Assembly: GCA_022836915.1 (NCBI GenBank)
Contig: CP094668.1
Span: 1,984,001 to 2,048,000 of the forward strand
Direction of reading: 5' to 3'
DNA length: 64,000 bases
From: Paenibacillus sp. OVF10
GTDB lineage: Bacteria > Bacillota > Bacilli > Paenibacillales > Paenibacillaceae
Numbering within the stretch: the first letter of the stretch is position 1; each line of letters begins with the position of its first letter. This document shows, piece after piece, positions 1-64,000 of this stretch. Position numbers and translations under genes: made by a program. Below the pieces are notes generated by a model, which worked only from the letters and a program-made list of their open reading frames with translations, was not told the DNA's origin and did no database searches.

Positions 1-1271
1 GGATCTCGCTATGCATCGTGATGGGTTCCATCGGCACGATGATCATCACGTACTCGCAATTTTTGTATACGTTCTATCAGGTATATGGTGACCTGTATTC
101 CGTAGTCTTTGATCTGGCGATGCTGCTGGGCATGCCAGCGTTATGTTATTTTTTTGAACAGATTATCGGGCCAGGACTGCATGGAATCTTCACCAAACTG
201 CGAAAAATACTATTCATATATTCAGTTATCGCTGTGTTCTCTCTATGTATCTATGTTACTTCAGGTGGGCAATGGGAGATCCTCTACAATCTGCTCGTAC
301 AGCGTGTGGTTGGTATTGTGTTGGTCATTCTGCTGACAATCCTGTTGGTTGGTACCATCGCCAAAGCGCTGCAACGAAATCGGGAAGCTATGCTGCTTGC
401 AACGGGATTTGGTACATTTGCCTTGATCAGTGTGGCTGAACTGTTGTGGTATTATCAGCGGAGTGGGACGTATCATCTGTTATGGTGGAAATGGTCCATG
501 GTTGCATTTGTGATCTCGTTGATTGCCATTCTCGGAAGTCGTTTTGCCGAAAAACATACTAAAGTTCTAGAGTATTCCAAGGAACTGGAGCTGTTCAACA
601 ATGAGTTGCAGCGATCCGAAAAGATGGAGATTATTAGCGAACTGGCTGCTTCCGTTGCCCATGAAGTACGTAACCCACTTCAGGTGACAAGAGGGTTCCT
701 GCAACTTATGACGGAACAGGAAGACAACAAAAATAAGGGGTATGTGCGAATTGCACTGGAAGAACTTGATCGGGCTTCGGGCATCATAACGGATTTTCTT
801 ACCTTTGCCAAACCTGAGTTTGACCATATTATCTCGCTCAATATCTCGGATGAATTCAATCATATTGAAGGCATTCTTGTACCGATGGCTAATCTGGAAG
901 GTGGTAAAATCACTACCGACATTCCGCCAGATCTATATATTCGAGGCAATTCCTCGAAGTTTAAGCAGGCTTTTATCAATATTATCAAGAACAGTATTGA
1001 AGCTCTGCAGGGACAAGGCCAGATTGATATCTGGGCGTACAAGCAGGATGGAATGATTAAGGTACATGTCAGGGATAACGGAGAAGGAATGGACGAGGAA
1101 GCACTCTCCCGGTTGGGCGAGCCTTATTTCTCCAATAAAATCAAAGGCACAGGCCTGGGCATGATGGTGACATTCCGAATTGTTGAAGCGATGCAAGGAC
1201 AGATCAGCTTTACAAGCACCAAAGGGGTAGGAACAGAAGCGGTTGTATCTTTTGCCGAGTTCGTCGATTGA
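1..1271 (+). CDS. Membrane sensor histidine kinase, 5' end outside window
   Basis: The reading frame is open to the left edge, so the N-terminus is missing; the first in-window starts (GTG 18, ATG 21) lie inside a hydrophobic stretch. The visible part has about five or six membrane segments in residues 1-175, a short coiled linker, a HisKA domain with the phospho-acceptor in SVAHEVRNP near visible residue 214, and an HATPase_c domain with N-box NIIKNSIEAL, G1 box DNGEGM and G2 box GTGLGMM. The membrane part resembles 7TMR-DISM-type kinases; the catalytic part resembles Bacillus sporulation-type kinases. No response regulator is adjacent in the window. It converges tail to tail on the NHLP peptide gene with 74 bp between stops. 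Signal and partner are unknown; a receptor role for the neighbouring peptide is only a positional guess. Confidence 0.85.
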   Translation, partial: ISLCIVMGSIGTMIITYSQFLYTFYQVYGDLYSVVFDLAMLLGMPALCYFFEQIIGPGLHGIFTKLRKILFIYSVIAVFSLCIYVTSGGQWEILYNLLVQRVVGIVLVILLTILLVGTIAKALQRNREAMLLATGFGTFALISVAELLWYYQRSGTYHLLWWKWSMVAFVISLIAILGSRFAEKHTKVLEYSKELELFNNELQRSEKMEIISELAASVAHEVRNPLQVTRGFLQLMTEQEDNKNKGYVRIALEELDRASGIITDFLTFAKPEFDHIISLNISDEFNHIEGILVPMANLEGGKITTDIPPDLYIRGNSSKFKQAFINIIKNSIEALQGQGQIDIWAYKQDGMIKVHVRDNGEGMDEEALSRLGEPYFSNKIKGTGLGMMVTFRIVEAMQGQISFTSTKGVGTEAVVSFAEFVD

Positions 1272-1279
1272 CGAACTCG
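1256..1279. terminator. Hairpin spanning the kinase stop codon
   Basis: A perfect 10-bp inverted repeat (CGAGTTCGTC, loop GATT, GACGAACTCG) overlaps the kinase stop. The nearest T-run is about 12 nt downstream, so this is not a textbook terminator. It sits between two convergent genes and may stop or protect either transcript. Confidence 0.35.
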
Positions 1280-1345
1280 CAGAAGGATACAGCGGCTTTT
1301 TTGTTCCTACCCCTAATTTCTTACATTACCAATAACTCACCCGGT

Positions 1346-1588
1346 TTAACTTCTCCAAGGTCCGCAATTCACATCATAATTTACTTTGGAAGGATTGGGA
1401 GGTATGACAAGCACATAGTCATTCTGCTGCTCCTCAACGGTACGCACCTGAATGTGCTCCGGGATTACGATACCGAAAGCTTCACGAAGCGCCTGCTTCG
1501 GATTGGAGTGCAATTGTTGTCTGAAGTGCTCGTCAGTCCAAGCCTTTTCAATAATATCCTCATGCAACGTTTTCTCTGATACCATCAT
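1346..1588 (-). CDS. NHLP-leader peptide precursor with Trp-containing tail (ComX-like candidate)
   Basis: This 80-residue peptide fits the NHLP (nitrile-hydratase-like) leader family of RiPP precursors. The visible pattern is an acidic helix EDIIEKAWTDEHFRQQL, the SNPKQALREAFGI block, IPEHIQVRTVEE, and the hydrophobic YVLVIPPNP that normally ends the leader. The remaining tail, SKVNYDVNCGPWRS, would be the core and has one Cys and one Trp third from the C-terminus. An in-frame ATG at 1606 lies inside the AAGGGA ribosome binding site, so the start at 1588, 9 nt after it, is preferred. It follows the isoprenoid-synthase gene by about 54 bp on the same strand, like comX after comQ. No C39 peptidase exporter or cyclodehydratase is nearby. 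Leader family is fairly sure; the prenylated-pheromone role is inference. Confidence 0.75.
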   Translation of the reverse strand: MMVSEKTLHEDIIEKAWTDEHFRQQLHSNPKQALREAFGIVIPEHIQVRTVEEQQNDYVLVIPPNPSKVNYDVNCGPWRS

Positions 1589-1642
1589 CGTCAACATTCC
1601 CTTCATATTTAAAATTAAACTGAATCAGCTTAGTCCTTATGC

Positions 1643-2590
1643 TCAGAATCCTAACTGTTGCTCGCTAATCCAGTGATGAAACCCGCCTTGGAGGAGCCGT
1701 TTCTTCCGTTGTGTAATGTCCTGAACAGCTTGTACTAAAGTGCTGCATAAATAAGAATTAAACGCCTCGAGATGCGATATTCCTAAGTTAGACGATGTCA
1801 GTGTACGATTATAGCGATAAGCAATGTCTACGTAAGAGTTCATGAGTTGTGTATTATATACATTGTCATGTATACGTTCGCTTAGAGGATGAACTGGATA
1901 GTTGTGATTCAGTGCTGCGGATATGTGGGAGAGGTAGCTGTTGTAGTTTCCATGCACAGCATCTTGTTGCGTGTCTGTGAAGTCATCGGTCATCTGGAGT
2001 GTCATGAGTGTGATGTTGATGGCAGAACACACCGGGATTATCCGGTCGGACTGATTCAGCAGAAGCAGTGCACCAGTAGCTCCAATGAGGAGAGGGGCAG
2101 CCTTTTGCGCAATCAACAAGGGATTCTGTTGGAAATAATCAATGGAATGCTCACCCGTAACACTCACGGCCCAATCCACTACATATTGTCTGAAATAGAC
2201 CCAGAACGTGGAGGAAGGATTGAATAATACCGAGTAAGATTGAAGAGCATCCATGTAATATAGATTACCCAGGGATAACTTCAATGTGGCATTCTCCGGT
2301 TGTTCATCCATCACGTCGTCCTGATTCAGAAAATATAACATGTGAATGAGACAGGCTGTACTTAATTGGTGTGCTTTCTCTGGGGGTAGTTTATCTGAGT
2401 GTTGCATCCAAAGTGGAATGATGTACCCGATGTAGCTGTGTCCCGAATCTCGTAACAGCGGATTAACCGAACGAATCTGCTCTAATGCATGTCCTGAAAA
2501 GGGTTCGGGATATTCCCGTACGAGTTGTTCCGCTGAAGCAAACACGACCTCCAGATCGGATCTAAACGGATCTAACCAATCTCTCCGCAT
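1643..2590 (-). CDS. Class 1 isoprenoid-synthase-fold protein (ComQ-like candidate)
   Basis: This 315-residue, all-helical-looking protein has two aspartate-rich motifs in the arrangement of trans-isoprenyl diphosphate synthases: DDVMD near residue 93, followed by a helix LKLSLGN..MDALQSYSVLF, and DDFTD near residue 204 followed by GNYNSYL. These would bind Mg-diphosphate. Length and layout match ComQ, the isoprenyl transferase that modifies a Trp near the C-terminus of ComX. It lies immediately upstream of, and probably in one operon with, an NHLP-type peptide that also has a near-terminal Trp. It could instead make a free terpenoid or polyprenyl chain. The start ATG at 2590 has AGGAAGGA 12 nt upstream. 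Confidence 0.7.
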   Translation of the reverse strand: MRRDWLDPFRSDLEVVFASAEQLVREYPEPFSGHALEQIRSVNPLLRDSGHSYIGYIIPLWMQHSDKLPPEKAHQLSTACLIHMLYFLNQDDVMDEQPENATLKLSLGNLYYMDALQSYSVLFNPSSTFWVYFRQYVVDWAVSVTGEHSIDYFQQNPLLIAQKAAPLLIGATGALLLLNQSDRIIPVCSAINITLMTLQMTDDFTDTQQDAVHGNYNSYLSHISAALNHNYPVHPLSERIHDNVYNTQLMNSYVDIAYRYNRTLTSSNLGISHLEAFNSYLCSTLVQAVQDITQRKKRLLQGGFHHWISEQQLGF

Positions 2591-2658
2591 CGTTACATAT
2601 CGTCCTTCCTGCGATAAGGTGATTAAGGACTGTTCGACTAGATCATGAAGTTACACTT

Positions 2659-2664
2659 AGTATA
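2659..2664 (-). promoter_or_regulatory. Possible -10 box of the isoprenoid-synthase/peptide pair
   Basis: On the minus strand a perfect TATACT lies about 70 bp upstream of the ATG at 2590. No good -35 hexamer is present 16-18 bp upstream, only an A/T-rich tract, which would suit an activated promoter. The region also carries the divergent promoter of the gene at 2810. Confidence 0.3.
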
Positions 2665-2809
2665 GCGGAAATAAACTGAAAAAAATAGGATTTTTTGTGA
2701 TCAATTGTGAGAAAAATGATGACTTTTTGTATTTTATGGCATAAAAAAGTGGATTTTAGGCTCAAACTAGGAAGGCACAGGATTTCGACATCGGAAAGGC
2801 GGCAGAAAA

Positions 2810-3547
2810 ATGAATTTGAAATGGAAAACATGGATGGCAGCCGGATTGGCAGCCGTAGTTATAACAGCAGCAACAGGACATGTGGCATTTGCTGATTCAA
2901 CCGTTCGGGCTGAGGAACATGACGATGCGTCAAAAGTTTCTTCCTCCGGCAAACCAGCAAAGCCATGCATGCAGGCAGGACACGGTCTGTTTATGATTGG
3001 TGAGACGGCAGACTTGCTTGGGATTGGACTTCGGGATCTGAAAGAACAGATGGAACTTGGCAAGACGTTGTCCCAGATTGCGAAAGAGCGTAAGGGACTT
3101 AATGAGGAGCAGTTATTGCAGAAGTTGAAGCCTACACTTGCACAGCGTCTGGATCAAGCTGTCGATGAGGGGTGCCTCACCAAGGAACAAGCAGCAGCTA
3201 CGAAGGCGGACATGGATACCAAGTTGAAAAAGGTCATTAATACCCCGCTGCGTGACTTGCGGCGTGAATTTGCCCACTATGGCAAACGTTCCATGGTAGA
3301 TAAAGGCGAAATTGCCCGGTTTATTGGAGTCACCCCTGCTCAACTGCACGCGCAGCTTCAGGGAGGGAAATCACTGGCTGAGATTGCTCAGGCAAAAGGC
3401 ATTAGTGAAACGCAGCTGGTGGACAAGCTGAAGGAACAATTAACGGGTGATCTGAAGAGATTTGTGAATCAGAAGGGCAATGTGCATCCAGCCCCGGGTC
3501 CCCAGGAACCTGTTCCTGGACGATCAACTTCGAGTGAAGTGAAATAA
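2810..3547 (+). CDS. Secreted helical repeat protein of unknown function
   Basis: A 245-residue protein with a classical signal peptide (MNLKWK, hydrophobic core, cleavage after AFA near residue 28). The mature part contains two related units of about 45 residues: LLGIGLRDLKEQMELGKTL and FIGVTPAQLHAQLQGGKSL, each continuing into ..IA..KG..E.QL..KLK. Such units occur in small secreted or wall-associated proteins of Bacillales with no known activity. The tail is Pro/Gly-rich (PGPQEPVPGRS). ATG 2810 follows a weak GAAAGGCGG. It is monocistronic, followed at once by a strong terminator. Function not recognised. Confidence 0.7.
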   Translation: MNLKWKTWMAAGLAAVVITAATGHVAFADSTVRAEEHDDASKVSSSGKPAKPCMQAGHGLFMIGETADLLGIGLRDLKEQMELGKTLSQIAKERKGLNEEQLLQKLKPTLAQRLDQAVDEGCLTKEQAAATKADMDTKLKKVINTPLRDLRREFAHYGKRSMVDKGEIARFIGVTPAQLHAQLQGGKSLAEIAQAKGISETQLVDKLKEQLTGDLKRFVNQKGNVHPAPGPQEPVPGRSTSSEVK

Positions 3548-3582
3548 AGAAGAGCGTCTCCATAAGGGGACGCTCTTCTTTA
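3546..3582. terminator. Bidirectional terminator
   Basis: A 13-bp near-perfect stem (AAAGAAGAGCGTC with GACGCTCTTCTTT), with T-rich ends on both strands, serves the secreted protein gene on the plus strand and the acyltransferase on the minus strand. Confidence 0.85.
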
Positions 3583-3584
3583 TT

Positions 3585-4837
3585 TCAAAACGGCTCACTC
3601 GTTCCCGGGCTGCGAGTGTGGCCGGGTGACGGAGTTCGCTCAGGTGTAATTCTTTTGTCCACAGCAGCTGATGAATGGGAGGTTGAACGTGGTTTGCGCA
3701 TTAACCCTACCGTGAAACGTGAGCCAGGAAGCTTGGACAGCGCCCAACTGATTGCAAGAGCCATAACAACCGTTACAAGGAACGATAGCAACGTTACAGG
3801 CAGATGCCATCCACTGAGTTGAAGCGGTCTGGTTACATAAGCGATAGCGTAAATTACCAGTGCATGAACCAGATATCCACCAAATGAATAGCGGCCAATC
3901 CAGGATAACAGGCGCTGAAACCGTGTATCTTTGCCTCGCATCAGTACAAGGAAACCATACATCATAAACATCTGAGCCATAATGATCAGGAATGTGGTTG
4001 GTTTCAGATAGGTGGAGATATTCAGATTAACAACATCCCCGGACCCACGCAGCACATCGTAACCAAGCCATATATACATCCCTATAAACAGACAGATCGT
4101 CCATGGCAGCACCTTGGTGGTCCAACTCCTCCAGCTATCCACTGACCAGGCACATACGGCACCCAGTAAAAAGTAGAACCAGTACATCACCCATGAATAG
4201 GAGCGATATTGCAGCAACGTTGACCATGGCTCAGACATGGATTCTGTCCAGCTCCCCATATTATAGTAGGACCATTTCATAAGCAGGCCGTAGAATGCAG
4301 CTGCCAAGACAATGAGTGCCACAATGACTTGCATGGGCGTGAAACGTGAGGTGTTCTGGATACGTCTCTGAATGGCTTTCGCTCCCGCCAAAAAAGGGGG
4401 AACAGAATATAGAACTGAAACACCATAATGACAAACCAGAGATGATATCCCGTCTGCGGGACAAACAGTTCACGAATCAGACTGCAAAAATCGGGTATGC
4501 CTGCACGCCAGAACGCGGGGGTGAAAATACGGACTGCGAGCCAATAGATCAGTGTCCATACGACAAACGGCATATAGATATCGCCAAATCGCTTTCGAAT
4601 GAAGCGAGGATATTCCGGTTTGGTGTTACGATGATGGTAAAACAACATTACACCCGATAGAAATACAAACGTTGGCGTACCAAATCGGGTCAGATGATAA
4701 ATCATGGTCAGCATAATGGAATCCGGTTGTTCAATATCAGCGCGATAGATATACTCAGCGATACTATGCTGCATGACGATTGCCAGAAAGGCAATGCCCC
4801 GCAGTTCGGTCCATTCCGCTATTCGCGGTTTTTTCAC
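3585..4837 (-). CDS. Acyltransferase 3 family membrane protein (one frameshift in the read)
   Basis: Two frames together give a 417-residue membrane O-acyltransferase of the acyltransferase_3 family: start MKKPRIAEWTELRGIAFLAI, catalytic-type His in VMQHS near residue 23, and about ten membrane segments ending in a basic Ser/Pro-rich tail. The break is at a run of six A on the plus strand (4390-4395). One extra base joins ILFPLF to LAGAKAIQRR and makes the length divisible by three. The family acetylates or acylates wall polymers, exopolysaccharides or oligosaccharides; the substrate here cannot be told. The neighbouring LCP ligase hints at a cell-envelope role. Confidence 0.8.
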
Positions 4838-4925
4838 ATTGTAATCCTCCTCCAGGAACCGGAGTTCATCATATAAGGGTACCCGTTAAACATTAAGGCT
4901 GCATTAAATGGAGAAAATAGGTACT

Positions 4926-4953
4926 AAAAAAGACGGCTATGGCCGTCTTTTTT
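4926..4953. terminator. Bidirectional terminator
   Basis: Stem AAAAAAGACGGC / GCCGTCTTTTTT with a 4-nt loop, directly downstream of the LCP gene on the minus strand. Confidence 0.85.
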
Positions 4954-4975
4954 GTTGATATATCTGATGCTTATT

Positions 4976-5968
4976 TTAGTTCTGTTCCTCTGATGATGGA
5001 GTCTCTGAGGACGCGGCATCTTCTTCAAACAGTTTCTGAATGTAGGACTGGAGTTTGGTTACATCAACACCCAGCACCTGAGCTGAGCCGACCAGTTCAT
5101 TGGTGAGGAGTTTGTTCGGTGGAATCTGCTGCTGATCGATATCGTTCACATGGATATCGAAGCCAAGTGATGCGAGTTTTAACATCTGGGTTGGACTGAG
5201 GTCTGTCTCAATATAGGGAGCGATGGCTTCCAGGATATCCGGGATTTTGAAGAGCGACGTGGTGCTCTGCATTTTCTTGGCCAGCTCGGTCATGAAGATC
5301 CGCTGCCGTTCGGTACGGGTAAAATCCGAGGTGGCATCATGTCGGAACCGAACATATTGCAGGGCGGTTTTGCCGTCCATATGCTGCAATCCTTTTTTCA
5401 AGTCAATGTCGTACATATGTTTATCTGCTTTACTGGTGTAATACATGTCTTTCTCTACGTCGATTTCAATGCCGCCTACCGCATCAACAAGTGCCATGAA
5501 ACCTGTAAAGTCTGTGTAGACATAATGCTGAATGGGAATACCGAGCAGATCACTGACGGTTTGTTTGGTCAGCTCCGCACCCCCGTAGGAAAAGGCTGCA
5601 TTAAGTCTGCTTTTGCCATGCCCTGGAATGGCTACATAGGTATCTCGCAGTACGGAGAATAGATGGGCTTTCTTCGTGACCGGATCAATGGAAGCGACCA
5701 TGACCGAGTCCGAGCGTCCTGCATCGTCGCCTCTTGAGTCTCCGCCAAGGAGCAAAATGTTCACCCGTTCCTGGCCCTCCCATCTGGGAATCGTTGTCGT
5801 TGGTGTGTCTGAATCGCTGTCTGTGCCGGAAGAGGACGAGTTTGAAGTCCCGGAAGCCGTGGAGATGCTATTGGCAAAATGAACAATCGAATATCCGTAA
5901 TATACAACGACACCTGTAATCGCAAGTGCCAGGGTCAGGGCTGTACCCCATAACCATTTTTTAAGCAT
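4976..5968 (-). CDS. LytR-CpsA-Psr (LCP) family cell-wall ligase
   Basis: A 330-residue protein with a short cytoplasmic N-terminus (MLKKWLWG), one membrane helix at about residues 7-26, a Ser/Thr/Asp-rich linker and an extracellular LCP domain. Family marks include NILLLGGDSRG, the Arg/Asp motif GRSDSVMV, SVLRDTYV, GVxGGIEIDV-like VGGIEIDVEK and YVRFRHDATSDFTRTERQR. LCP enzymes transfer undecaprenyl-linked wall teichoic acid or other anionic glycopolymers to peptidoglycan. The start at 5968 is chosen because AAAGGTGA lies 6 nt upstream; the frame is open for 32 codons further upstream but without membrane logic. It is divergent from the BcrC-type phosphatase, also part of the undecaprenyl carrier cycle. 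Confidence 0.9.
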   Translation of the reverse strand: MLKKWLWGTALTLALAITGVVVYYGYSIVHFANSISTASGTSNSSSSGTDSDSDTPTTTIPRWEGQERVNILLLGGDSRGDDAGRSDSVMVASIDPVTKKAHLFSVLRDTYVAIPGHGKSRLNAAFSYGGAELTKQTVSDLLGIPIQHYVYTDFTGFMALVDAVGGIEIDVEKDMYYTSKADKHMYDIDLKKGLQHMDGKTALQYVRFRHDATSDFTRTERQRIFMTELAKKMQSTTSLFKIPDILEAIAPYIETDLSPTQMLKLASLGFDIHVNDIDQQQIPPNKLLTNELVGSAQVLGVDVTKLQSYIQKLFEEDAASSETPSSEEQN

Positions 5969-6076
5969 AATCTTCACCTTTCTATGATTGAACTGATATG
6001 TAACCCAAACTAGTTTAACAAAAAGAAAGCAAAATGTCCTCTTTGATTTCGTAACTTCGGTCAATGTGAGGATTGT

Positions 6077-6105
6077 TTGACAAATAGTTAGTGTATATTT
6101 ATTAT
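6077..6105 (+). promoter_or_regulatory. Sigma-A type promoter of the BcrC-like gene
   Basis: TTGACA (6077-6082), a 17-bp spacer, then TATTAT (6100-6105), 48 bp upstream of the ATG. Confidence 0.75.
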
Positions 6106-6153
6106 GTAAAAAATAATCTTTGTTTTGTGTAATGGGGGTATTAAAAGCCAGTT

Positions 6154-6705
6154 ATGAATCAATCACTATTTAATTGGATTAATCAGTTTGCAGACCAAAT
6201 ACCGTTTCTGGACTGGTTTATGATCACATCATCCGAGTATGCGGTTTGGGTCATGATCGCACTGCTCGTTATCGTATGGTTTCTCGGCGATCCATCGAAA
6301 CAGCGAATTGTTTTTTATGCCTGTGTAGCTTCCATTGTAGCTTTAGTTCTAACCAAATGGGGGATATCACCAGCAGTGGGTCATCCAAGGCCTTTTGTAG
6401 AAGGGCCAGTGCATCAACTGGTTGCCCATGTACCTGATCCTTCTTTTCCAAGTAAACATGCTTCCTTTGTATTTGCTCTAGCGGCTGCTTCATTCTTCAT
6501 TGGACGTCGCTTCGGGTTATGGATGTTGTTACTCGCTGTGTTGACAGGGGTGTCTCGTGTATATGTTGGTGTGCATTATCCAGGAGATATTCTGGGAGGA
6601 TTCATTCTCGGAAGTCTGCTTAGTGTGGTTCTGATTATAACCCGCAATTATACCAAGTCGATTCCCGACTTTTTCATTAACATACACCGACGTGTTTTTC
6701 GTTAG
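6154..6705 (+). CDS. bcrC: Undecaprenyl-diphosphatase, PAP2 family (BcrC-type)
   Basis: A 183-residue integral membrane protein with the three PAP2 phosphatase motifs: KWGISPAVGHPRP, PSFPSKH and SRVYVGVHYPGD. It would dephosphorylate undecaprenyl diphosphate outside the membrane to recycle the lipid carrier for peptidoglycan and teichoic acid, and often gives bacitracin resistance. About five membrane segments. The ribosome binding site is odd: GGGGG lies about 15 nt before the ATG, but no better in-frame start is visible. Other PAP2 phosphatase activities cannot be excluded from sequence. Confidence 0.85.
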   Translation: MNQSLFNWINQFADQIPFLDWFMITSSEYAVWVMIALLVIVWFLGDPSKQRIVFYACVASIVALVLTKWGISPAVGHPRPFVEGPVHQLVAHVPDPSFPSKHASFVFALAAASFFIGRRFGLWMLLLAVLTGVSRVYVGVHYPGDILGGFILGSLLSVVLIITRNYTKSIPDFFINIHRRVFR

Positions 6706-6750
6706 CTTCTGCACGTAATATGGAGCGAAATCGTAATAGTTTTGTTCAAT

Positions 6751-6798
6751 AAAGAAGTCTCTTTCTCTGGTTCTGCCAAAGATGGGAGACTTCTTTTG
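6751..6798 (+). terminator. Terminator after bcrC
   Basis: AGAAGTCTC pairs with GAGACTTCT across a 24-nt loop and is followed by TTTT. Confidence 0.7.
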
Positions 6799-6910
6799 CG
6801 TTATATTCGAAGTTAAGCGAAATTTATAGAAAATGAATTCTAACATCTACAATTCATGACGATAGGTGACGATATACTATAAATATGTATTATTTTGAGG
6901 AGTGGGACAC

Positions 6911-8646
6911 ATGGAAGACACGCGGGGGAATAAGTTGGGGATATTGAAGTTAACGATTCGAGGCAAGTTACTGACTGGTTTTTTAATTGTCGTGGCTCTG
7001 CTGGTTGTTGTAAGCGTTTATGCGTTAATACAGATCCATAATATGTCAGGTAAAGCCAATGATGTAGATCAGACTTGGATGCCGAGTGTAAGCCTCCTTG
7101 GCTTGATGAATGGCGATGTTTCGGATGTAGAGCGGTTGGCGCTGGCAATTATCGTTGAACAAGACGAAGAAGAAAATGTCAAGGTGAATGAAGCGTTAAA
7201 GTTGCTCCTCACGAAGATTGAGGATGAGCGTAAACAGTTGCTTACATACATTGAGAGCAATGATGAAGCGATGAAGCTCTACAATGATTTCAGTACGAAT
7301 TATGATGCTTATGTGGAGAAAATGCCTGCATTCATAGAATTCGGTATTGCAAATAACTATGAAGAAGCAAGTAGACTGCACACTGAAGCCTATCCAATGT
7401 GGTACACAGCAAACGACTCTATCGCCAAGTTAATCACTTTAGGCAATGAAGGATCGGATGCAGCAACGAATGAGTCTGTTGTGATGGCAGAGAATACATT
7501 TAATGTGATTTTGGCAGTGACGATTTTTGCATTCTTGCTAGCTGTATTTATTGCCTTCTTCATTGCAAGCATCATTTCACGTCCAATCAAAAAAATGAAT
7601 GAAGCGGCCATGGCTATTGCCAATGGTGATCTGACGGGTGAGACGATTGTACTTAAGAACAAAGACGAATTGGGAACGCTCGCGGCTTCCTTCAATACCA
7701 TGAGTGGCAATTTGCGCTCCATGATTGAATCGGTATCGATGACTTCCGAACAGGTAGCCGCTTCATCGGAGGAGCTTCTTGCAAGTGCAGAGCAAAATAC
7801 TCAAGCCTCGGAACAGATCTCCCAAACGGTCGAAGAACTGGCTGTAGGTACGTCTGATCAAGTTGATATTGTGAAGCGTTCTTCACAGGCGATGAATGAG
7901 ATGGCTCTCGGATCAGAGCAGATTGCCGAGCTTGCTCAGAGTGTATCCGTATCTGCTGTAGATGCGGCGAATCAATCTTCCGAAGGAAATATGATTATTC
8001 AGCAAGCGGTTGAACAGATGGGTTCTGTTCGAAATTCCATTGCTTCGCTTACTGAATTGGTTACAGGGCTGGGGAACGTTCAGCAGAGATTGGAACCATT
8101 ACCGAGGTAATCAACAACATTGCCCGGCAGACCAATCTGCTTGCACTGAATGCAGCCATTGAAGCCGCACGAGCAGGAGAGCATGGACGTGGTTTCGCCG
8201 TAGTTGCGGGAGAAGTGCGTAAGTTGGCTGAGGAATCTTCTACTTCTGCGCAAAGAATTACGGATCTCGTTCAATTGATTCAGAAAGATACGGATCATGC
8301 TGTTCAGGCAGTCAAAGTGAACAGCAGTGAGACAGAAGCAGGAATCGAGCTGGTTACTGCGGCAGGACAAGCGTTCGAGCAGATCTCGGATGCGGTCAAC
8401 AAAGTAGCGGGTGAAATCCAGGAAGTATCTGCAGGTTCAGAAGAAATGTCGGCTAGTACAACTGAGGTTGTAGGATATGTAAGTCAAATCTCCAACATTG
8501 CTGGAGAGGCAGCGGGCGGGGTTCATAATGTATCTGCCGCAACTCAGCAGCAGTTGGCTTCGATGGAAGAGATTGCATCATCCGCAGGTTCATTATCCAA
8601 AATGGCCGAAGAACTGCAGGAGCAGATTAACAAGTTCAAAGTGTAA
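6911..8646 (+). CDS. Methyl-accepting chemotaxis protein (one frameshift in the read)
   Basis: A 578-residue chemoreceptor when one G is restored to the GGGG run at 8071-8074 (LVTGLG then [12 protein letters not shown]). Order: cytoplasmic start, membrane helix at about 18-40, extracellular four-helix-bundle sensor, second membrane helix at about 200-222, HAMP domain ([19 protein letters not shown]) and a long MA signalling domain whose tip carries [19 protein letters not shown] and [15 protein letters not shown]. It passes ligand signals to CheA/CheW. ATG 6911 is preferred over GTG 6902 because GAGGAG lies 8 nt upstream. Monocistronic. Ligand unknown. Confidence 0.92.
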
Positions 8647-8742
8647 CCAATGAGATGTTCTGACACCTAAGGTGTACAGAAACATACTGACAGGATGGTC
8701 AGAATGCCATTCGATTTATACTGTTGATGATAGCAAGGGCGA

Positions 8743-8790
8743 GAAGCTGTTTCTCTAACGCGTATATGTGTTAGAGAAACAGCTTTTTTG
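8743..8790 (+). terminator. Terminator after chemoreceptor gene
   Basis: A 15-bp stem AAGCTGTTTCTCTAAC / GTTAGAGAAACAGCTT followed by TTTTT. Confidence 0.9.
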
Positions 8791-8980
8791 TCGCATGACG
8801 CAGAGCAGGTCACAACAATGTTATTTCAGAAGTCACCAACGCTTATATAGCTAGTGAAACAAACGGCTATAATGGTAATTAATGGTGGAACTTACACTGA
8901 AATACACCATGGGGAGGAGCGATATAAACTTGCAGTCCAGAGTAATGCATACGGAATATTGATGAAGAGGAGATGAATAG
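8791..8980 (+). promoter_or_regulatory. Leader region of the cellulase genes
   Basis: Contains a perfect TATAAT at 8868-8873 with no clear -35 hexamer, then about 100 nt of leader and the ribosome binding site AGGAGA at 8968-8973. A regulated promoter is plausible. No cre box was found. Confidence 0.35.
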
Positions 8981-11980
8981 TTGAACATGAAGGGGAGCTG
9001 GTGGAGACGAGTCGCTATGATCGCGTTATCGGCAGGACTACTGGCAGGGAGTTTATCGATGGGCACAGGAATTCCTAAGGCGGATGCGGCCGTCGGAAAT
9101 CAGAACTATGCTGAAGCACTGCAAAAGGCCATTTACTTCTATGAGGCACAGCGTTCGGGCCCGTTGCCAGCGAGTAATCGGGTCGAATGGCGTGGTAATT
9201 CGGGCATGCAGGATGGGGCTGATGTAGGCGTTGATCTGACCGGAGGATGGTATGATGCCGGAGATCATGTGAAGTTTGGTTTTCCGATGGCTGCTTCCGC
9301 AACGATGCTCGCCTGGTCTGTCGTGGAATACGGCGACGGATATGAACAGGCCGGACAACTGGAGGAGATCAAGGATAATATCCGATGGGCGACCGACTAT
9401 TTTATGAAAGCGCATACGAAACCAAATGAATTATGGGGACAAGTGGGGGCAGGCAATACCGACCATGCCTGGTGGGGACCCGCAGAAGTCATGCAGATGA
9501 ACCGTCCTTCGTTCAAGATCGATGCTTCATGCCCGGGCAGTGATCTGGCGGCAGAAACGGCTGCAGCACTGGCAGCGTCATCGATTGTATTTGCAGATGA
9601 TGATCCGGCATATTCGGCAAGACTGCTCCAACATGCGAAAGAGCTGTATAACTTCGCAGATACATATCGGGGGGAATACACCGATTGTATCACTGATGCT
9701 GCAGCGTTCTATAATTCGTGGACAGGATACGAAGACGAGCTGGCATGGGGCGGAGCGTGGCTTTATTTAGCCACTAATGATAGCGCTTACTTGTCCAAAG
9801 CCATTGCAGCTACGGACCGGTGGTCTTCTAGCGGAGGCTCAGCCAATTGGCCGTATACCTGGACACAAGGTTGGGACAGTAAACATTATGGTGCCCAGAT
9901 CCTGCTTGCCCGTATTACGTCCAGTTTGAACATGCCGGAGGCGACGAGATTTATTCAGTCGACTGAGCGCAATCTGGATTATTGGACGGTTGGAGTCAAT
10001 GGGACACGAGTCAAGTATACGCCAGGAGGTCTGGCGTGGCTGGATCAGTGGGGCTCGCTCCGATATGCAGCGAATGCATCCTTTATTTCTTTTGTATACT
10101 CCGACTGGGTCAGTGATCCTGTGAAAAAGTCAAGATATCAGGATTTTGCTGTCTCACAGATGAATTATATTCTGGGCGATAATCCACGTCAGAGCAGTTA
10201 TGTGGTCGGATATGGGCAAAATGCACCTCAACATCCGCATCATCGGACCGCTCACGGTTCATGGCTGAATAACGAAGATACACCGGCTAACCATCGCCAC
10301 ATTCTGTATGGTGCCATGGTCGGTGGCCCGGATGCATCGGATGGATATACCGATGATATCGGGGATTACGTGAGTAATGAGGTCGCAACCGATTACAATG
10401 CTGGTTTTACCGGCGCACTGGCAAAGATGAATTTGCTATTTGGTCAGAATCATCAGCCCCTTGCGAACTTCCCTGCACCTGAGGTGAAGGGAGATGAGTT
10501 CTTTGTGGAGGCTGCAATTAAATCATCAGGTGCCAATTATACGGAAATCAGAGCACAGCTTAATAATCGTTCCGCTTGGCCTGCCCGAATGGGAGATCAA
10601 CTGTCTTTTAAGTATTTCCTGGATTTGAGTGAAGTGTATGCTGCCGGACGTACGGTATCGGACGTGCAAGTGACAACCTCCTATACAGAGGGGGCGACGG
10701 TATCCCAACCCGTTGTGGTGAATGCAGCCCAGCATATCTATGCCATTACGGCGAACTTCGGTAATACCAAGATCTATCCAGGTGGGGAAGGAAATTATCG
10801 TAAAGAAGTACAGTTCCGCATTACAGGCCCACAGGGTGCATGGAATGCAAGTAATGATCATTCGTTCCAGACGCTGACCACAGGCACTCCTGTGAAGAGT
10901 ATATACCTTCCAGTCTATGATGCAGGGGTAAAGGTGTATGGACAGGAGCCTGGTGTTACACCAGTCACGGTTCCAAGCGCACCTGCTGGCGTGCAGGCTG
11001 TAGCGGGAAGTAGTCAGGTTAACCTGACTTGGGCCGCTGTATCCGGGGCTGAATCGTATACGGTGAAGCGCTCCGAGGTGAGTGGAGGACCATATAAAAC
11101 TGTTGCGACAGGGGTTAATGGATTGACCTACACAAACACGGGGCTGACCAACGGGACGACTTATTATTATGTAGTGACTGCTGTGAATTCAGCAGGGGAA
11201 TCATCGGGTTCTGTGCAGGTGTCGGCTACCCCACAAGCAGCTTCGACGGTGCCGGGAGCACTGACTTTAAGTGGGACAGCTGGTAATGCGCAGTCGGTCC
11301 TGACCTGGACAGCAGCCTCGGGCGCTACTACCTATAAGGTACAACGTTCGGTGGCAGGTGGGACATATGCGGATGTGGCAACCGGATTGTCCGTGTTGAC
11401 TTACACCGATACAACAGCGCTGAATGGCACCACATACAATTACCGGATTACAGCTGTGAATGCGAACGGACAGACACTGTCCAATGTCCTGGCACTGACA
11501 CCTTCTGCACCTCCGGTGACGACCGGTACACTCGAAGTGCAGTACCGCAGCGGAGGGTCCGGGGATTCAAGTAATGCGGTGACTCCGCAGTTCAACGTGA
11601 AGAATACCGGAACACAAGCGATTGATCTCAGTACCGTAAAGATCCGATATTATTTCACCAAGGATGGTGCGGATCAAATGACTTTCTGGTGTGATTATGC
11701 CGAGATGGGCACGGCCAATGTTGAAGGTACATTTGTCGCAGTGAATCCGGCGAAGGGTACCGCAGATACGTATCTGGAGATTAGCTTCAAGTCGGGAGCA
11801 GGCAGTTTGGCCGCTGGAGCAGAGACCGGCGTGATTCAAGCACGCTTTTCCAAAAATAACTGGAGCAATTTCGATCAAAGTAATGATTATTCCTATGATG
11901 CTTCCAAGACGGCTTTTGCCGCATGGAACAAGGTAACCGGGTATCAGGGAAACACCAAAGTGTGGGGCTTGGAGCCGTAA
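8981..11980 (+). CDS. Secreted GH9 endoglucanase with CBM3c, two FN3 and CBM3
   Basis: A 999-residue extracellular cellulase. Signal peptide 1-37 (cleavage after ADAA); GH9 catalytic domain about 40-490 with nucleophile motif YDAGDHVKF near 91-95 and proton-donor motif NEVATDYNAGF near 467; CBM3c-like module about 504-655; FN3 modules about 663-755 and 757-845; C-terminal cellulose-binding CBM3 about 848-999. This is the processive-endoglucanase layout (GH9-CBM3c) known from clostridia and Paenibacillus. The TTG at 8981 is supported by AGGAGA 7 nt upstream; an ATG at 8987 is the alternative. The next gene, a GH48, starts 82 bp on with no terminator between, so the two are probably co-transcribed and synergistic. 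Confidence 0.95.
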   Translation: MNMKGSWWRRVAMIALSAGLLAGSLSMGTGIPKADAAVGNQNYAEALQKAIYFYEAQRSGPLPASNRVEWRGNSGMQDGADVGVDLTGGWYDAGDHVKFGFPMAASATMLAWSVVEYGDGYEQAGQLEEIKDNIRWATDYFMKAHTKPNELWGQVGAGNTDHAWWGPAEVMQMNRPSFKIDASCPGSDLAAETAAALAASSIVFADDDPAYSARLLQHAKELYNFADTYRGEYTDCITDAAAFYNSWTGYEDELAWGGAWLYLATNDSAYLSKAIAATDRWSSSGGSANWPYTWTQGWDSKHYGAQILLARITSSLNMPEATRFIQSTERNLDYWTVGVNGTRVKYTPGGLAWLDQWGSLRYAANASFISFVYSDWVSDPVKKSRYQDFAVSQMNYILGDNPRQSSYVVGYGQNAPQHPHHRTAHGSWLNNEDTPANHRHILYGAMVGGPDASDGYTDDIGDYVSNEVATDYNAGFTGALAKMNLLFGQNHQPLANFPAPEVKGDEFFVEAAIKSSGANYTEIRAQLNNRSAWPARMGDQLSFKYFLDLSEVYAAGRTVSDVQVTTSYTEGATVSQPVVVNAAQHIYAITANFGNTKIYPGGEGNYRKEVQFRITGPQGAWNASNDHSFQTLTTGTPVKSIYLPVYDAGVKVYGQEPGVTPVTVPSAPAGVQAVAGSSQVNLTWAAVSGAESYTVKRSEVSGGPYKTVATGVNGLTYTNTGLTNGTTYYYVVTAVNSAGESSGSVQVSATPQAASTVPGALTLSGTAGNAQSVLTWTAASGATTYKVQRSVAGGTYADVATGLSVLTYTDTTALNGTTYNYRITAVNANGQTLSNVLALTPSAPPVTTGTLEVQYRSGGSGDSSNAVTPQFNVKNTGTQAIDLSTVKIRYYFTKDGADQMTFWCDYAEMGTANVEGTFVAVNPAKGTADTYLEISFKSGAGSLAAGAETGVIQARFSKNNWSNFDQSNDYSYDASKTAFAAWNKVTGYQGNTKVWGLEP

Positions 11981-12062
11981 CTAGCTCAAGATCATTGGCC
12001 GAAGAGCAGCATGGTCAGACCGTTTATATTCAATTTCCACTATTCCAGGGAGGTATATATTA

Positions 12063-15000
12063 ATGTTGAAATCAGCTGCGAAAAAAGTTTAACAGCGATG
12101 CTGGCGGGAACCGTCATGTTGACCGGATACACCGGACTCTGGGCAGGGCCGCAAACAGCACATGCCGCAGATCAGGCCATCGAGATTCAGGCAGACAGCA
12201 TTAATGAAGCCCGGTTTTTGCAATTGTATGATCAGTTGAAAGATCCGGCGAACGGATATTTTTCGCCAGAGGGTCTACCGTATCATTCCATTGAGACCCT
12301 GCTGAGTGAGGCCCCGGATTATGGTCATATGACGACGTCTGAGGCATATAGTTACTGGCTGTGGTTGGAAACCATGTATGGTCACTACACGGGAGATTGG
12401 TCCCAATTGGAAGCAGCTTGGGACAGTATGGAGAAATACATTATCCCGGTCAACGAAGGTGACGGCAAGGAAGAGCAGCCTACGATGAGCTCATACAACC
12501 CAAACAGCCCTGCTACGTATGCAGCGGAAAAACCTTTCCCAGATCAATATCCATCGCAACTTAATGGTCAATATGCAGCGGGTAAAGACCCGATTGATGT
12601 CGAACTTAAGGCGACCTATGGTGACAATCAGACCTATCTCATGCACTGGCTGGTCGATGTGGATGACTGGTATGGATATGGAAACCTGTTGAATCCATCA
12701 CATACGGCTACCTATGTGAATACGTTCCAACGTGGGGAGCAGGAGTCTGTGTGGGAAGCCATTCCGCATCCATCCCAGGATGATAAATCTTTTGGTAAGA
12801 CAAACGAAGGTTTCATGAGCTTGTTCACAAAGGAAAATCAGGTACCGTCAGCACAATGGCGTTACACAAACGCAACGGATGCCGATGCGCGTGCTGTACA
12901 GGTGCTGTATTGGGCAAAGGAGATGGGATACAACAATCCGGAATATCTGGATAAAGCGAAGAAGATGGGGACTATCTACGCTATGGTATGTATGATAAAT
13001 ACTTCCAGAAAATTGGAAGTGCAAAGAACGGTACACCGACTCCGGGTACAGGCAAGGATTCCAACATGTATCTCATGGCTTGGTATACGTCTTGGGGCGG
13101 TGGCCTGGGTCAAGGTGGGGATTGGGCTTGGCGCATTGGAGCGAGCCATACCCATCAGGCTTATCAAAACCCGGTTGCAGCGTATGCTTTGTCTGATCCG
13201 GCTGGCGGCTTGATTCCGAAATCAGCAACAGCGAAGGCAGATTGGAATGCTACGCTGAAACGTCAGTTGGAATTCTACACTTGGCTACAATCCCATGAAG
13301 GAGCTATCGGCGGGGAGCAACGAACAGTCTGGATGGTTCATACAAAGCCTATCCGGCAGGCGTAAGTACATTCTATGACATGGCTTATCAGGAGGCACCT
13401 GTATATCGTGATCCGGATTCCAACACCTGGTTTGGATTCCAGGCATGGCCGCTGGAGCGTGTAGCCGAGATGTACTATATTCTTGCGGAGAGCGGTGATT
13501 TGACCTCTGAGAACTTCCAGATGGCCAAAAAGTAATCACGAAGTGGATCGACTGGAGTAAGGATTATGTATTTGTAGGTGAGCGTCCGGTGACGGATGCG
13601 CAAGGCTATTATCTGAATGCGGCTGGACAGCGCATTTTGGGTGGAACTAATGTTCAGGTAGCGACAACGCCGGCTCCCGGAGAGTTCTGGATTCCGGGTG
13701 GTCAGGAATGGCAGGGTCAACCGGACAAGTGGAACGGATTCAGTTCGTTTACGGAAAATCCGAACTTCCGTGTAACGACCAAAGATCCAGTGCAGGACAC
13801 AGGAGTTCTGGGAAGTTACGTTAAAGCTCTGACTTTCTTCGCAGCGGGAACACAGGCAGAGAACGGCACACTTAACGCGGAAGGCCAAGAAGCCAAGGAT
13901 TTGGCCGAGGCTCTGCTGGATACAGCTTGGGATTACAATGATGGTGTGGGTATTGTTACGGAAGAAGAGCGTAAAGACTACTTCCGCTTCTTTGCCAAAG
14001 AGATCTATATCCCGGCGAACTGGTCTGGAACCTTTGGTCAAGGCAACACGATTCCTGGTACAGCAGGTGTACCTTCCGATCCGGCAAAAGGCGGCAATGG
14101 CGTATACATTGGATACTCCGATCTGCGTCCGGCCATCAAGCAAGATCCGGCATGGGCTTACTTGGATAACCTGTACAAAACGTCGTATAATCCGACCACG
14201 AAGCAGTGGGAAAACGGTGCACCTACCTTTACGTATCACCGGTTCTGGTCACAAGTGGATATGGCTACAGCGTACGGCGAGTATGATCGTCTCCTCGGAG
14301 ATTCCGATAGTCCGGAAGTGGAAGTACCCGCTGCTCCTGCTGGCGTAACAGCAACTGGAGGAAGTGAGCAAGTGGTTCTGAATTGGAACGCAGCCGCTGG
14401 TGCAGCCTCGTATACCGTGAAACGTGCAGAGGTGAATGGTGGTCCTTATACGTCTGTAGCAACAGGGGTCACAGGATCAACATTCACGGATACAGGCTTG
14501 ACCAACGGCACAACGTATTATTATGTGGTCACTGCGGTGAATGCCGTAGGGGAGTCTGCACCGTCGACACAGGCATCTGCAACACCACTCGCAGGTACCG
14601 TTGTGCCAGGCGTATTCAACCTTACTGGAACGGCTGGCGATGCCCAGGCAGTACTGACATGGACTGCATCAACTGGAGCATCAAGTTATAAGGTACAACG
14701 TTCGGTAGGCAGCGGGGCATATGCTGATCTGGCAACAGGTTTGACTGCACTGACGTATACCGATGCTACAGCGGTGAATGGTACAGCTTATAATTATAGA
14801 GTCGTAGCCATTAATACGAGTGGTCAGACGAATTCAAATGTATTGGTGTTGACTCCATTAGCACCTCCAGTCACAACGGGAACGCTTGAAGTACAATACC
14901 GTAATGGTAGTTCAGGAACTTCGGTCAATGCGATTACTCCACAATTTAATGTGAAGAATACAGGTACAACTGCGGTGGACTTGAGCAAAGTGAAGGTCCG

Positions 15001-15334
15001 GTATTATTTCACGAAGGATAGTGCCGCTGATCTGAGTTTCTGGTGTGATTATGCACAGATTGGCAGTGGTAACGTGGAAGGGCATTTTGTTTCGATAGAT
15101 CCGGCCAAGGGCACGGCAGATACGTATCTGGAGATTGAATTCAAATCGGGTGCCGGCAGTTTGGCCGCTGGTGCCGAGACCGGAATCATCCAGGGACGTT
15201 TCTCGAAAAACAACTGGACGAATTTTGATCAAACCAATGATTATTCCTTTGATTCCACCCAAACGGCCTTCAGTGCCTGGACAAAAGTGACAGCTTATCA
15301 GGATGGCGCCAAGGTATGGGGAATTGAACCTTAA
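12063..15334 (+). CDS. Secreted GH48 cellobiohydrolase with two FN3 and CBM3 (four frameshifts in the read)
   Basis: Four single-base restorations in homopolymers (A6 at 12081-12086, G4 at 12967-12970, G4 at 13312-13315, A5 at 13527-13531) give one 1091-residue protein. Signal peptide about 1-36 (cleavage near AHAA); GH48 reducing-end exoglucanase domain to about 750; FN3 modules about 757-845 and 847-935; CBM3 about 942-1091. The FN3 and CBM3 modules closely resemble those of the GH9 gene, so the tails probably arose by duplication. ATG 12063 follows GGGAGG by about 9 nt. GH48 next to GH9 is the standard crystalline-cellulose pair. As given, the sequence cannot encode the protein; the even distribution of breaks argues for read errors rather than a pseudogene. 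Confidence 0.9.
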
Positions 15335-15382
15335 ATGAGTTGATCGACCAATTGTAGAGTGATGTTACTCATCATATAGGTT

Positions 15383-15414
15383 AAGCCGGGGAGAAATCCC
15401 TGGCTTTTCTTTTT
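15383..15414 (+). terminator. Terminator after GH48 gene
   Basis: AAGCCGGGGA, loop GAAA, TCCCTGGCTT, then TTCTTTTT. Confidence 0.85.
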
Positions 15415-15858
15415 ATGGAAAAGCAAAAATGGAATACGAAATAATCAACGGACACTGCTGATAAATCGATCCGTATTGAGGCTGGAGGCAAAAATGTGAA
15501 TTCGGGGAACGGTAATCGGCAAATGAATCATAGTAATGTTTACCATATTTGCGATTTTAAACATTAAAATATAGGTCATATGGCATATGCCCTGAATGAG
15601 AAACGACCTAGCTCTTGTATCGCGGAAAAATCAAGCACATCAAATAGTTACAATAATTTAACCTTTCAAAAAGAAGGGATCAGCAGTGAATTTTTCCAGC
15701 AGATTATGGACAAACCCTGATACTTAGTACTCAAGTTCGCCTGCATCAATACAGGACTTTTGACTGATGAACGTTATGGATAGCCCGTTTACAATGGGGC
15801 AAGCCCGGGAGAACCAAGCCAGGTTAAAATTCTGTAACATCAGGGGGAACTCGACATC
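15415..15858 (+). other. Long leader region upstream of NlpC/P60 gene
   Basis: About 440 bp without a gene. It is A/T-rich to about 15660, then of mixed composition with several short inverted repeats, and ends in the ribosome binding site CAGGGGGAA about 11 nt before the ATG at 15859. No known riboswitch was recognised. Confidence 0.4.
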
Positions 15859-16653
15859 ATGAACTGGAAGAAAACGATTATTACGGCAAGTGTCACAGCA
15901 ACGATGCTGATGGGAAGTCTGACGACAGGAGCACTAACGGCACAGGTATCGGCAGCTGCTGTTAACAATTCACAAGTAAAAGTAATTTGGGGCGTAAACC
16001 TACGCACAACACCTTCTTCTTCTGCGAAGATTGTTCGCTTGGTCGCTAAAGGGGAAACGGTAACGGTGCTTCAGCAATCCGGTTCGGATTGGTATAAGAT
16101 TAAGGATTCTGCTAACCGGACAGGCTACATATCTTCTTCATCCAAATACACACAAGCGATTAGTGGCGGCACAAGCGGATCGAGTTCGAATAGTGGTACA
16201 TCGGTGACTGGCAATGCATCTGTAGAAAAAGTGATTGCAGCGGGAATGAAATATTTGGGAACTCCTTATGAGTTCGGAGCCAGTCGTAACAGCACAGCTA
16301 CTTTTGACTGTTCCAGCTTTGTACGCCAGGCCTTCATTGATGCACTTGGCATCAAGCTTCCAGCGGATTCCCGCAAACAGGGAGCCTATGTAAAAGCCAA
16401 GGGTACAGTTCAGACGAACTGGAAAAACCTGAAACGCGGAGATCTGATGTATTTCATGTCGTATAAAGGCAGCTCTGCATCATCGTATTCGGGCGTGAAT
16501 AAATCTAGCGCAACCATTACGCACACAGGGATTTACCTTGGCGACGGCAAGGTATTACACACCTATTCCAACGCTGGCGGTGGTGTAACAACTAGTGATA
16601 TCTCCGGCAAACACTGGGAGTATCGCTTCCTGTTTGGTGGCAGTGCGCTGTAG
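15859..16653 (+). CDS. Secreted SH3 - NlpC/P60 cell-wall hydrolase
   Basis: A 264-residue exported protein: signal peptide about 1-33 (cleavage near VSAAA), bacterial SH3 domain about 38-95 (WGVNLRTTPSSSAKIVRLV), Ser/Gly linker, and NlpC/P60 endopeptidase about 120-260. The catalytic Cys is in FDCSSFVRQAF, the His in THTGIYLGDG, and a third polar residue follows in LHTYS. The family cuts gamma-D-Glu-diaminopimelate bonds in peptidoglycan during growth or turnover. Monocistronic with its own terminator. Confidence 0.9.
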   Translation: MNWKKTIITASVTATMLMGSLTTGALTAQVSAAAVNNSQVKVIWGVNLRTTPSSSAKIVRLVAKGETVTVLQQSGSDWYKIKDSANRTGYISSSSKYTQAISGGTSGSSSNSGTSVTGNASVEKVIAAGMKYLGTPYEFGASRNSTATFDCSSFVRQAFIDALGIKLPADSRKQGAYVKAKGTVQTNWKNLKRGDLMYFMSYKGSSASSYSGVNKSSATITHTGIYLGDGKVLHTYSNAGGGVTTSDISGKHWEYRFLFGGSAL

Positions 16654-16703
16654 GTTAGAACAAGAACCTTACTGGATATTCCGCACATGTTCATATGCAT
16701 ATA

Positions 16704-16750
16704 AAACACCTTCCATTCTGCCTTTGACAGGCGAGTGGGAGGTGTTTTTG
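16704..16750 (+). terminator. Terminator after NlpC/P60 gene
   Basis: AAACACCTTCC pairs with GGGAGGTGTTT (with mismatch) and an inner CCT/AGG, followed by TTTT. Confidence 0.75.
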
Positions 16751-16773
16751 TGTTATTTATTATTTTGAAGAAC

Positions 16774-17680
16774 TCAATCGTGATAGTACAGTCGGAACAG
16801 GATATCCTGATTGTAGTTGCCGAATCCCTCACCATATAAGGTAAGCCCGCCTACATGCTGAGCATCTTCTTCCACCGAAAGACGAAGGGTCCACTGGTTG
16901 CGTTCAACCGGGATATCTGCGAGTGTAATGTCGGATAGATGTTGTCCATCAATAAACGTACCCTCATTGGTAATTCGCAGTACCTTGAGCATGCCGTACT
17001 GATTGACACTGTCACTCCACCATTCCGGGGTGAACATGCCACGTCCGTTGCCTGAATCTCCAGGGCTTGTCCATTCCCTAATCGTATGCCATTCAGCATG
17101 AATGTAATATCCGAGGGCCAATTCGGATTAACCGAAGGTGCTTCTGACCCGATCTCGAGGGCCAATTCAATGGCATTGATCTGCTGTCCGGATAAGATAT
17201 AGTTTGGAATTTTGTACTCCACAAACCCACGGCCAAACCATAAAATATGGGCATGCATCCGCTCAGGGTCGAGAAAATAACGAGGGTCATCATACTGTCC
17301 GATAACATGATTGGACGTAGCCAGACCACATGTCGGATAGACGTCAAAGTGGGTGTAGTGTCCCACAGGGACGGAAACCTCGTGCAGCTTGCGGGCTGTA
17401 CCACTTTCCTGCGGCATGGAGATGCCAATCCAGTCTACAGCAAGGCTGTTCATTTTATGTGTGCCGCCGTCTTTGCGTATCATTTTGGACTGAATAATGC
17501 CCACATCTTGAAGTTTGCGGACATGCATGGTCACGATGGCACTACTCAGACCCAGTGAAGCAGCAAGATCCTTCACATTCATCGGAGTCTCTGCAACAAG
17601 GCGGATGATCTGTAGACGGACTTCACTGGCAAGTGCTTCATATAGGGGAGCCATTCGGCATCGGTATTTGCTCTGATCAC
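16774..17680 (-). CDS. ArsR-type HTH regulator with large C-terminal beta domain (paralogue 1; two frameshifts)
   Basis: Restoring one base at 17645-17648 (GGGG on plus) and one at 17076-17078 (CCC) gives 302 residues. The N-terminus is an ArsR/winged-helix domain (PLYEALASEVRLQIIRLV, DLAASLGLSSAIVTMHVRKL). The rest, about 200 residues, is an unfamiliar probably beta-rich domain with PTCGLATS, DDPRYFLDPERM, LEIGSEAPS, WTSPGDSGNGRG, PEWW and NQYGMLK. GTG 17680 has GGAGGA 6 nt upstream and aligns with the start of the paralogue at 44973-45889, which shares all these motifs. It is divergent from the GH51 arabinofuranosidase; the paralogue is divergent from an arabinanase. An arabinose-oligosaccharide-responsive regulator is the natural inference. 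No cysteine metal site typical of ArsR sensors is seen. Confidence 0.8.
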
Positions 17681-19365
<1,685 letters not shown>

Positions 19366-19466
19366 GGGATTAGCATAAAGGGATGGGACACGTGAGAGAG
19401 CAATGGCAGGCATGATGCCCGAGAAGGAATTCAGCGGCTCAGAGGATCAGCGTGTTCCTTGAAGCC

Positions 19467-19506
19467 AAAAAAAGCTGGGTGCGAGTTAATCGCATCCAGC
19501 TTTTTT
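19467..19506 (+). terminator. Terminator after abfA
   Basis: AAAAAGCTGGGTGCGA pairs with TCGCATCCAGCTTTTT (one G-T pair), loop GTTAA. Confidence 0.92.
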
Positions 19507-19628
19507 CGTTATATTTTATAGGAAAAGGTAAGGAGTGGGGGACATGAGTGATGATGTGGCAGACAAGGTAGCATATAAGTTAGGTAATGGGTGTGTTGAA
19601 AATGAAGTGCACAGTCCTGTCATACGCG

Positions 19629-19823
19629 CTAACGAACCTAGGACACCTTATTGTGCCGATTATCGATATATTAGAAATTTAACGAATCGGAGACACGTTA
19701 TCCTGGCAAAAAGATGGATAAATCTCGGGAAAAGCAAGCCCAGAGCGGAAATAACGTGTCTAGGATGCGTTAGAATATTAGAGTATCCAAAAACAGACTA
19801 ATAGCGTGTGCTGAGTTCGTTAC
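19629..19823. repeat. 195-bp quadripartite inverted-repeat element, copy 1
   Basis: Four related 24-25 bp units, approximate consensus CTAACGAAYYNAGNACACGY then TATT, sit at 19629-19652 (+), 19679-19702 (+), 19750-19773 (-) and 19799-19823 (-). The two outer units pair with each other and the two inner units pair with each other, giving nested arms. An element of exactly the same length and unit spacing, but with unlike sequence between units, is at 59300-59494. It lies between abfA and the MBL gene. It is likely a small non-autonomous mobile element or a repeated structured site; no protein is encoded. Confidence 0.7.
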
Positions 19824-19885
19824 AATCCACCCACCTGTGTGAAAAGGTTATTTCTCTTCAGCTTTGATTCAGCGTAGCTTCCGCT

Positions 19886-20638
19886 TCAAAACTCAAAACT
19901 TTCGCCGTCACGTGGAATGAGCACCTGTCCATCCAACTGCTCGGATGCCAGATAAGTCGCAAGATCCGTGCGAGACATCACACAATGGTTAATCGCATCC
20001 ATGTGCACAGCGATGACATGAGAAGATGGCGCATGGCGCTTCACGGCGACAACGTCTGGCCCGTCCATTGTAATGGGATCACCCTCGACGAAGCGCGCAC
20101 CTCCGGCATTCACGACAATAACTTCAGGTGTATATTGGCGGATGGCCTCAGCCGGTTCTTCACACCAGATGGTATCCCCCGCAATATAGGTGACAGGTTC
20201 TCCATCTGCTTCAAGTACGAAGCCGGACACCTTGCCCATACGTTCGCCGATTTCACCTGTGCCATGATGCCCGGATGTACGGGCGAATCGGACAGAGTGA
20301 TGCTCATGTTTTTCATCTACAGCTGTTACATTCGTGAATCCAGCCTCCAGAAATACGTTCTCGTCTCCAGGCTGGCAGATCAAGGGAATGTCTTTGCCAA
20401 GTTGTTTCGCCGCTGCTTCATCCCAGTGATCCAGATGGGTGTGTGTCACAATCAACAGATCCGGATTCAGATAATCCGTTTCGGTTTCGGGCAAGCTCAC
20501 TCTTGGATTACGTAACTCATTGGGTGTGTTCGGGAGTGCAGGCATGACTTCGGCGTCCATCAACATCGGATCAACGAGAATGTTCAGCCTTCCGTATTCC
20601 AGCCACAGTGTAGCATTGCGAATCAATTGAATTTTCAT
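19886..20638 (-). CDS. MBL-fold metal-dependent hydrolase
   Basis: A 250-residue protein of the beta-lactamase-like metallohydrolase superfamily (UlaG / UPF0173-like branch). The metal motif THTHLDHWD is near residue 64, with SGHHGTG near 119, AGDTIW near 154 and HMDAINH near 218. It probably hydrolyses a small phosphorylated or lactone substrate in the cytoplasm; the true substrate is unknown. Divergent from an Lrp-type regulator gene with about 130 bp between starts, suggesting possible control by that regulator. Confidence 0.85.
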   Translation of the reverse strand: MKIQLIRNATLWLEYGRLNILVDPMLMDAEVMPALPNTPNELRNPRVSLPETETDYLNPDLLIVTHTHLDHWDEAAAKQLGKDIPLICQPGDENVFLEAGFTNVTAVDEKHEHHSVRFARTSGHHGTGEIGERMGKVSGFVLEADGEPVTYIAGDTIWCEEPAEAIRQYTPEVIVVNAGGARFVEGDPITMDGPDVVAVKRHAPSSHVIAVHMDAINHCVMSRTDLATYLASEQLDGQVLIPRDGESFEF

Positions 20639-20769
20639 TATATTTGCACTCCTTCGAGTTGTTTAATAGTATTACCCTATATGGTATACAACCCGTTTAA
20701 CGGCGTACATAACATGATGAATGGAATTAGGCCACGCTAATTTCACCGTGAAAGGATTGCTGAAGTAAG

Positions 20770-21200
20770 ATGAATGAAATGGTAGATGACACAGATATAC
20801 GTATTTTGCAGATTCTGATTCAAGATGCCAAACGTTCTCACAAAGAGATCGGTGAAGAGGTTCATCTTACGGGACAGGCAGTTGGTGCAAGAGTCCGCAA
20901 GCTGCAAGATCTGGGCGTGATTGAAGGGTATACGGTAAAATGGAACCCGGAACGCCTGGGCCTCGGCCTACAGGCATTTGTCACGGTTTTCTTGAACTCC
21001 GGCGACAGACATGCCCCTTTCGTACATTCATTGCTGATCGTAAGGATATCTTTGAAGTCCATCGCGTCAGCGGAGAAGGCTGTTATCTGATGAGAGTGCA
21101 GACTGGCACCACAGAGCAGCTTGGCCAACTGCTTGAAGCATTGCTACCTTACGGCAATTACAGAGTCAGTCTGTCCATAGGTGTTGAGAAATCACAGTGA
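20770..21200 (+). CDS. Lrp/AsnC-family transcriptional regulator (one frameshift in the read)
   Basis: A 143-residue protein when one C is added to CCCC at 21014-21017 (SGDRHAPF then RTFIADRKDIFE). N-terminal HTH: DTDIRILQILIQDAKRSHKE with GQAVGARVRKLQDLGVI; C-terminal RAM effector-binding domain: VHRVSGEGCYLMRVQTG. The protein would form octamers and sense amino acids or other small molecules. Target unknown; the divergent MBL hydrolase gene is the first candidate. Confidence 0.85.
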
Positions 21201-21234
21201 TATGTGGGGAACTTGCCCTCATCCATCCCGGTAC

Positions 21235-21734
21235 TCAACAATCCTGCTTCTGTTGCTGCAAAGTCTCCTGAAGCAAGGTCACCGCCTGGTTCAACTCTTT
21301 TTGCTCAGCAGATGATCTGTCTGAATATGAGAGCGTGTGCCGTCCTTTAAGTACAGGACAAACATGGGAGAAGCAGACAGGAGCCACTTGCTGCGGGCAG
21401 GTGAAGCGAGTTCAACTTTGCGAATTTGGCTCCAAGCAATCTTCCGTTTGCCTGTGCTCAACGCATCCTCATCCCAGGATAACAATACGGCAGGGGTTCT
21501 GGTTAGTCGTGAGACAAACATGAAGAATAGCGGTCCGATCAACCACATACCCAGCACGGCAGCGATGGAATAGTATATGGTCTCCAGTCTTTCCGCTTGT
21601 CCGTCCACGATGATCCATAATAAGCTCACGCACAAGAGAAGGAACAGGAAGCATAAACTTCCTTTCCACAAAGCTGTGCTGCGTCGGTAACGAATCTGCT
21701 GATGGTCACGCTTGGGTATTTCATGTTGTTGCAT
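21235..21734 (-). CDS. Two-helix membrane protein of unknown function (one frameshift in the read)
   Basis: Adding one base to the T5 run at 21298-21302 extends the protein from 147 to 166 residues with the tail LNQAVTLLQETLQQQ. It has two membrane helices (about 26-45 and 57-80), then a soluble part with PAVLLSWDED, IAWSQIRKVEL and FVLYLKDG. This pattern resembles STM3941-type small membrane proteins, in which a PH-like fold follows two helices. Role unknown. The tail converges on the Lrp gene. Confidence 0.6.
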
Positions 21735-21773
21735 AGATGTTCCTCCTAATTAACAATGCTGATCGATATGCCA

Positions 21774-21808
21774 AACGTGCCGCCTGCATAAGCAGAGCGG
21801 CATGTTCA
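21774..21808 (-). terminator. Hairpin downstream of the ABC exporter operon
   Basis: Stem ACGTGCCGC / GCGGCATGT with an inner CTGC-ATAA-GCAG helix, about 30 bp after the stop at 21839. The T-tail is short on the minus strand. Confidence 0.5.
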
Positions 21809-21838
21809 ACGTTCTGTATTTACTATAACTCAGGTTCA

Positions 21839-23656
21839 TTACCCTGATATAGCTGAATTTTTACCTGCATCACGCGCATGGGTGTACAAGTCTGCATATA
21901 CACCTTTGGCTGCGATTAGTTCCTGGTGCGGTCCTTCCTCCACAATCTCACCATTCTCCATCACCAGAATTCGATCAGCATGCATCACTGTGGACAGGCG
22001 ATGAGCAATGACAATGGTGGTGCGTCCTTGGGATACCGATTCCAGCGCCTGCTGCACAAGCTGTTCCGTGTGTGAGTCCAGATTGGCGGTTGCCTCATCC
22101 AGGATGAGCACTCGGGGTTGGAACACCACAATCCGGGCAAATGAAATCAATTGCCGCTCCCCGGCGGACAGTCCGCTTCCGCGTTCGGATAGATGCGTAT
22201 CATATCCTTGTGGTAAACGTGAAATCATCGTATGTGCCCCGACAAACCGGCAGGCCTCAATCGCCTGCTCTCGCGTAATATCCTCACGAAACATCCTCAC
22301 ATTATCAATAATGGAACCGGAGAACAGGAAGGGTTCCTGTTGAATCAGACCCACGATACGATGAAGCTTAGCCTGCGGCAGATGCCGAATATCGGTACCA
22401 TCAATCTCGATACTGCCCTTGTTTACATCATAGAAGCGATTGAGCAGGGAGATCAGTGTACTTTTGCCAGCGCCTGTTGTTCCTACGATACCTACCATTT
22501 CACCCGGATAGAGGTGCAGGTTCATCTGTTGGATCAAGGGCCGGTCTGCCCGATAACCAAAAGACACATCATTAAAATCAATCTGGCCCATCACATTTTG
22601 TGGTTCAAGCGAGGAGGCCATTCCGGGTTTGGGATCAGCAACTTCAGGCCGTGTATTCAGAATGTTCCAGATGCGATCCATCGATACGGTCGTGGACTGG
22701 AATGTATTCCACTGCATCGTAATCTGGTTAATTGGTTGAAAGAATTGGCGAATATAGCTGATAAACGCATACAGTACTCCGACTTGCAGGGATTCACCAA
22801 GAACGGCGCGACCTCCAAGCCAGACCATCATGACCAGTGCCGCATTGCCAAGGATATCAAACGTCCGGTTGAATATGACATTGGAGCGGGCTTGAGCAAT
22901 GTTGGCTTTCAGATGGAGCGCATTCTGTTCCGAGAAACGTTTCTTCTGTTCTTCCTCCTGGTGAAAAGCCTGAATCAGGAACATGCCGGACAAGTTCTCC
23001 GCCGTAAATGCGATCAAACGGGAAAGCCGGGTACGGGCATTTTGATAAGCTTTCCGCAGTCGACTACGGAATAATACCGCAACCACCGCAATGACAGGCA
23101 GAACGATCAGGGAGTATGTCGCCAGCACAGGATCAAGTTGGAACATAAAGACGATAATGAGCACCAGCATCATACCATCCCGAATCAGACTGAGCAGTAC
23201 TTGAGTGAAAAAGCTACTGATGGTTTCCGTATCACTGGATACGTTTGTAACCAGACTGCCGATATGAAAACGGTCAAAGAAGGACATGGACATCTTGGAG
23301 ATATGCTTGAACAGGTCCTTTCTGATCCGGGATACAATGTTCTGTCCTACGTGCTGCAACAGATTATTCTGGATATAGGTAAAAATAAAACTGATGACAG
23401 CCAGCCCAAGAAAGATGGCTGCGAGCTGAACGAGAAAGCCCACACTGGTCTGGCCCACGGCCAGATGATCATCGATGGCGATCTTCACCAGATAGGGTTG
23501 TAACAAATCTGCCGATATGCCAAGCAGTGAACAGAAGAAGATACCGGCAAAAGCCCATTTATGCGGTTTGGCGTATGCCATCATCGCTTTAAACGAAGTT
23601 CGTTTACTCTGATCGGCCTCTGCATCTGGGTGAAGTTCAGGGTTAGCGTTAGACAT
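21839..23656 (-). CDS. ABC exporter half-transporter, second subunit (YheH/BmrD-like)
   Basis: A 605-residue fused membrane-ATPase protein: six membrane helices (about 30-330) and an NBD with Walker A GTTGAGKST, signature LSAGERQ and Walker B VLILDEATANLD with a normal catalytic Glu. The start at 23656 (MSNANPELH) is set by GGAGGG 8 nt upstream and overlaps the previous stop by 8 bp, so the two are translationally coupled. Its partner has a degenerate Walker B, so together they form the one-active-site heterodimer known from BmrCD and TM287/288, usually a drug exporter. Substrate unknown. Confidence 0.88.
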   Translation of the reverse strand: MSNANPELHPDAEADQSKRTSFKAMMAYAKPHKWAFAGIFFCSLLGISADLLQPYLVKIAIDDHLAVGQTSVGFLVQLAAIFLGLAVISFIFTYIQNNLLQHVGQNIVSRIRKDLFKHISKMSMSFFDRFHIGSLVTNVSSDTETISSFFTQVLLSLIRDGMMLVLIIVFMFQLDPVLATYSLIVLPVIAVVAVLFRSRLRKAYQNARTRLSRLIAFTAENLSGMFLIQAFHQEEEQKKRFSEQNALHLKANIAQARSNVIFNRTFDILGNAALVMMVWLGGRAVLGESLQVGVLYAFISYIRQFFQPINQITMQWNTFQSTTVSMDRIWNILNTRPEVADPKPGMASSLEPQNVMGQIDFNDVSFGYRADRPLIQQMNLHLYPGEMVGIVGTTGAGKSTLISLLNRFYDVNKGSIEIDGTDIRHLPQAKLHRIVGLIQQEPFLFSGSIIDNVRMFREDITREQAIEACRFVGAHTMISRLPQGYDTHLSERGSGLSAGERQLISFARIVVFQPRVLILDEATANLDSHTEQLVQQALESVSQGRTTIVIAHRLSTVMHADRILVMENGEIVEEGPHQELIAAKGVYADLYTHARDAGKNSAISG

Positions 23657-25390
23657 GATGTAATCCCTCCTCCTGCAAACGGTAGGTGGCCGCATATAAC
23701 CCCTTGGCAACCATCAGCTGAGCATGTGTTCCCTGTTCAGCGACTCGTCCTTCATCTAGCACGATAATATCGTCCGCATGACGGACCGCGCTGATGCGAT
23801 GAGAGATAATCAATGTGGTTTTGCCCTTGCCGATTTCGCGCAAACTACGCAGAATACCACTCTCGGTGACAGCATCAACCGCGCTCATACTGTCATCCAG
23901 AATAAGTAACTGTGCTTGTTTGATCAGTCCTCTTGCAAGGCTGGTTCGCTGACGCTGTCCACCAGACAAGGTGAGTCCACGTTCGCCAAGCAGTGTATCG
24001 AAGCGATCGGGAAAACGGACAATATTGTCATAGATCATGGCTTGCCGTGCACTATGTTCCACTGTATCCAGCGATACTTCCCGGTCGCTAAATGCGATGT
24101 TATCCCGGATGGTGGTACTAAACAGGAATCCATCCTGAGGGACATAGGCGATGCGCGACCTTAGACTTTCCAGCGACAGCTGACGAATATCGGTACCATT
24201 GATGCGAATTGTTCCTTCAGGTGGTTCATATGTACGCAGCAATAGCTTAACGAGGGTACTTTTACCTGAGCCGGTCTTGCCTACAATACCGACCGTTCGC
24301 CCGGCACGGATATTGAGTTGAATGTTTTTGAGAGCAGGAGATGAACTGCCAGGATAGGAGAAGGTTAGATTCTCCATGGTGATATCTTGTACGGTTTGGA
24401 GCGCTGTGGCTTCAGGAAGTTCACGTACATCCGCTACTTCGCTGAGCAGGTCATTCACCCGCTCCAGTGATGCGCCTGAGCGCTGAACGGTATTAATAAC
24501 ATTGCCGATCTGTTGAAGCGGTCCCATGATAATGCGCAGATATAAGGTTAAGGCGACAAAACTCCCGAGTGTAATAGAATTCTGCATGGTCATAATACCT
24601 CCAACAAGCAGAGAAACGACCAATGAGATGGCTCCCAGCAGTGGTAGCAAGGCTTGAAACAAGGAAGACAGACGAACCAGTCGAAGCTGCTTGCTCTTGA
24701 TTGCATCGACGGTAGTTCCAAAGCGTGCACGAGCACTGTCTTCGATGGCAAACGTCTTGGTTACGCGAATGCCACCCAGTTGCTCTTCCGCCGATTCCGT
24801 CATGGTAGCAAGAGCTTCCTGCACGTCGCGAGAGCGCTTGCGAATCCGCGGACCAAAAACACGACCAGAAATGGAATCGCCAGCAAAGGGACAACACTGA
24901 TTAGAATGAGCGTCAACGGAATCCCGCTAAGCAGCATCAAGACAATGCAGGACAACAGCAGGAAGGTGGCATTGGTCATGAGTGTCACACCATTGGAGAT
25001 CGCTTCACGAACGGAAGTAACGTCATTCATGACATAACTGAGCAGCTTTCCGTTCCCCTGTTTGGAGAAATAATGTTCGCTAAGTTCGGAAAACTTACTG
25101 AATATACGCTCACGCGTCATGAATTCGAAGCGTCGACCGAGCTTCATAATCATGAATTGCCCGGTACCGAACAGCAGATTATACCCGATGGCAATAGCCA
25201 AAAGGGACAGGCTGTACCTTACGACCGTCTGCATCTGAAGCGTGTTCTGCATCAACTGATCCGTGAAACTGCCGAGTATGCGGGGCAAGGATGCTTGCCC
25301 GACATTGGAGGCAATAATCAGAAGAACAGCAACCAGATAAACAGGCCAGTTCGACACAACATAACCGCGAAGTAATCCTTTCTTGGACAT
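23649..25390 (-). CDS. ABC exporter half-transporter, first subunit (YheI/BmrC-like; one frameshift)
   Basis: A 580-residue protein after adding one base to the A5 run at 24855-24859 (LVVFF then GPRIRKRSRDVQEA). Six membrane helices; NBD with Walker A GKTGSGKST, signature LSGGQRQR and Walker B LLILDDSMSAVD. The catalytic Glu after Walker B is Asp here, as in the degenerate site of heterodimeric exporters. First gene of a two-gene operon; starts MSKKGLLRGYV after an AAAGGAGAA site. Confidence 0.88.
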
Positions 25391-25750
25391 AAGCGTTGTT
25401 CTCCTTTTGTTATAGGTGAAGTCAGTTCAGCAGGTGGAGTCAAGAAAAGGGCCGACACCTGTTATTAGCGCGTCGTGCCCTCTTACTGTATGCGATCTAG
25501 TTCGTTGTTTATCCGTCATCCGATAGATTTCTCTATTCTTATTTTTGCGCTAATCCGAATGGATGTCAACGAAGCCAGTTAGCAAAAAGCAGGTGATCGG
25601 ATTAGCGGCGTCGGAAAGGAGCTCTATGCAGTGTTCCCGTGTTGTATTCACCAGATGTCGAAATTACTGAAACATTTTTCATGGGTATGCCGTCTGTAGG
25701 AATGAAGAGGTAAAAAATAGGCTTTACTAATCATATGGAGGTGCCAGGAA
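25391..25750. other. Intergenic region with 10-bp inverted repeat
   Basis: Divergent promoter space between the exporter operon and the SLH/PrcB gene. GCTAATCCGA (25549-25558) is a perfect inverted copy of TCGGATTAGC (25597-25606). A related TTATTAGCGCGTCG lies near 25465. Purpose unknown. The plus-strand gene has AGGTG / CCAGGA spacing just before its ATG. Confidence 0.4.
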
Positions 25751-26674
25751 ATGAAACATAAAAAAGGTTTGGCTGCAACACTTGCGCTCTGCGTTTCTTT
25801 GACAGCAGGAGGTGCATCGGTATTTGCTTTCACAGATGTGAAGGATGAAGGTCAGAAGTCGATTGTGGATTCATTGAAATCAAAAGGCATTGTTAGCGGA
25901 GTAACAGCGGATCTGTTCCGTCCAGATCTCGCATTGTCCGAGCCACAGGGTGTTCAACTTATTGTAAATGCATTTGGTCTGAAAAATGCATATGCTGCGT
26001 CTTCCGCTCAAGATAAAATTAGTCCAGACACATGGTATGCTGACGCTGTTCAAGCGGCTACGCAAAACGGATTGTCCATTCCGGTAGAATTGAATCCCCA
26101 AGGCAAGATGACACGTGAGCAATTTGTTATTTTGCTGCATGAAGGCATTAACACAACCGGGAATTATCCGGTTATTATGAAGTATAATCTTGTTAAGGAC
26201 GAAAATAAAATCGGTAAGGACGCCATATCTGCAGTCCAGAACTTGCTGAACATGAACATCATTGAACTGGATAAGGACGGTAACTTCCGTCCAGATCAGT
26301 CGCTTACCCGTATGGAGGCTGCAAGCATGATCTTCAATGCACTCGAATTTGTGGATAAACACGGCAATGGCGGCTCAGCAGAGCCAGCTCCAACCAATCC
26401 AGGTGAAGGCCAACAAGCGATCGTACCTGAAGTGACAACAACGAAGGTTGATGACAAAACAACCAAAGTTAAACTCACTGCTGAAATGCCACACCCTGGT
26501 TATGGATTGAAGATTGATGATGTGAAATTGGAGAAGGATGGACGCGCGATCGTGCTCTATTCCATTATTCAACCTGATCCAGACATGATGTATCCGATGG
26601 TTATCACAAATGTGACTGCAGAAACGGATATTCCAACAGGGTATACAGCAGAAGCTCAACCTTCTGGTAAGTAA
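25751..26674 (+). CDS. Exported SLH-repeat protein with PrcB-like C-terminal domain
   Basis: A 307-residue protein: signal peptide about 1-26 (cleavage after VFA), then two to three S-layer-homology-like units (FTDVKDEGQKSIVDSLKSKG with FRPDLALSEPQ; WYADAVQAATQNG; NFRPDQSLTRMEAASMIFNA), a Pro/Gly linker near 210-225 and a C-terminal domain with HPGYGLKIDDVKLE, YSIIQPDPDMMYPMV and a final Val/Thr-rich strand, resembling the PrcB_C domain first seen in a Treponema protease complex. It is probably wall-associated. Function unknown. Strong terminator follows. Confidence 0.75.
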   Translation: MKHKKGLAATLALCVSLTAGGASVFAFTDVKDEGQKSIVDSLKSKGIVSGVTADLFRPDLALSEPQGVQLIVNAFGLKNAYAASSAQDKISPDTWYADAVQAATQNGLSIPVELNPQGKMTREQFVILLHEGINTTGNYPVIMKYNLVKDENKIGKDAISAVQNLLNMNIIELDKDGNFRPDQSLTRMEAASMIFNALEFVDKHGNGGSAEPAPTNPGEGQQAIVPEVTTTKVDDKTTKVKLTAEMPHPGYGLKIDDVKLEKDGRAIVLYSIIQPDPDMMYPMVITNVTAETDIPTGYTAEAQPSGK

Positions 26675-26726
26675 ATTCACTGCAACCCCTATGAACTGAA
26701 CATGGTTAAAACGGATGTGTATCTTC

Positions 26727-26766
26727 AAAACCACTCTCCATACATGTATGGAGAGTGGTTTTTTTA
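26727..26766 (+). terminator. Terminator after SLH/PrcB gene
   Basis: A 16-bp perfect stem AAAACCACTCTCCATA / TATGGAGAGTGGTTTT with loop CATG, then TTT. Confidence 0.95.
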
Positions 26767-27425
26767 TTTGAGTTGAAACTGTACATAGGTTTATATGATC
26801 ATTTATATTACATGTAGTGTGATTAATTATGTCATTTTTTATGAATGAAATTGGATATCTGCTTAGGTTGTAAAGCCAGTTCGTGTTAGCGGAATGGCTT
26901 TTTTTAAATGGTCTTTTCCGAAATATCTACTGTTTTCAGATTCCACACCTTGTGCAAAATCTACATATATGACTTCATATTTCCAGTGTTTATAAGCGTT
27001 TATGTATCCTGAAGGCAAAGATAAAAACAACATATATACGAAAGAGGGAGGGGAAATATAGAATAAAGGCAAGCCATTACAGGTTTGTAATGTGCAAAAG
27101 ATATATGGCAGATAATATTACATTAAAGTATGATGCTTGTAGACATCAACACCGTGTCCAATGCGTATATGTGGGTTTTGACTTTAAGGTCTGTTTTCTA
27201 ACCTAAGTTTGGATCAGACATCTTTCAAGTTCATGTGATGAAACTCTCAATGACAACTACAGGAGGGAAATAGGTCAAATTCTACATGTTTTACAACCCC
27301 GAAATGACAATGACAAGCTGGCAACAAAAGTGTAAACCCCTGTTGTAACAGTATATTCCGTGATTTTAGAAGTGAAGATTGAAATGGCATATTTACGGAT
27401 TAGGCAATGAACCATAAACTCGGTA
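26767..27425 (+). other. Upstream region of the glycan operon, with an orphan terminator-like hairpin
   Basis: About 660 bp with no convincing gene. At 26871-26907 AAAGCCA pairs with TGGCTTT and is followed by a T-run, a plus-strand terminator with no gene ahead of it. The stretch between the two terminators is only 100 bp, which could encode a small RNA. The rest is A/T-rich leader; a long untranslated leader is possible. Confidence 0.4.
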
Positions 27426-27439
27426 TGTAAGCGTTACCA
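27426..27439 (+). promoter_or_regulatory. cre box (CcpA site) just upstream of the glycan operon
   Basis: TGTAAGCGTTACCA closely fits the Bacillus cre consensus TGWAANCGNTNWCA. It sits only 20 bp before the ATG, between promoter and ribosome binding site, where CcpA would act as a roadblock. Confidence 0.7.
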
Positions 27440-27458
27440 AAAAAGGAGGAAACAACTG

Positions 27459-28430
27459 ATGCAACCAGATGGGAAGTCCGCCTTATCGCAAAACTTATCG
27501 GTATACACCAATCCGAGCAGTAAGAAAAATAAATTATGGAGAAGGACGATTCGGAACTGGGAGTTGTATCTGTTTATTGCGCCAGCCTTTTTATACTTTC
27601 TGATATTCCATTATGGTCCGATGTACGGCATACAAATTGCATTTAAAAACTTTATCCCAACGCTTGGTGTCACAGGAAGCCCATGGGTCGGATTCGATCA
27701 TTTCATCCGTTTCTTCAATTCGTATTATTTCTGGGATTTACTATGGAATACCCTTAGCATCAGCTTGTATGAGCTGGCTATAGGTTTTCCACTGCCGATT
27801 ATTCTGGCGTTAGCGTTCAATGAAGTGAAGGATTCCTTCTTCAAGCGTACTGTGCAGACCGTCACGTATGCACCACATTTCATTTCGGTCGTGGTGATGT
27901 CGGGGATGATCATTACCTTTTTATCACCCTCGTCAGGCATGATTGTCAATTTGGTACAGGCCCTTGGATTTCAGTCACCTCAATTCCTGACGGACCCTGC
28001 GTGGTTCAAGACAGTGTATGTACTTTCAGGAGTCTGGCAAAGTGCAGGCTGGGGCACCATTATATACCTTGCCGCTCTATCGGGTGTGGACCCGCAACTG
28101 CATGAAGCGGCTGTGGTGGATGGTGCGAGCCGGTTTAAACGGATTTTACATATTAACATACCAGCGATTATTCCTACGATCACCATCTTGTTAATTCTCA
28201 ATATGGGCAGTATTCTGGGCGTCGGATTCGAGAAAATCCTGCTGCTTCAAAATCCGCTGAACATGGGCTCGTCTGATGTCATCTCAACATTTGTCTATCG
28301 GTCCGGTCTGGTCGATGCGCAGTACAGTTTCTCTACGGCGGTGGGATTATTCAACTCCGTAGTTAATGCGATTCTACTTATTACCGTAAATCAGATTGCA
28401 CGCCGCACCAGTGAAAACAGCCTGTGGTAA
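27459..28430 (+). CDS. Carbohydrate ABC transporter permease (LplB/YteP-like)
   Basis: A 323-residue inner-membrane protein with six helices and the BPD-type coupling loop EAAVVDGASRFKRILHINIP near residue 213. The N-terminus NWELYLFIAPAFLYFLIFHYGPMYGIQIAFKNF is typical of LplB-type permeases that import complex oligosaccharides. First gene of an operon with a second permease (15 bp gap), a lipoprotein receptor, two glycoside hydrolases, a CBM9-like protein and a transglutaminase-like protein. No ATPase is present, as usual for systems sharing an MsmX-type ATPase. AGGAGG lies 10 nt before the ATG. Confidence 0.93.
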   Translation: MQPDGKSALSQNLSVYTNPSSKKNKLWRRTIRNWELYLFIAPAFLYFLIFHYGPMYGIQIAFKNFIPTLGVTGSPWVGFDHFIRFFNSYYFWDLLWNTLSISLYELAIGFPLPIILALAFNEVKDSFFKRTVQTVTYAPHFISVVVMSGMIITFLSPSSGMIVNLVQALGFQSPQFLTDPAWFKTVYVLSGVWQSAGWGTIIYLAALSGVDPQLHEAAVVDGASRFKRILHINIPAIIPTITILLILNMGSILGVGFEKILLLQNPLNMGSSDVISTFVYRSGLVDAQYSFSTAVGLFNSVVNAILLITVNQIARRTSENSLW

Positions 28431-28445
28431 AAGGAGGGAATACAC

Positions 28446-29353
28446 ATGTCATCCGCTGTGAAAGAAAGCAGAAGTGATAAATTGTTCTTATTGTGCAATT
28501 ACATCTATCTGACGGTAGCGCTCGTCATTGTGCTGTATCCACTGTTATACATCATCAGTGCTTCAATCAGTGATCCCAAATATGTAGCCTCCGGTGAGAT
28601 GTGGCTGCTTCCAAAAGGGATTACGTTTGAAGGTTACGCCCGGGTGTTTGAGAACACCAACATCTGGATTGGGTACAAAAATACGATTATCTATACCGTT
28701 GTAGGCACCATCGTTAACCTGATTGTTACACTACCGGCAGCCTATGCGCTCAGCCGCTCGGACTTTGTGGGACGTGGATTCTTCATGGCGATGTTTATGG
28801 TAACGATGTTCTTTGGCGGAGGGCTTGTCCCAAGTTACCTGCTGGTCAAGGATCTTGGTATGGTGAACAGCATGTGGGCACTTATTCTGCCCGGGGCTGC
28901 ATCCATCTGGAATATTATCGTATGCCGGACGTTCTTCCAATCAACCATTCCCAAGGAGTTACAGGAAGCGGCGCATATTGATGGGTGTACCAACACCCGG
29001 TTGTTCATCAAGATTGTGCTCCCGCTTTCCATGCCAATCATTGCAGTGATGGCGCTCTTCTATGGAGTCGGACACTGGAACAGCTATTTTAGTGCCATGA
29101 TCTATCTGAATGATTCTTCCAAGTACCCACTGCAGCTCTTTCTGCGCCAGATTCTGGTGCTTCAGGAAATGGCGGCACAGGGGGAGGCGCTATCGATACG
29201 TCTTCAGCAACGGCGATGAATACCAAAGCGGAGATTGCTGCACTGGTCAAATATGCTGTCATTATTGTTGCCACCCTACCGGTCATTGCGGTGTATCCAT
29301 TCCTCCAGCGTTACTTTGTACAGGGTGTTATGATCGGTTCCGTTAAGGGATGA
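28446..29353 (+). CDS. Carbohydrate ABC transporter permease (LplC/YtcP-like; one frameshift)
   Basis: 302 residues after adding one G to the GGGGG run at 29180-29184 (EMAAQGGGAIDTSSATAMN). Six helices, coupling loop EAAHIDGCTNTRLFIKIVLP, and the family ending VYPFLQRYFVQGVMIGSVKG. Partner of the preceding permease. Without the correction the last two helices are lost, so an error in the read is likelier than a working truncation. Confidence 0.92.
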
Positions 29354-29394
29354 TCTTAATCCATATACCACATTAAACAAGGGGAGTTGTTGTT

Positions 29395-30989
29395 ATGAAA
29401 AAGCTTCGCAAGGCTTCATCCATTACACTCTGTCTCACCTTATTCGCAACATTGCTTGCAGCTTGTGGTTCAACCAATGAAGACGGAAGCACGACCTCCA
29501 AAGTAGAGGGGGTCAAAAAGGAAGGTTTCCCCATTGTAGACAAAACGCTAACGTTGAAGGTTATGTCCCAGGATGCGGGCGTAGCCGACTGGAGCACGAT
29601 GCCTGTGCTGCAAGAAATGGAGAAACTGTCGGGCATCAAGCTGGAATACCAGCTCTCACCGATCGATAGCTTTGAAACGAAAAAAATCTGGTTTTCGCGA
29701 GTGGGGACTTACCGGATATGTTCTATGCTGCGGACCTCAAGCCTGCCGAGCAGGTGACTTATGGCAGCCAGGGCATCCTGATCCCGTTGGAAAAATACAT
29801 TGACGAAGGTTACGCCCCAAATATCAAAAAGATACTCGATGAGAACCCGGATGTCCGCAAATCATTTACAACACCTGATGGGCATATGTATGCACTCCCA
29901 TTCATTGATAAAGCGGCCGTATGGTATAGAGGCCCAATGTGGTACAACGGGGAATTCTTGAAGGCACTTAACGTAGAAGAGCCCAAGACTACGGAAGAAT
30001 TGTATACGTATCTCAAGCGTGTAAAAGAAGAAGATCCTAATGGCAATGGCCAGCAAGATGAAATTCCGCTTACTTCTGTGAAACTGGATGATCTTCGCAT
30101 GTTTTTCTTCGGCTTCTGGGGAATGTACAACGAAGGCATCTATTCCGATAAGGACGGTAAAGTTCACTATCCTTATCAAGAAGAAGGTTACAAAGGTTAT
30201 CTTACATTCATGAACCGCTTGTGGAAGGAAGACTTGCTGGATCATGAGACCTTCTCTCAAACAGGTGATCAGAAAAAAGCAAAAGGTGAAAGCAACAAAC
30301 TTGCACTGTTTAACGATTACCATCCATACTTCACGCTTGGTGGTGAACCTAGCACGGATCATCCGCTGATGACACCCGTGAAGAGCGATGTGGCAGACTC
30401 TCCGGTATACGGCAAACATCCGGGCATGTCGGCTCGCGGTACCTTTGCTATTACAAGCAGCAACCCGTCACCCGAGGCGACAATGCGATGGATCGATTAC
30501 TTATACAGCGATGAAGGTGCGACACTGTTCAATCAAGGTCCGGAAGGTGTGCTGTGGAAATTCAAAGACAAGGAAAATCACGTTAAAGAGTGGCTCCCTG
30601 TTCCTGGCGGCGGTGATCGCGAGGAATACCGGGGTAAAATTACGCCGAACTTTGGTATTTTGACACCGGGTATTAATGATCCGGATGTAGCTAAGGGTCT
30701 ACGCACCGAATTTGATGAGTGGATTGACCAGCAGAATCAAGAGAAGTTGGTACCTATCGGAAAAGCACCATTTCCTAACGTTTATTTGACGAATGAAGAG
30801 CAAAGCGAAGCAACCGCTCTATTGTCTGATCTGGATACGTACGTTAAACAGATGGAAGCGAAGTTTGTGACCGGCCAGGAACCACTTGAGAACTGGGATA
30901 AGTACATTGCACAGATGAAGAAAATGGGCAGTGACCGTATCATCGAACTGTATCAGGGGGCATATGACCGCTGGAATTCGGGGCAATAA
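29395..30989 (+). CDS. Sugar-binding lipoprotein, LplA/YtcQ-like (one frameshift in the read)
   Basis: 531 residues after adding one A to the A7 run at 29680-29686 (FETKKNLVFASGDLPDMFYAAD). Lipoprotein signal with lipobox LLAACGS near residue 24, then an extracellular solute-binding protein family 1 fold of the long type used for complex oligosaccharides. It would catch the glycan outside the cell for the two permeases. The N-terminal Glu/Lys-rich linker is typical. Confidence 0.92.
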
Positions 30990-31095
30990 AGCCTATCGAG
31001 ATACATCCCATGCAAAAAGACAGCAGTTAGCTTCAATAATGTTAGCTGCATTAAATTTTTCGAATATAAGAATTCTCGGGGAGGTGTGGAGCGTT

Positions 31096-32381
31096 ATGCA
31101 GAAATGGTTTGAAGAAGCCAAACTGGGGATATTCATCCACTATGGCATCTATGCGGTGGACGGGATTGCGGAATCCTGGTCCTTCTATAATGGCAGGATA
31201 TCCTATGAAGAATATATGAAACAGTTGGATGGTTTTACGGCATCGGAATTTAATGCTGAGAAGTGGGCGGACTTGATTGAGAAGTCTGGTGCCCGGTATG
31301 CCGTATTGACAACGAAGCATCATGATGGCGTGGCGTTATGGGATACGCAATATAGTGATCTCAATGTTGTCAAACAGACACCAGCGAATCGTGACATTGT
31401 GAAGGAATATGCGGAAGCGATTCGGGAAAAGGGCATTCATCTGGGGATGTATTTCTCGCTCATTGACTGGTCACACCCGGATTATCCTAGCGTGTATGAA
31501 GGTGGAAAAGTACCGGAGGATCTCAGTAGTGTCAACCGGCATTCAAGTCCTGTGGACGGCGTTCAGGATCAGGCAAAGTGGCAGAAGTTCCTGCAATTCA
31601 ATAACCATCAATTGGGAGAGATTTTAACAAATTACGGAAAGGTGGATCTGCTGTGGTTTGATGGGGACTGGGAACGGAGTGCCGAGCAGTGGAATCTGCC
31701 GGAGTTCAAGCATTATCTGCAATCTTTTAACCCGGATATCATCATCAACTCCCGCCTTCAAGGTTATGGGGATTACAAAACGCCTGAGCAGGGCATTCCG
31801 ATCACAAGACCGGAGGGACCCTGGGAATTCTGCACCACGATCAACACATCATGGGGTTATGTGCCAACCGATCATAAATATAAATCCCTGAATCAGATCA
31901 TTCGAATGTTCTGCGACTGCATTTCGATGGGCGGTAATATGTTGCTGGATATCGGTCCGCGTGAAGATGGCACCATCGATCAGAGGCAGGAGGATATTCT
32001 GCTTGGACTGGGAGCTTGGATCCGAACCCATGAAGAGGCCGTCTTCGGTACGGGTGAAGGCATTATGCCTCGCTATTATCTGGGGGAAGCACCGTATCCG
32101 AGGATCGAAAGACGCTTTACCTGTTTGTGTATGACGATCCAAAAGAGAATGTGTGCATCAAGGGTCTCTGCAATCCGATCAAGAAAATTACCGTGCTGCA
32201 TTCGGGCAAAGAGCTTAATCATGAGATTCATGGGGGCGTGCCTTGGTTCAATATCCCGGGAACAACGTGGATTAAGATGACCTCGAAGGATACACATGAA
32301 CAGGTGACCGTTCTTAAGCTCGAATTTGATGAGGAGCTGGAAATGTACGGCGGCGCTGGAGCCGTTGTCACCCATAACTAA
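31096..32381 (+). CDS. GH29 alpha-L-fucosidase (one frameshift in the read)
   Basis: 428 residues after adding one G to the GGGGG run at 32082-32086 (YYLGGSTVSEDRKTLYLFVYDD). No signal peptide, so it acts on imported sugar. Family marks: WFEEAKLGIFIHYGIYAV at the N-terminus, TKHHDGVALWDT, and nucleophile Asp in DLLWFDGDWE near residue 190. The ATG at 31096 has GGGAGGTG about 10 nt upstream; upstream in-frame GTG codons are rejected. GH29 removes alpha-linked fucose. In this operon it suggests that the imported glycan is fucosylated. Confidence 0.88.
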
Positions 32382-32389
32382 CCATTACG

Positions 32390-32423
32390 GGGAGGGCATG
32401 TGCCGATAGATGCATGCCCTCCC
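32390..32423 (+). other. Intercistronic hairpin
   Basis: A perfect 11-bp stem GGGAGGGCATG / CATGCCCTCCC with a 12-nt loop between the GH29 and CBM9-like genes. No T-run, so it is more likely an mRNA stability or processing element, or a weak attenuator, than a terminator. Confidence 0.6.
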
Positions 32424-32444
32424 TTACGAATTGGAGAGAGTGAC

Positions 32445-33467
32445 ATGAACCGAAGTGGAGTGCCAGAACCCAAGATTGAGTATGCTCCCAAACATTATAT
32501 ATGCAAGCGTGCGCAGGAACCACTGGTGTTAGATGGCCGTGTGGATAAGGCATTTTGGGATGCGGCCCATTGGACAGATGATTTCGTTGATATCGAAGGT
32601 GATCTTCGTCCAAAGCCTGAGAAACAGACGCGGGTAAAAATGCTGTGGGATGACGACTATTTCTATTTTGCTGCCGAGCTGATTGAAGATCAGATATGGG
32701 CTACCTTGACTGAACGTGATTCCGTTATTTTTTATGACAATGACTTCGAGATTTTTATCGATCCCGACGGGGATTCCCATCAATATTATGAGTTCGAGAT
32801 CAATGCGCTCAATACGGTATGGGACCTGTTATTAGTGAAGCCGTATCGGGATGGTGGGCCTCCGGTTAACGGTTGGGATATTAGCGGTCTCAAGACGGCC
32901 GTATATATCGATGGGGAACTGAACAGACCTGGTGCAGAGAACCGGAAATGGTGCGTGGAAGTCGCGATTCCCTGGGCCAGTCTAAAGGAATGTGCCGAAG
33001 GAAACCGTCCACCTGCGCCGGGTGAGTTCTGGCGTGTCAACTTCTCGCGTGTGGAGTGGCAGACGGAAGTGCAAGACGATGAGTACCGCAAGGTATTGAA
33101 TCCAGAGACGGGTAAACCTTATCCCGAGGACAACTGGGTGTGGTCACCTATGGGCATTATCAACATGCATTACCCGGAGTTATGGGGTTATGTTGTATTC
33201 TCGGATGACGGAACGGATCAGTCATTTGAATTGCCTGAAGACGAACGAATCAAATGGGAGCTTCGCAAGCTTTATTACCGTGAACGTAATTATTATGAAA
33301 AGCATGGTGAATTTACCCAAGATGTGAAGCTGCTTATGGGTGAGGAATCGTGGAGCTGTGAGCCTGTTATTGAAACGACTCGCAGCCTGTTCCAGATTAC
33401 TGCGCCGTCTTCGGACGGAACGGCCTTGATCTGTATTCGGGAAGACGGAAAGCTGTGGAAGGAGTGA
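32445..33467 (+). CDS. CBM9-like carbohydrate-binding protein
   Basis: A 340-residue protein whose N-terminal 220 residues match the CBM9-like fold: YICKRAQEPLVLDGRVDKAFW, TRVKMLWDDDYFYFAAEL, YDNDFEIFIDPDGDSHQYYE, WCVEVAIPW, and WRVNFSRVEW. The remaining part is an uncharacterised tail. No signal peptide, so an intracellular sugar-binding or chaperone-like role is implied. The start at 32445 is set by GGAGAG 8 nt upstream. The 7-bp gap to the transglutaminase-like gene suggests coupled expression. Confidence 0.75.
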   Translation: MNRSGVPEPKIEYAPKHYICKRAQEPLVLDGRVDKAFWDAAHWTDDFVDIEGDLRPKPEKQTRVKMLWDDDYFYFAAELIEDQIWATLTERDSVIFYDNDFEIFIDPDGDSHQYYEFEINALNTVWDLLLVKPYRDGGPPVNGWDISGLKTAVYIDGELNRPGAENRKWCVEVAIPWASLKECAEGNRPPAPGEFWRVNFSRVEWQTEVQDDEYRKVLNPETGKPYPEDNWVWSPMGIINMHYPELWGYVVFSDDGTDQSFELPEDERIKWELRKLYYRERNYYEKHGEFTQDVKLLMGEESWSCEPVIETTRSLFQITAPSSDGTALICIREDGKLWKE

Positions 33468-33474
33468 TAACGCA

Positions 33475-36108
33475 ATGACCAGCCAAACCTTGGTATTTTC
33501 CCTTGATGCACAGTCATTGGAGAGGATCGAGCAGAAGTTCCAGGAGAAGGTACGTTTTGCAGAGGCCCGCAAATCGGAGTTGTTTCATATTTTTCAGCAG
33601 GAGCTAACGCAAGAAGAGACGTGGGCGTTGAAGTATGTCTATGCCTATATGCCGGTAAACGACATGGCTGATTATAACGGGGGCTTGTTCTTGAGTCATG
33701 TGCGCCGGGCATTGGACACCCGTAAACGTGTGCCTTGGGGAGAACGCGTTCCTGATCATTTGTTCCTTCATTTTGTACTGCCTTATCGCATAAATACGGA
33801 AAATATTGAAGATTACCGCAGCTTATTGTATGACGAATTAGCCGAGCGGACTACGAACTTATCCATGGCAGATGCCATTTTGGAGACGAATTACTGGTGT
33901 CATGAAAAAGCGACCTATATTGGCAGCGATCTGCGCACGATATCCCCGCTGACGATGATCCGGAATGCTCGTGGTCGATGCGGCGAAGAATCCACGCTGG
34001 CGGTGGCCGCTCTTCGCAGCATCGGTATACCTGCCCGTCAGGTCTACACACCGCGCTGGGCTCACTGTGACAGTAACCATGCTTGGGTAGAAGCCTGGTC
34101 AGATGGTCAATGGTATTACATCGGTGCATGCGAGCCGGAAGTCCGTCTGAACCAAGGGTGGTTCAGTCCGCCAGCCCGGAGAGCCATGCTGATTAATACA
34201 AGAATCTATGCCGACTATCCCGGCCCAGAGGATATTACGCTCTCCGAAAAGGGATTTACGGAGATTAATCTGCTTGAGAACTATGCGCCAACACGCAACA
34301 TCTATGTGAAGGTGAAAAATGAACAGGGAGAGCCCGTACCCGGCGCGAGTGTCCGTTTTGAGCTGTACAATACGGCTGAATTTTATCCAATTGCCGAGAT
34401 TAGGACGGATGCACAAGGGGAAGCGACCTTTAAGACAGGCTGTGGCGACCTTTTGATTCGTGCGGTCAGCGGCGGCAAGTGGAGTGAGATCCTATTTAAG
34501 GCTCAGGAAAACAAGGTTATAGAGCTTGTGCTGAACTCATCAGAGCAGCCTACAGGGATTGTAGATTTCGATATGGTTTCTCCTCCGGAAAGGGAGGGAG
34601 AGGCCGTGATTGTGTTACCGGAAGAGAAGACCCAGATTCACAATCGTCGGCTGGAGGAAGGAGCGCAGACCCGGAGCGAGTATGAGGACACGTTCCTGAG
34701 TGAGGAGGAAGCTGTCTCGCTGGCTAAAAAGGTTGGACTGCCCTCGGTACGTGTGTGGGATGTTCTCCAGAAGGCAAGGGGGAACAGTCGTGAAATTGCA
34801 TCTTTCCTAGAGGAACGTTCCAATTCATACGGTGAATGGCCGCTCCGGTTGCTGGAGTCGATGAATGAAAAAGATTTAATTGATACCCTTCGCCAGACGC
34901 TGGACGATCATCTGATTGGTGCACTCTCGCAGCAAGGATCATGGGCGGAAGATACGTTTGTGAGATACATCCTGTGTCCGCGGATCTCCTATGAGATGCT
35001 GGTCCCTTATCGAGGTGTATTCCAGAATGCCTTTTCGGCAGAGGAGGTAGTGACGTTCAGGGAAAATCCTGCGACGCTTGCCCGAATGCTGGAACAGGAA
35101 TACGAATACTATGAAGATCTTCCTAATCTAAAAGGTAAAGGGAATCCGATAGGGACGTTTAGTCTAATGAAGGGAGACTCTCAGTCGCTGGATATTTTGT
35201 TTGTGGCTGTATGTCGCAGTTTGGGTATTCCGGCCCGATTACATCCGAGCGCACAGAAACCACAGTATCTAAGTGACAGAGGCTGGGAGGATGCAGTGTT
35301 TAGTCTCGCCTTACCTCAAACTCAGAAGAGCACAAGCTGGGGAATGCTCCAACTTCATAGGGATATAAAAGCTTCGCAGGATACACCTGAAGCATCTTAT
35401 TTCGAGAACTTTACGTTTGCCCGTCTGGAAGATGGCGTCTACAAAACACTGATTTATCCTTATGGCAGTACGGATGTCTACAGTGAGCCATATGAGGTTG
35501 AACCAGGCGCTTATCGCTTAACGACAGGCATTCGTCTGAAAGATGGAACGGTACACGTACGCTTCGTTTACTTAACCGTGAACGCAGGAGATACAACTGA
35601 TGTTGTATTGTCTTATCGCGAGACTGAGGTTGATATTCCTGTACTGGGTAAACTGGCATCAGGAAGTATACTGACCCGTCTGGATGGTACAGAGGTAGAA
35701 CTGGAGGAACTTCTGGGATCGGAGGGTGCCATTGCTGCCTGGATTGAACCGGAGCGGGAACCGACGAAACATCTGATTCGTGAGCTGTGTGAGCTGGCAG
35801 AGCCGCTGGATAATCTGGGTATACCCATCGTACTCATGATCGGAGATATGGAATGGAACGCTGCCTTTGACCCTGCTGGTTATCCAAAACTGCCTGTACG
35901 CACGGTTTTTGTACGAGATTCCAGTTATGCTTCCTTGTCCGGCTTCAATTCGAAGCTTGCGGCTTATGAAGCGGGTTATCCACATCTGTTTGTGCTGGAT
36001 ACTCAGCATCAAGTTCGTTATTTGGCTTCCGGGTACAAGATTGGTACCGGGAAGGAAGCCTTGCAGATTGCTGCTGCGATATCTCAATCATCGAACGGAT
36101 CGGAGTGA
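33475..36108 (+). CDS. Large transglutaminase-like multidomain protein
   Basis: An 877-residue protein with no signal peptide. About 130-230 is a transglutaminase-like core: catalytic Cys in GRCGEESTLAVAALRSIGIP near 168, His in SNHAWVEAW near 202, and YYIGACEPE where the acidic third residue is expected. About 280-350 is an Ig/CNA-B-like beta module (VKVKNEQGEPVPGASVRFEL). About 560-600 is a second, degenerate transglutaminase-like segment (MKGDSQSLDILFVAVCRSLG) in which the Cys is Ser. About 720-875 looks thioredoxin/peroxiredoxin-like without the CxxC. Cores of this kind act as proteases, amidases or peptide N-glycanase relatives. Between GH29/CBM9 and GH18 genes, an activity on glycopeptides or amino-sugar amides is an attractive but unproved idea. 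Confidence 0.75.
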   Translation: MTSQTLVFSLDAQSLERIEQKFQEKVRFAEARKSELFHIFQQELTQEETWALKYVYAYMPVNDMADYNGGLFLSHVRRALDTRKRVPWGERVPDHLFLHFVLPYRINTENIEDYRSLLYDELAERTTNLSMADAILETNYWCHEKATYIGSDLRTISPLTMIRNARGRCGEESTLAVAALRSIGIPARQVYTPRWAHCDSNHAWVEAWSDGQWYYIGACEPEVRLNQGWFSPPARRAMLINTRIYADYPGPEDITLSEKGFTEINLLENYAPTRNIYVKVKNEQGEPVPGASVRFELYNTAEFYPIAEIRTDAQGEATFKTGCGDLLIRAVSGGKWSEILFKAQENKVIELVLNSSEQPTGIVDFDMVSPPEREGEAVIVLPEEKTQIHNRRLEEGAQTRSEYEDTFLSEEEAVSLAKKVGLPSVRVWDVLQKARGNSREIASFLEERSNSYGEWPLRLLESMNEKDLIDTLRQTLDDHLIGALSQQGSWAEDTFVRYILCPRISYEMLVPYRGVFQNAFSAEEVVTFRENPATLARMLEQEYEYYEDLPNLKGKGNPIGTFSLMKGDSQSLDILFVAVCRSLGIPARLHPSAQKPQYLSDRGWEDAVFSLALPQTQKSTSWGMLQLHRDIKASQDTPEASYFENFTFARLEDGVYKTLIYPYGSTDVYSEPYEVEPGAYRLTTGIRLKDGTVHVRFVYLTVNAGDTTDVVLSYRETEVDIPVLGKLASGSILTRLDGTEVELEELLGSEGAIAAWIEPEREPTKHLIRELCELAEPLDNLGIPIVLMIGDMEWNAAFDPAGYPKLPVRTVFVRDSSYASLSGFNSKLAAYEAGYPHLFVLDTQHQVRYLASGYKIGTGKEALQIAAAISQSSNGSE

Positions 36109-37160
36109 AGAGAGTGACCAAATATATTGCTGCCGGTTATGCTGTTGATTCAGTTCTCCCCGACATGACACATGAGGACTTCTTGAAGTTAACACATCTG
36201 AACGTAGCCTTCGGACATGTCAAGAATGATGCAATCACCACCGAGCATTTAAAAAACGGCCATGTGATCCAGCACATCAAGCGGGAGCATCCGAATCTTA
36301 CAGTGCTGTTGTCTGTAGGCGGATGGAGCGCAGGCGGTTTTTCCGAAGCCGCCTCAACCCAGGCGGGGAGGGACAGCATGGCTGCATCTGCGGTCCGGGT
36401 GCTGGAGGAATATCCATTTGACGGGATTGATCTGGACTGGGAGTATCCTTGTTATGGTGAAGCAGGTATCGCATCCAGTCCTGATGATAAACGGAATTTC
36501 ACTTTACTTCTCAAGACGATGCGGGAGGCACTGAGTGCCAAGGGAGAAGAGGATGGCCGTCATTATCTGCTCACCATTGCGGCAGGGGCTGATCAATACT
36601 ACGTTGATGGTACAGAGATGGCTAAGGTGCAGCAGTACCTGGACTACGTGCAGTTGATGACCTATGATATGCGTGGCGGTTTTCAAGTCCTGACCGGACA
36701 TCATACGAATCTGTACACGCCAACCGGAGATCTGTTTCGAATCAGTACGGATGCTTCCGTGAACCTGTTTATTCGCGCAGGCGTTCCGAAGGAGAAAATT
36801 GTGATCGGAGCTGCGTTCTATTCCCGGATCTGGACTGAGGTTCCTGACCGAAACTACGGGCTCCATCAAATGGCCGGTAGTACAGGCGGATATGGACCAT
36901 CATTTGCCGAGCTGGAAGCGAAGTACATTAACAAGAATGGTTACACTCGTTATTGGGATGAAGAAGCCTGTGCACCGTTTCTGTTTAATGGGTCCAGCTT
37001 AATATCGTATGATGATGAAGAATCGATCCAATGCAAATGTGATTACGTAAAGGATCAAGGTCTGGCCGGGATCATGTTCTGGGAGTACGGCTGTGATCCA
37101 ACTCACCGTTTGCTGGGTGCAGTACATCAAGGGCTGAAGGTTCTTCCAGCTGGGAAATAG
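36105..37160 (+). CDS. GH18 glycosidase (chitinase or endo-beta-N-acetylglucosaminidase type)
   Basis: A 351-residue cytoplasmic GH18 enzyme: KYIAAGYAV start strand, LTVLLSVGGWSAGG, catalytic DxxDxDxE in FDGIDLDWEYP near residues 105-115, QLMTYDMRGG, and the C-terminal GIMFWEYGCD. GTG 36105 overlaps the previous stop (GTGA); a GTG at 36114 has better spacing to GGAG, so the true start may be three codons later. GH18 enzymes split beta-1,4 bonds of GlcNAc polymers or the chitobiose core of N-glycans. Last gene of the operon. Confidence 0.9.
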   Translation: MKRVTKYIAAGYAVDSVLPDMTHEDFLKLTHLNVAFGHVKNDAITTEHLKNGHVIQHIKREHPNLTVLLSVGGWSAGGFSEAASTQAGRDSMAASAVRVLEEYPFDGIDLDWEYPCYGEAGIASSPDDKRNFTLLLKTMREALSAKGEEDGRHYLLTIAAGADQYYVDGTEMAKVQQYLDYVQLMTYDMRGGFQVLTGHHTNLYTPTGDLFRISTDASVNLFIRAGVPKEKIVIGAAFYSRIWTEVPDRNYGLHQMAGSTGGYGPSFAELEAKYINKNGYTRYWDEEACAPFLFNGSSLISYDDEESIQCKCDYVKDQGLAGIMFWEYGCDPTHRLLGAVHQGLKVLPAGK

Positions 37161-37214
37161 GATAAGCACGTCGAAGCCGACGGATCGATTATGTCTACGG
37201 ACTAAAAACATACG

Positions 37215-37266
37215 AAGGGGCCGTCCTATACGTCATGAGCATGGCGTATAGGACGGCCCCTTGTTT
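37215..37266 (+). terminator. Terminator of the glycan operon
   Basis: An 18-bp perfect stem, AAGGGGCCGTCCTATACG with its complement at 37245-37262, loop 12 nt, short T-rich tail. It also lies in the path of the convergent AraC gene. Confidence 0.9.
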
Positions 37267-37364
37267 GCGTTATTTTGGTCTAATGAATCAGGCACGGTTA
37301 TTCGCTCTCATATACATTGTTTACTGTTTTGAGATGTAACCATTCACAGAGACAATGTATCCCT

Positions 37365-39665
37365 TTATCCAATACATTCCTCGTCATCATCATCAGGGGA
37401 ATCGACGGAGCCGTTGGGACGGTGCATTTTACGGTATTGCCCTGGGGTATAACCCGTCTCTTTTTTGAATTTGCGGATGAAGTTTGGTGTATCCAGGTAA
37501 CCGACACGCGTGATGATATCTTTTAACGGATCGGTAGTATGCAGCAGTAGTCGAATGACCTCATCCATCCGTTTCTGCCAGATATATTGGGTAAAGTTCA
37601 TGCCGATCTTTTCTTTGAAAGAACGACTGAAATAGGATGAAGAGATCGTGAATTTCGATGAAATCGTACCCAGACTGAGATCATAATCAGAGAAATTGGC
37701 ATCGATATAAGCAACAATTTCATCCATCAGGGAGCTTTCTTCCGTTTCACTCTTTGCCTCGACATGGGCGCAGATTTCGGCGGCAAGACCTGTCAGTTTT
37801 TTCTCCAAATCCTCCAACGAGTCGTAGGAAGTGATCCTTGGAAGTTGATCAACCACATGATGAATTCCAAGCTCCGAAGCGGTTTTGAGCATTGTATTCA
37901 GAATATCAAAGCAGATGCAACGCAGCAGCGGTACAGACGGCATTTCGGATTTCAGGGTATTCAACGCAGTTGACACCATCTGAACCGCCACATCATAGCT
38001 GCCTTGTTTTAAGCTCTGAACCAGCTTTAATAACACATCCTTAGGAACCCAGAAGGAAGAATCCTGTACATCGGAACCGGAAAGGTCGTTAAAGTATGTA
38101 CTGCTGCCCTGTCCATGCAGCATCGATGCTTCCAGAGCGGTCGAGGCCTCAATGTAGGACTGATTCAGCTGTTTCGGATAAATGTACCGATTGCCTATCC
38201 CAATTGCGGGCGCGACCCCGGTGTGTTCTGTCACCATCCATTGCAGTTTTTCAACAATAGGCTCCATACGAGCATTCAGTCTACCTTCATGCTCTATTTC
38301 GGCATCGAATCCCACGATAAGGGCCAATTGGTCTGCCTGTGGCAGCTCCACGCCGTAAGCATATGCAGACAACTCCGGCAGCTCCACATCGTTCATCAGC
38401 TGCATGACAGTAGGTTGCTCGGGGTTATCACCGATAGGAAAAGCATGCATTTCCCAGCCCATGGTCATCACAAAATAATGGGATCGGTTAAAGCGTATGC
38501 CAAGCTTATCCGTAAACTCAGAGGGGAAATCTCCGGTGTGACCGTGCTTCAGCAACATGAGCAAAATATGATTGCGAGCATAGGGCTCCTGAAGATCTAC
38601 GCGCTGACTATAATCATGCAGTGTTTTCTTAATCCATTCCAGCTCGTTGGTGGTGGAGGATGGATCAGGATCATTTTTCAACCGAATGAACTCCATTAAG
38701 TCTGAAATCGGATGGTAATGTCTTCGGGCCAACATAATGGCGAGGAACGTGCCCATCACCACCATGAAGGAGAAAACAAGAACAACAAAGGTGCGAATAT
38801 GAACGATTCGGCTAAAAAATTGGTTGCTCGGCATAGCGGTCACATAAGTCCAACCCGCATCCGATTTAACGGATACAACCGAATGTGGTTCTTGATTTAA
38901 GGAGATGCTGTGCGTTCCGGGTTCAAGAGCAAACAGAGCGTTAACTTCCTGTTCGGATATGATTTCTCCCTTGTAATTGGCTGCCAGTACTTGCCCGAAA
39001 TTATCGAAAATATAAGTCATCCCGTGATAGTCGCTGAGGATGGAATCAATTAGGCCCGTCAGATTGGACTCGTGAATCAGGTACATGACGGTTCCATGGG
39101 CGGGCGTATTGTTAGGTGCAATCGGTACAAGGTAGGCTAGCATGGAATTGGGTATTCTGGTTCCTTGGACGACCTGCTCCGCTGGACGTATTGTGGGGGA
39201 CTGTACGTTATTCAAATCCCGGATCATGTCTGTTTTGTTCCACGTAGTAAATTTGTAGCGGCCAGTAAATACATCCAGGTTCTCAGAACCTTGAGAAGAA
39301 TAGATGTTATCATCTCCGCGGAAGAACAGGAATAACTCATCGATAATGGAACTGGTAGCTTTGTATTTGACCAATGCGCCGATTGATTCCCGGCTATAGT
39401 ACGGATGGTGGGTCCAATACCGCGTTAACTGCTCATCGTAGGCGATGCGAAAAGCGATGTCTTGTAGTTCCTTCATGCGATCATCAATGACAGTTTTGGC
39501 TTGAGTGAGCTGATTGACATTGGTCTGTTCGATCTCTGAACGGAGCGTGTCCACAGCGTTGTGATAAATAATGATGGTTAAAATAACAAGAGGGATAAGG
39601 AAAATGGAGATATAGGATAGGGTGTACTTAAACAGAAGCTTGGACTTGAAGTGATTCCATTTCAT
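37365..39665 (-). CDS. Membrane-bound AraC-family regulator
   Basis: A 766-residue one-component regulator: membrane helix about 12-36, extracellular dCache-like sensor about 37-285, second helix about 288-312, linker, and two AraC-type HTH motifs in the last 100 residues (LSLGTISSKFTISSSYFSR; DIITRVGYLDTPNFIRKFKK, ending YTPGQYRKMH). This architecture commonly sits beside LplABC-type sugar operons in Paenibacillus and activates them on sensing extracellular sugar. It is convergent with the glycan operon, which ends 200 bp away, so control of that operon is likely. The upstream region carries a possible cre box. Confidence 0.9.
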   Translation of the reverse strand: MKWNHFKSKLLFKYTLSYISIFLIPLVILTIIIYHNAVDTLRSEIEQTNVNQLTQAKTVIDDRMKELQDIAFRIAYDEQLTRYWTHHPYYSRESIGALVKYKATSSIIDELFLFFRGDDNIYSSQGSENLDVFTGRYKFTTWNKTDMIRDLNNVQSPTIRPAEQVVQGTRIPNSMLAYLVPIAPNNTPAHGTVMYLIHESNLTGLIDSILSDYHGMTYIFDNFGQVLAANYKGEIISEQEVNALFALEPGTHSISLNQEPHSVVSVKSDAGWTYVTAMPSNQFFSRIVHIRTFVVLVFSFMVVMGTFLAIMLARRHYHPISDLMEFIRLKNDPDPSSTTNELEWIKKTLHDYSQRVDLQEPYARNHILLMLLKHGHTGDFPSEFTDKLGIRFNRSHYFVMTMGWEMHAFPIGDNPEQPTVMQLMNDVELPELSAYAYGVELPQADQLALIVGFDAEIEHEGRLNARMEPIVEKLQWMVTEHTGVAPAIGIGNRYIYPKQLNQSYIEASTALEASMLHGQGSSTYFNDLSGSDVQDSSFWVPKDVLLKLVQSLKQGSYDVAVQMVSTALNTLKSEMPSVPLLRCICFDILNTMLKTASELGIHHVVDQLPRITSYDSLEDLEKKLTGLAAEICAHVEAKSETEESSLMDEIVAYIDANFSDYDLSLGTISSKFTISSSYFSRSFKEKIGMNFTQYIWQKRMDEVIRLLLHTTDPLKDIITRVGYLDTPNFIRKFKKETGYTPGQYRKMHRPNGSVDSPDDDDEECIG

Positions 39666-39699
39666 ATCTGCAACCTCCCGTTTTTCTTTCGTGCTGCAG

Positions 39700-39713
39700 C
39701 GATAGCGCTCTCA
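39700..39713 (-). promoter_or_regulatory. Possible cre box upstream of the AraC gene
   Basis: CGATAGCGCTCTCA matches the cre consensus TGWAANCGNTNWCA except at its first bases; about 35 bp upstream of the AraC start. Confidence 0.4.
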
Positions 39714-39981
39714 TATGGGCAGTGAAGGTATTGCCAAGATGGGAACTGCTGGGGTGTTCCTTCTAAAAATACTAGGAGAACTTCTCTAATAAAGCAATGG
39801 TTCTTTTATAAATTCAAGTGCAATCCGTAATAAAGATATAGCTATAGCAAAATCCCCTCAAAGTTCACTCATTTCCTTATGCTACCACACAAGGCTTTTC
39901 AAAGAGTATCTACTTTAAGGGGATAATTTTAGCTTATCATATATTATATTTTTCTATTACTGAATATAGGAGTTAAAACGA
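39714..39981. other. Intergenic region with long-loop inverted repeat
   Basis: A/T-rich. AAAATCCCCTCAAAG (39849-39863) and CTTTAAGGGGATAATTTT (39913-39930) form an imperfect inverted repeat with a 49-nt loop downstream of the GH43 gene; it may end that transcript. Nothing else seen. Confidence 0.4.
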
Positions 39982-41521
<1,540 letters not shown>

Positions 41522-41670
41522 TTAATATGGATCTGAACGTGAACGTATGAAATGTATCCTTGCTATAAGGGGAATTATATCGTCTTTAATCATTTCCAAC
41601 CTTGATTTTTCGGTCCTCGAATAGCATGATATAGACATTCAACCCAACATGGTTTGCGGAGGGAATGCTT

Positions 41671-42534
41671 TTGAGTAATGCATATTTGAGATGGTTTACT
41701 TCGGATCAGCAGTTTCCATTTTTCATTCAGTATGGTGGACACGACCAAGACATGGAACTTCATAATCATGTGGACTTTACGGAACTTGTCATTGTTCTGA
41801 GTGGTCATGCAACCCATGTGGTGAACACCGAGGAATTTTTTATTAAAAAAGGGAACGCATTTGTGATTAATGGCGACACCCATCATGCGTATAAAGACCC
41901 TCATGATTTTAGGATCTGTAACATTATGTTCAGTCCCGAAATGCTTGCTTCGGCTGGGCCTGATCTGAGAAAATCTAACGGCTTCCAGGCGCTGTTTGTT
42001 TTGGAACCGTTTTATCGTAATATTCACTCCTTTCCGAGTAAATTGGCGTTATCCATTTCCAGTCTGGAGTATGTAGAATCGCTGATATCGTTCATGATTG
42101 AGGAGTATCAGAGTAAACAGCAAGGGTATCAGACGATGTTGATCTCACGTCTTACGGAGATGGTTGTTTATTTGTCGAGGCAATATGATACGCAGGAGAA
42201 GGGGATCGAAGGTAATAATCTGATGCATCTGGCAAATGCCATTTCATTTATCGAAGATCATTATCTGGAGCCATTGTCGCTAGAGGATATTGCGGGGAAG
42301 TCGAATATCTCAATAAGGCATCTGAATCGGATTTTTCGATCCTATTATCAGATGACCCCGATCTCTTATCTGCAAAAGTTGCGTTTGGAGAAGGCGTGTC
42401 ATTTGTTGAAAAACGGGAATATGTCCATCACGGAAATTTCGTATGAATGTGGATTTAACGACAGTAATTATTTCACCCGTCAGTTTAAGAAAGCTTTTGG
42501 CAAGTCTCCCAAAACATACAGGCAGACTCATTAA
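41671..42534 (+). CDS. AraC-family regulator with cupin sensor
   Basis: A 287-residue RhaS/XylR-like protein: N-terminal cupin domain (MELHNHVDFTELVIVLSG with His ligands; GDTHHAYKDP) and C-terminal double HTH (LSLEDIAGKSNISIRHLNRI; ITEISYECGFNDSNYFTRQF ending GKSPKTYRQTH). TTG 41671 is 7 nt after GGAGGG; the upstream ATG at 41665 nearly touches that site, so TTG is preferred. Divergent from the GH43 gene, which it probably controls in response to a pentose. Confidence 0.88.
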   Translation: MSNAYLRWFTSDQQFPFFIQYGGHDQDMELHNHVDFTELVIVLSGHATHVVNTEEFFIKKGNAFVINGDTHHAYKDPHDFRICNIMFSPEMLASAGPDLRKSNGFQALFVLEPFYRNIHSFPSKLALSISSLEYVESLISFMIEEYQSKQQGYQTMLISRLTEMVVYLSRQYDTQEKGIEGNNLMHLANAISFIEDHYLEPLSLEDIAGKSNISIRHLNRIFRSYYQMTPISYLQKLRLEKACHLLKNGNMSITEISYECGFNDSNYFTRQFKKAFGKSPKTYRQTH

Positions 42535-42560
42535 TATCTGACCGAATATAAGACACCAAA

Positions 42561-42588
42561 ACAGGGCCTCCTCATATGGAGGTCCTGT
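42561..42588. terminator. Hairpin between convergent genes
   Basis: ACAGGGCCTCC pairs with GGAGGTCCTGT, loop TCATAT. T-tail weak. Confidence 0.55.
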
Positions 42589-42607
42589 CTGCTGTCTCGG
42601 GAAAAAT

Positions 42608-43177
42608 TCAATAGTCCAATAGCCGTCCGTTGTCATGCCACTGACCGTACATTTTATTTTCCTTTGTGTTGGTTATGAACTTATCCAGTCTGCTCTGGAA
42701 TAATGCTGGCTGATTCTTAACACTTTGGATCGTATCGATCCGAACGTTTTGATACAGGGTAGGGAAGGCCATGAAATTTGCATAAACCTGATGGTCTTCT
42801 TTCAGCCTTTGTTCGATCACACCATCAATAGTGAAAGCATTTGGCTTCATAACAGGAAGAACCTCTCTACCCTCGTCATGCATGAAGCCCAACTTTTCAA
42901 GTCGACGGACACGTTCCTTGTTCAATTCAGTCCATGAGCTACGTTTACTCCTAGGAGATAATCTCTGTGCTAATTGAGTCTCGGATATTTTCTTTTTGAC
43001 TCCATCGATCCAGCCAAAACACAGCGACTCCTCAACCACGTCCAAATACAGCAGGGTATTTGGCACGGGTTTCATGCTTATCATTACCCAGCAAGATTTC
43101 TCGACTTTTCCATGCGTCTGCAACCAATTTCTCAATTCATTTCTCGACGTCACGGGGATACAATGTACATGTTCCAT
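42608..43177 (-). CDS. YdeI/OmdA-family protein
   Basis: A 189-residue protein of the YdeI (bacteriocin-protection, OmdA) family: ELRNWLQTHGKVEKSCWVMI, DVVEESLCFGWIDG, RLSPRSKRSSWTELN, and a C-terminal helix where AFTIDGVIEQRLKED begins. Biochemical function unknown. The ATG at 43177 is preferred because a further upstream start would overlap the DinB gene; the gap is 11 bp, so the two are likely co-transcribed. Confidence 0.8.
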   Translation of the reverse strand: MEHVHCIPVTSRNELRNWLQTHGKVEKSCWVMISMKPVPNTLLYLDVVEESLCFGWIDGVKKKISETQLAQRLSPRSKRSSWTELNKERVRRLEKLGFMHDEGREVLPVMKPNAFTIDGVIEQRLKEDHQVYANFMAFPTLYQNVRIDTIQSVKNQPALFQSRLDKFITNTKENKMYGQWHDNGRLLDY

Positions 43178-43188
43178 CCGATTGTCAA

Positions 43189-43698
43189 CTATACTTGAGC
43201 CGGTTCCTGATACCAAAAGAGTGAATAGTCATTCATGATGGAGGCATGCCCTAATTGACGCAGCATGGTAGAAACATTGCCTCGATGATAGGTGCCGTGG
43301 TTAACAGCATGGAATACGATTTCCGATAAGCTGGTTTCGCGAACGCCGGCAAATGGATTATCGAGTAGAATAGTTTGCTCCAGATCCGCTTGGCCTCGTA
43401 ACCACTCACTGTATTGTGCCGACAGGTCGGTAAAATGTTTGATGTACTCATCCACAGAACCGTGAATTTCACTATTTAGTGGTATACATGCTTGCAGTGC
43501 CTCGGGCATACCGGTGCCATTCAATACCTCGTACCACATTTTATCTACGGCGTAGATATGGCTGAGTGCGTGAGCAATGGTTGGAAACGAACTGTTCACT
43601 TCCTGACTCAGTACGGAAGAGGGCAGTTCCTTGATTCTGCCTAGGATGGTTTGAGTGGCCCATGCGTGGTAATTATACATTTGCTCCGGATGATTCAT
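43189..43698 (-). CDS. DinB-family putative metalloprotein
   Basis: A 169-residue four-helix DinB-like protein. Possible metal-binding histidines lie in HALSHIYAVDKMW near residue 47 and in HAVNHGTYHRGN near 140. Members include thiol-dependent transferases, but most are uncharacterised. First gene of a probable pair with the YdeI gene. Confidence 0.85.
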   Translation of the reverse strand: MNHPEQMYNYHAWATQTILGRIKELPSSVLSQEVNSSFPTIAHALSHIYAVDKMWYEVLNGTGMPEALQACIPLNSEIHGSVDEYIKHFTDLSAQYSEWLRGQADLEQTILLDNPFAGVRETSLSEIVFHAVNHGTYHRGNVSTMLRQLGHASIMNDYSLFWYQEPAQV

Positions 43699-43756
43699 TG
43701 ATAATCGTCTCCTTTAATTTCGCGATAGATTGGGTTAACTTACTGAGATGATTATA

Positions 43757-43793
43757 AAAAAGAAGTATGACAACAGCGTGTCATACTTCTTCA
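43757..43793 (-). terminator. Terminator of the WYL gene
   Basis: AGAAGTATGACA pairs perfectly with TGTCATACTTCT; on the minus strand it is followed by TTTTTTAT. The stem overlaps the last codons of the gene. Confidence 0.85.
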
Positions 43794-44698
43794 TAGAGCT
43801 TAAGTGCATTTTGAAGTTGTTCTTTCAGGATGCCTCGTAATTCAATCGGTTCAAGCACCTCAGCACCACTTCCCAAACTAAGCAGAAACGACCAGAGCCA
43901 TCTGGCTTGTAACGGTTGATGAACCTGGATCCGCATCGTCATACTTCCATCCTCGTGAAATTGCTTATCTGCCTGTTGAAAATGATCCATGGCTTCCGCG
44001 AGCGCTTCCGGGTTCACCCGAAATACCACATTACTTACCTGATCTTGCCATGACGGATCTGACACAACCGTCTCTTGGGGAAGCTCAAGGTGGGGTTGGA
44101 AGTGTTCCGATGTCAGTTGCACGTTCATCATCCGGGACAGTCGGAACTCGCGATAATCCTGCCGTGTCTGGCAAAATCCATAAACATACCAATTACGATA
44201 TTTAAAATGAAGTCTTACCGGTTCCAGATGGCGGGGTGTATGTTCATTTTTTGTATTGATGTAGTCAAAACGGACAACCTGATGATCCGTAATACCTTTA
44301 CGCAGATGAGGAAGGGCATCAGGTTCTGTTCGGCGTGTCTCCAGATCCACCGATAGACTTGGGGTTTGATGCTCCGGTCCAATCGTTTGCAGACGTTCAA
44401 TCGTGCCTTGTGCACGTGCATCTTCGAATACTGTGGATAGACTGCTCAGGACAGTTATCAGGGAATCCACATCATAAGAACCAAGCAAGCTTTTATCCAT
44501 CTTGTATCCGTCCATCATGCCGTAGCCGCCTTTGAGTCCCTGATGGGAGACGACCGGGAAGCCGGCGGCACAGATTACATCAATATCCCGATAGATCGTT
44601 CTTGGGGACACCTGAAACTCTTCCGCCAAGGTGGAAGCAGACAATACTTCGTGGTTCAGCAATTTGTATATGATTGAGATTAATCGCTCCAATTTCAA
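43781..44698 (-). CDS. YafY/WYL-domain transcriptional regulator
   Basis: A 305-residue protein: N-terminal HTH (KLERLISIIYKLLNHEVL, STLAEEFQVSPRTIYRDIDV), WYL domain about 130-205 (HQVVRFDYINTKNE, LHFKYRNWYVYGFCQ, YREFRLSRM) and a C-terminal WCX extension. Such proteins sense nucleic-acid or nucleotide ligands. TTG 44698 is taken as start because GGGG lies 7 nt upstream; the ATG 11 codons earlier has no site. Possible target: the DinB/YdeI pair just beyond its 3' end on the same strand. Confidence 0.85.
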   Translation of the reverse strand: MKLERLISIIYKLLNHEVLSASTLAEEFQVSPRTIYRDIDVICAAGFPVVSHQGLKGGYGMMDGYKMDKSLLGSYDVDSLITVLSSLSTVFEDARAQGTIERLQTIGPEHQTPSLSVDLETRRTEPDALPHLRKGITDHQVVRFDYINTKNEHTPRHLEPVRLHFKYRNWYVYGFCQTRQDYREFRLSRMMNVQLTSEHFQPHLELPQETVVSDPSWQDQVSNVVFRVNPEALAEAMDHFQQADKQFHEDGSMTMRIQVHQPLQARWLWSFLLSLGSGAEVLEPIELRGILKEQLQNALKLYEEV

Positions 44699-44854
44699 AA
44701 GGTATCCCCGCCCGTTATTCCATTTTGTCATTACAGGCCATTATTATATCACGACATGGTGAACAACATGGAGGATCACAAAGGGTCTATAGGAAGTCAT
44801 ATCATCCAGTATGTTTGTTTCACAACTTGGTTGAATAATTTCTTAGGCGAGATG

Positions 44855-44882
44855 AAAAAGAGTGCTGGATAGCACCCTTTTG
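44855..44882 (-). terminator. Terminator of regulator paralogue 2
   Basis: On the minus strand GGGTGCT, loop ATCC, AGCACTC, then TTTTT; about 90 bp after the stop. Confidence 0.65.
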
Positions 44883-44972
44883 AAGACACATTGTTGTTGC
44901 TGTTGTTGTGTTGAACAGTTACGTTAGCAAATCGGTCGAGGCTTAATATCGAGTGAATAGTCAGAGCCGGCT

Positions 44973-45889
44973 CTACTCTTCTTGCACGTTATAGAGAACC
45001 CGAGCGAGCAGATTCTGTCCATAGTTACCGAAGTTTTTACCAAAGATCGTTAAGCCCCGTTTGTTCAAAGGTTCGTCCGTAACCGCAATGCGGAAGTGAA
45101 TATCGCTTTTGTAATCCAGCCCAATCTGGTCCAACGTCACGTCCGAGATGCGGCATCCGTCGATATAGCTGCCTTCCTGTGTAATCCGGATCAGCTTCAG
45201 CATGCCGTACTGATTCAAGTGCGGAGGCCACCATTCCGGGTTGAAGGTACCGCGTGTATTGCCAAAATCCCCGGACTAGTCCAGCAGCCAATCTCAATAC
45301 CGTTAATGTAGAAATAAATATCCGAAGGGTAATTGTCACAAAAGCCAGGGGCCTCCGATCCCAGTTCCATCGACAACTGAATTTCGCTAAACGACTGATT
45401 AGGCTTGAGATAGTTGGGAATCCGATATTCCAGATAACCTTCAGCCAGCCAGATCATCTCCGCATCAATTCGCAGTGGATCAGCAAAGTAACGCGGATCG
45501 TCGAACTCTCCAACAATGCTGTCCCGGGTAGCGAGACCACATGTAGGTGCAGCCTGATAATCGCTGTAATGACCGACCTGAATTTCCACCTCATAACGAT
45601 TGTTAATCTCCTGTGAACGCAGATCAACCATCAATTTTTCCTCATTGAGATAACATATCTTCTGAATTCCATGTTTGCCAACGGCGGTGTTGATCTCGAT
45701 CAATCCGCTCTCTTCAAGCTTCTTGATATGCATTGTGATGGCACCATTGCTCAGTCCTAGCTTGGTTGCGAGATCATTGAGATTAAGGCTTTGGTTCTTG
45801 GCCAGCAGCTCGATGATCTGAATCCGGATTTCCGAACTGAGCGCTTTGAAGATATTCACACCCGACATCAGATCTTTAATATAAATCAT
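44973..45889 (-). CDS. ArsR-type HTH regulator with large C-terminal beta domain (paralogue 2; one frameshift)
   Basis: Adding one base to the CCCC run at 45269-45272 gives 305 residues. N-terminal winged helix: IFKALSSEIRIQIIELLAKN, DLATKLGLSNGAITMHIKKL. The C-terminal domain shares with paralogue 1 PTCGLAT, DDPRYFADP, MELGSEAP, WTSPGDFGNTRG, PEWW and NQYGMLK. The start at 45889 (MIYIKDLMSG) has AAAGGAAA upstream. It is divergent from abnA at the head of the arabinan cluster. With paralogue 1 beside abfA, a family dedicated to arabinan use is suggested. Repressor or activator cannot be told. Confidence 0.82.
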
Positions 45890-46041
45890 AGGTGGATTTC
45901 CTTTCCCCGTTCTGAACAAAGTCTTCGACACAGACATTTGCACATTTATATGTTTTATTTCAGATAATTATAAATCATTCCCTCATGGAAGGGAAGGGTG
46001 GAGAAATAGAAGCCAAAACCCTTGTGTATAGCGCAAATACG

Positions 46042-46060
46042 AAAATATAATCTATATTTT
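46042..46060. promoter_or_regulatory. AT-rich palindrome, candidate operator
   Basis: AAAATATA, spacer ATC, TATATTTT: a perfect 8-bp inverted repeat between the divergent regulator and abnA, about 60 bp upstream of the abnA -35 box. Confidence 0.45.
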
Positions 46061-46118
46061 GTTCACTATTCCGGTTAAAATAAGTGTTAATCAGTTCACA
46101 TATATTTGAAATATACCA

Positions 46119-46147
46119 TTGAAATGTAATGTAACCGCTTTTATAAT
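46119..46147 (+). promoter_or_regulatory. abnA promoter with embedded cre box
   Basis: TTGAAA (46119-46124), 17-bp spacer, TATAAT (46142-46147). TGTAACCGCTTTTA (46130-46143) fits the cre consensus in 13 of 14 positions and fills the spacer, overlapping the -10 box, so CcpA binding would block RNA polymerase. Confidence 0.75.
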
Positions 46148-46220
46148 CCTATTATACCTAAATTGATTCATTACTTCATGAACCTAATTAACCATTTGAT
46201 CAGGAAAGGTGGAGTTCGGT

Positions 46221-47198
46221 TTGGAAAAGTTAAGCAATGTGAAGAGGTTTAAGTGGAAACGGTTGGCGTTACCGGCATTACTTGTGATGGTATTACTGCT
46301 GGCAGGTCAGTCAAAAGCTTTGGCGGCGTTCTGGAATCTGACCGGAGATACCGCTGTTCATGATCCGTCGATTATCAAAGAGGGCAGTTCCTGGTACACC
46401 TTTTCAACCGGCCCGGGCATTCAAGTATTGAAATCCGATAATGGATCGTCCTGGTATCGTGTTCCACAAATCTTCTTAAGTAAGCCATCCTGGTGGGCTT
46501 CTGCCGTTCCGGGACAAAGCGGATTGGATGTATGGGCACCGGACGTAGAGCAGTATAACGGAAAAGTATGGCTCTATTATTCGATCTCCACCTTTGGCTC
46601 CAATCGGTCTGCAATTGGTCTTGCGTCTGCGAACAGTATTGGTGCAGGGCAATGGAAGGACGAAGGATTGGTGCTTCAAACCACGACCGCCAATAATTAT
46701 AATGCCATTGATCCGAATCTGGTCATTGATGCTTCAGGCAATCCATGGCTGGCCTTCGGTTCTTTCTGGAGCGGTCTGAAGATTGTCAAGCTGGACAAAA
46801 ATACGATGAAACCGACGGGAAGTATAACTTCCATTGCTGCGCGCCCGAATAACGGAGGGGCTATTGAAGGACCAAGTATTGTATATCGTGGCGGTTACTA
46901 TTACCTGTTTGCTTCCATCGATTCTTGCTGCCAAGGGGTGAACAGTACCTACAAAATGGTCTATGGACGTTCGACCAGTATAACAGGCCCTTATGTGGAC
47001 AAAAACGGAGTTAATATGCTGAATGGTGGCGGAACGATATTGGATACAGGCAATGTGAAATGGAAAGGTCCAGGTGGTCAGGACGTGTACAACGGTAATG
47101 TCATCGCAAGACATGCCTATGATGCAGAGGATAATGGCAATCCGAAATTGCTGATTAATGACTTGCTTTGGGACTCGAATGGCTGGCCGAAATACTGA
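46221..47198 (+). CDS. abnA: Secreted GH43 endo-alpha-1,5-L-arabinanase
   Basis: A 325-residue exported enzyme: basic start, signal peptide ending near KALAA (about residue 36), then a single five-bladed GH43 domain. Catalytic Asp is in VHDPSIIKEG, the pKa-tuning Asp in YNAIDPNLVID, and acid Glu in AIEGPSIVYRGGYYYLF; also LDVWAPDVEQYNGKVWLYYS. It matches AbnA-type arabinanases that cut the arabinan backbone outside the cell. TTG 46221 is 6 nt after AAAGGTGGAG; the upstream GTG lies within that site. It heads the arabinan cluster. Confidence 0.92.
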   Translation: MEKLSNVKRFKWKRLALPALLVMVLLLAGQSKALAAFWNLTGDTAVHDPSIIKEGSSWYTFSTGPGIQVLKSDNGSSWYRVPQIFLSKPSWWASAVPGQSGLDVWAPDVEQYNGKVWLYYSISTFGSNRSAIGLASANSIGAGQWKDEGLVLQTTTANNYNAIDPNLVIDASGNPWLAFGSFWSGLKIVKLDKNTMKPTGSITSIAARPNNGGAIEGPSIVYRGGYYYLFASIDSCCQGVNSTYKMVYGRSTSITGPYVDKNGVNMLNGGGTILDTGNVKWKGPGGQDVYNGNVIARHAYDAEDNGNPKLLINDLLWDSNGWPKY

Positions 47199-47213
47199 TT
47201 TGTTTTAAATAAA

Positions 47214-47229
47214 TATAAAATGTTTTATA
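47214..47229. promoter_or_regulatory. AT-rich palindrome upstream of the arabinan importer
   Basis: TATAAAA, TG, TTTTATA: a perfect 7-bp inverted repeat between abnA and the binding-protein gene. It ends 6 bp before the -35 of a possible promoter, TTGACT (47236-47241), 18 bp, TAAATT (47260-47265). Confidence 0.45.
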
Positions 47230-47330
47230 AAAGTGTTGACTAAAGTGATCTGGATTTGATAAATTTAACAACAGAAATCTTATTTCATCCAATTGAATAC
47301 GGTTACAAGTCCAGATCAGGAGGGGTTCAG

Positions 47331-48671
47331 ATGGTAAAGAAAAAGAGTTGGGTCACATTTATGCTTCTTATGCTGGTAAGTGCGCTGGTACTTGCGGGAT
47401 GCGGAGGAAGCAGCGGTGCAAGTGGGGACAAGGAGTTAACATTTATGTTCCGCGGCGGTACAGACGAGCAGAAAGCATACCAAGCGGTGGTCAAGAAATT
47501 CGAAGAAGATCATCCGGGTGTGAAAGTCAAAATTATCGTAACGGCTGCGGATCAATATGCAACCAAGCTGAGAGCGGCAATTACAGGCAACAGCTTGCCT
47601 GACGTATTTTATATCAATCCGGGTGACGTGAAAGCGTATGTGAACAGCAATGTGCTGATGAACCTCACTTCGTATATTGAAAACAATCCGGATGTGGATC
47701 TCGATAATATCTGGAAATACGGCGTGGACCTGTATCGTTATGATGGAAAAATGGCAGGACAGGGCGATATCTACGGTATGCCGAAGGATCTGGGGCCATT
47801 TGCACTGGGCTACAACAAAACGTTGTTTGAAAAAGAGGGCATCCCACTCCCTGACAAGGATAAACCATACACATGGGAAGAGTTCATCAAGGTGAACCAG
47901 CAAGCGACCAAAGATACCAATGGGGACGGTAAACCGGATGTGTACGGTACCGGATTCAACGTACAGTGGGCACTGCAATCCTTTGTATGGAGCAACGGTG
48001 GGGATTGGTTGGATGAGACCAAAACTAAGGTAACGATTGATGATCCAAAATTCGCGGAAGCACTGCAATTCTTCGCAGATATGCAAAACAAATACAAAAT
48101 CACACCTTCCATTGAGGAAGCGCAAACATTGGATACGTATCAACGCTGGATGAAAGGTGAAATGGCTTTCTTCCCTGTAGGCCCATGGGATATGAGTACA
48201 TTTGAGAAATTACCTTTCGATTATGATTTGCTACCTTTCCCTGCGGGATCGACTGGCAAATCGGCAACGTGGATCGGATCTCTGGGAATTGGAGTATCTG
48301 CGAAAACGAAACATCCAGAAGAAGCAGCAGCATTGGTGAACTACCTTACAGCTTCGAAGGAAGGCATGCAGCAACTGGTGGATGCCAAGGTACAGATTCC
48401 GAACTTGCTTGATATGGCAGACGAGTGGGCCAAAGATACATCCACGAAACCAGCCAACAAACAGGAATTCATTGATATCGTTGAGGATTACGGCCGGGCT
48501 CTGCCAGGTAACTACACGTACAATGCGGAATGGTATGACCTGTTCTTCACAGACATCCAGCCGGTATTGGATGGCAAGATTACAGCCGCAGACTATGTGA
48601 AGCAGCAACAACCGAAAATGCAAAAACTGCTCGACAAAGCGGTTGAACAAGAAAAGAAATCTCAGAAATAG
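47331..48671 (+). CDS. Arabino-oligosaccharide-binding lipoprotein (AraN-like)
   Basis: A 446-residue solute-binding protein family 1 lipoprotein: lipobox VLAGCGG near residue 24, then [40 protein letters not shown], and the C-terminal helices. The start at 47331 (MVKKKSWV) has AGGAGGGG 7 nt upstream. Order and sizes of this and the next two genes match AraN-AraP-AraQ of Bacillus, which import arabinose oligomers with a shared MsmX ATPase; none is encoded here. Confidence 0.9.
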
Positions 48672-48687
48672 TAGATAGGAAAGGGTG

Positions 48688-48802
48688 ATGCCGGCAGCCT
48701 GCAATCATGCTGCTGGCATCATTCGTATTGGAACTTATTGGATTCCATACGGGCATGTGGCATTCGTTGATCGGCAAGGTTCAATCGAAGAATGCCACAT
48801 GC
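48688..48802 (+). other. Two hairpins between binding-protein and permease genes
   Basis: First, GATGCCGGCAGC / GCTGCTGGCATC (48688-48721, one G-T pair). Second, a perfect 13-bp pair GCATGTGGCATTC (48753-48765) with GAATGCCACATGC (48790-48802). No T-run follows either. They probably protect the upstream mRNA or partly end transcription, giving more binding protein than permease. Confidence 0.65.
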
Positions 48803-48828
48803 TGATACTAGAAACAGGGGTGAACGCC

Positions 48829-49719
48829 GTGATTACGAAATCGAGTTTGTATCGCAAAGAGATGCTGTACGGATATCTGTTTATTTTACCTCCGATTCTT
48901 GGATTGCTGATCTTTGTCATGTTCCCGTTCCTCTACTCCCTTTATGGTTCCTTTACGGATTGGGACGGACTGGGACAGATGAACTTTATCGGTTTGGCCA
49001 ACTTCAAGGATTTGCTCACGGATGACCTCTTCTACAAAGCGATGTTTAATACATTTTTCCTGATGCTTGGTATTCCGATTGGATTGTTGCTCGCATTGTT
49101 GCTGGCCATGGGTCTGAATCGTAAAATTCCCGGCACAACGACATTCCGTGTGATCTATTACATTCCGGTCATTTCTTCCCTCGCTGCGGTGTCCATTATG
49201 TGGAACTGGGCGTACAACGGGGATTATGGTCTAGTGAACCAGTTCCTTGATCTGTTTGGGATTAAAGGTCCTAACTGGCTCGCGAACAAAGACACGGTCA
49301 AACCCGCTCTGATTATTATGACGGTGTGGAAAGGTCTCGGATACACGATGTTATTGTACTTGGCGGCACTGCAAAGTGTATCACGTACATACTACGAAGC
49401 GGCTGAACTGGATGGAGCCAATGGGTTCCAGATCTTCCGCAATATCACCTGGCCTATGGTGAAGCCAGTTACCTTTTTCCTCATTGTTACAAATATCATT
49501 GGTGGTTCCCAAATCTTCACCGAGATGAACATTATGACACCTACGGGTGGTCCTGAATATTCTTCGGCATCGATCGTTTTCTACATCTGGCAGAAAGCCT
49601 TCAGTAACTTGCAAATGGGTTATGCCTCAGCGATGGCCATGATTCTTGGTATTTTCATTTTTGTCATTACCCTGGTGCAATTCAAAATGAACGAAAAATC
49701 AGCCTATGATGGGGATTGA
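48829..49719 (+). CDS. Arabinan-oligosaccharide ABC permease (AraP-like)
   Basis: A 296-residue permease with six helices: YGYLFILPPILGLLIFVMFP, TDWDGLGQMNFIGLANF, coupling loop EAAELDGANGFQIFRNITWP, and GGPEYSSASIVFYIWQKAF. GTG 48829 is set by AGGGGTG 6 nt upstream. The long N-terminal extension possible from 48685 covers the intercistronic hairpins and is rejected. Confidence 0.9.
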   Translation: MITKSSLYRKEMLYGYLFILPPILGLLIFVMFPFLYSLYGSFTDWDGLGQMNFIGLANFKDLLTDDLFYKAMFNTFFLMLGIPIGLLLALLLAMGLNRKIPGTTTFRVIYYIPVISSLAAVSIMWNWAYNGDYGLVNQFLDLFGIKGPNWLANKDTVKPALIIMTVWKGLGYTMLLYLAALQSVSRTYYEAAELDGANGFQIFRNITWPMVKPVTFFLIVTNIIGGSQIFTEMNIMTPTGGPEYSSASIVFYIWQKAFSNLQMGYASAMAMILGIFIFVITLVQFKMNEKSAYDGD

Positions 49720-49745
49720 TTGTCAAGGAAAGGAGTGAACCGGAG

Positions 49746-50588
49746 ATGTCTTACAGTCAAAAGAGGAAATTAACAAACTCGATCATTTTTATCGTACTTG
49801 CGATTGGGGCAATTGCAATGATTGCACCACTGATCTGGATGTTGTCCACGTCATTGAAGGAGAAGCAAGATGTGTTCGCGCTTCCGCCTGTATGGATACC
49901 TGAAGTATTCCAATTTGGAAAGTATAAAGAAATCTGGGAAGCAGGTCCGCTGCTCAGCGGGATCAAAAACAGCCTCATCGTTGCGGTGAGTGTAACGGTG
50001 GTGGGTACGTTTACGTCCAGTATCGCAGCCTTTGCTTTTGCCAAATTAAGATTCCCACACAAAAATAAACTGTTTCTCGCGTTGCTGGCATCCATGATGA
50101 TTCCTTATCCAACAGTCATGATCCCGCAATTCATCATGTTTGCGAAGCTGGGCTGGGTGGATACGCTGTTACCACTGATTGTTCCTGGCCTGTTCGGTAA
50201 CGTAATCATGATCTTCTTCCTGCGCCAATACCTGCTTAGTGTACCTGATGCGATTATTGAGGCGGCCAAAATCGATGGAAGTTCCTACTTCCGGCTGTAC
50301 TCCAGTATTACGTTTCCACTCATCAAACCGGCGATTGCTGCACAGTTGATTCTCTGGTTCATGGGGATCTGGAACGATTATCTGGCACCGATTATCTATC
50401 TGAATTCACCGGAGAAGCAGACGTTACAGCTCGTTATAGCAAATTTTAATGCCACGTATGCAATTCAAACCGATTACCCACTTATTATGGCGGCGTCGAT
50501 AGTGGCTCTGTTACCTGTATTAATCATCTTCCTGATCTTCCAGAAACAGATTATTGAGTCGGTTGCTATTTCAGGAGTGAAGGGATGA
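49746..50588 (+). CDS. Arabinan-oligosaccharide ABC permease (AraQ-like)
   Basis: A 280-residue permease with six helices: MIAPLIWMLSTSLKEKQDVF, coupling loop EAAKIDGSSYFRLYSSITFP, and LPVLIIFLIFQKQIIESVAI followed by SGVKG, the typical end. AAGGAG precedes the ATG at 49746. The stop overlaps the next start by 4 bp (ATGA), so the lipoprotein arabinanase is translationally coupled. Confidence 0.92.
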   Translation: MSYSQKRKLTNSIIFIVLAIGAIAMIAPLIWMLSTSLKEKQDVFALPPVWIPEVFQFGKYKEIWEAGPLLSGIKNSLIVAVSVTVVGTFTSSIAAFAFAKLRFPHKNKLFLALLASMMIPYPTVMIPQFIMFAKLGWVDTLLPLIVPGLFGNVIMIFFLRQYLLSVPDAIIEAAKIDGSSYFRLYSSITFPLIKPAIAAQLILWFMGIWNDYLAPIIYLNSPEKQTLQLVIANFNATYAIQTDYPLIMAASIVALLPVLIIFLIFQKQIIESVAISGVKG

Positions 50589-52066
50589 ACCAGCGGAAGA
50601 AATTCCGACGGTGGTCGAATTCAGGAAAAGGAGTGGTTGCTTCCATGTTGTTATTGTTAGTTGTTGGAGCTACAGGTTGTTCCGGAGAAGGAGCAGGAGA
50701 AACGGTGTCCCGTCCCGTCTTTCCTGAAGCTCCTCAATATACTCAGCTGTATGACACATCCATACTGGATGATGAATCCCGTTGGACGGTAAACAATGCG
50801 CATGATCCAGCTATTATCAAAACCGATCAGGGATACTACGTCTATTCCACAGACGTTCGTGTAGCAGGAGAAGCAAAACCCGGCGTCATGGTACGCAAAT
50901 CAGATGATCTGATCCACTGGACATGGGTAGGTCAGGCTCTGCCCGGGATTCCGCAAGAAGCGCTGGACTGGACAGGTGCGGTCAATCTGTGGGCACCGGA
51001 TGTGATTCAGGCTGGTGATTCCTATCGGATGTATTATTCGGCTTCTTCTTTTGGCAGTACCCAGTCGGCTATTGGTCTTCAGACATCCTCATCCCCAGAA
51101 GGTCCATGGACAGATGAAGGACTGGTTGTGAAAACCTCTGCGAATGAACAGGACAAATTAAATGCCATTGATGCCAATCCCATCGTAGATGCCGAGGGCA
51201 ATTCGTGGATGGTATACGGTTCATTTTTTGACGGCATCTATATTGCGCCACTCGATCCGGAGACGGGGAAATTTAAGGACGAGGGTTATGGTACACGCAT
51301 TGCCGCTCGGGATCGTGCTACCGAAGAAGGTGCAGTCGAAGGTCCTTACATTGTGTATAACCCCGAGTTCAAAAAGTATTATCTGTTCGTCTCATATGAT
51401 TCCTTGTTCGAAGATTATAACGTGCGGGTTGCGCGGGCTGATTCAATCACAGGACCATACACGGACATAAACGGCAATAACATGCTGGATACGGATCATC
51501 TGCCGCAATATGAGATCGGCACCAAAATTCTCGGCGGTTATCGCTTCACAGAAGGCGAGGGCTGGGTTGCGCCCGGACATAACTCCGTGTTGAAGGACGG
51601 AGACGATTATTACATCGTGCATCATGCACGGGGTGAGACGGATAAAAACTGGCCATATCTGCATGTACGCAAAATGTTATGGACGAAGGATGGTTGGCCT
51701 GTCGTTTCACCTGAACGTTACGCTGGTGAAACAGCACAGGATGTTCCGAAGTCCATGATAGCCGGGGAGTGGGAAGGCATGGCGCTTGATCCGTCCGTAG
51801 ACGGGCAAATTCAAGCCGTGCCTTATACCCTAACGGGCAACGGTAAAATTCAAAGTGAAAAAGGTTCAGGAACCTGGACATTTGATGGCAAACAAACACT
51901 GACACTAAAGTGGAAAGAAAGCCCATGGGGCGGAGCTTCCACGGAAGAGCTGAAGCTGCTGCCGTCCTGGGACTGGGAGCGAAGCCAGCCCGCGCTGGTG
52001 GTGACAGGGCTCAATGACCGCGGTGTGGCGGTCTGGGGCAAGCAGATCAGCGCTGTAGAGGAATAA
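50585..52066 (+). CDS. Lipoprotein GH43 arabinanase with C-terminal beta domain (Abn2-like)
   Basis: A 493-residue protein with a lipoprotein signal (hydrophobic core then VGATGCSG, Cys near 32), so probably tethered outside the membrane. GH43 domain about 55-390: NNAHDPAIIKTDQGYYVYST, LWAPDVIQAGDSYRMYYSAS, LNAIDANPIVDAEG, AVEGPYIVYNPEFKKYYLF, and GWVAPGHNSVLKDGDDYYI. The C-terminal domain of about 95 residues (IAGEWEGMALDPSVDGQ ... GVAVWGKQIS) resembles that of Bacillus Abn2-type enzymes. It works beside the importer, trimming arabinan at the cell surface. Confidence 0.9.
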   Translation: MNQRKKFRRWSNSGKGVVASMLLLLVVGATGCSGEGAGETVSRPVFPEAPQYTQLYDTSILDDESRWTVNNAHDPAIIKTDQGYYVYSTDVRVAGEAKPGVMVRKSDDLIHWTWVGQALPGIPQEALDWTGAVNLWAPDVIQAGDSYRMYYSASSFGSTQSAIGLQTSSSPEGPWTDEGLVVKTSANEQDKLNAIDANPIVDAEGNSWMVYGSFFDGIYIAPLDPETGKFKDEGYGTRIAARDRATEEGAVEGPYIVYNPEFKKYYLFVSYDSLFEDYNVRVARADSITGPYTDINGNNMLDTDHLPQYEIGTKILGGYRFTEGEGWVAPGHNSVLKDGDDYYIVHHARGETDKNWPYLHVRKMLWTKDGWPVVSPERYAGETAQDVPKSMIAGEWEGMALDPSVDGQIQAVPYTLTGNGKIQSEKGSGTWTFDGKQTLTLKWKESPWGGASTEELKLLPSWDWERSQPALVVTGLNDRGVAVWGKQISAVEE

Positions 52067-52082
52067 GGGTCGACCCAGAGGT

Positions 52083-52119
52083 TGCACAGCTGGCCACAAG
52101 ATTATAGGCCAGCCGTGCA
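52083..52119 (+). other. Strong hairpin after the lipoprotein arabinanase gene
   Basis: TGCACAGCTGGCC pairs with GGCCAGCCGTGCA, one A-C mismatch, 11-nt loop. No T-run. It resembles a sub-stem in the tandem elements that follow (GCTGGCC ... GGCTAGC near 52386-52412), and 52110-52182 looks like a worn 3' half of such an element. Confidence 0.55.
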
Positions 52120-52182
52120 CTTGGTTGGGAGAGTCGGCTCAGGGCAAAGCGGTCCACACTATATTTACCGAGCTACATTCAA

Positions 52183-52468
52183 GGCTCGAAGTGAGGCTGT
52201 AACCCAACGAGCGCGAAAAAAGTGAGCTACCGCTCTAAGGGTGCACAAGCAGAGAGGGGAGGAAGGAGCCGCAGGAGCGAGTTTGGCATCCGATTTCAAC
52301 CGCAGAGAGCGGTGATAAAAAGAAATCGGAGGACAAGAGAGCACCAAGGTCCTACCGCCACCGAACGTCTGCTGTGCATGGCAAAGCTGGCCAATAGCTC
52401 TGCGGCTAGCCCTGCATTACATGGGGAGAGTTGACCAAGCGAAGCGGTCAATCCCATAAGACCGAGCC
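52183..52468 (+). ncRNA. Tandem structured element, copy 1 (candidate non-coding RNA)
   Basis: A 286-bp unit opening with GGCTCG and closing with CGAGCC, which can pair. Conserved inside: GAGCG / CGCTC stem; GTGCAC block; GGGGAGGAAGGAGCCGCAGG; a long nested hairpin of TCCGATTTC around ACCGC / GCGGT closed by GAAATCGGA; and a 3' hairpin TTGACC / GGTCAA. It is more GC-rich than the genes around it. Strand is inferred from the direction of the flanking genes. Not recognised as a known RNA family; it could also be a DNA-level repeat. Confidence 0.6.
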
Positions 52469-52476
52469 ACCAAAAA

Positions 52477-52760
52477 GGCTCGAAGTGAGGTTGTAACCCA
52501 GCGAGCGCGGTGAGAGCGAGCTGCCGCTCCGAGGGTGCACAAGCAGTAAGGGGAGGAAGGAGCCGCAGGAGCGAGTTTGGCATCCGATTTCAACCGCCAA
52601 GAGCGGTGGGCAAAAGAAATCGGAGGACAAGAGAGCACCAAGGCCCTGCCACCCCGAACGCCCGCTGTGCATGACAAGCCGGCCAATAGCTCTGCCGCCA
52701 GCCCTGCATTACATGGGGAGAGTTGACCCTGCGAAGCGGTCGACCCCATAAGACCGAGCC
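52477..52760 (+). ncRNA. Tandem structured element, copy 2
   Basis: A 284-bp unit 8 bp after copy 1 (linker ACCAAAAA), clearly the same sequence with scattered changes. The nested hairpin is TCCGATTTC (52583-52591) / GAAATCGGA (52616-52624) around ACCGC / GCGGT. In the 3' hairpin the closing strand changes from GGTCAA to GGTCGA, keeping pairing through a G-U pair. Minus-strand reading frames across it are judged spurious. Confidence 0.6.
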
Positions 52761-52768
52761 AACAAAAA

Positions 52769-53022
52769 GGCTCGAAGTGAGGTTGTAACTCAGCGAGCGC
52801 GGTAAAAGCGAGCAACCGCTCCGATGGTGCACAAGCAGTGAGGGGAGGAAGGAGCCGCAGGAGCGAGTTTGGCATCCGATTTCAACCGCCAAGAGCGGTG
52901 GAAAGAGAAATCGGAGGACAAGAGAGCACCAAGGCCCTACCACCCCCGAACGTCCGCTGTGCACCACCCCAAAAAGGTTTTCGTTTTTTGCGCAATTGGG
53001 TTACATCTCCAAACTTCGAGCC
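52769..53022 (+). ncRNA. Tandem structured element, copy 3, next to a GH43 start
   Basis: A 254-bp unit after linker AACAAAAA. Its 5' two thirds match copies 1 and 2, but the 3' part is different and shorter: from 52991 on, GCGCAATTGGGTTACA and ACTTCGAGCC pair back to the unit's own start (GGCTCGAAGT, TGTAACTCA), making a longer closing stem. It ends 28 bp before the ATG of the GH43 gene at 53051, so it would lie in that gene's 5' leader. Confidence 0.6.
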
Positions 53023-53050
53023 AAACAACATTTGAAAGGGGAGCATTCCC

Positions 53051-54034
53051 ATGACTGATTCCATTAAATTTACTAATCCCATCCTGGAGCAGCGCGCTGA
53101 TCCTTGGGTGTACCGTCATACAGATGGTTACTATTACTTCTCCGCTTCTGTACCAGCCTTTGATCGGATTGAGATCCGGCGAGCAGAGACTTTGGAAGAG
53201 TTAAGAGATGCCAAGCCAGTAACAGCTTGGACCAAGCGTGACACAGGGCCAATGAGTGCCAACATCTGGGCACCGGAGATTCATTTTATCGATGGCAAAT
53301 GGTACATACACTACGCTGCGGCTCACACCAGTGAGACCAACGAAGGACTGTTCGATCATCGGATGTATGTTCTAGAGAACGATTCCGCGAATCCACTCGA
53401 AGGAGAGTGGGTAGAGAAAGGGCAGATTTACACCCGGTGGGAATCATTCGCACTGGATGCAACGACCTTTGAACATAAGGGAATCCGCTATCTGGTCTGG
53501 GCGCAGAAAGATCCTGATATTGTGGGCAACTCGAACCTGTACATTTCCGAAATGGAAAACCCGTGGACGCTACGCGGCGAACAGGTCATGATCTCTACAC
53601 CGGAGTATGATTGGGAAATCATCGGCTTTAAAGTTAATGAAGGAGCAGCGGTGATGCATCGTAATGGACGGTTATTCATTGGATACTCAGCCAGCGCGAC
53701 CGATTACAATTATTGTATGGGTTTGCTCACCGCAGATGAAGATGCCAATCTGCTTGATCCGGCGAGTTGGGTGAAATCACCCAAGCCGGTGTTCCAGACT
53801 TGTGAAGCGAACGGCCAATACGGTCCGGGCCATAACAGCTTTACGGTGTCACCGGATGGCAAGACCGATATTCTGATTTATCATGCCCGTAATTACAAAG
53901 ACATCGAGGGTGATCCCTTGTATGATCCGAACCGCCATGCCCGTGCTCAAGTAATTCATTGGCGTGAAGATGGCACACCTGATTTCGGTGTTCCGGTCCC
54001 AGATGGCAGCGCAGTAGTTGAAGTGAAAGGTTAA
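53051..54034 (+). CDS. Intracellular GH43 alpha-L-arabinofuranosidase-type enzyme
   Basis: A 327-residue single-domain GH43 with no signal peptide: catalytic Asp in LEQRADPWVYRHTDGYYYF, ANIWAPEIHFIDGKWYIHYA, FALDATTFEHKGIRYLVWAQ, Glu in VNEGAAVMHRNGRLFIGYSA and GPGHNSFTVSPDGK. It would release arabinose from imported oligomers. GAAAGGGGAG lies about 6 nt before the ATG. It is cut off from the rest of the arabinan cluster by the tandem elements but points the same way. Confidence 0.88.
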   Translation: MTDSIKFTNPILEQRADPWVYRHTDGYYYFSASVPAFDRIEIRRAETLEELRDAKPVTAWTKRDTGPMSANIWAPEIHFIDGKWYIHYAAAHTSETNEGLFDHRMYVLENDSANPLEGEWVEKGQIYTRWESFALDATTFEHKGIRYLVWAQKDPDIVGNSNLYISEMENPWTLRGEQVMISTPEYDWEIIGFKVNEGAAVMHRNGRLFIGYSASATDYNYCMGLLTADEDANLLDPASWVKSPKPVFQTCEANGQYGPGHNSFTVSPDGKTDILIYHARNYKDIEGDPLYDPNRHARAQVIHWREDGTPDFGVPVPDGSAVVEVKG

Positions 54035-54075
54035 ATTACAAGGTTGTGCGCCTTCATAACTCATTTACACACAGA

Positions 54076-54122
54076 AAGACCCGTAGAGAGCACTTGTTCA
54101 AAGTGCGCTTCTTACGGGTCTT
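54076..54122. terminator. Bidirectional terminator after the arabinan cluster
   Basis: AAGACCCGTA pairs with TACGGGTCTT, with an inner GCACTT / AAGTGC hairpin. Confidence 0.8.
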
Positions 54123-54144
54123 CATTATGGAGAAGAAACTTATT

Positions 54145-54806
54145 TTACAGTTCAACCATTTTCCCATCGACAATGGTATATAATCTCTTACAAATATCGG
54201 ATACCACCTGATTATGAGTCACGAGTACAATGGTAACACCTTCTGTTACATTTAGAGATTGAAGGATATTCAAGATGTTGGACTCGGCGGACTCGTCTAG
54301 AGCACCTGTAGGCTCATCTGCCAGGATGATTTTGGGTTTTCTGATAAGTGCTCTTGCAATAGCCACTCTTTGAGCTTCACCCCGGAAATCTCATTGGGAT
54401 ATTTATGGACTAAATCAGAAATGTGCAACTGGTTGGTAATAGCTTCAACGCGGTGTTTCAATTCCTTTTTGGGGGTGTTCTTACTTAGTAAAGGCAGGGC
54501 AATGTTATAAAAGATATTTTTTTCTTTAATCAGTCCATAATCTTGAACAATAAAGCCAATTTCATCTCGCCGTAACTTTGTTTTTCGCTTTTCATCTTTG
54601 GGTTTGATTAGTTGATTATCAAAGAAATATTCCCCTTCATCAGCTGTATCCATACAACCTAGAATGTTCAATAGCGTTGATTTTCCAGACCCGCTTCTGC
54701 CTATGATTCCTACCAATTCTCCATCCTCTACACGAAAGGAGACATTAGAAAGTATCATTCTTGTACCATAAGATTTATTGACGTTTTTTAAGGCAATTAC
54801 ACTCAT
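54145..54806 (-). CDS. ABC transporter ATPase, LolD/MacB type (one frameshift in the read)
   Basis: 220 residues after adding one base to the CCCC run at 54380-54383: Walker A GRSGSGKST, Q-loop FIVQDYGL, signature ISGGEAQR (restored), Walker B IILADEPTGALD and H-loop LVTHN. It pairs with FtsX-like permeases. Its start overlaps the stop of the upstream permease gene by 4 bp (ATGA). Last gene of a probable operon with two permeases and perhaps the small secreted protein. Confidence 0.88.
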
Positions 54807-56023
54807 TGGTTTCCACCCCGTATTGTTTTTGACAATTGTAGATGATTAATTGTTATCCATGAAGGAATAAAGGATATAACCGAAAGTATGATACTGAATA
54901 ACAGCAAAGTTGGAATACTTATACTTTTAATCATTACATATGACAATAAAAAGGCCATAAGCAGGGAAACGGTATTTACGAGAAATATCTCCAGAAGAAT
55001 GGATAAATTAATGACCAATCTACTCACCCCGTTGGCAATCATGACCCCATACGTAAATTGACGCAGGCTGATTTTAGCGGCAATACTGGTAGATAAGCTG
55101 AACAGAGTCGTAACACCAATGACAAAGGCAAATATAATAAATACCTGTTGTAGTTGCTCTCCCTCAAGGCCCCACATCGTCAAATAAAAATTGGATACAC
55201 CCTCTACGACATAAGGTTCCATGTCAAGTTGTAAACTTTTTTCGTGAAAAGCTCCTGAATTGAATTTGCTGAGAGGGAAGAATGTATATACCCGCTGGTT
55301 TTATCCCAAAGTAGTCTCAACATAAACGTTCCATCATGAGCATAAATATCCTCTGCTTCAAAAGAAGGGAGCATAACGACCCGATCCAGGTATTTCAACG
55401 AATATCCATCATTGTAAAAACTGTGTTTCTCCAGAATGCCAATGACCTTGCATTTCAAATCTATCCCCATATAGCCCACATCTAAAATTTGCCCAAGCTG
55501 AAGGTAATCCTTGTATTCGTAACCTGCAACAATAGGAATGATCGTGTTGTTTATATCGTAATCCCCTGCACGGAAAATACTGCCCTGATGAGTACGGATA
55601 GAAAAGTGGTCCATAAACGCTTGATTTACCTGAATACTTTCATAGGCATCTGGAGTCTCTTGTCCAGCATCATACCCATACTGGAATTTTGCAGGTAAGT
55701 CTTGAACATCTAAAAAAGATGTTGTTTGCTTGCAACAATATACTTAAAAAGGGGATTGTTTTTTCCCACTCGTACAGGTCATTTAAGGTTTGCAAATGAT
55801 CAGATTGAGCGAGGAAGTCCCGTTCCTGTTCATCAAAATAATGATCATTGACTTTATACAAAGTGGATGCAGCATTTTGGACACTGGTTGAAAGTTCTTG
55901 TGTATTAGAATTCAAGCTCAATATCAAAATAATTAAAACGTATGATACGGTGCACTGTAATGCGATCCATATCGTTCTTCGCCTGCGTTCTTTTAATGAT
56001 TCAATCAGCAAATTGAGTATCAT
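54803..56023 (-). CDS. FtsX/MacB-like permease (three frameshifts in the read)
   Basis: 407 residues after restoring single bases at 55237-55242, 55712-55717 and 55751-55754. N-terminal membrane helix (RRRTIWIALQCTVSYVLIIL), an extracellular domain of about 230 residues (IPLFKYIVASKQHLFLDVQD ... KYLDRVVMLPSFEAEDIYAH) and three C-terminal helices (QVFIIFAFVIGVTTLFSLST and following). This is the four-helix permease plan of MacB-type systems, which move peptides or lipoproteins or give immunity. The exact joins in the first two breaks are inferred from the best reading. Confidence 0.7.
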
Positions 56024-56032
56024 AGATCACCT

Positions 56033-57021
56033 TTAGGCCAGCTTTCTATAGGAAATAAAAATCACAGATAATGAAAATGAACAAAACAGGATGATCATAC
56101 CTACCAATGTATGTAGAACACTTACATGGATACTCTGTAAGTAACCACCTATAAACCAAGAAGAGCAAATTGCCAAAACTAAGGCTGTAGATAATAAAGG
56201 GCGAAATCTTTCCAATTATCTATTATGATTTTCCGTTTAGAATATCCATTGTTCCACTTAATTCTCATTTCATTATTTTTCTTTTCAATCCAAAATATAA
56301 GTACAGATAGACTATTAACTAACAGTATAAAGATAAAAATAATGGAAGTGATCAATTGCCTGTTTCCTCGATCAACGAGATGAAAAATATTTACATTTTC
56401 TCTTTCAAACAGAGTGACTTGTCCAAACATGTTCTCATTTCCGATAAAATTAAAACTATCTTGTACGCTTGAACTACTAACAATATATTCGACACTTGAC
56501 GTGATATTATCCGCGTTTAAATTAAGTAAAATGGTGCGATCCATCCGAGTTGGAAGGTTGTAACCTATGGTCCCGATAACTTCATAATTCAAATTGTTAA
56601 ATTCAATCATCTTTTTGTTATGAACAGTCTTGCGAATAGGCACATCTTTACCAATGACCGCTAGATGCGCATTAGATGTAAAGTCGGTCTCCTCGAAGAA
56701 TCTTCCACTTGTTATATTAGGTGAAGCATAACTTCCTTTGTATACGACGCCACGTATATCCTCACCTCGTCCAAAAAATTTACTGAACAGCACACTGTTA
56801 TGAGGAAGACTGTCATATAAAGATGTAAAATCAAAATTAGCCTGTGATGTTCTGAAAAATAGAGAATCCTCATCATAAAAATTATTACTGAGTTTCTGAA
56901 TATGATTTACATTTTGATGATAAAACATCGTAAATAAACAAGAGAAACAGAATAGGCTCATAACAACTACCAAAAATATATCGAAAGCTCTAATTCTTGC
57001 TGTTAGACGAATAATATTCAT
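56033..57021 (-). CDS. FtsX/MacB-like permease, second subunit (one frameshift in the read)
   Basis: 329 residues after adding one base near 56209-56211 (IIIDNWKRFRPLLSTALV). N-terminal helix (IFLVVVMSLFCFSCLFTMFY), an extracellular domain about 45-215, then three helices. The start at 57021 has GGAGGAT upstream. It lies 9 bp before the next permease gene, with which it probably forms the heterodimeric membrane part of the transporter. A/T-richer than neighbouring regions, hinting at separate origin. Confidence 0.72.
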
Positions 57022-57118
57022 GGGTATCCTCCAAGACAGGTCAAAAGGTGAATTAATATTATTATTTTTATAGCAAATATAGTAATGTATCGAGTGCAAA
57101 ATTCAAATCAAACGAGAA

Positions 57119-57568
57119 TTAATTAAATGCCGTAATATGTTTTAGCGACACCAGAGTTTGTTGTGCTATAGTATTCCCAATCGGAACGGGCATAAGATCT
57201 TCCTTTTTGGAACTCCACACTCTACCAGAGTCTCCGTAAGATCCTCCACCCTGAAACCACGCACGCTCAAAGCGTGCTCTTGAGTAACTGTCTAATTTCA
57301 CCGAGCCTTGTTTGGCTTGAGTATTTCCCCAAACTTGTCTGCTGCCTCGATCCCAATCTATTCCCGATTTGTGATCATAGGTGATAGATGAAGCTTGAAC
57401 CACCTGGTCAGTAGCGAAAGTAACATTACCAGGGATCGTGATCTCTTCTTTCGTTGAAATAACCAGATTGGGATCGTTGGGTTGATTGGAATCTCCATCT
57501 GCATATGCAGGAATACTGCTTAATAATAGACCTGAGCACATTGCAACTGCCATAATTTTTTTCTTCAA
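57119..57568 (-). CDS. Small secreted protein, candidate substrate of the adjacent ABC system
   Basis: 149 residues: signal peptide about 1-23 (cleavage after AYA), an Asp/Asn/Pro-rich segment, then a compact basic domain rich in Trp, Arg, Ser and Gly (WDRGSRQVWGNTQAKQG, SYSRARFERAW, GGGSYGDSGRVW). No Cys in the mature part. TTG 57568 follows AAGGGATGG by 6 nt. Gene order, small exported protein then two FtsX-like permeases and an ATPase, recalls lactococcin-972-type bacteriocin/immunity operons, but the sequence lacks their typical aromatic motifs. It may be a toxin, signalling protein or wall protein. Confidence 0.6.
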   Translation of the reverse strand: MKKKIMAVAMCSGLLLSSIPAYADGDSNQPNDPNLVISTKEEITIPGNVTFATDQVVQASSITYDHKSGIDWDRGSRQVWGNTQAKQGSVKLDSYSRARFERAWFQGGGSYGDSGRVWSSKKEDLMPVPIGNTIAQQTLVSLKHITAFN

Positions 57569-57769
57569 AATGAACCATCCCTTCTCTTAATTCACCTCGT
57601 TAACCTGTTATAACATTATACACCTATTCCATATAATAGAAAATAGTACAATCATTTGTTTTTGAAATAGACACAAATATACCTTATTTAATAGTAGTAA
57701 CTCAAATGATTTTTTCACGTATATAACAGGTATGACTAGTGATAGATATAATGGATAGGAGGATCATAT

Positions 57770-58615
57770 ATGGATTCACGCGAGACGTTGGACAAGGAAC
57801 TTGAACAGATTTTGAAATGGGAGAAACAACAGAAAAACTTGTTTATTTGGGATAAAATCGGGCGTTTGCCCTTTGCGATGTTGGATAAAGTGATGCCTAA
57901 AGCGCTGAAACAGAAGATCGGAGATTCCTTGAACGACGTGGGTCAGTATGTGCAGAATGGGGGCAAGTTCCTCGTACAGAAGAAAAAAGTAGCCAAGCTG
58001 CTGCAAGAGGAAGCCGAGAGGTCCGGTTATTCCATGATGGATACGACCTATCGTCTGGAACAGGATGCTGAAGCTGAGGGCACAGCCAAGATTCATAGTG
58101 TAGAGAATCTGCCACTTCAAGTGCTTGATCAGGTGGCCGATAACATTACCGAGAGTCGAACGAAGTTTGCCGCGGCTCAGGGAGCAGCTACAGGTTTTGG
58201 TGGCATTGTAACCATTGCAGCAGATATTCCGATGGTAATGGGGCTTTCTCTGAAGGTGCTGCAGGAGATGGCACTATGTTACGGCTATGATCCCGATGAA
58301 CCGCTGGAACGTATATTTATTGTCAAATGTCTGCAATTCTCTTCTGCCGATATTGTAGGCAAGAAAGCGATTATCGAAGAACTGGCCGCTTACGACGATC
58401 CGGACAAGCCAATTGAAGTGGTATCGCAGATGCAGGGGTGGCGGGAAGTGTTTAACTCCTACAGTGAATCCTTTGGTTGGAAGAAGCTGTTCCAACTCGT
58501 GCCGATTGCCGGCATGGTGTTTGGTTCGGTGAGCAACAAAAATACAATTCGAGATGTAGCCGAAGCAGGTAAAATGCTGTACAAAAAACGGCTGATCCTT
58601 CAGCGTTTGAAATAA
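57770..58615 (+). CDS. EcsC-family protein
   Basis: A 281-residue EcsC-domain protein: ELEQILKWEKQQKNLF at the N-terminus, LQVLDQVADNITESRTKFAA, the Gly/Ala-rich hydrophobic AAQGAATGFGGIVTIAADIP and VMGLSLKVLQEMALCYGYDP. The role of EcsC is unclear; in Bacillus it is linked to the EcsAB ABC transporter, absent here. TAGGAGG precedes the ATG and a TATAAT lies about 25 bp upstream. Monocistronic, or paired with the next gene. Confidence 0.85.
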   Translation: MDSRETLDKELEQILKWEKQQKNLFIWDKIGRLPFAMLDKVMPKALKQKIGDSLNDVGQYVQNGGKFLVQKKKVAKLLQEEAERSGYSMMDTTYRLEQDAEAEGTAKIHSVENLPLQVLDQVADNITESRTKFAAAQGAATGFGGIVTIAADIPMVMGLSLKVLQEMALCYGYDPDEPLERIFIVKCLQFSSADIVGKKAIIEELAAYDDPDKPIEVVSQMQGWREVFNSYSESFGWKKLFQLVPIAGMVFGSVSNKNTIRDVAEAGKMLYKKRLILQRLK

Positions 58616-58673
58616 GGTTACAGAATAAGTAGTATTATAAAAGAATATTTATATTGAAAGAGATGAATTTGTT

Positions 58674-59162
58674 ATGTTAAACAAACAGGGTTTCTATGAT
58701 CTTTTAGATAGCAATAATATCGTTTACGAAAGTATTGAACATCCCGCAGTATACACGATGGAGGAAATATTCTCTTATCAGATTCCACATACAGAACGTA
58801 TCGTTAAAAATCTGTTTCTGCGTGATGATAAGAAGCGCAATTATTATCTGGTGACGATTGCTGGGACGAAGTCCGTTGATTTGAGAAGTTTAAGTGAAAA
58901 GATACCTAGCCGCAAATTAAGTTTTGCCAGTGAAAAGGATTTGTTGGAATTCCTCGGATTGGAAAAGGGCCATGTAAATCCAATGGGGGTTTTCAATAAT
59001 ATACAGAAAAACGTGACGGTAGTTTTTGACAAGGATCTAGTCGGTCAGAAAATCGGAATTCATCCGATGGAAAATACAGCAACGGTATTCCTTGAATTTC
59101 AAGATGTGAAGGAACTGATTATAGCTCAGGGTAGCAGTGTTGTCATGTGTGACGTGGAATAA
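58674..59162 (+). CDS. YbaK/ProX-type aminoacyl-tRNA deacylase
   Basis: A 162-residue protein of the prolyl-tRNA-editing (YbaK/ProRS INS-like) family: VYESIEHPAVYTMEEI, VKNLFLRDDKKRNYYLV, the conserved Lys in TIAGTKSVDLRSL, and GHVNPMGVFN. Such enzymes clear mischarged Ala-tRNA(Pro) or Cys-tRNA(Pro) in trans. Followed by a strong terminator. Confidence 0.85.
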   Translation: MLNKQGFYDLLDSNNIVYESIEHPAVYTMEEIFSYQIPHTERIVKNLFLRDDKKRNYYLVTIAGTKSVDLRSLSEKIPSRKLSFASEKDLLEFLGLEKGHVNPMGVFNNIQKNVTVVFDKDLVGQKIGIHPMENTATVFLEFQDVKELIIAQGSSVVMCDVE

Positions 59163-59196
59163 AACGGTTGAAGCTAAATACGAGAAAAACAAATAT

Positions 59197-59246
59197 AAAA
59201 AGGGTTCCTGCCAGTCTGTGGATACAGAGTTGGCGGGAACCTTTTG
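59197..59246 (+). terminator. Terminator after YbaK-like gene
   Basis: AAAGGGTTCCTGCCA pairs with TGGCGGGAACCTTTT; 16-nt loop. Confidence 0.88.
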
Positions 59247-59299
59247 TTATGGTTCAAACAGTTTATTTAGGCTGAAAATGTAGGTGACTAAAGTGAAAT

Positions 59300-59494
59300 C
59301 TAACGAACTCAGTAGACGCTATTAGGAGAAATTTCCCTAAATCCAGTTTCTAAAGAATCTCAGACACGTTATTTCTGCATTTCACACGCACATTCCAAGG
59401 TTTTCGGCCTTTTTCTCGGGAATAGCGTTGCTCAGATTCTTTAGATTGGGAAACCGGAAGTATTCGTTCAAATAAGTGCTGTAAGGTTCGTTAG
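59300..59494. repeat. 195-bp quadripartite inverted-repeat element, copy 2
   Basis: Units at 59300-59325 (+), 59350-59374 (+), 59420-59444 (-) and 59471-59494 (-), related to those of the copy at 19629-19823 and at the same offsets (0, 50, about 120, about 170). The best match between copies is TAACGAACTCAG..ACGCTATTAG, found here as the first unit and there, inverted, as the last. Inner units pair strongly: CTAAAGAATCT with AGATTCTTTAG. Sequences between units are not conserved. Lies between the YbaK-like and MFS genes. Confidence 0.7.
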
Positions 59495-59582
59495 CGCAAG
59501 ATAACGTCTTATAAGGGCGATGCTGCCACGTAAGGATTGGATCTAATATAGAATAAAAAGTGGACACCTGTTGATGTATTTT

Positions 59583-60857
59583 TTACTCTTCACTACCGTT
59601 TTCTTTGGCCCAGATATTCAGCAATTTATCGGATGGAAGCAAGAACGTGAAGATCCCGAGCAGGGGCAGGAAGCTGCACATCTGCATTACGGGTGATACA
59701 CCGAAAACATCAATCCAATTGCCCAGCACGAGTGCGCCCAGGCCTCCCATACCAAATGCCAGACCAGTAATTAGACCGGAAACTGTTCCGATTTTGCCTG
59801 GAATCAGCATTTGTGCGTACACAACCGTAACTGAGAAGCTGGATAACATAATAAAACCAATAATGGTAAGCAGTACACCTGTCCAGAACAGATTCGCATA
59901 GGGTAACAACAGAGCCAGCGGAGCAGCTCCAGCCATGGACAGGAAGATCAGGTTACGTTTGCCGAATCGATCTGCCAGTGGGCCTCCGAAGAACGTACCA
60001 AGTGCTCCAGCAGCCAGGAACAAGAAGATATAGATCTGCGCGTCCTCTGTTGACAATCCAAAAGTATCTTTCAGATTAAACGCATAGAAGCTGCCGATGG
60101 AAGCGATATACCAAGAACGAACAAAAACAAGCAAGATTAATATCGTAATGGCGGCAGTAATCTTCTTGCGCAAAGCAGGATTGGGTGCACGACGAGCAGC
60201 CGCCTGTCTACGCAGATATCCTCCCGATTGCAGCATACGTCCATACCAACGGGCGATGTAGATCTGAACTGCAATTCCCATGGCAGCAATGCCTGTAAAT
60301 CCAATGGCACCGAACAGTCCAAACGGGATAAAGATCCAGCGTGTAAGCAATGGGGCAAGGGATTGCCCAGCGTTACCACCAACCTGGAAGATGGACTGTG
60401 CCAGTCCACGGCGTTGACCGGCAGCCATGTGTGATACACGCGAACCTTCCGGATGGAAAGCAGCGGAACCCAGACCGACAAAGATAACGGAAATCAGGAC
60501 AGCCATATAACTGTCGGCGAAGGCCAACAGCAACATGCCGGTAAATGTAAAACCCATGCCAATGGGCAGAATGGACGGCGTCGGTTTTTTATCAGCAAAC
60601 CAGCCTACGACAGGCTGCATAATGGAAGCGGTAAAGTTGATAGCAAATGAGATCCATCCGATTTGAGTATACGTGAGATGCATAGAGTCTTTCAGAATCG
60701 GAAAAATGGCGGGAATGACCGACTGGATTGAATCATTGAACAGATGAACCAGACTGATTGCAATGAGTATCCGGTATACGGTGCTTTGGGCATCCAATCC
60801 GGGTGGGTTTTTCGAACGCGCTGTGGCGTCCTTTGTTAATGAGGTTTGTGTAGACAT
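59583..60857 (-). CDS. fsr: MFS transporter, fosmidomycin-resistance (Fsr) type
   Basis: A 424-residue protein with 12 membrane helices: LVHLFNDSIQSVIPAIFPIL near residue 45, QIGWISFAINFTASIMQPVV, GLGSAAFHPEGSRVSH and GNAGQSLAPL, which are characteristic of the Fsr branch of MFS efflux pumps. It would export fosmidomycin-like or other small drugs. The start at 60857 (MSTQTSLTK) has AAAGGAG 9 nt upstream. Confidence 0.88.
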   Translation of the reverse strand: MSTQTSLTKDATARSKNPPGLDAQSTVYRILIAISLVHLFNDSIQSVIPAIFPILKDSMHLTYTQIGWISFAINFTASIMQPVVGWFADKKPTPSILPIGMGFTFTGMLLLAFADSYMAVLISVIFVGLGSAAFHPEGSRVSHMAAGQRRGLAQSIFQVGGNAGQSLAPLLTRWIFIPFGLFGAIGFTGIAAMGIAVQIYIARWYGRMLQSGGYLRRQAAARRAPNPALRKKITAAITILILLVFVRSWYIASIGSFYAFNLKDTFGLSTEDAQIYIFLFLAAGALGTFFGGPLADRFGKRNLIFLSMAGAAPLALLLPYANLFWTGVLLTIIGFIMLSSFSVTVVYAQMLIPGKIGTVSGLITGLAFGMGGLGALVLGNWIDVFGVSPVMQMCSFLPLLGIFTFLLPSDKLLNIWAKENGSEE

Positions 60858-61110
60858 GTACAATTCTCCTTTGGTCGCGGTCACGAGGGATCAGCGCCTG
60901 ATGTTGTATTCTATGCGTGTAAGCATATTGTTACATAATAGGATAGATTGATTGGACCGACAAGGGGAACAAAGGAAAACGTTGATGAATTCAACTCTAT
61001 TTCTGAGGTGTTTATTTATAGCATTACATTTACAAAAGAAACGTATTACTTTAGCATCTAATGTAAGAAAATCCATATTTGTGTGTAAAAAGGATAGAGG
61101 AGGGATGGAT

Positions 61111-61323
61111 ATGAAATCCTTATCACCTTATGAATCCGCCAAACGCGAGCTGGTAATGACCATTTTATATATGGCTGTCATAACGTTTCAGGCTATCTAT
61201 GTTGCACCGAAATCTCTATCTGCTGCTATCGTCATCTTTATCATTTTTCAATCGATTGGTGTTTTGATGTTGAGACATTACGTCAAAAAAGTCAGAGAAC
61301 TAAAGGACGATCAAGCCACTTGA
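61111..61323 (+). CDS. Small two-helix membrane protein
   Basis: A 70-residue protein with two predicted membrane helices (MTILYMAVITFQAIYVA and AAIVIFIIFQSIGVLML) and a charged tail. AGGAGGG lies 6 nt before ATG 61111; the longer upstream frame has no translation signal. Function unknown. Confidence 0.65.
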   Translation: MKSLSPYESAKRELVMTILYMAVITFQAIYVAPKSLSAAIVIFIIFQSIGVLMLRHYVKKVRELKDDQAT

Positions 61324-61392
61324 ACGTCAGTTGAATCGAGGATTTAGAAGAAAGCTGAACTTCGTATAAAAATCGTATAAACTGTAAAAAAA

Positions 61393-61434
61393 CAAAAGCC
61401 GAACTTCTTCAGATGGAAGAGTTCGGCTTTTGCT
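61393..61434. terminator. Bidirectional terminator
   Basis: CAAAAGCCGAACTCTTCC-type stem: CAAAAGCCGAACT pairs with AGTTCGGCTTTTG, loop around AGAT. Serves the small membrane protein gene and queF. Confidence 0.88.
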
Positions 61435-61451
61435 TTTATTTTCGGAATCCA

Positions 61452-61943
61452 TTAACGATTATCAATCGTCTCCGGATACATATCATGATTCATCATGCGG
61501 TGCTCGGCCATCTGCTCGTACTTCGTTCCTGGCTTACCATAGTTCGTATACGGGTCAATGGAAATGCCGCCGCGCGGTGTGAATTTGCCCCATACTTCAA
61601 TGTAGCGCGGGTCCATCAGCTTGATCAGGTCGTTCATGATGATATTTACACAATCCTCGTGAAAATCACCATGGTTGCGGAAGCTGAACAGGTACAGCTT
61701 AAGTGATTTACTCTCGACCATTTTGATATCAGGAATGTAACTGGTATAGATCGTCGCAAAGTCCGGCTGACCCGTAATCGGGCACAGGCTGGTGAACTCT
61801 GGGCAGTTGAATTTTACAAAATAATCGCGGTACGGATGTTTGTTATCAAAGCTCTCCAGGATGCCCGGATCATATTCAAACGTATATTTAACGTTCTGGT
61901 TGCCCAGCAACGTCACATCTTGCATCTCATCAGGTTGTCTCAT
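61452..61943 (-). CDS. queF: NADPH-dependent 7-cyano-7-deazaguanine reductase
   Basis: A 163-residue QueF of the short, YkvM-like type. The catalytic Cys is in [14 protein letters not shown], followed by the Asp needed for nitrile reduction; the QueF motif [15 protein letters not shown] and [12 protein letters not shown] are present. It reduces preQ0 to preQ1, the last step before insertion into tRNA. It lies about 110 bp after the micro-frame that follows queE, in the same direction. Confidence 0.95.
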
Positions 61944-62055
61944 CGGTTATTAAACGCTCCTTGTTTCCGCCAAAGCCCAAAGCCTCGCGGTATATATGAA
62001 TAGGCCATTTGCCTGTTTAATTCTCTTCATTGTCTGAGGACCTTTCGCCCTCATC

Positions 62056-62091
62056 TTACATCATGCCGCCCATTCCACCCACACTGCCCAT
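62056..62091 (-). CDS. Possible 11-codon microprotein coupled to queE
   Basis: The queE stop overlaps an ATG (TGATG) that opens MGSVGGMGGMM and stops. Coupling by TGATG is a real re-initiation signal, and the Gly/Met-rich peptide looks like the flexible tail of larger proteins. It may equally be chance or a remnant. No independent ribosome binding site. Confidence 0.25.
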   Translation of the reverse strand: MGSVGGMGGMM

Positions 62092-62864
62092 CAGACGCCG
62101 CGTTTGTTGCCCCATACCAACGTATGAAGCTGTGGTAGCACACGAACGTTGTTCAGGTCATCGGAGGCACTGACTTGGTCGATCAGCCACTCATAACGAG
62201 CAAGCAGTGAGGACGCCAGCTCTGGCGTATCGGCAGAAGTCACATCCGGGTTCCCGGTTTGTAAAAATAAATCCGTGCCCGGATACCGTGCATGCACACG
62301 GCGGGCATAGTCCAAGTCTGTCTCATCAAAGATCACGATCTTCAGACTATAACTTCGTTCTACCGGGCCAGCGGCCAGGCGTCCGATTAGATCATCCAGC
62401 ACGGCCCAATCGGTGTCCATGCCGGAGCTGGGTGGCTTGGGCGAGACGGTGACTTCGTCAATGTCCGCCAGCCAAGGCTGCCAGCGGGAGCCCTGCGTCT
62501 CCACCGCGGTGCGGATGCCGTTCTCCCGCAGCAGGGCAACCAATCCGCCCAGCGAAGCAAGCAGGGCGGGATTACCGCCGGAGATGGTGACATGGGAGAA
62601 ACGGGTGCCGCCAACGCGGCGCAATTCTTCCCATACATCCTCTGGCGTAATCATTCGAATTTGGTCCTTGCCACTGCCGTCCCAGGTAAAGGCCGAGTCG
62701 CACCAGGAGCAGCGATAATCGCAGCCCGCGGTGCGAACAAACATCGTTTTTTGCCCGATGACCATGCCTTCGCCTTGAACCGTCGGACCAAAAATCTCCA
62801 TCACAGGGATACGCGCCTCTTGGTTGCGTTCGCGCGACTGTCTCTGTTCTACAATACTACTCAT
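62091..62864 (-). CDS. queE: 7-carboxy-7-deazaguanine synthase (radical SAM)
   Basis: A 257-residue radical SAM enzyme: IFGPTVQGEGMVIGQKTMFV, cluster motif in TAGCDYRCSWCDSAFTWDG (CxxxCxxC), and SHVTISGGNPALL. It turns 6-carboxytetrahydropterin into 7-carboxy-7-deazaguanine. ATG 62864 follows GGGAG by 10 nt and overlaps the queD stop by 8 bp; TTG 62867 is an alternative. The gene is locally GC-rich. Confidence 0.95.
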   Translation of the reverse strand: MSSIVEQRQSRERNQEARIPVMEIFGPTVQGEGMVIGQKTMFVRTAGCDYRCSWCDSAFTWDGSGKDQIRMITPEDVWEELRRVGGTRFSHVTISGGNPALLASLGGLVALLRENGIRTAVETQGSRWQPWLADIDEVTVSPKPPSSGMDTDWAVLDDLIGRLAAGPVERSYSLKIVIFDETDLDYARRVHARYPGTDLFLQTGNPDVTSADTPELASSLLARYEWLIDQVSASDDLNNVRVLPQLHTLVWGNKRGV

Positions 62865-63348
62865 CAATCATCCACTCCCGTCTCGCTTCCGCGTAACTGG
62901 TTGGTGTCTCGAAGAGTCGGACAAACTCCGTCCGCCCACCATCGGTCAGCCCGGCATAGGGTTCCGTCTGGAGCGCATGTTCCATCTGTTCGAACAGCCA
63001 AACGACCATATTTTCAGCCGTTGTATTCATTAAAGGAAGTGTCTCGTTGAGGTACTGATGATCCAGATATCCCTCAATCTGAGTTTTCCATATATCTTTG
63101 ATATGTCCAAAATCAACTGTCAGCCCGGTTTCACCCGGATAACCGCTGATGCCAAAAATAACTTTATACGTATGACCGTGCAGGTTCTTGCACTTGCCTT
63201 CATAACAATGCAGGTGATGTGCTGCGTCAAAGGTGAATTCTTTGCTTACAAGCACACGTTTGCGGTGATAGCGCAGCTGGGTGGGTAGAATATCTTCTCC
63301 GATGCGTTGCAGATGCTCTACAATACGGAATGTTCCCGGCTCTCTCAT
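62857..63348 (-). CDS. queD: 6-carboxytetrahydropterin synthase
   Basis: A 163-residue QueD: zinc His residues in [20 protein letters not shown], catalytic Cys in [32 protein letters not shown], and PTAEN-like [13 protein letters not shown]. It makes 6-carboxytetrahydropterin from dihydroneopterin triphosphate. Start overlaps the queC stop by 4 bp (ATGA). It has an N-terminal extension of about 30 residues before the core. Confidence 0.95.
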
Positions 63349-64000
63349 CGTACATCCACTCCCGCAGATTCAGCAGCAGCACGTTGCTGTACATAACGAT
63401 CCAGTCCGGCTTTGCGCAGTTTGCAGGCAGGGCATTCTCCGCATCCATCGCCGATCACGCCGTTATAACAGGTCAGGGTACGCTCGCGTACATAATCAAA
63501 AGCACCGAGATCATCGGCCATCTTCCACGTCTGGGCTTTGTCCAGCCACATGAGTGGGGTATGAATGACAAATGGGTAGTCCATCGACAGATTAAGTGTC
63601 ACATTCATCGATTTCACAAATGAATCCCGGCAATCCGGGTATCCGCTGAAATCCGTCTCACATACACCTGTAACCAGGTGACGTGCTCCTTTTGCTTGGC
63701 CATAATGGCCGCAAAACTGAGGAACAGCAGATTTCGTCCATCTACAAATGTACTCGGCAGTTCGCCTTCTTCATGCGTAATCTCCACATCCGTGCGAGTG
63801 AGCGCATTGGGGGCAAGCTGATTTAACAGGCTCATATCGAGTACCGTTTGCTGTACCCCCAGATCACGAGCGATCTCGGCTGCACATTCAATCTCCAACT
63901 TGTGGCGCTGACCGTAATCAAATGTAACAACCTCGACTTCGGCAAACTGTTGTTTTGCCCAGAACAGACACGTGGTACTATCCTGACCACCGCTGAATAC
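63345..64000 (-). CDS. queC: 7-cyano-7-deazaguanine synthase, 5' end outside window (one frameshift)
   Basis: The frame is open to the right edge and begins there within the ATP-binding loop [16 protein letters not shown]. Further on are [32 protein letters not shown] and the zinc motif [20 protein letters not shown]. One base must be added near 63696-63697 to join [15 protein letters not shown] to the C-terminal part ([20 protein letters not shown]). Makes preQ0 from 7-carboxy-7-deazaguanine. First of the queC-D-E-F genes; any preQ1 riboswitch would lie outside the window. Confidence 0.93.

Follow-up and report, generated by a model that had tools for sequence, protein, structure and literature searches.

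A PalQ/PalX-type locus of Paenibacillus with a predicted prenylation site inside the peptide end and a convergent histidine kinase

Introduction

PalQ of Paenibacillus alvei prenylates indole C3 of the C-terminal tryptophan of PalX, a peptide with an NHLP-type leader; it accepts C5, C10 and C15 donors and yields a tricyclic pyrroloindole, as seen by NMR on the octapeptide carrying the C5 group (PMC10853753). The leader aids PalQ activity but is dispensable, P. alvei lysate cuts PalX after the leader, and the kinase PalP is only named in the same paper. PalQ was formerly annotated as a terpene synthase; it is at most 25% identical to ComQ, forms a cluster separate from it, and possesses a second Asp-rich motif that ComQ lacks (PMC10853753). 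In vitro, PalQ was inactive once an alanine was added after the tryptophan (PMC10853753), and, according to PMC13290415, an internal tryptophan with glycine at positions −2 to +2 allowed no more than low activity. In the open-access literature, no biological role for PalX, no paper linking PalX or PalP to sporulation and no report of PalX peptides with a non-C-terminal tryptophan were found. The second system to be compared, ComQXPA of Bacillus subtilis, consists of four same-strand genes ending in that of the response regulator ComA.

Analyzed here is a stretch of 64,000 nucleotides from Paenibacillus sp. OVF10 (GCA_022836915.1, contig CP094668.1, positions 1,984,001 to 2,048,000; "the window"). 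An initial annotation had taken two of its genes for an unusual new hybrid of two systems, a ComQ-type enzyme acting on an NHLP-leader peptide. PalQ/PalX had, however, been described in 2023 (PMC10853753), so the pair is not a new hybrid, and this reading was rejected. Prenylation in the PalQ/PalX/PalP system was thus known already; added here are the range of the system, the inward position of the tryptophan, the peptide core of the window's clade, the specificity residues of the kinase and the kinases of peptide-less genomes.

Results and Discussion

Locus layout and identity of the enzyme

The annotated arrangement, a 315-residue protein with two Asp-rich motifs followed on the same strand by an NHLP-leader peptide of 80 residues, was confirmed; the two genes are 54 nt apart (Table 1). 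Another 74 nt past the peptide gene lies the 3′ end of a convergent histidine kinase gene that starts outside the window. The nearest protein match to the window was 97% identical and came from Paenibacillus sp. VT-400. The same three genes constitute the P. alvei system, and the record of strain DSM 29 (L120) has the enzyme, the NHLP peptide and the convergent kinase in the same order. ComQXPA resembles the locus in having an enzyme of the isoprenoid synthase superfamily, an adjacent peptide with an internal tryptophan and an adjacent membrane kinase. In contrast to ComQXPA, the window peptide carries an NHLP leader, the enzyme has a second Asp-rich motif, the kinase is convergent and of the HisKA type, and no response regulator was seen beside it (frames of locus L144, inspected by eye; two neighbors scanned with Pfam were not regulators).

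Table 1. Features of the palQ/palX-type locus in window coordinates.
Feature	Position	Strand	Basis
palQ-type gene, 315 aa; product predicted to prenylate a peptide tryptophan and to have a trans-isoprenyl-diphosphate-synthase fold	1643..2590	-	homologue of PalQ (PMC10853753)
First Asp-rich motif DDVMD, enzyme residues 91-95	2306..2320	-	D91, D95 invariant in 106/106 representative enzymes
Gln and second Asp-rich motif QMTDDFTD, residues 199-206	1973..1996	-	Q199, D202, D203, D206 invariant in 106/106
palX-type precursor peptide, 80 aa	1346..1588	-	ORF reading and NHLP leader match
NHLP leader, peptide residues 6-67	1388..1573	-	TIGR03793, 64.8 bits (cut-off 50.9)
Predicted core YDVNCGPWRS, residues 71-80, putative cleavage site	1349..1378	-	YDVNCGPWR identical in 44/44 window-clade pairs
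Trp78 codon, predicted prenyl acceptor, two residues from C-terminus	1355..1357	-	W in 74/74 core clusters
Cys75 codon	1364..1366	-	core-region Cys in 11/106 unique cores, all of the window's clade
palP-type histidine kinase, 3′ part	1..1271	+	whole gene L144:6374-8272, 632 aa

The closest characterized protein to the window enzyme was not a terpene or carotenoid synthase but the tryptophan prenyltransferase PalQ of P. alvei (36% identity over 306 residues). Both enzymes share the first Asp-rich motif (FARM; D89/D93 in PalQ, D91/D95 in the window enzyme), the second one (SARM; D200/D204 and D202/D206, respectively) and the indole-binding glutamine (Q197 and Q199). Conservation of the SARM is a weak proof, however, because the PalQ double mutant D200A/D204A stayed active (PMC10853753). 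An all-alpha trans-isoprenyl diphosphate synthase fold with two Asp-rich motifs was predicted for the window enzyme, and the top Foldseek ranks were occupied by polyprenyl and geranylgeranyl synthases; no ComQ/Ord1 structure was among the Foldseek matches listed, which carries no information. The enzyme lay above no family cut-off of Pfam or NCBIfam; no ComQ match resulted from these scans, in libraries that may contain no ComQ model. Judged by its sequence, the window enzyme is of the PalQ type, a homologue of a characterized peptide tryptophan prenyltransferase. The proposal of ComQ-type prenylation is therefore supported for the kind of modification, a predicted ComQ/ComX-like prenylation of tryptophan, and corrected for the enzyme, which belongs with PalQ.

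In one locus (L019:1501-2742, genome G005), enzyme and peptide occupy a single open frame with a frame shift near the end of the enzyme, either an assembly error or a real fusion. When this natural reading frame was modeled with alignment A3, the leader was folded and the pLDDT of the tail was below 30. In A3, 30 of the 34 peptide rows were misplaced into enzyme columns; the peptide ends were placed better in alignment A2, which was not used for folding. With such a tail pLDDT and misaligned peptide rows, the model does not demonstrate docking.

Distribution and gene order

Within the genus, the enzyme was present in 63 of 75 genomes, the peptide in the same 63, and both were adjacent in every one, consistent with the annotated pairing. 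Because at most five first-look candidates were scored per genome, the counts at higher ranks are lower bounds: the enzyme was found in at least 326 of 394 family genomes, in at least 272 of 392 genomes drawn from the order and in at least six of 398 genomes drawn from the phylum, all six from the window's family. All but about ten of the at least 326 family genomes had a single enzyme match. No relative was found on viral contigs, and a PalQ fragment filed as Salmonella enterica (P0023, an 838-base contig) is most likely Paenibacillus contamination. In 144 of the 146 unique loci with enough flank, the kinase gene was convergent and at most 1 kb from the last peptide gene; the two exceptions were L177, where the peptide is encoded on the other strand, and L183, where the kinase lies ∼14 kb or more away.

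Several loci depart from the common layout. L128 (5983-10777) carries two peptide-plus-kinase cassettes in series behind one PalQ gene, and L297 (2796-4281) has one enzyme, five tandem PalX-type precursors (ending YTWV, FVWI, YNWL, YVWF and FIWT) and then a single convergent kinase. In L301 and L302 the enzyme abuts the kinase with no NHLP peptide in between; L297 to L302 are outside the count of convergent kinases above and the tail, core-cluster and representative counts given below. L108 and L209, apparently from the same genome, contain a PalQ-type gene away from the kinase, without a peptide and near regulator-like frames.

Position of the tryptophan

The 152 unique enzyme-peptide pairs comprised 107 unique tails, a count that omits 12 loci without the enzyme, two peptide frames cut by the locus end, and L108, L200, L202 and L209 (enzyme present, no peptide match). 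A tryptophan was located within the last five residues of 106 of them; the one exception was the P. alvei record L120, which is out of frame at its very end relative to the published peptide and is omitted from the enzyme tree and the core-cluster count. The tryptophan was the last residue in 60 of the 106 tails; 29 had one residue after it, 12 had two, two had three and three had four, so that 46 distinct tails have an extension of one to four residues. After similar tails had been collapsed into 74 core clusters, it was the only universal residue (74/74; the next commonest residue at any position reached 23/74), and the annotated tryptophan thus does not vary; 45 of the clusters had no extension and 25 had one of a single residue. 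On the enzyme tree, which has 106 rows, was built quickly and leaves many forks unresolved, presence or absence of an extension switched at least seven times.

Since natural members carry between zero and four residues past the tryptophan, a terminal position is no family-wide feature. Whereas PalX ends in tryptophan (DNVRRFFW), the window peptide ends GPWRS, with an invariant cysteine, and its Trp-Arg-Ser terminus is unlike what P. alvei PalQ prefers. Given the results with alanine and glycine described above, Pro-Trp-Arg-Ser should suit that enzyme poorly. The in vitro preference of PalQ, set against the natural tails, therefore indicates that either the rule for the family is looser than that for PalQ or the extensions are trimmed first.

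Core and enzyme of the window's clade

All 44 unique pairs of the window's clade contained YDVNCGPWR, with S, D, T, N or SF after it, and this core stayed invariant while the enzymes diverged to ∼60% identity. The stem leading to the clade's enzymes is long (1.18, support 100), and its placement in the tree is unsure, as it meets another long branch. When 17 representative enzymes of the clade were compared with 89 others (representative enzyme and kinase counts omit L189, whose flank was too short), differences emerged at the conserved positions 38, 58 and 207. Position 207, W or Y in all 89 others, was occupied in the clade by T, M or F (16/17 with T or M); the L found at position 58 in all 89 others was replaced in 16 of the 17; position 38 was Q in 17/17 and never Q elsewhere, where Y predominated (69/89). 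Positions 55 and 204 were G and F, respectively, in every clade enzyme, residues rare or absent elsewhere, where C (72/89) and W (69/89) were common; position 42 was F in 70 of the 89 others. In a smaller set of 34 other enzymes, Y38, F42 and C55 had appeared to be fixed; the 89 corrected these to 69, 70 and 72. Position 38 is near position 41, which corresponds to PalQ K39, a residue in occasional contact with the peptide C-terminus in simulations and not highly conserved (PMC10853753).

Enzymes outside the clade whose peptides bear an extension (31 rows) mostly keep the common residues (Y38 in 22, F42 in 21, C55 in 24, L58 in 31 and W207 in 28), and the clade's changes are thus not simply an adaptation to an extension. 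Among these 31 rows, remodeling of the pocket as the cause of an internal tryptophan was unsupported. As far as the alignment tells, the enzyme changes accompany the clade's own core and not extensions generally. Because the tryptophan of the clade is not C-terminal, its enzyme would have to accept Trp plus Arg plus one or two more residues.

The convergent kinase

The kinase (632 aa) comprises HisKA and HATPase domains, a long N-terminal sensor and a hydrophobic part. Its H-box, ASVAHEVRNPLQVTRGFLQL, contains the specificity residues QVGFQL, at offsets derived from Table 1 of PMC6136694; that paper gives TAGFQL for KinA, TVGFQL for KinB and TGGFQL for KinD of B. subtilis. The window kinase shares with KinA-KinE the xxGFQL residues and the HE[IV]RNP box; it differs in carrying Gln, not Thr, at +7, in its long N-terminal sensor and membrane part, and in being genetically tied to a peptide gene. 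With the NCBIfam model for KinD it reached 137 bits, below the cut-off of 775. Of 115 unique full-length kinases, 107 had QVGFQL (191 of 208, four being without the box, when truncated copies are counted as distinct). In the window's genome, xxGFQL together with HE[IV]RNP occurred in five of 49 H-boxes, namely, those of the window's own kinase, L260, L262, L266 and L274. These 49 represent 48 of 50 loci plus the window's own kinase, among 60 HisKA matches of which nine were left out; no H-box was found in L245 and L270.

Kinases in genomes without the peptide

Twelve genomes of the genus do not have the pair but retain the kinase and the flanking genes in unchanged order, which shows that the kinase can be of use even where no peptide of its own is encoded. 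The kinase tree requires two changes of pair presence; given how widespread the pair is, these are read as losses, the number of changes alone being unable to show direction. At a kinase-domain identity of 0.80-0.85, identity of the membrane part was 0.36 among peptide-less genomes (12 comparisons) versus 0.59 among peptide-bearing ones (68), and at 0.70-0.75 it was 0.29 (24) versus 0.41 (736), the peptide-less comparisons being few, non-independent and mostly from one clade of eight. At ≥0.95, no excess divergence was seen without the peptide (0.92 in 12 comparisons versus 0.87 in 368), nor was it in the four other peptide-less genomes of the genus. The sensor part, too, was more diverged among peptide-less genomes at equal kinase-domain identity. 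We read these comparisons, few and not independent as they are, as suggesting that the peptide may hold the ligand-binding part of its receptor in place.

Outside the genus, the comparison covered the 18 listed genomes among 56 family members lacking the enzyme; three of the 18 kept the kinase, 11 had a match to the kinase domain only and four had none, whereas all five enzyme-bearing control genomes contained the kinase. In one of the three, which is peptide-less, the PalP-type kinase is without the first ∼150 residues (L300:3858-5345).

Proposed function and alternatives

Gene set, gene order, conservation, the universal tryptophan with its varying distance from the C-terminus and the kinase residues can be read from the DNA; from them we infer the chemistry and physiology of the locus. 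It is probably a PalQ/PalX-type locus in which Trp78 of an NHLP peptide is prenylated and the processed end serves as a secreted signal for the convergent kinase. Of its parts, prenylation on Trp78, as a kind of modification, is very probable; a role of the peptide as signal for the kinase is slightly favored, and an output to sporulation is proposed tentatively and may well prove wrong. The leader, judging from its effect in PalX, would likely help to dock the peptide on the enzyme. There, as expected from PalQ, the prenyl diphosphate would be held by D91/D95 and Mg2+, and the indole NH by Q199. Prenylation of indole C3 would generate a tricyclic pyrroloindole, as for PalQ and ComQ, and some protease would then release the core from the leader, as happens to PalX in P. 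alvei lysate. The lipophilic peptide may exit the cell and be sensed by the kinase through its membrane part. Given QVGFQL and no partner regulator seen alongside, the kinase could, we infer, phosphorylate Spo0F of the sporulation phosphorelay.

Alternatively, a carboxypeptidase might trim the extension first, so that the enzyme meets a C-terminal tryptophan, as P. alvei PalQ does. The inactivity of PalQ with an added alanine (PMC10853753; PMC13290415) and the shortness of most extensions agree with this. However, the extension is constrained in the window's clade (Arg in 44/44), PalQ activity on the glycine-flanked internal tryptophan was low but detectable (PMC13290415), and inspection of L144 by eye showed no peptidase gene next to them; trimming is thus considered rather unlikely. 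That the enzyme is an ordinary small-molecule terpene or polyprenyl diphosphate synthase with an unrelated peptide gene as neighbor is barely credible: the fold is the same and PalQ itself was once so annotated, but enzyme and peptide strictly co-occur and are adjacent in the genus, the tryptophan is universal, the indole-binding glutamine is invariant and the characterized homologue is PalQ.

NHLP leaders are usual in RiPP antibiotics, and the prenylated peptide could be an antimicrobial or membrane-active agent, the kinase regulating its production or immunity instead of being a pheromone receptor. According to PMC13290415, tryptophan prenylation by PalQ boosts the activity of antimicrobial peptides. 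Yet no exporter or immunity gene was seen in L144 by eye, the core is invariant over the clade's 44 pairs, nearly all family genomes with the enzyme have one match, and the kinase is almost always convergent with the peptide gene, which makes this role unlikely. In the window's clade, the acceptor might instead have shifted to Cys75 (S-prenylation), or Cys75 might bear a second modification, with Trp78 kept for recognition. The restriction of a core cysteine to this clade, alongside an enzyme changed at conserved positions, points in that direction; against it, the clade keeps the tryptophan without exception, its enzymes retain Q199 and the Asp motifs, and all characterized enzymes of the PalQ type target tryptophan (PMC13290415), so that a role of Cys75 as acceptor or second site appears very improbable.

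Returning to the signal reading, a more far-reaching version of it is conceivable but doubtful: PalX would be a long-missed prenyl-tryptophan pheromone of the Paenibacillales, produced by most members of the family, that acts through a dedicated membrane kinase on Spo0F and entry into sporulation, the acceptor site of the clade's enzyme would have been rebuilt around an internal Cys-Gly-Pro-Trp-Arg, and the lineages that lost the peptide would be receivers only, with a drifting receptor. A pheromone feeding the sporulation phosphorelay would give PalX a directly testable role, in view of the spread of the enzyme (at least 326 of 394 family genomes), the convergent kinase with the residues of sporulation kinases, the cassette duplication in L128 and the divergence of the membrane part in the peptide-less clade. 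PalQ is also under development as a tool for peptide lipidation, its stated limit being the terminal tryptophan (PMC13290415). With the tryptophan lying up to four residues inward and at least seven switches of the extension, the relatives found here are candidate internal-tryptophan enzymes that might lift this limit; nature appears to place the tryptophan inward.

Upstream region and assembly of the window

Control of palQ by Spo0A was considered and dropped. The upstream regions of 41 of 214 loci contained exact 0A boxes, which had looked like an enrichment; outside the window's clade they occurred in six of 89 representatives at scattered positions, which 26 of 630 permuted 7-mers equaled, and inside it in six of 17, equaled by 11 of 630.

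The gene at window positions 3585-4837 is split into two overlapping frames and corresponds to a single frame of ∼420 aa in L145 and L146 (acyltransferase-like by eye); together with a genome completeness of 89%, this points to possible indel errors of the assembly. At 6902-8646, a gene judged by eye to be chemotaxis-receptor-like is likewise apparently in two frames. Upstream of palQ, on the minus strand at 2659-2710, a promoter-like block, TCACAATTGATCACAAAAAATCCTATTTTTTTCA...TATACT, with repeated TCACAA was kept over most of 13 aligned sequences of the clade.
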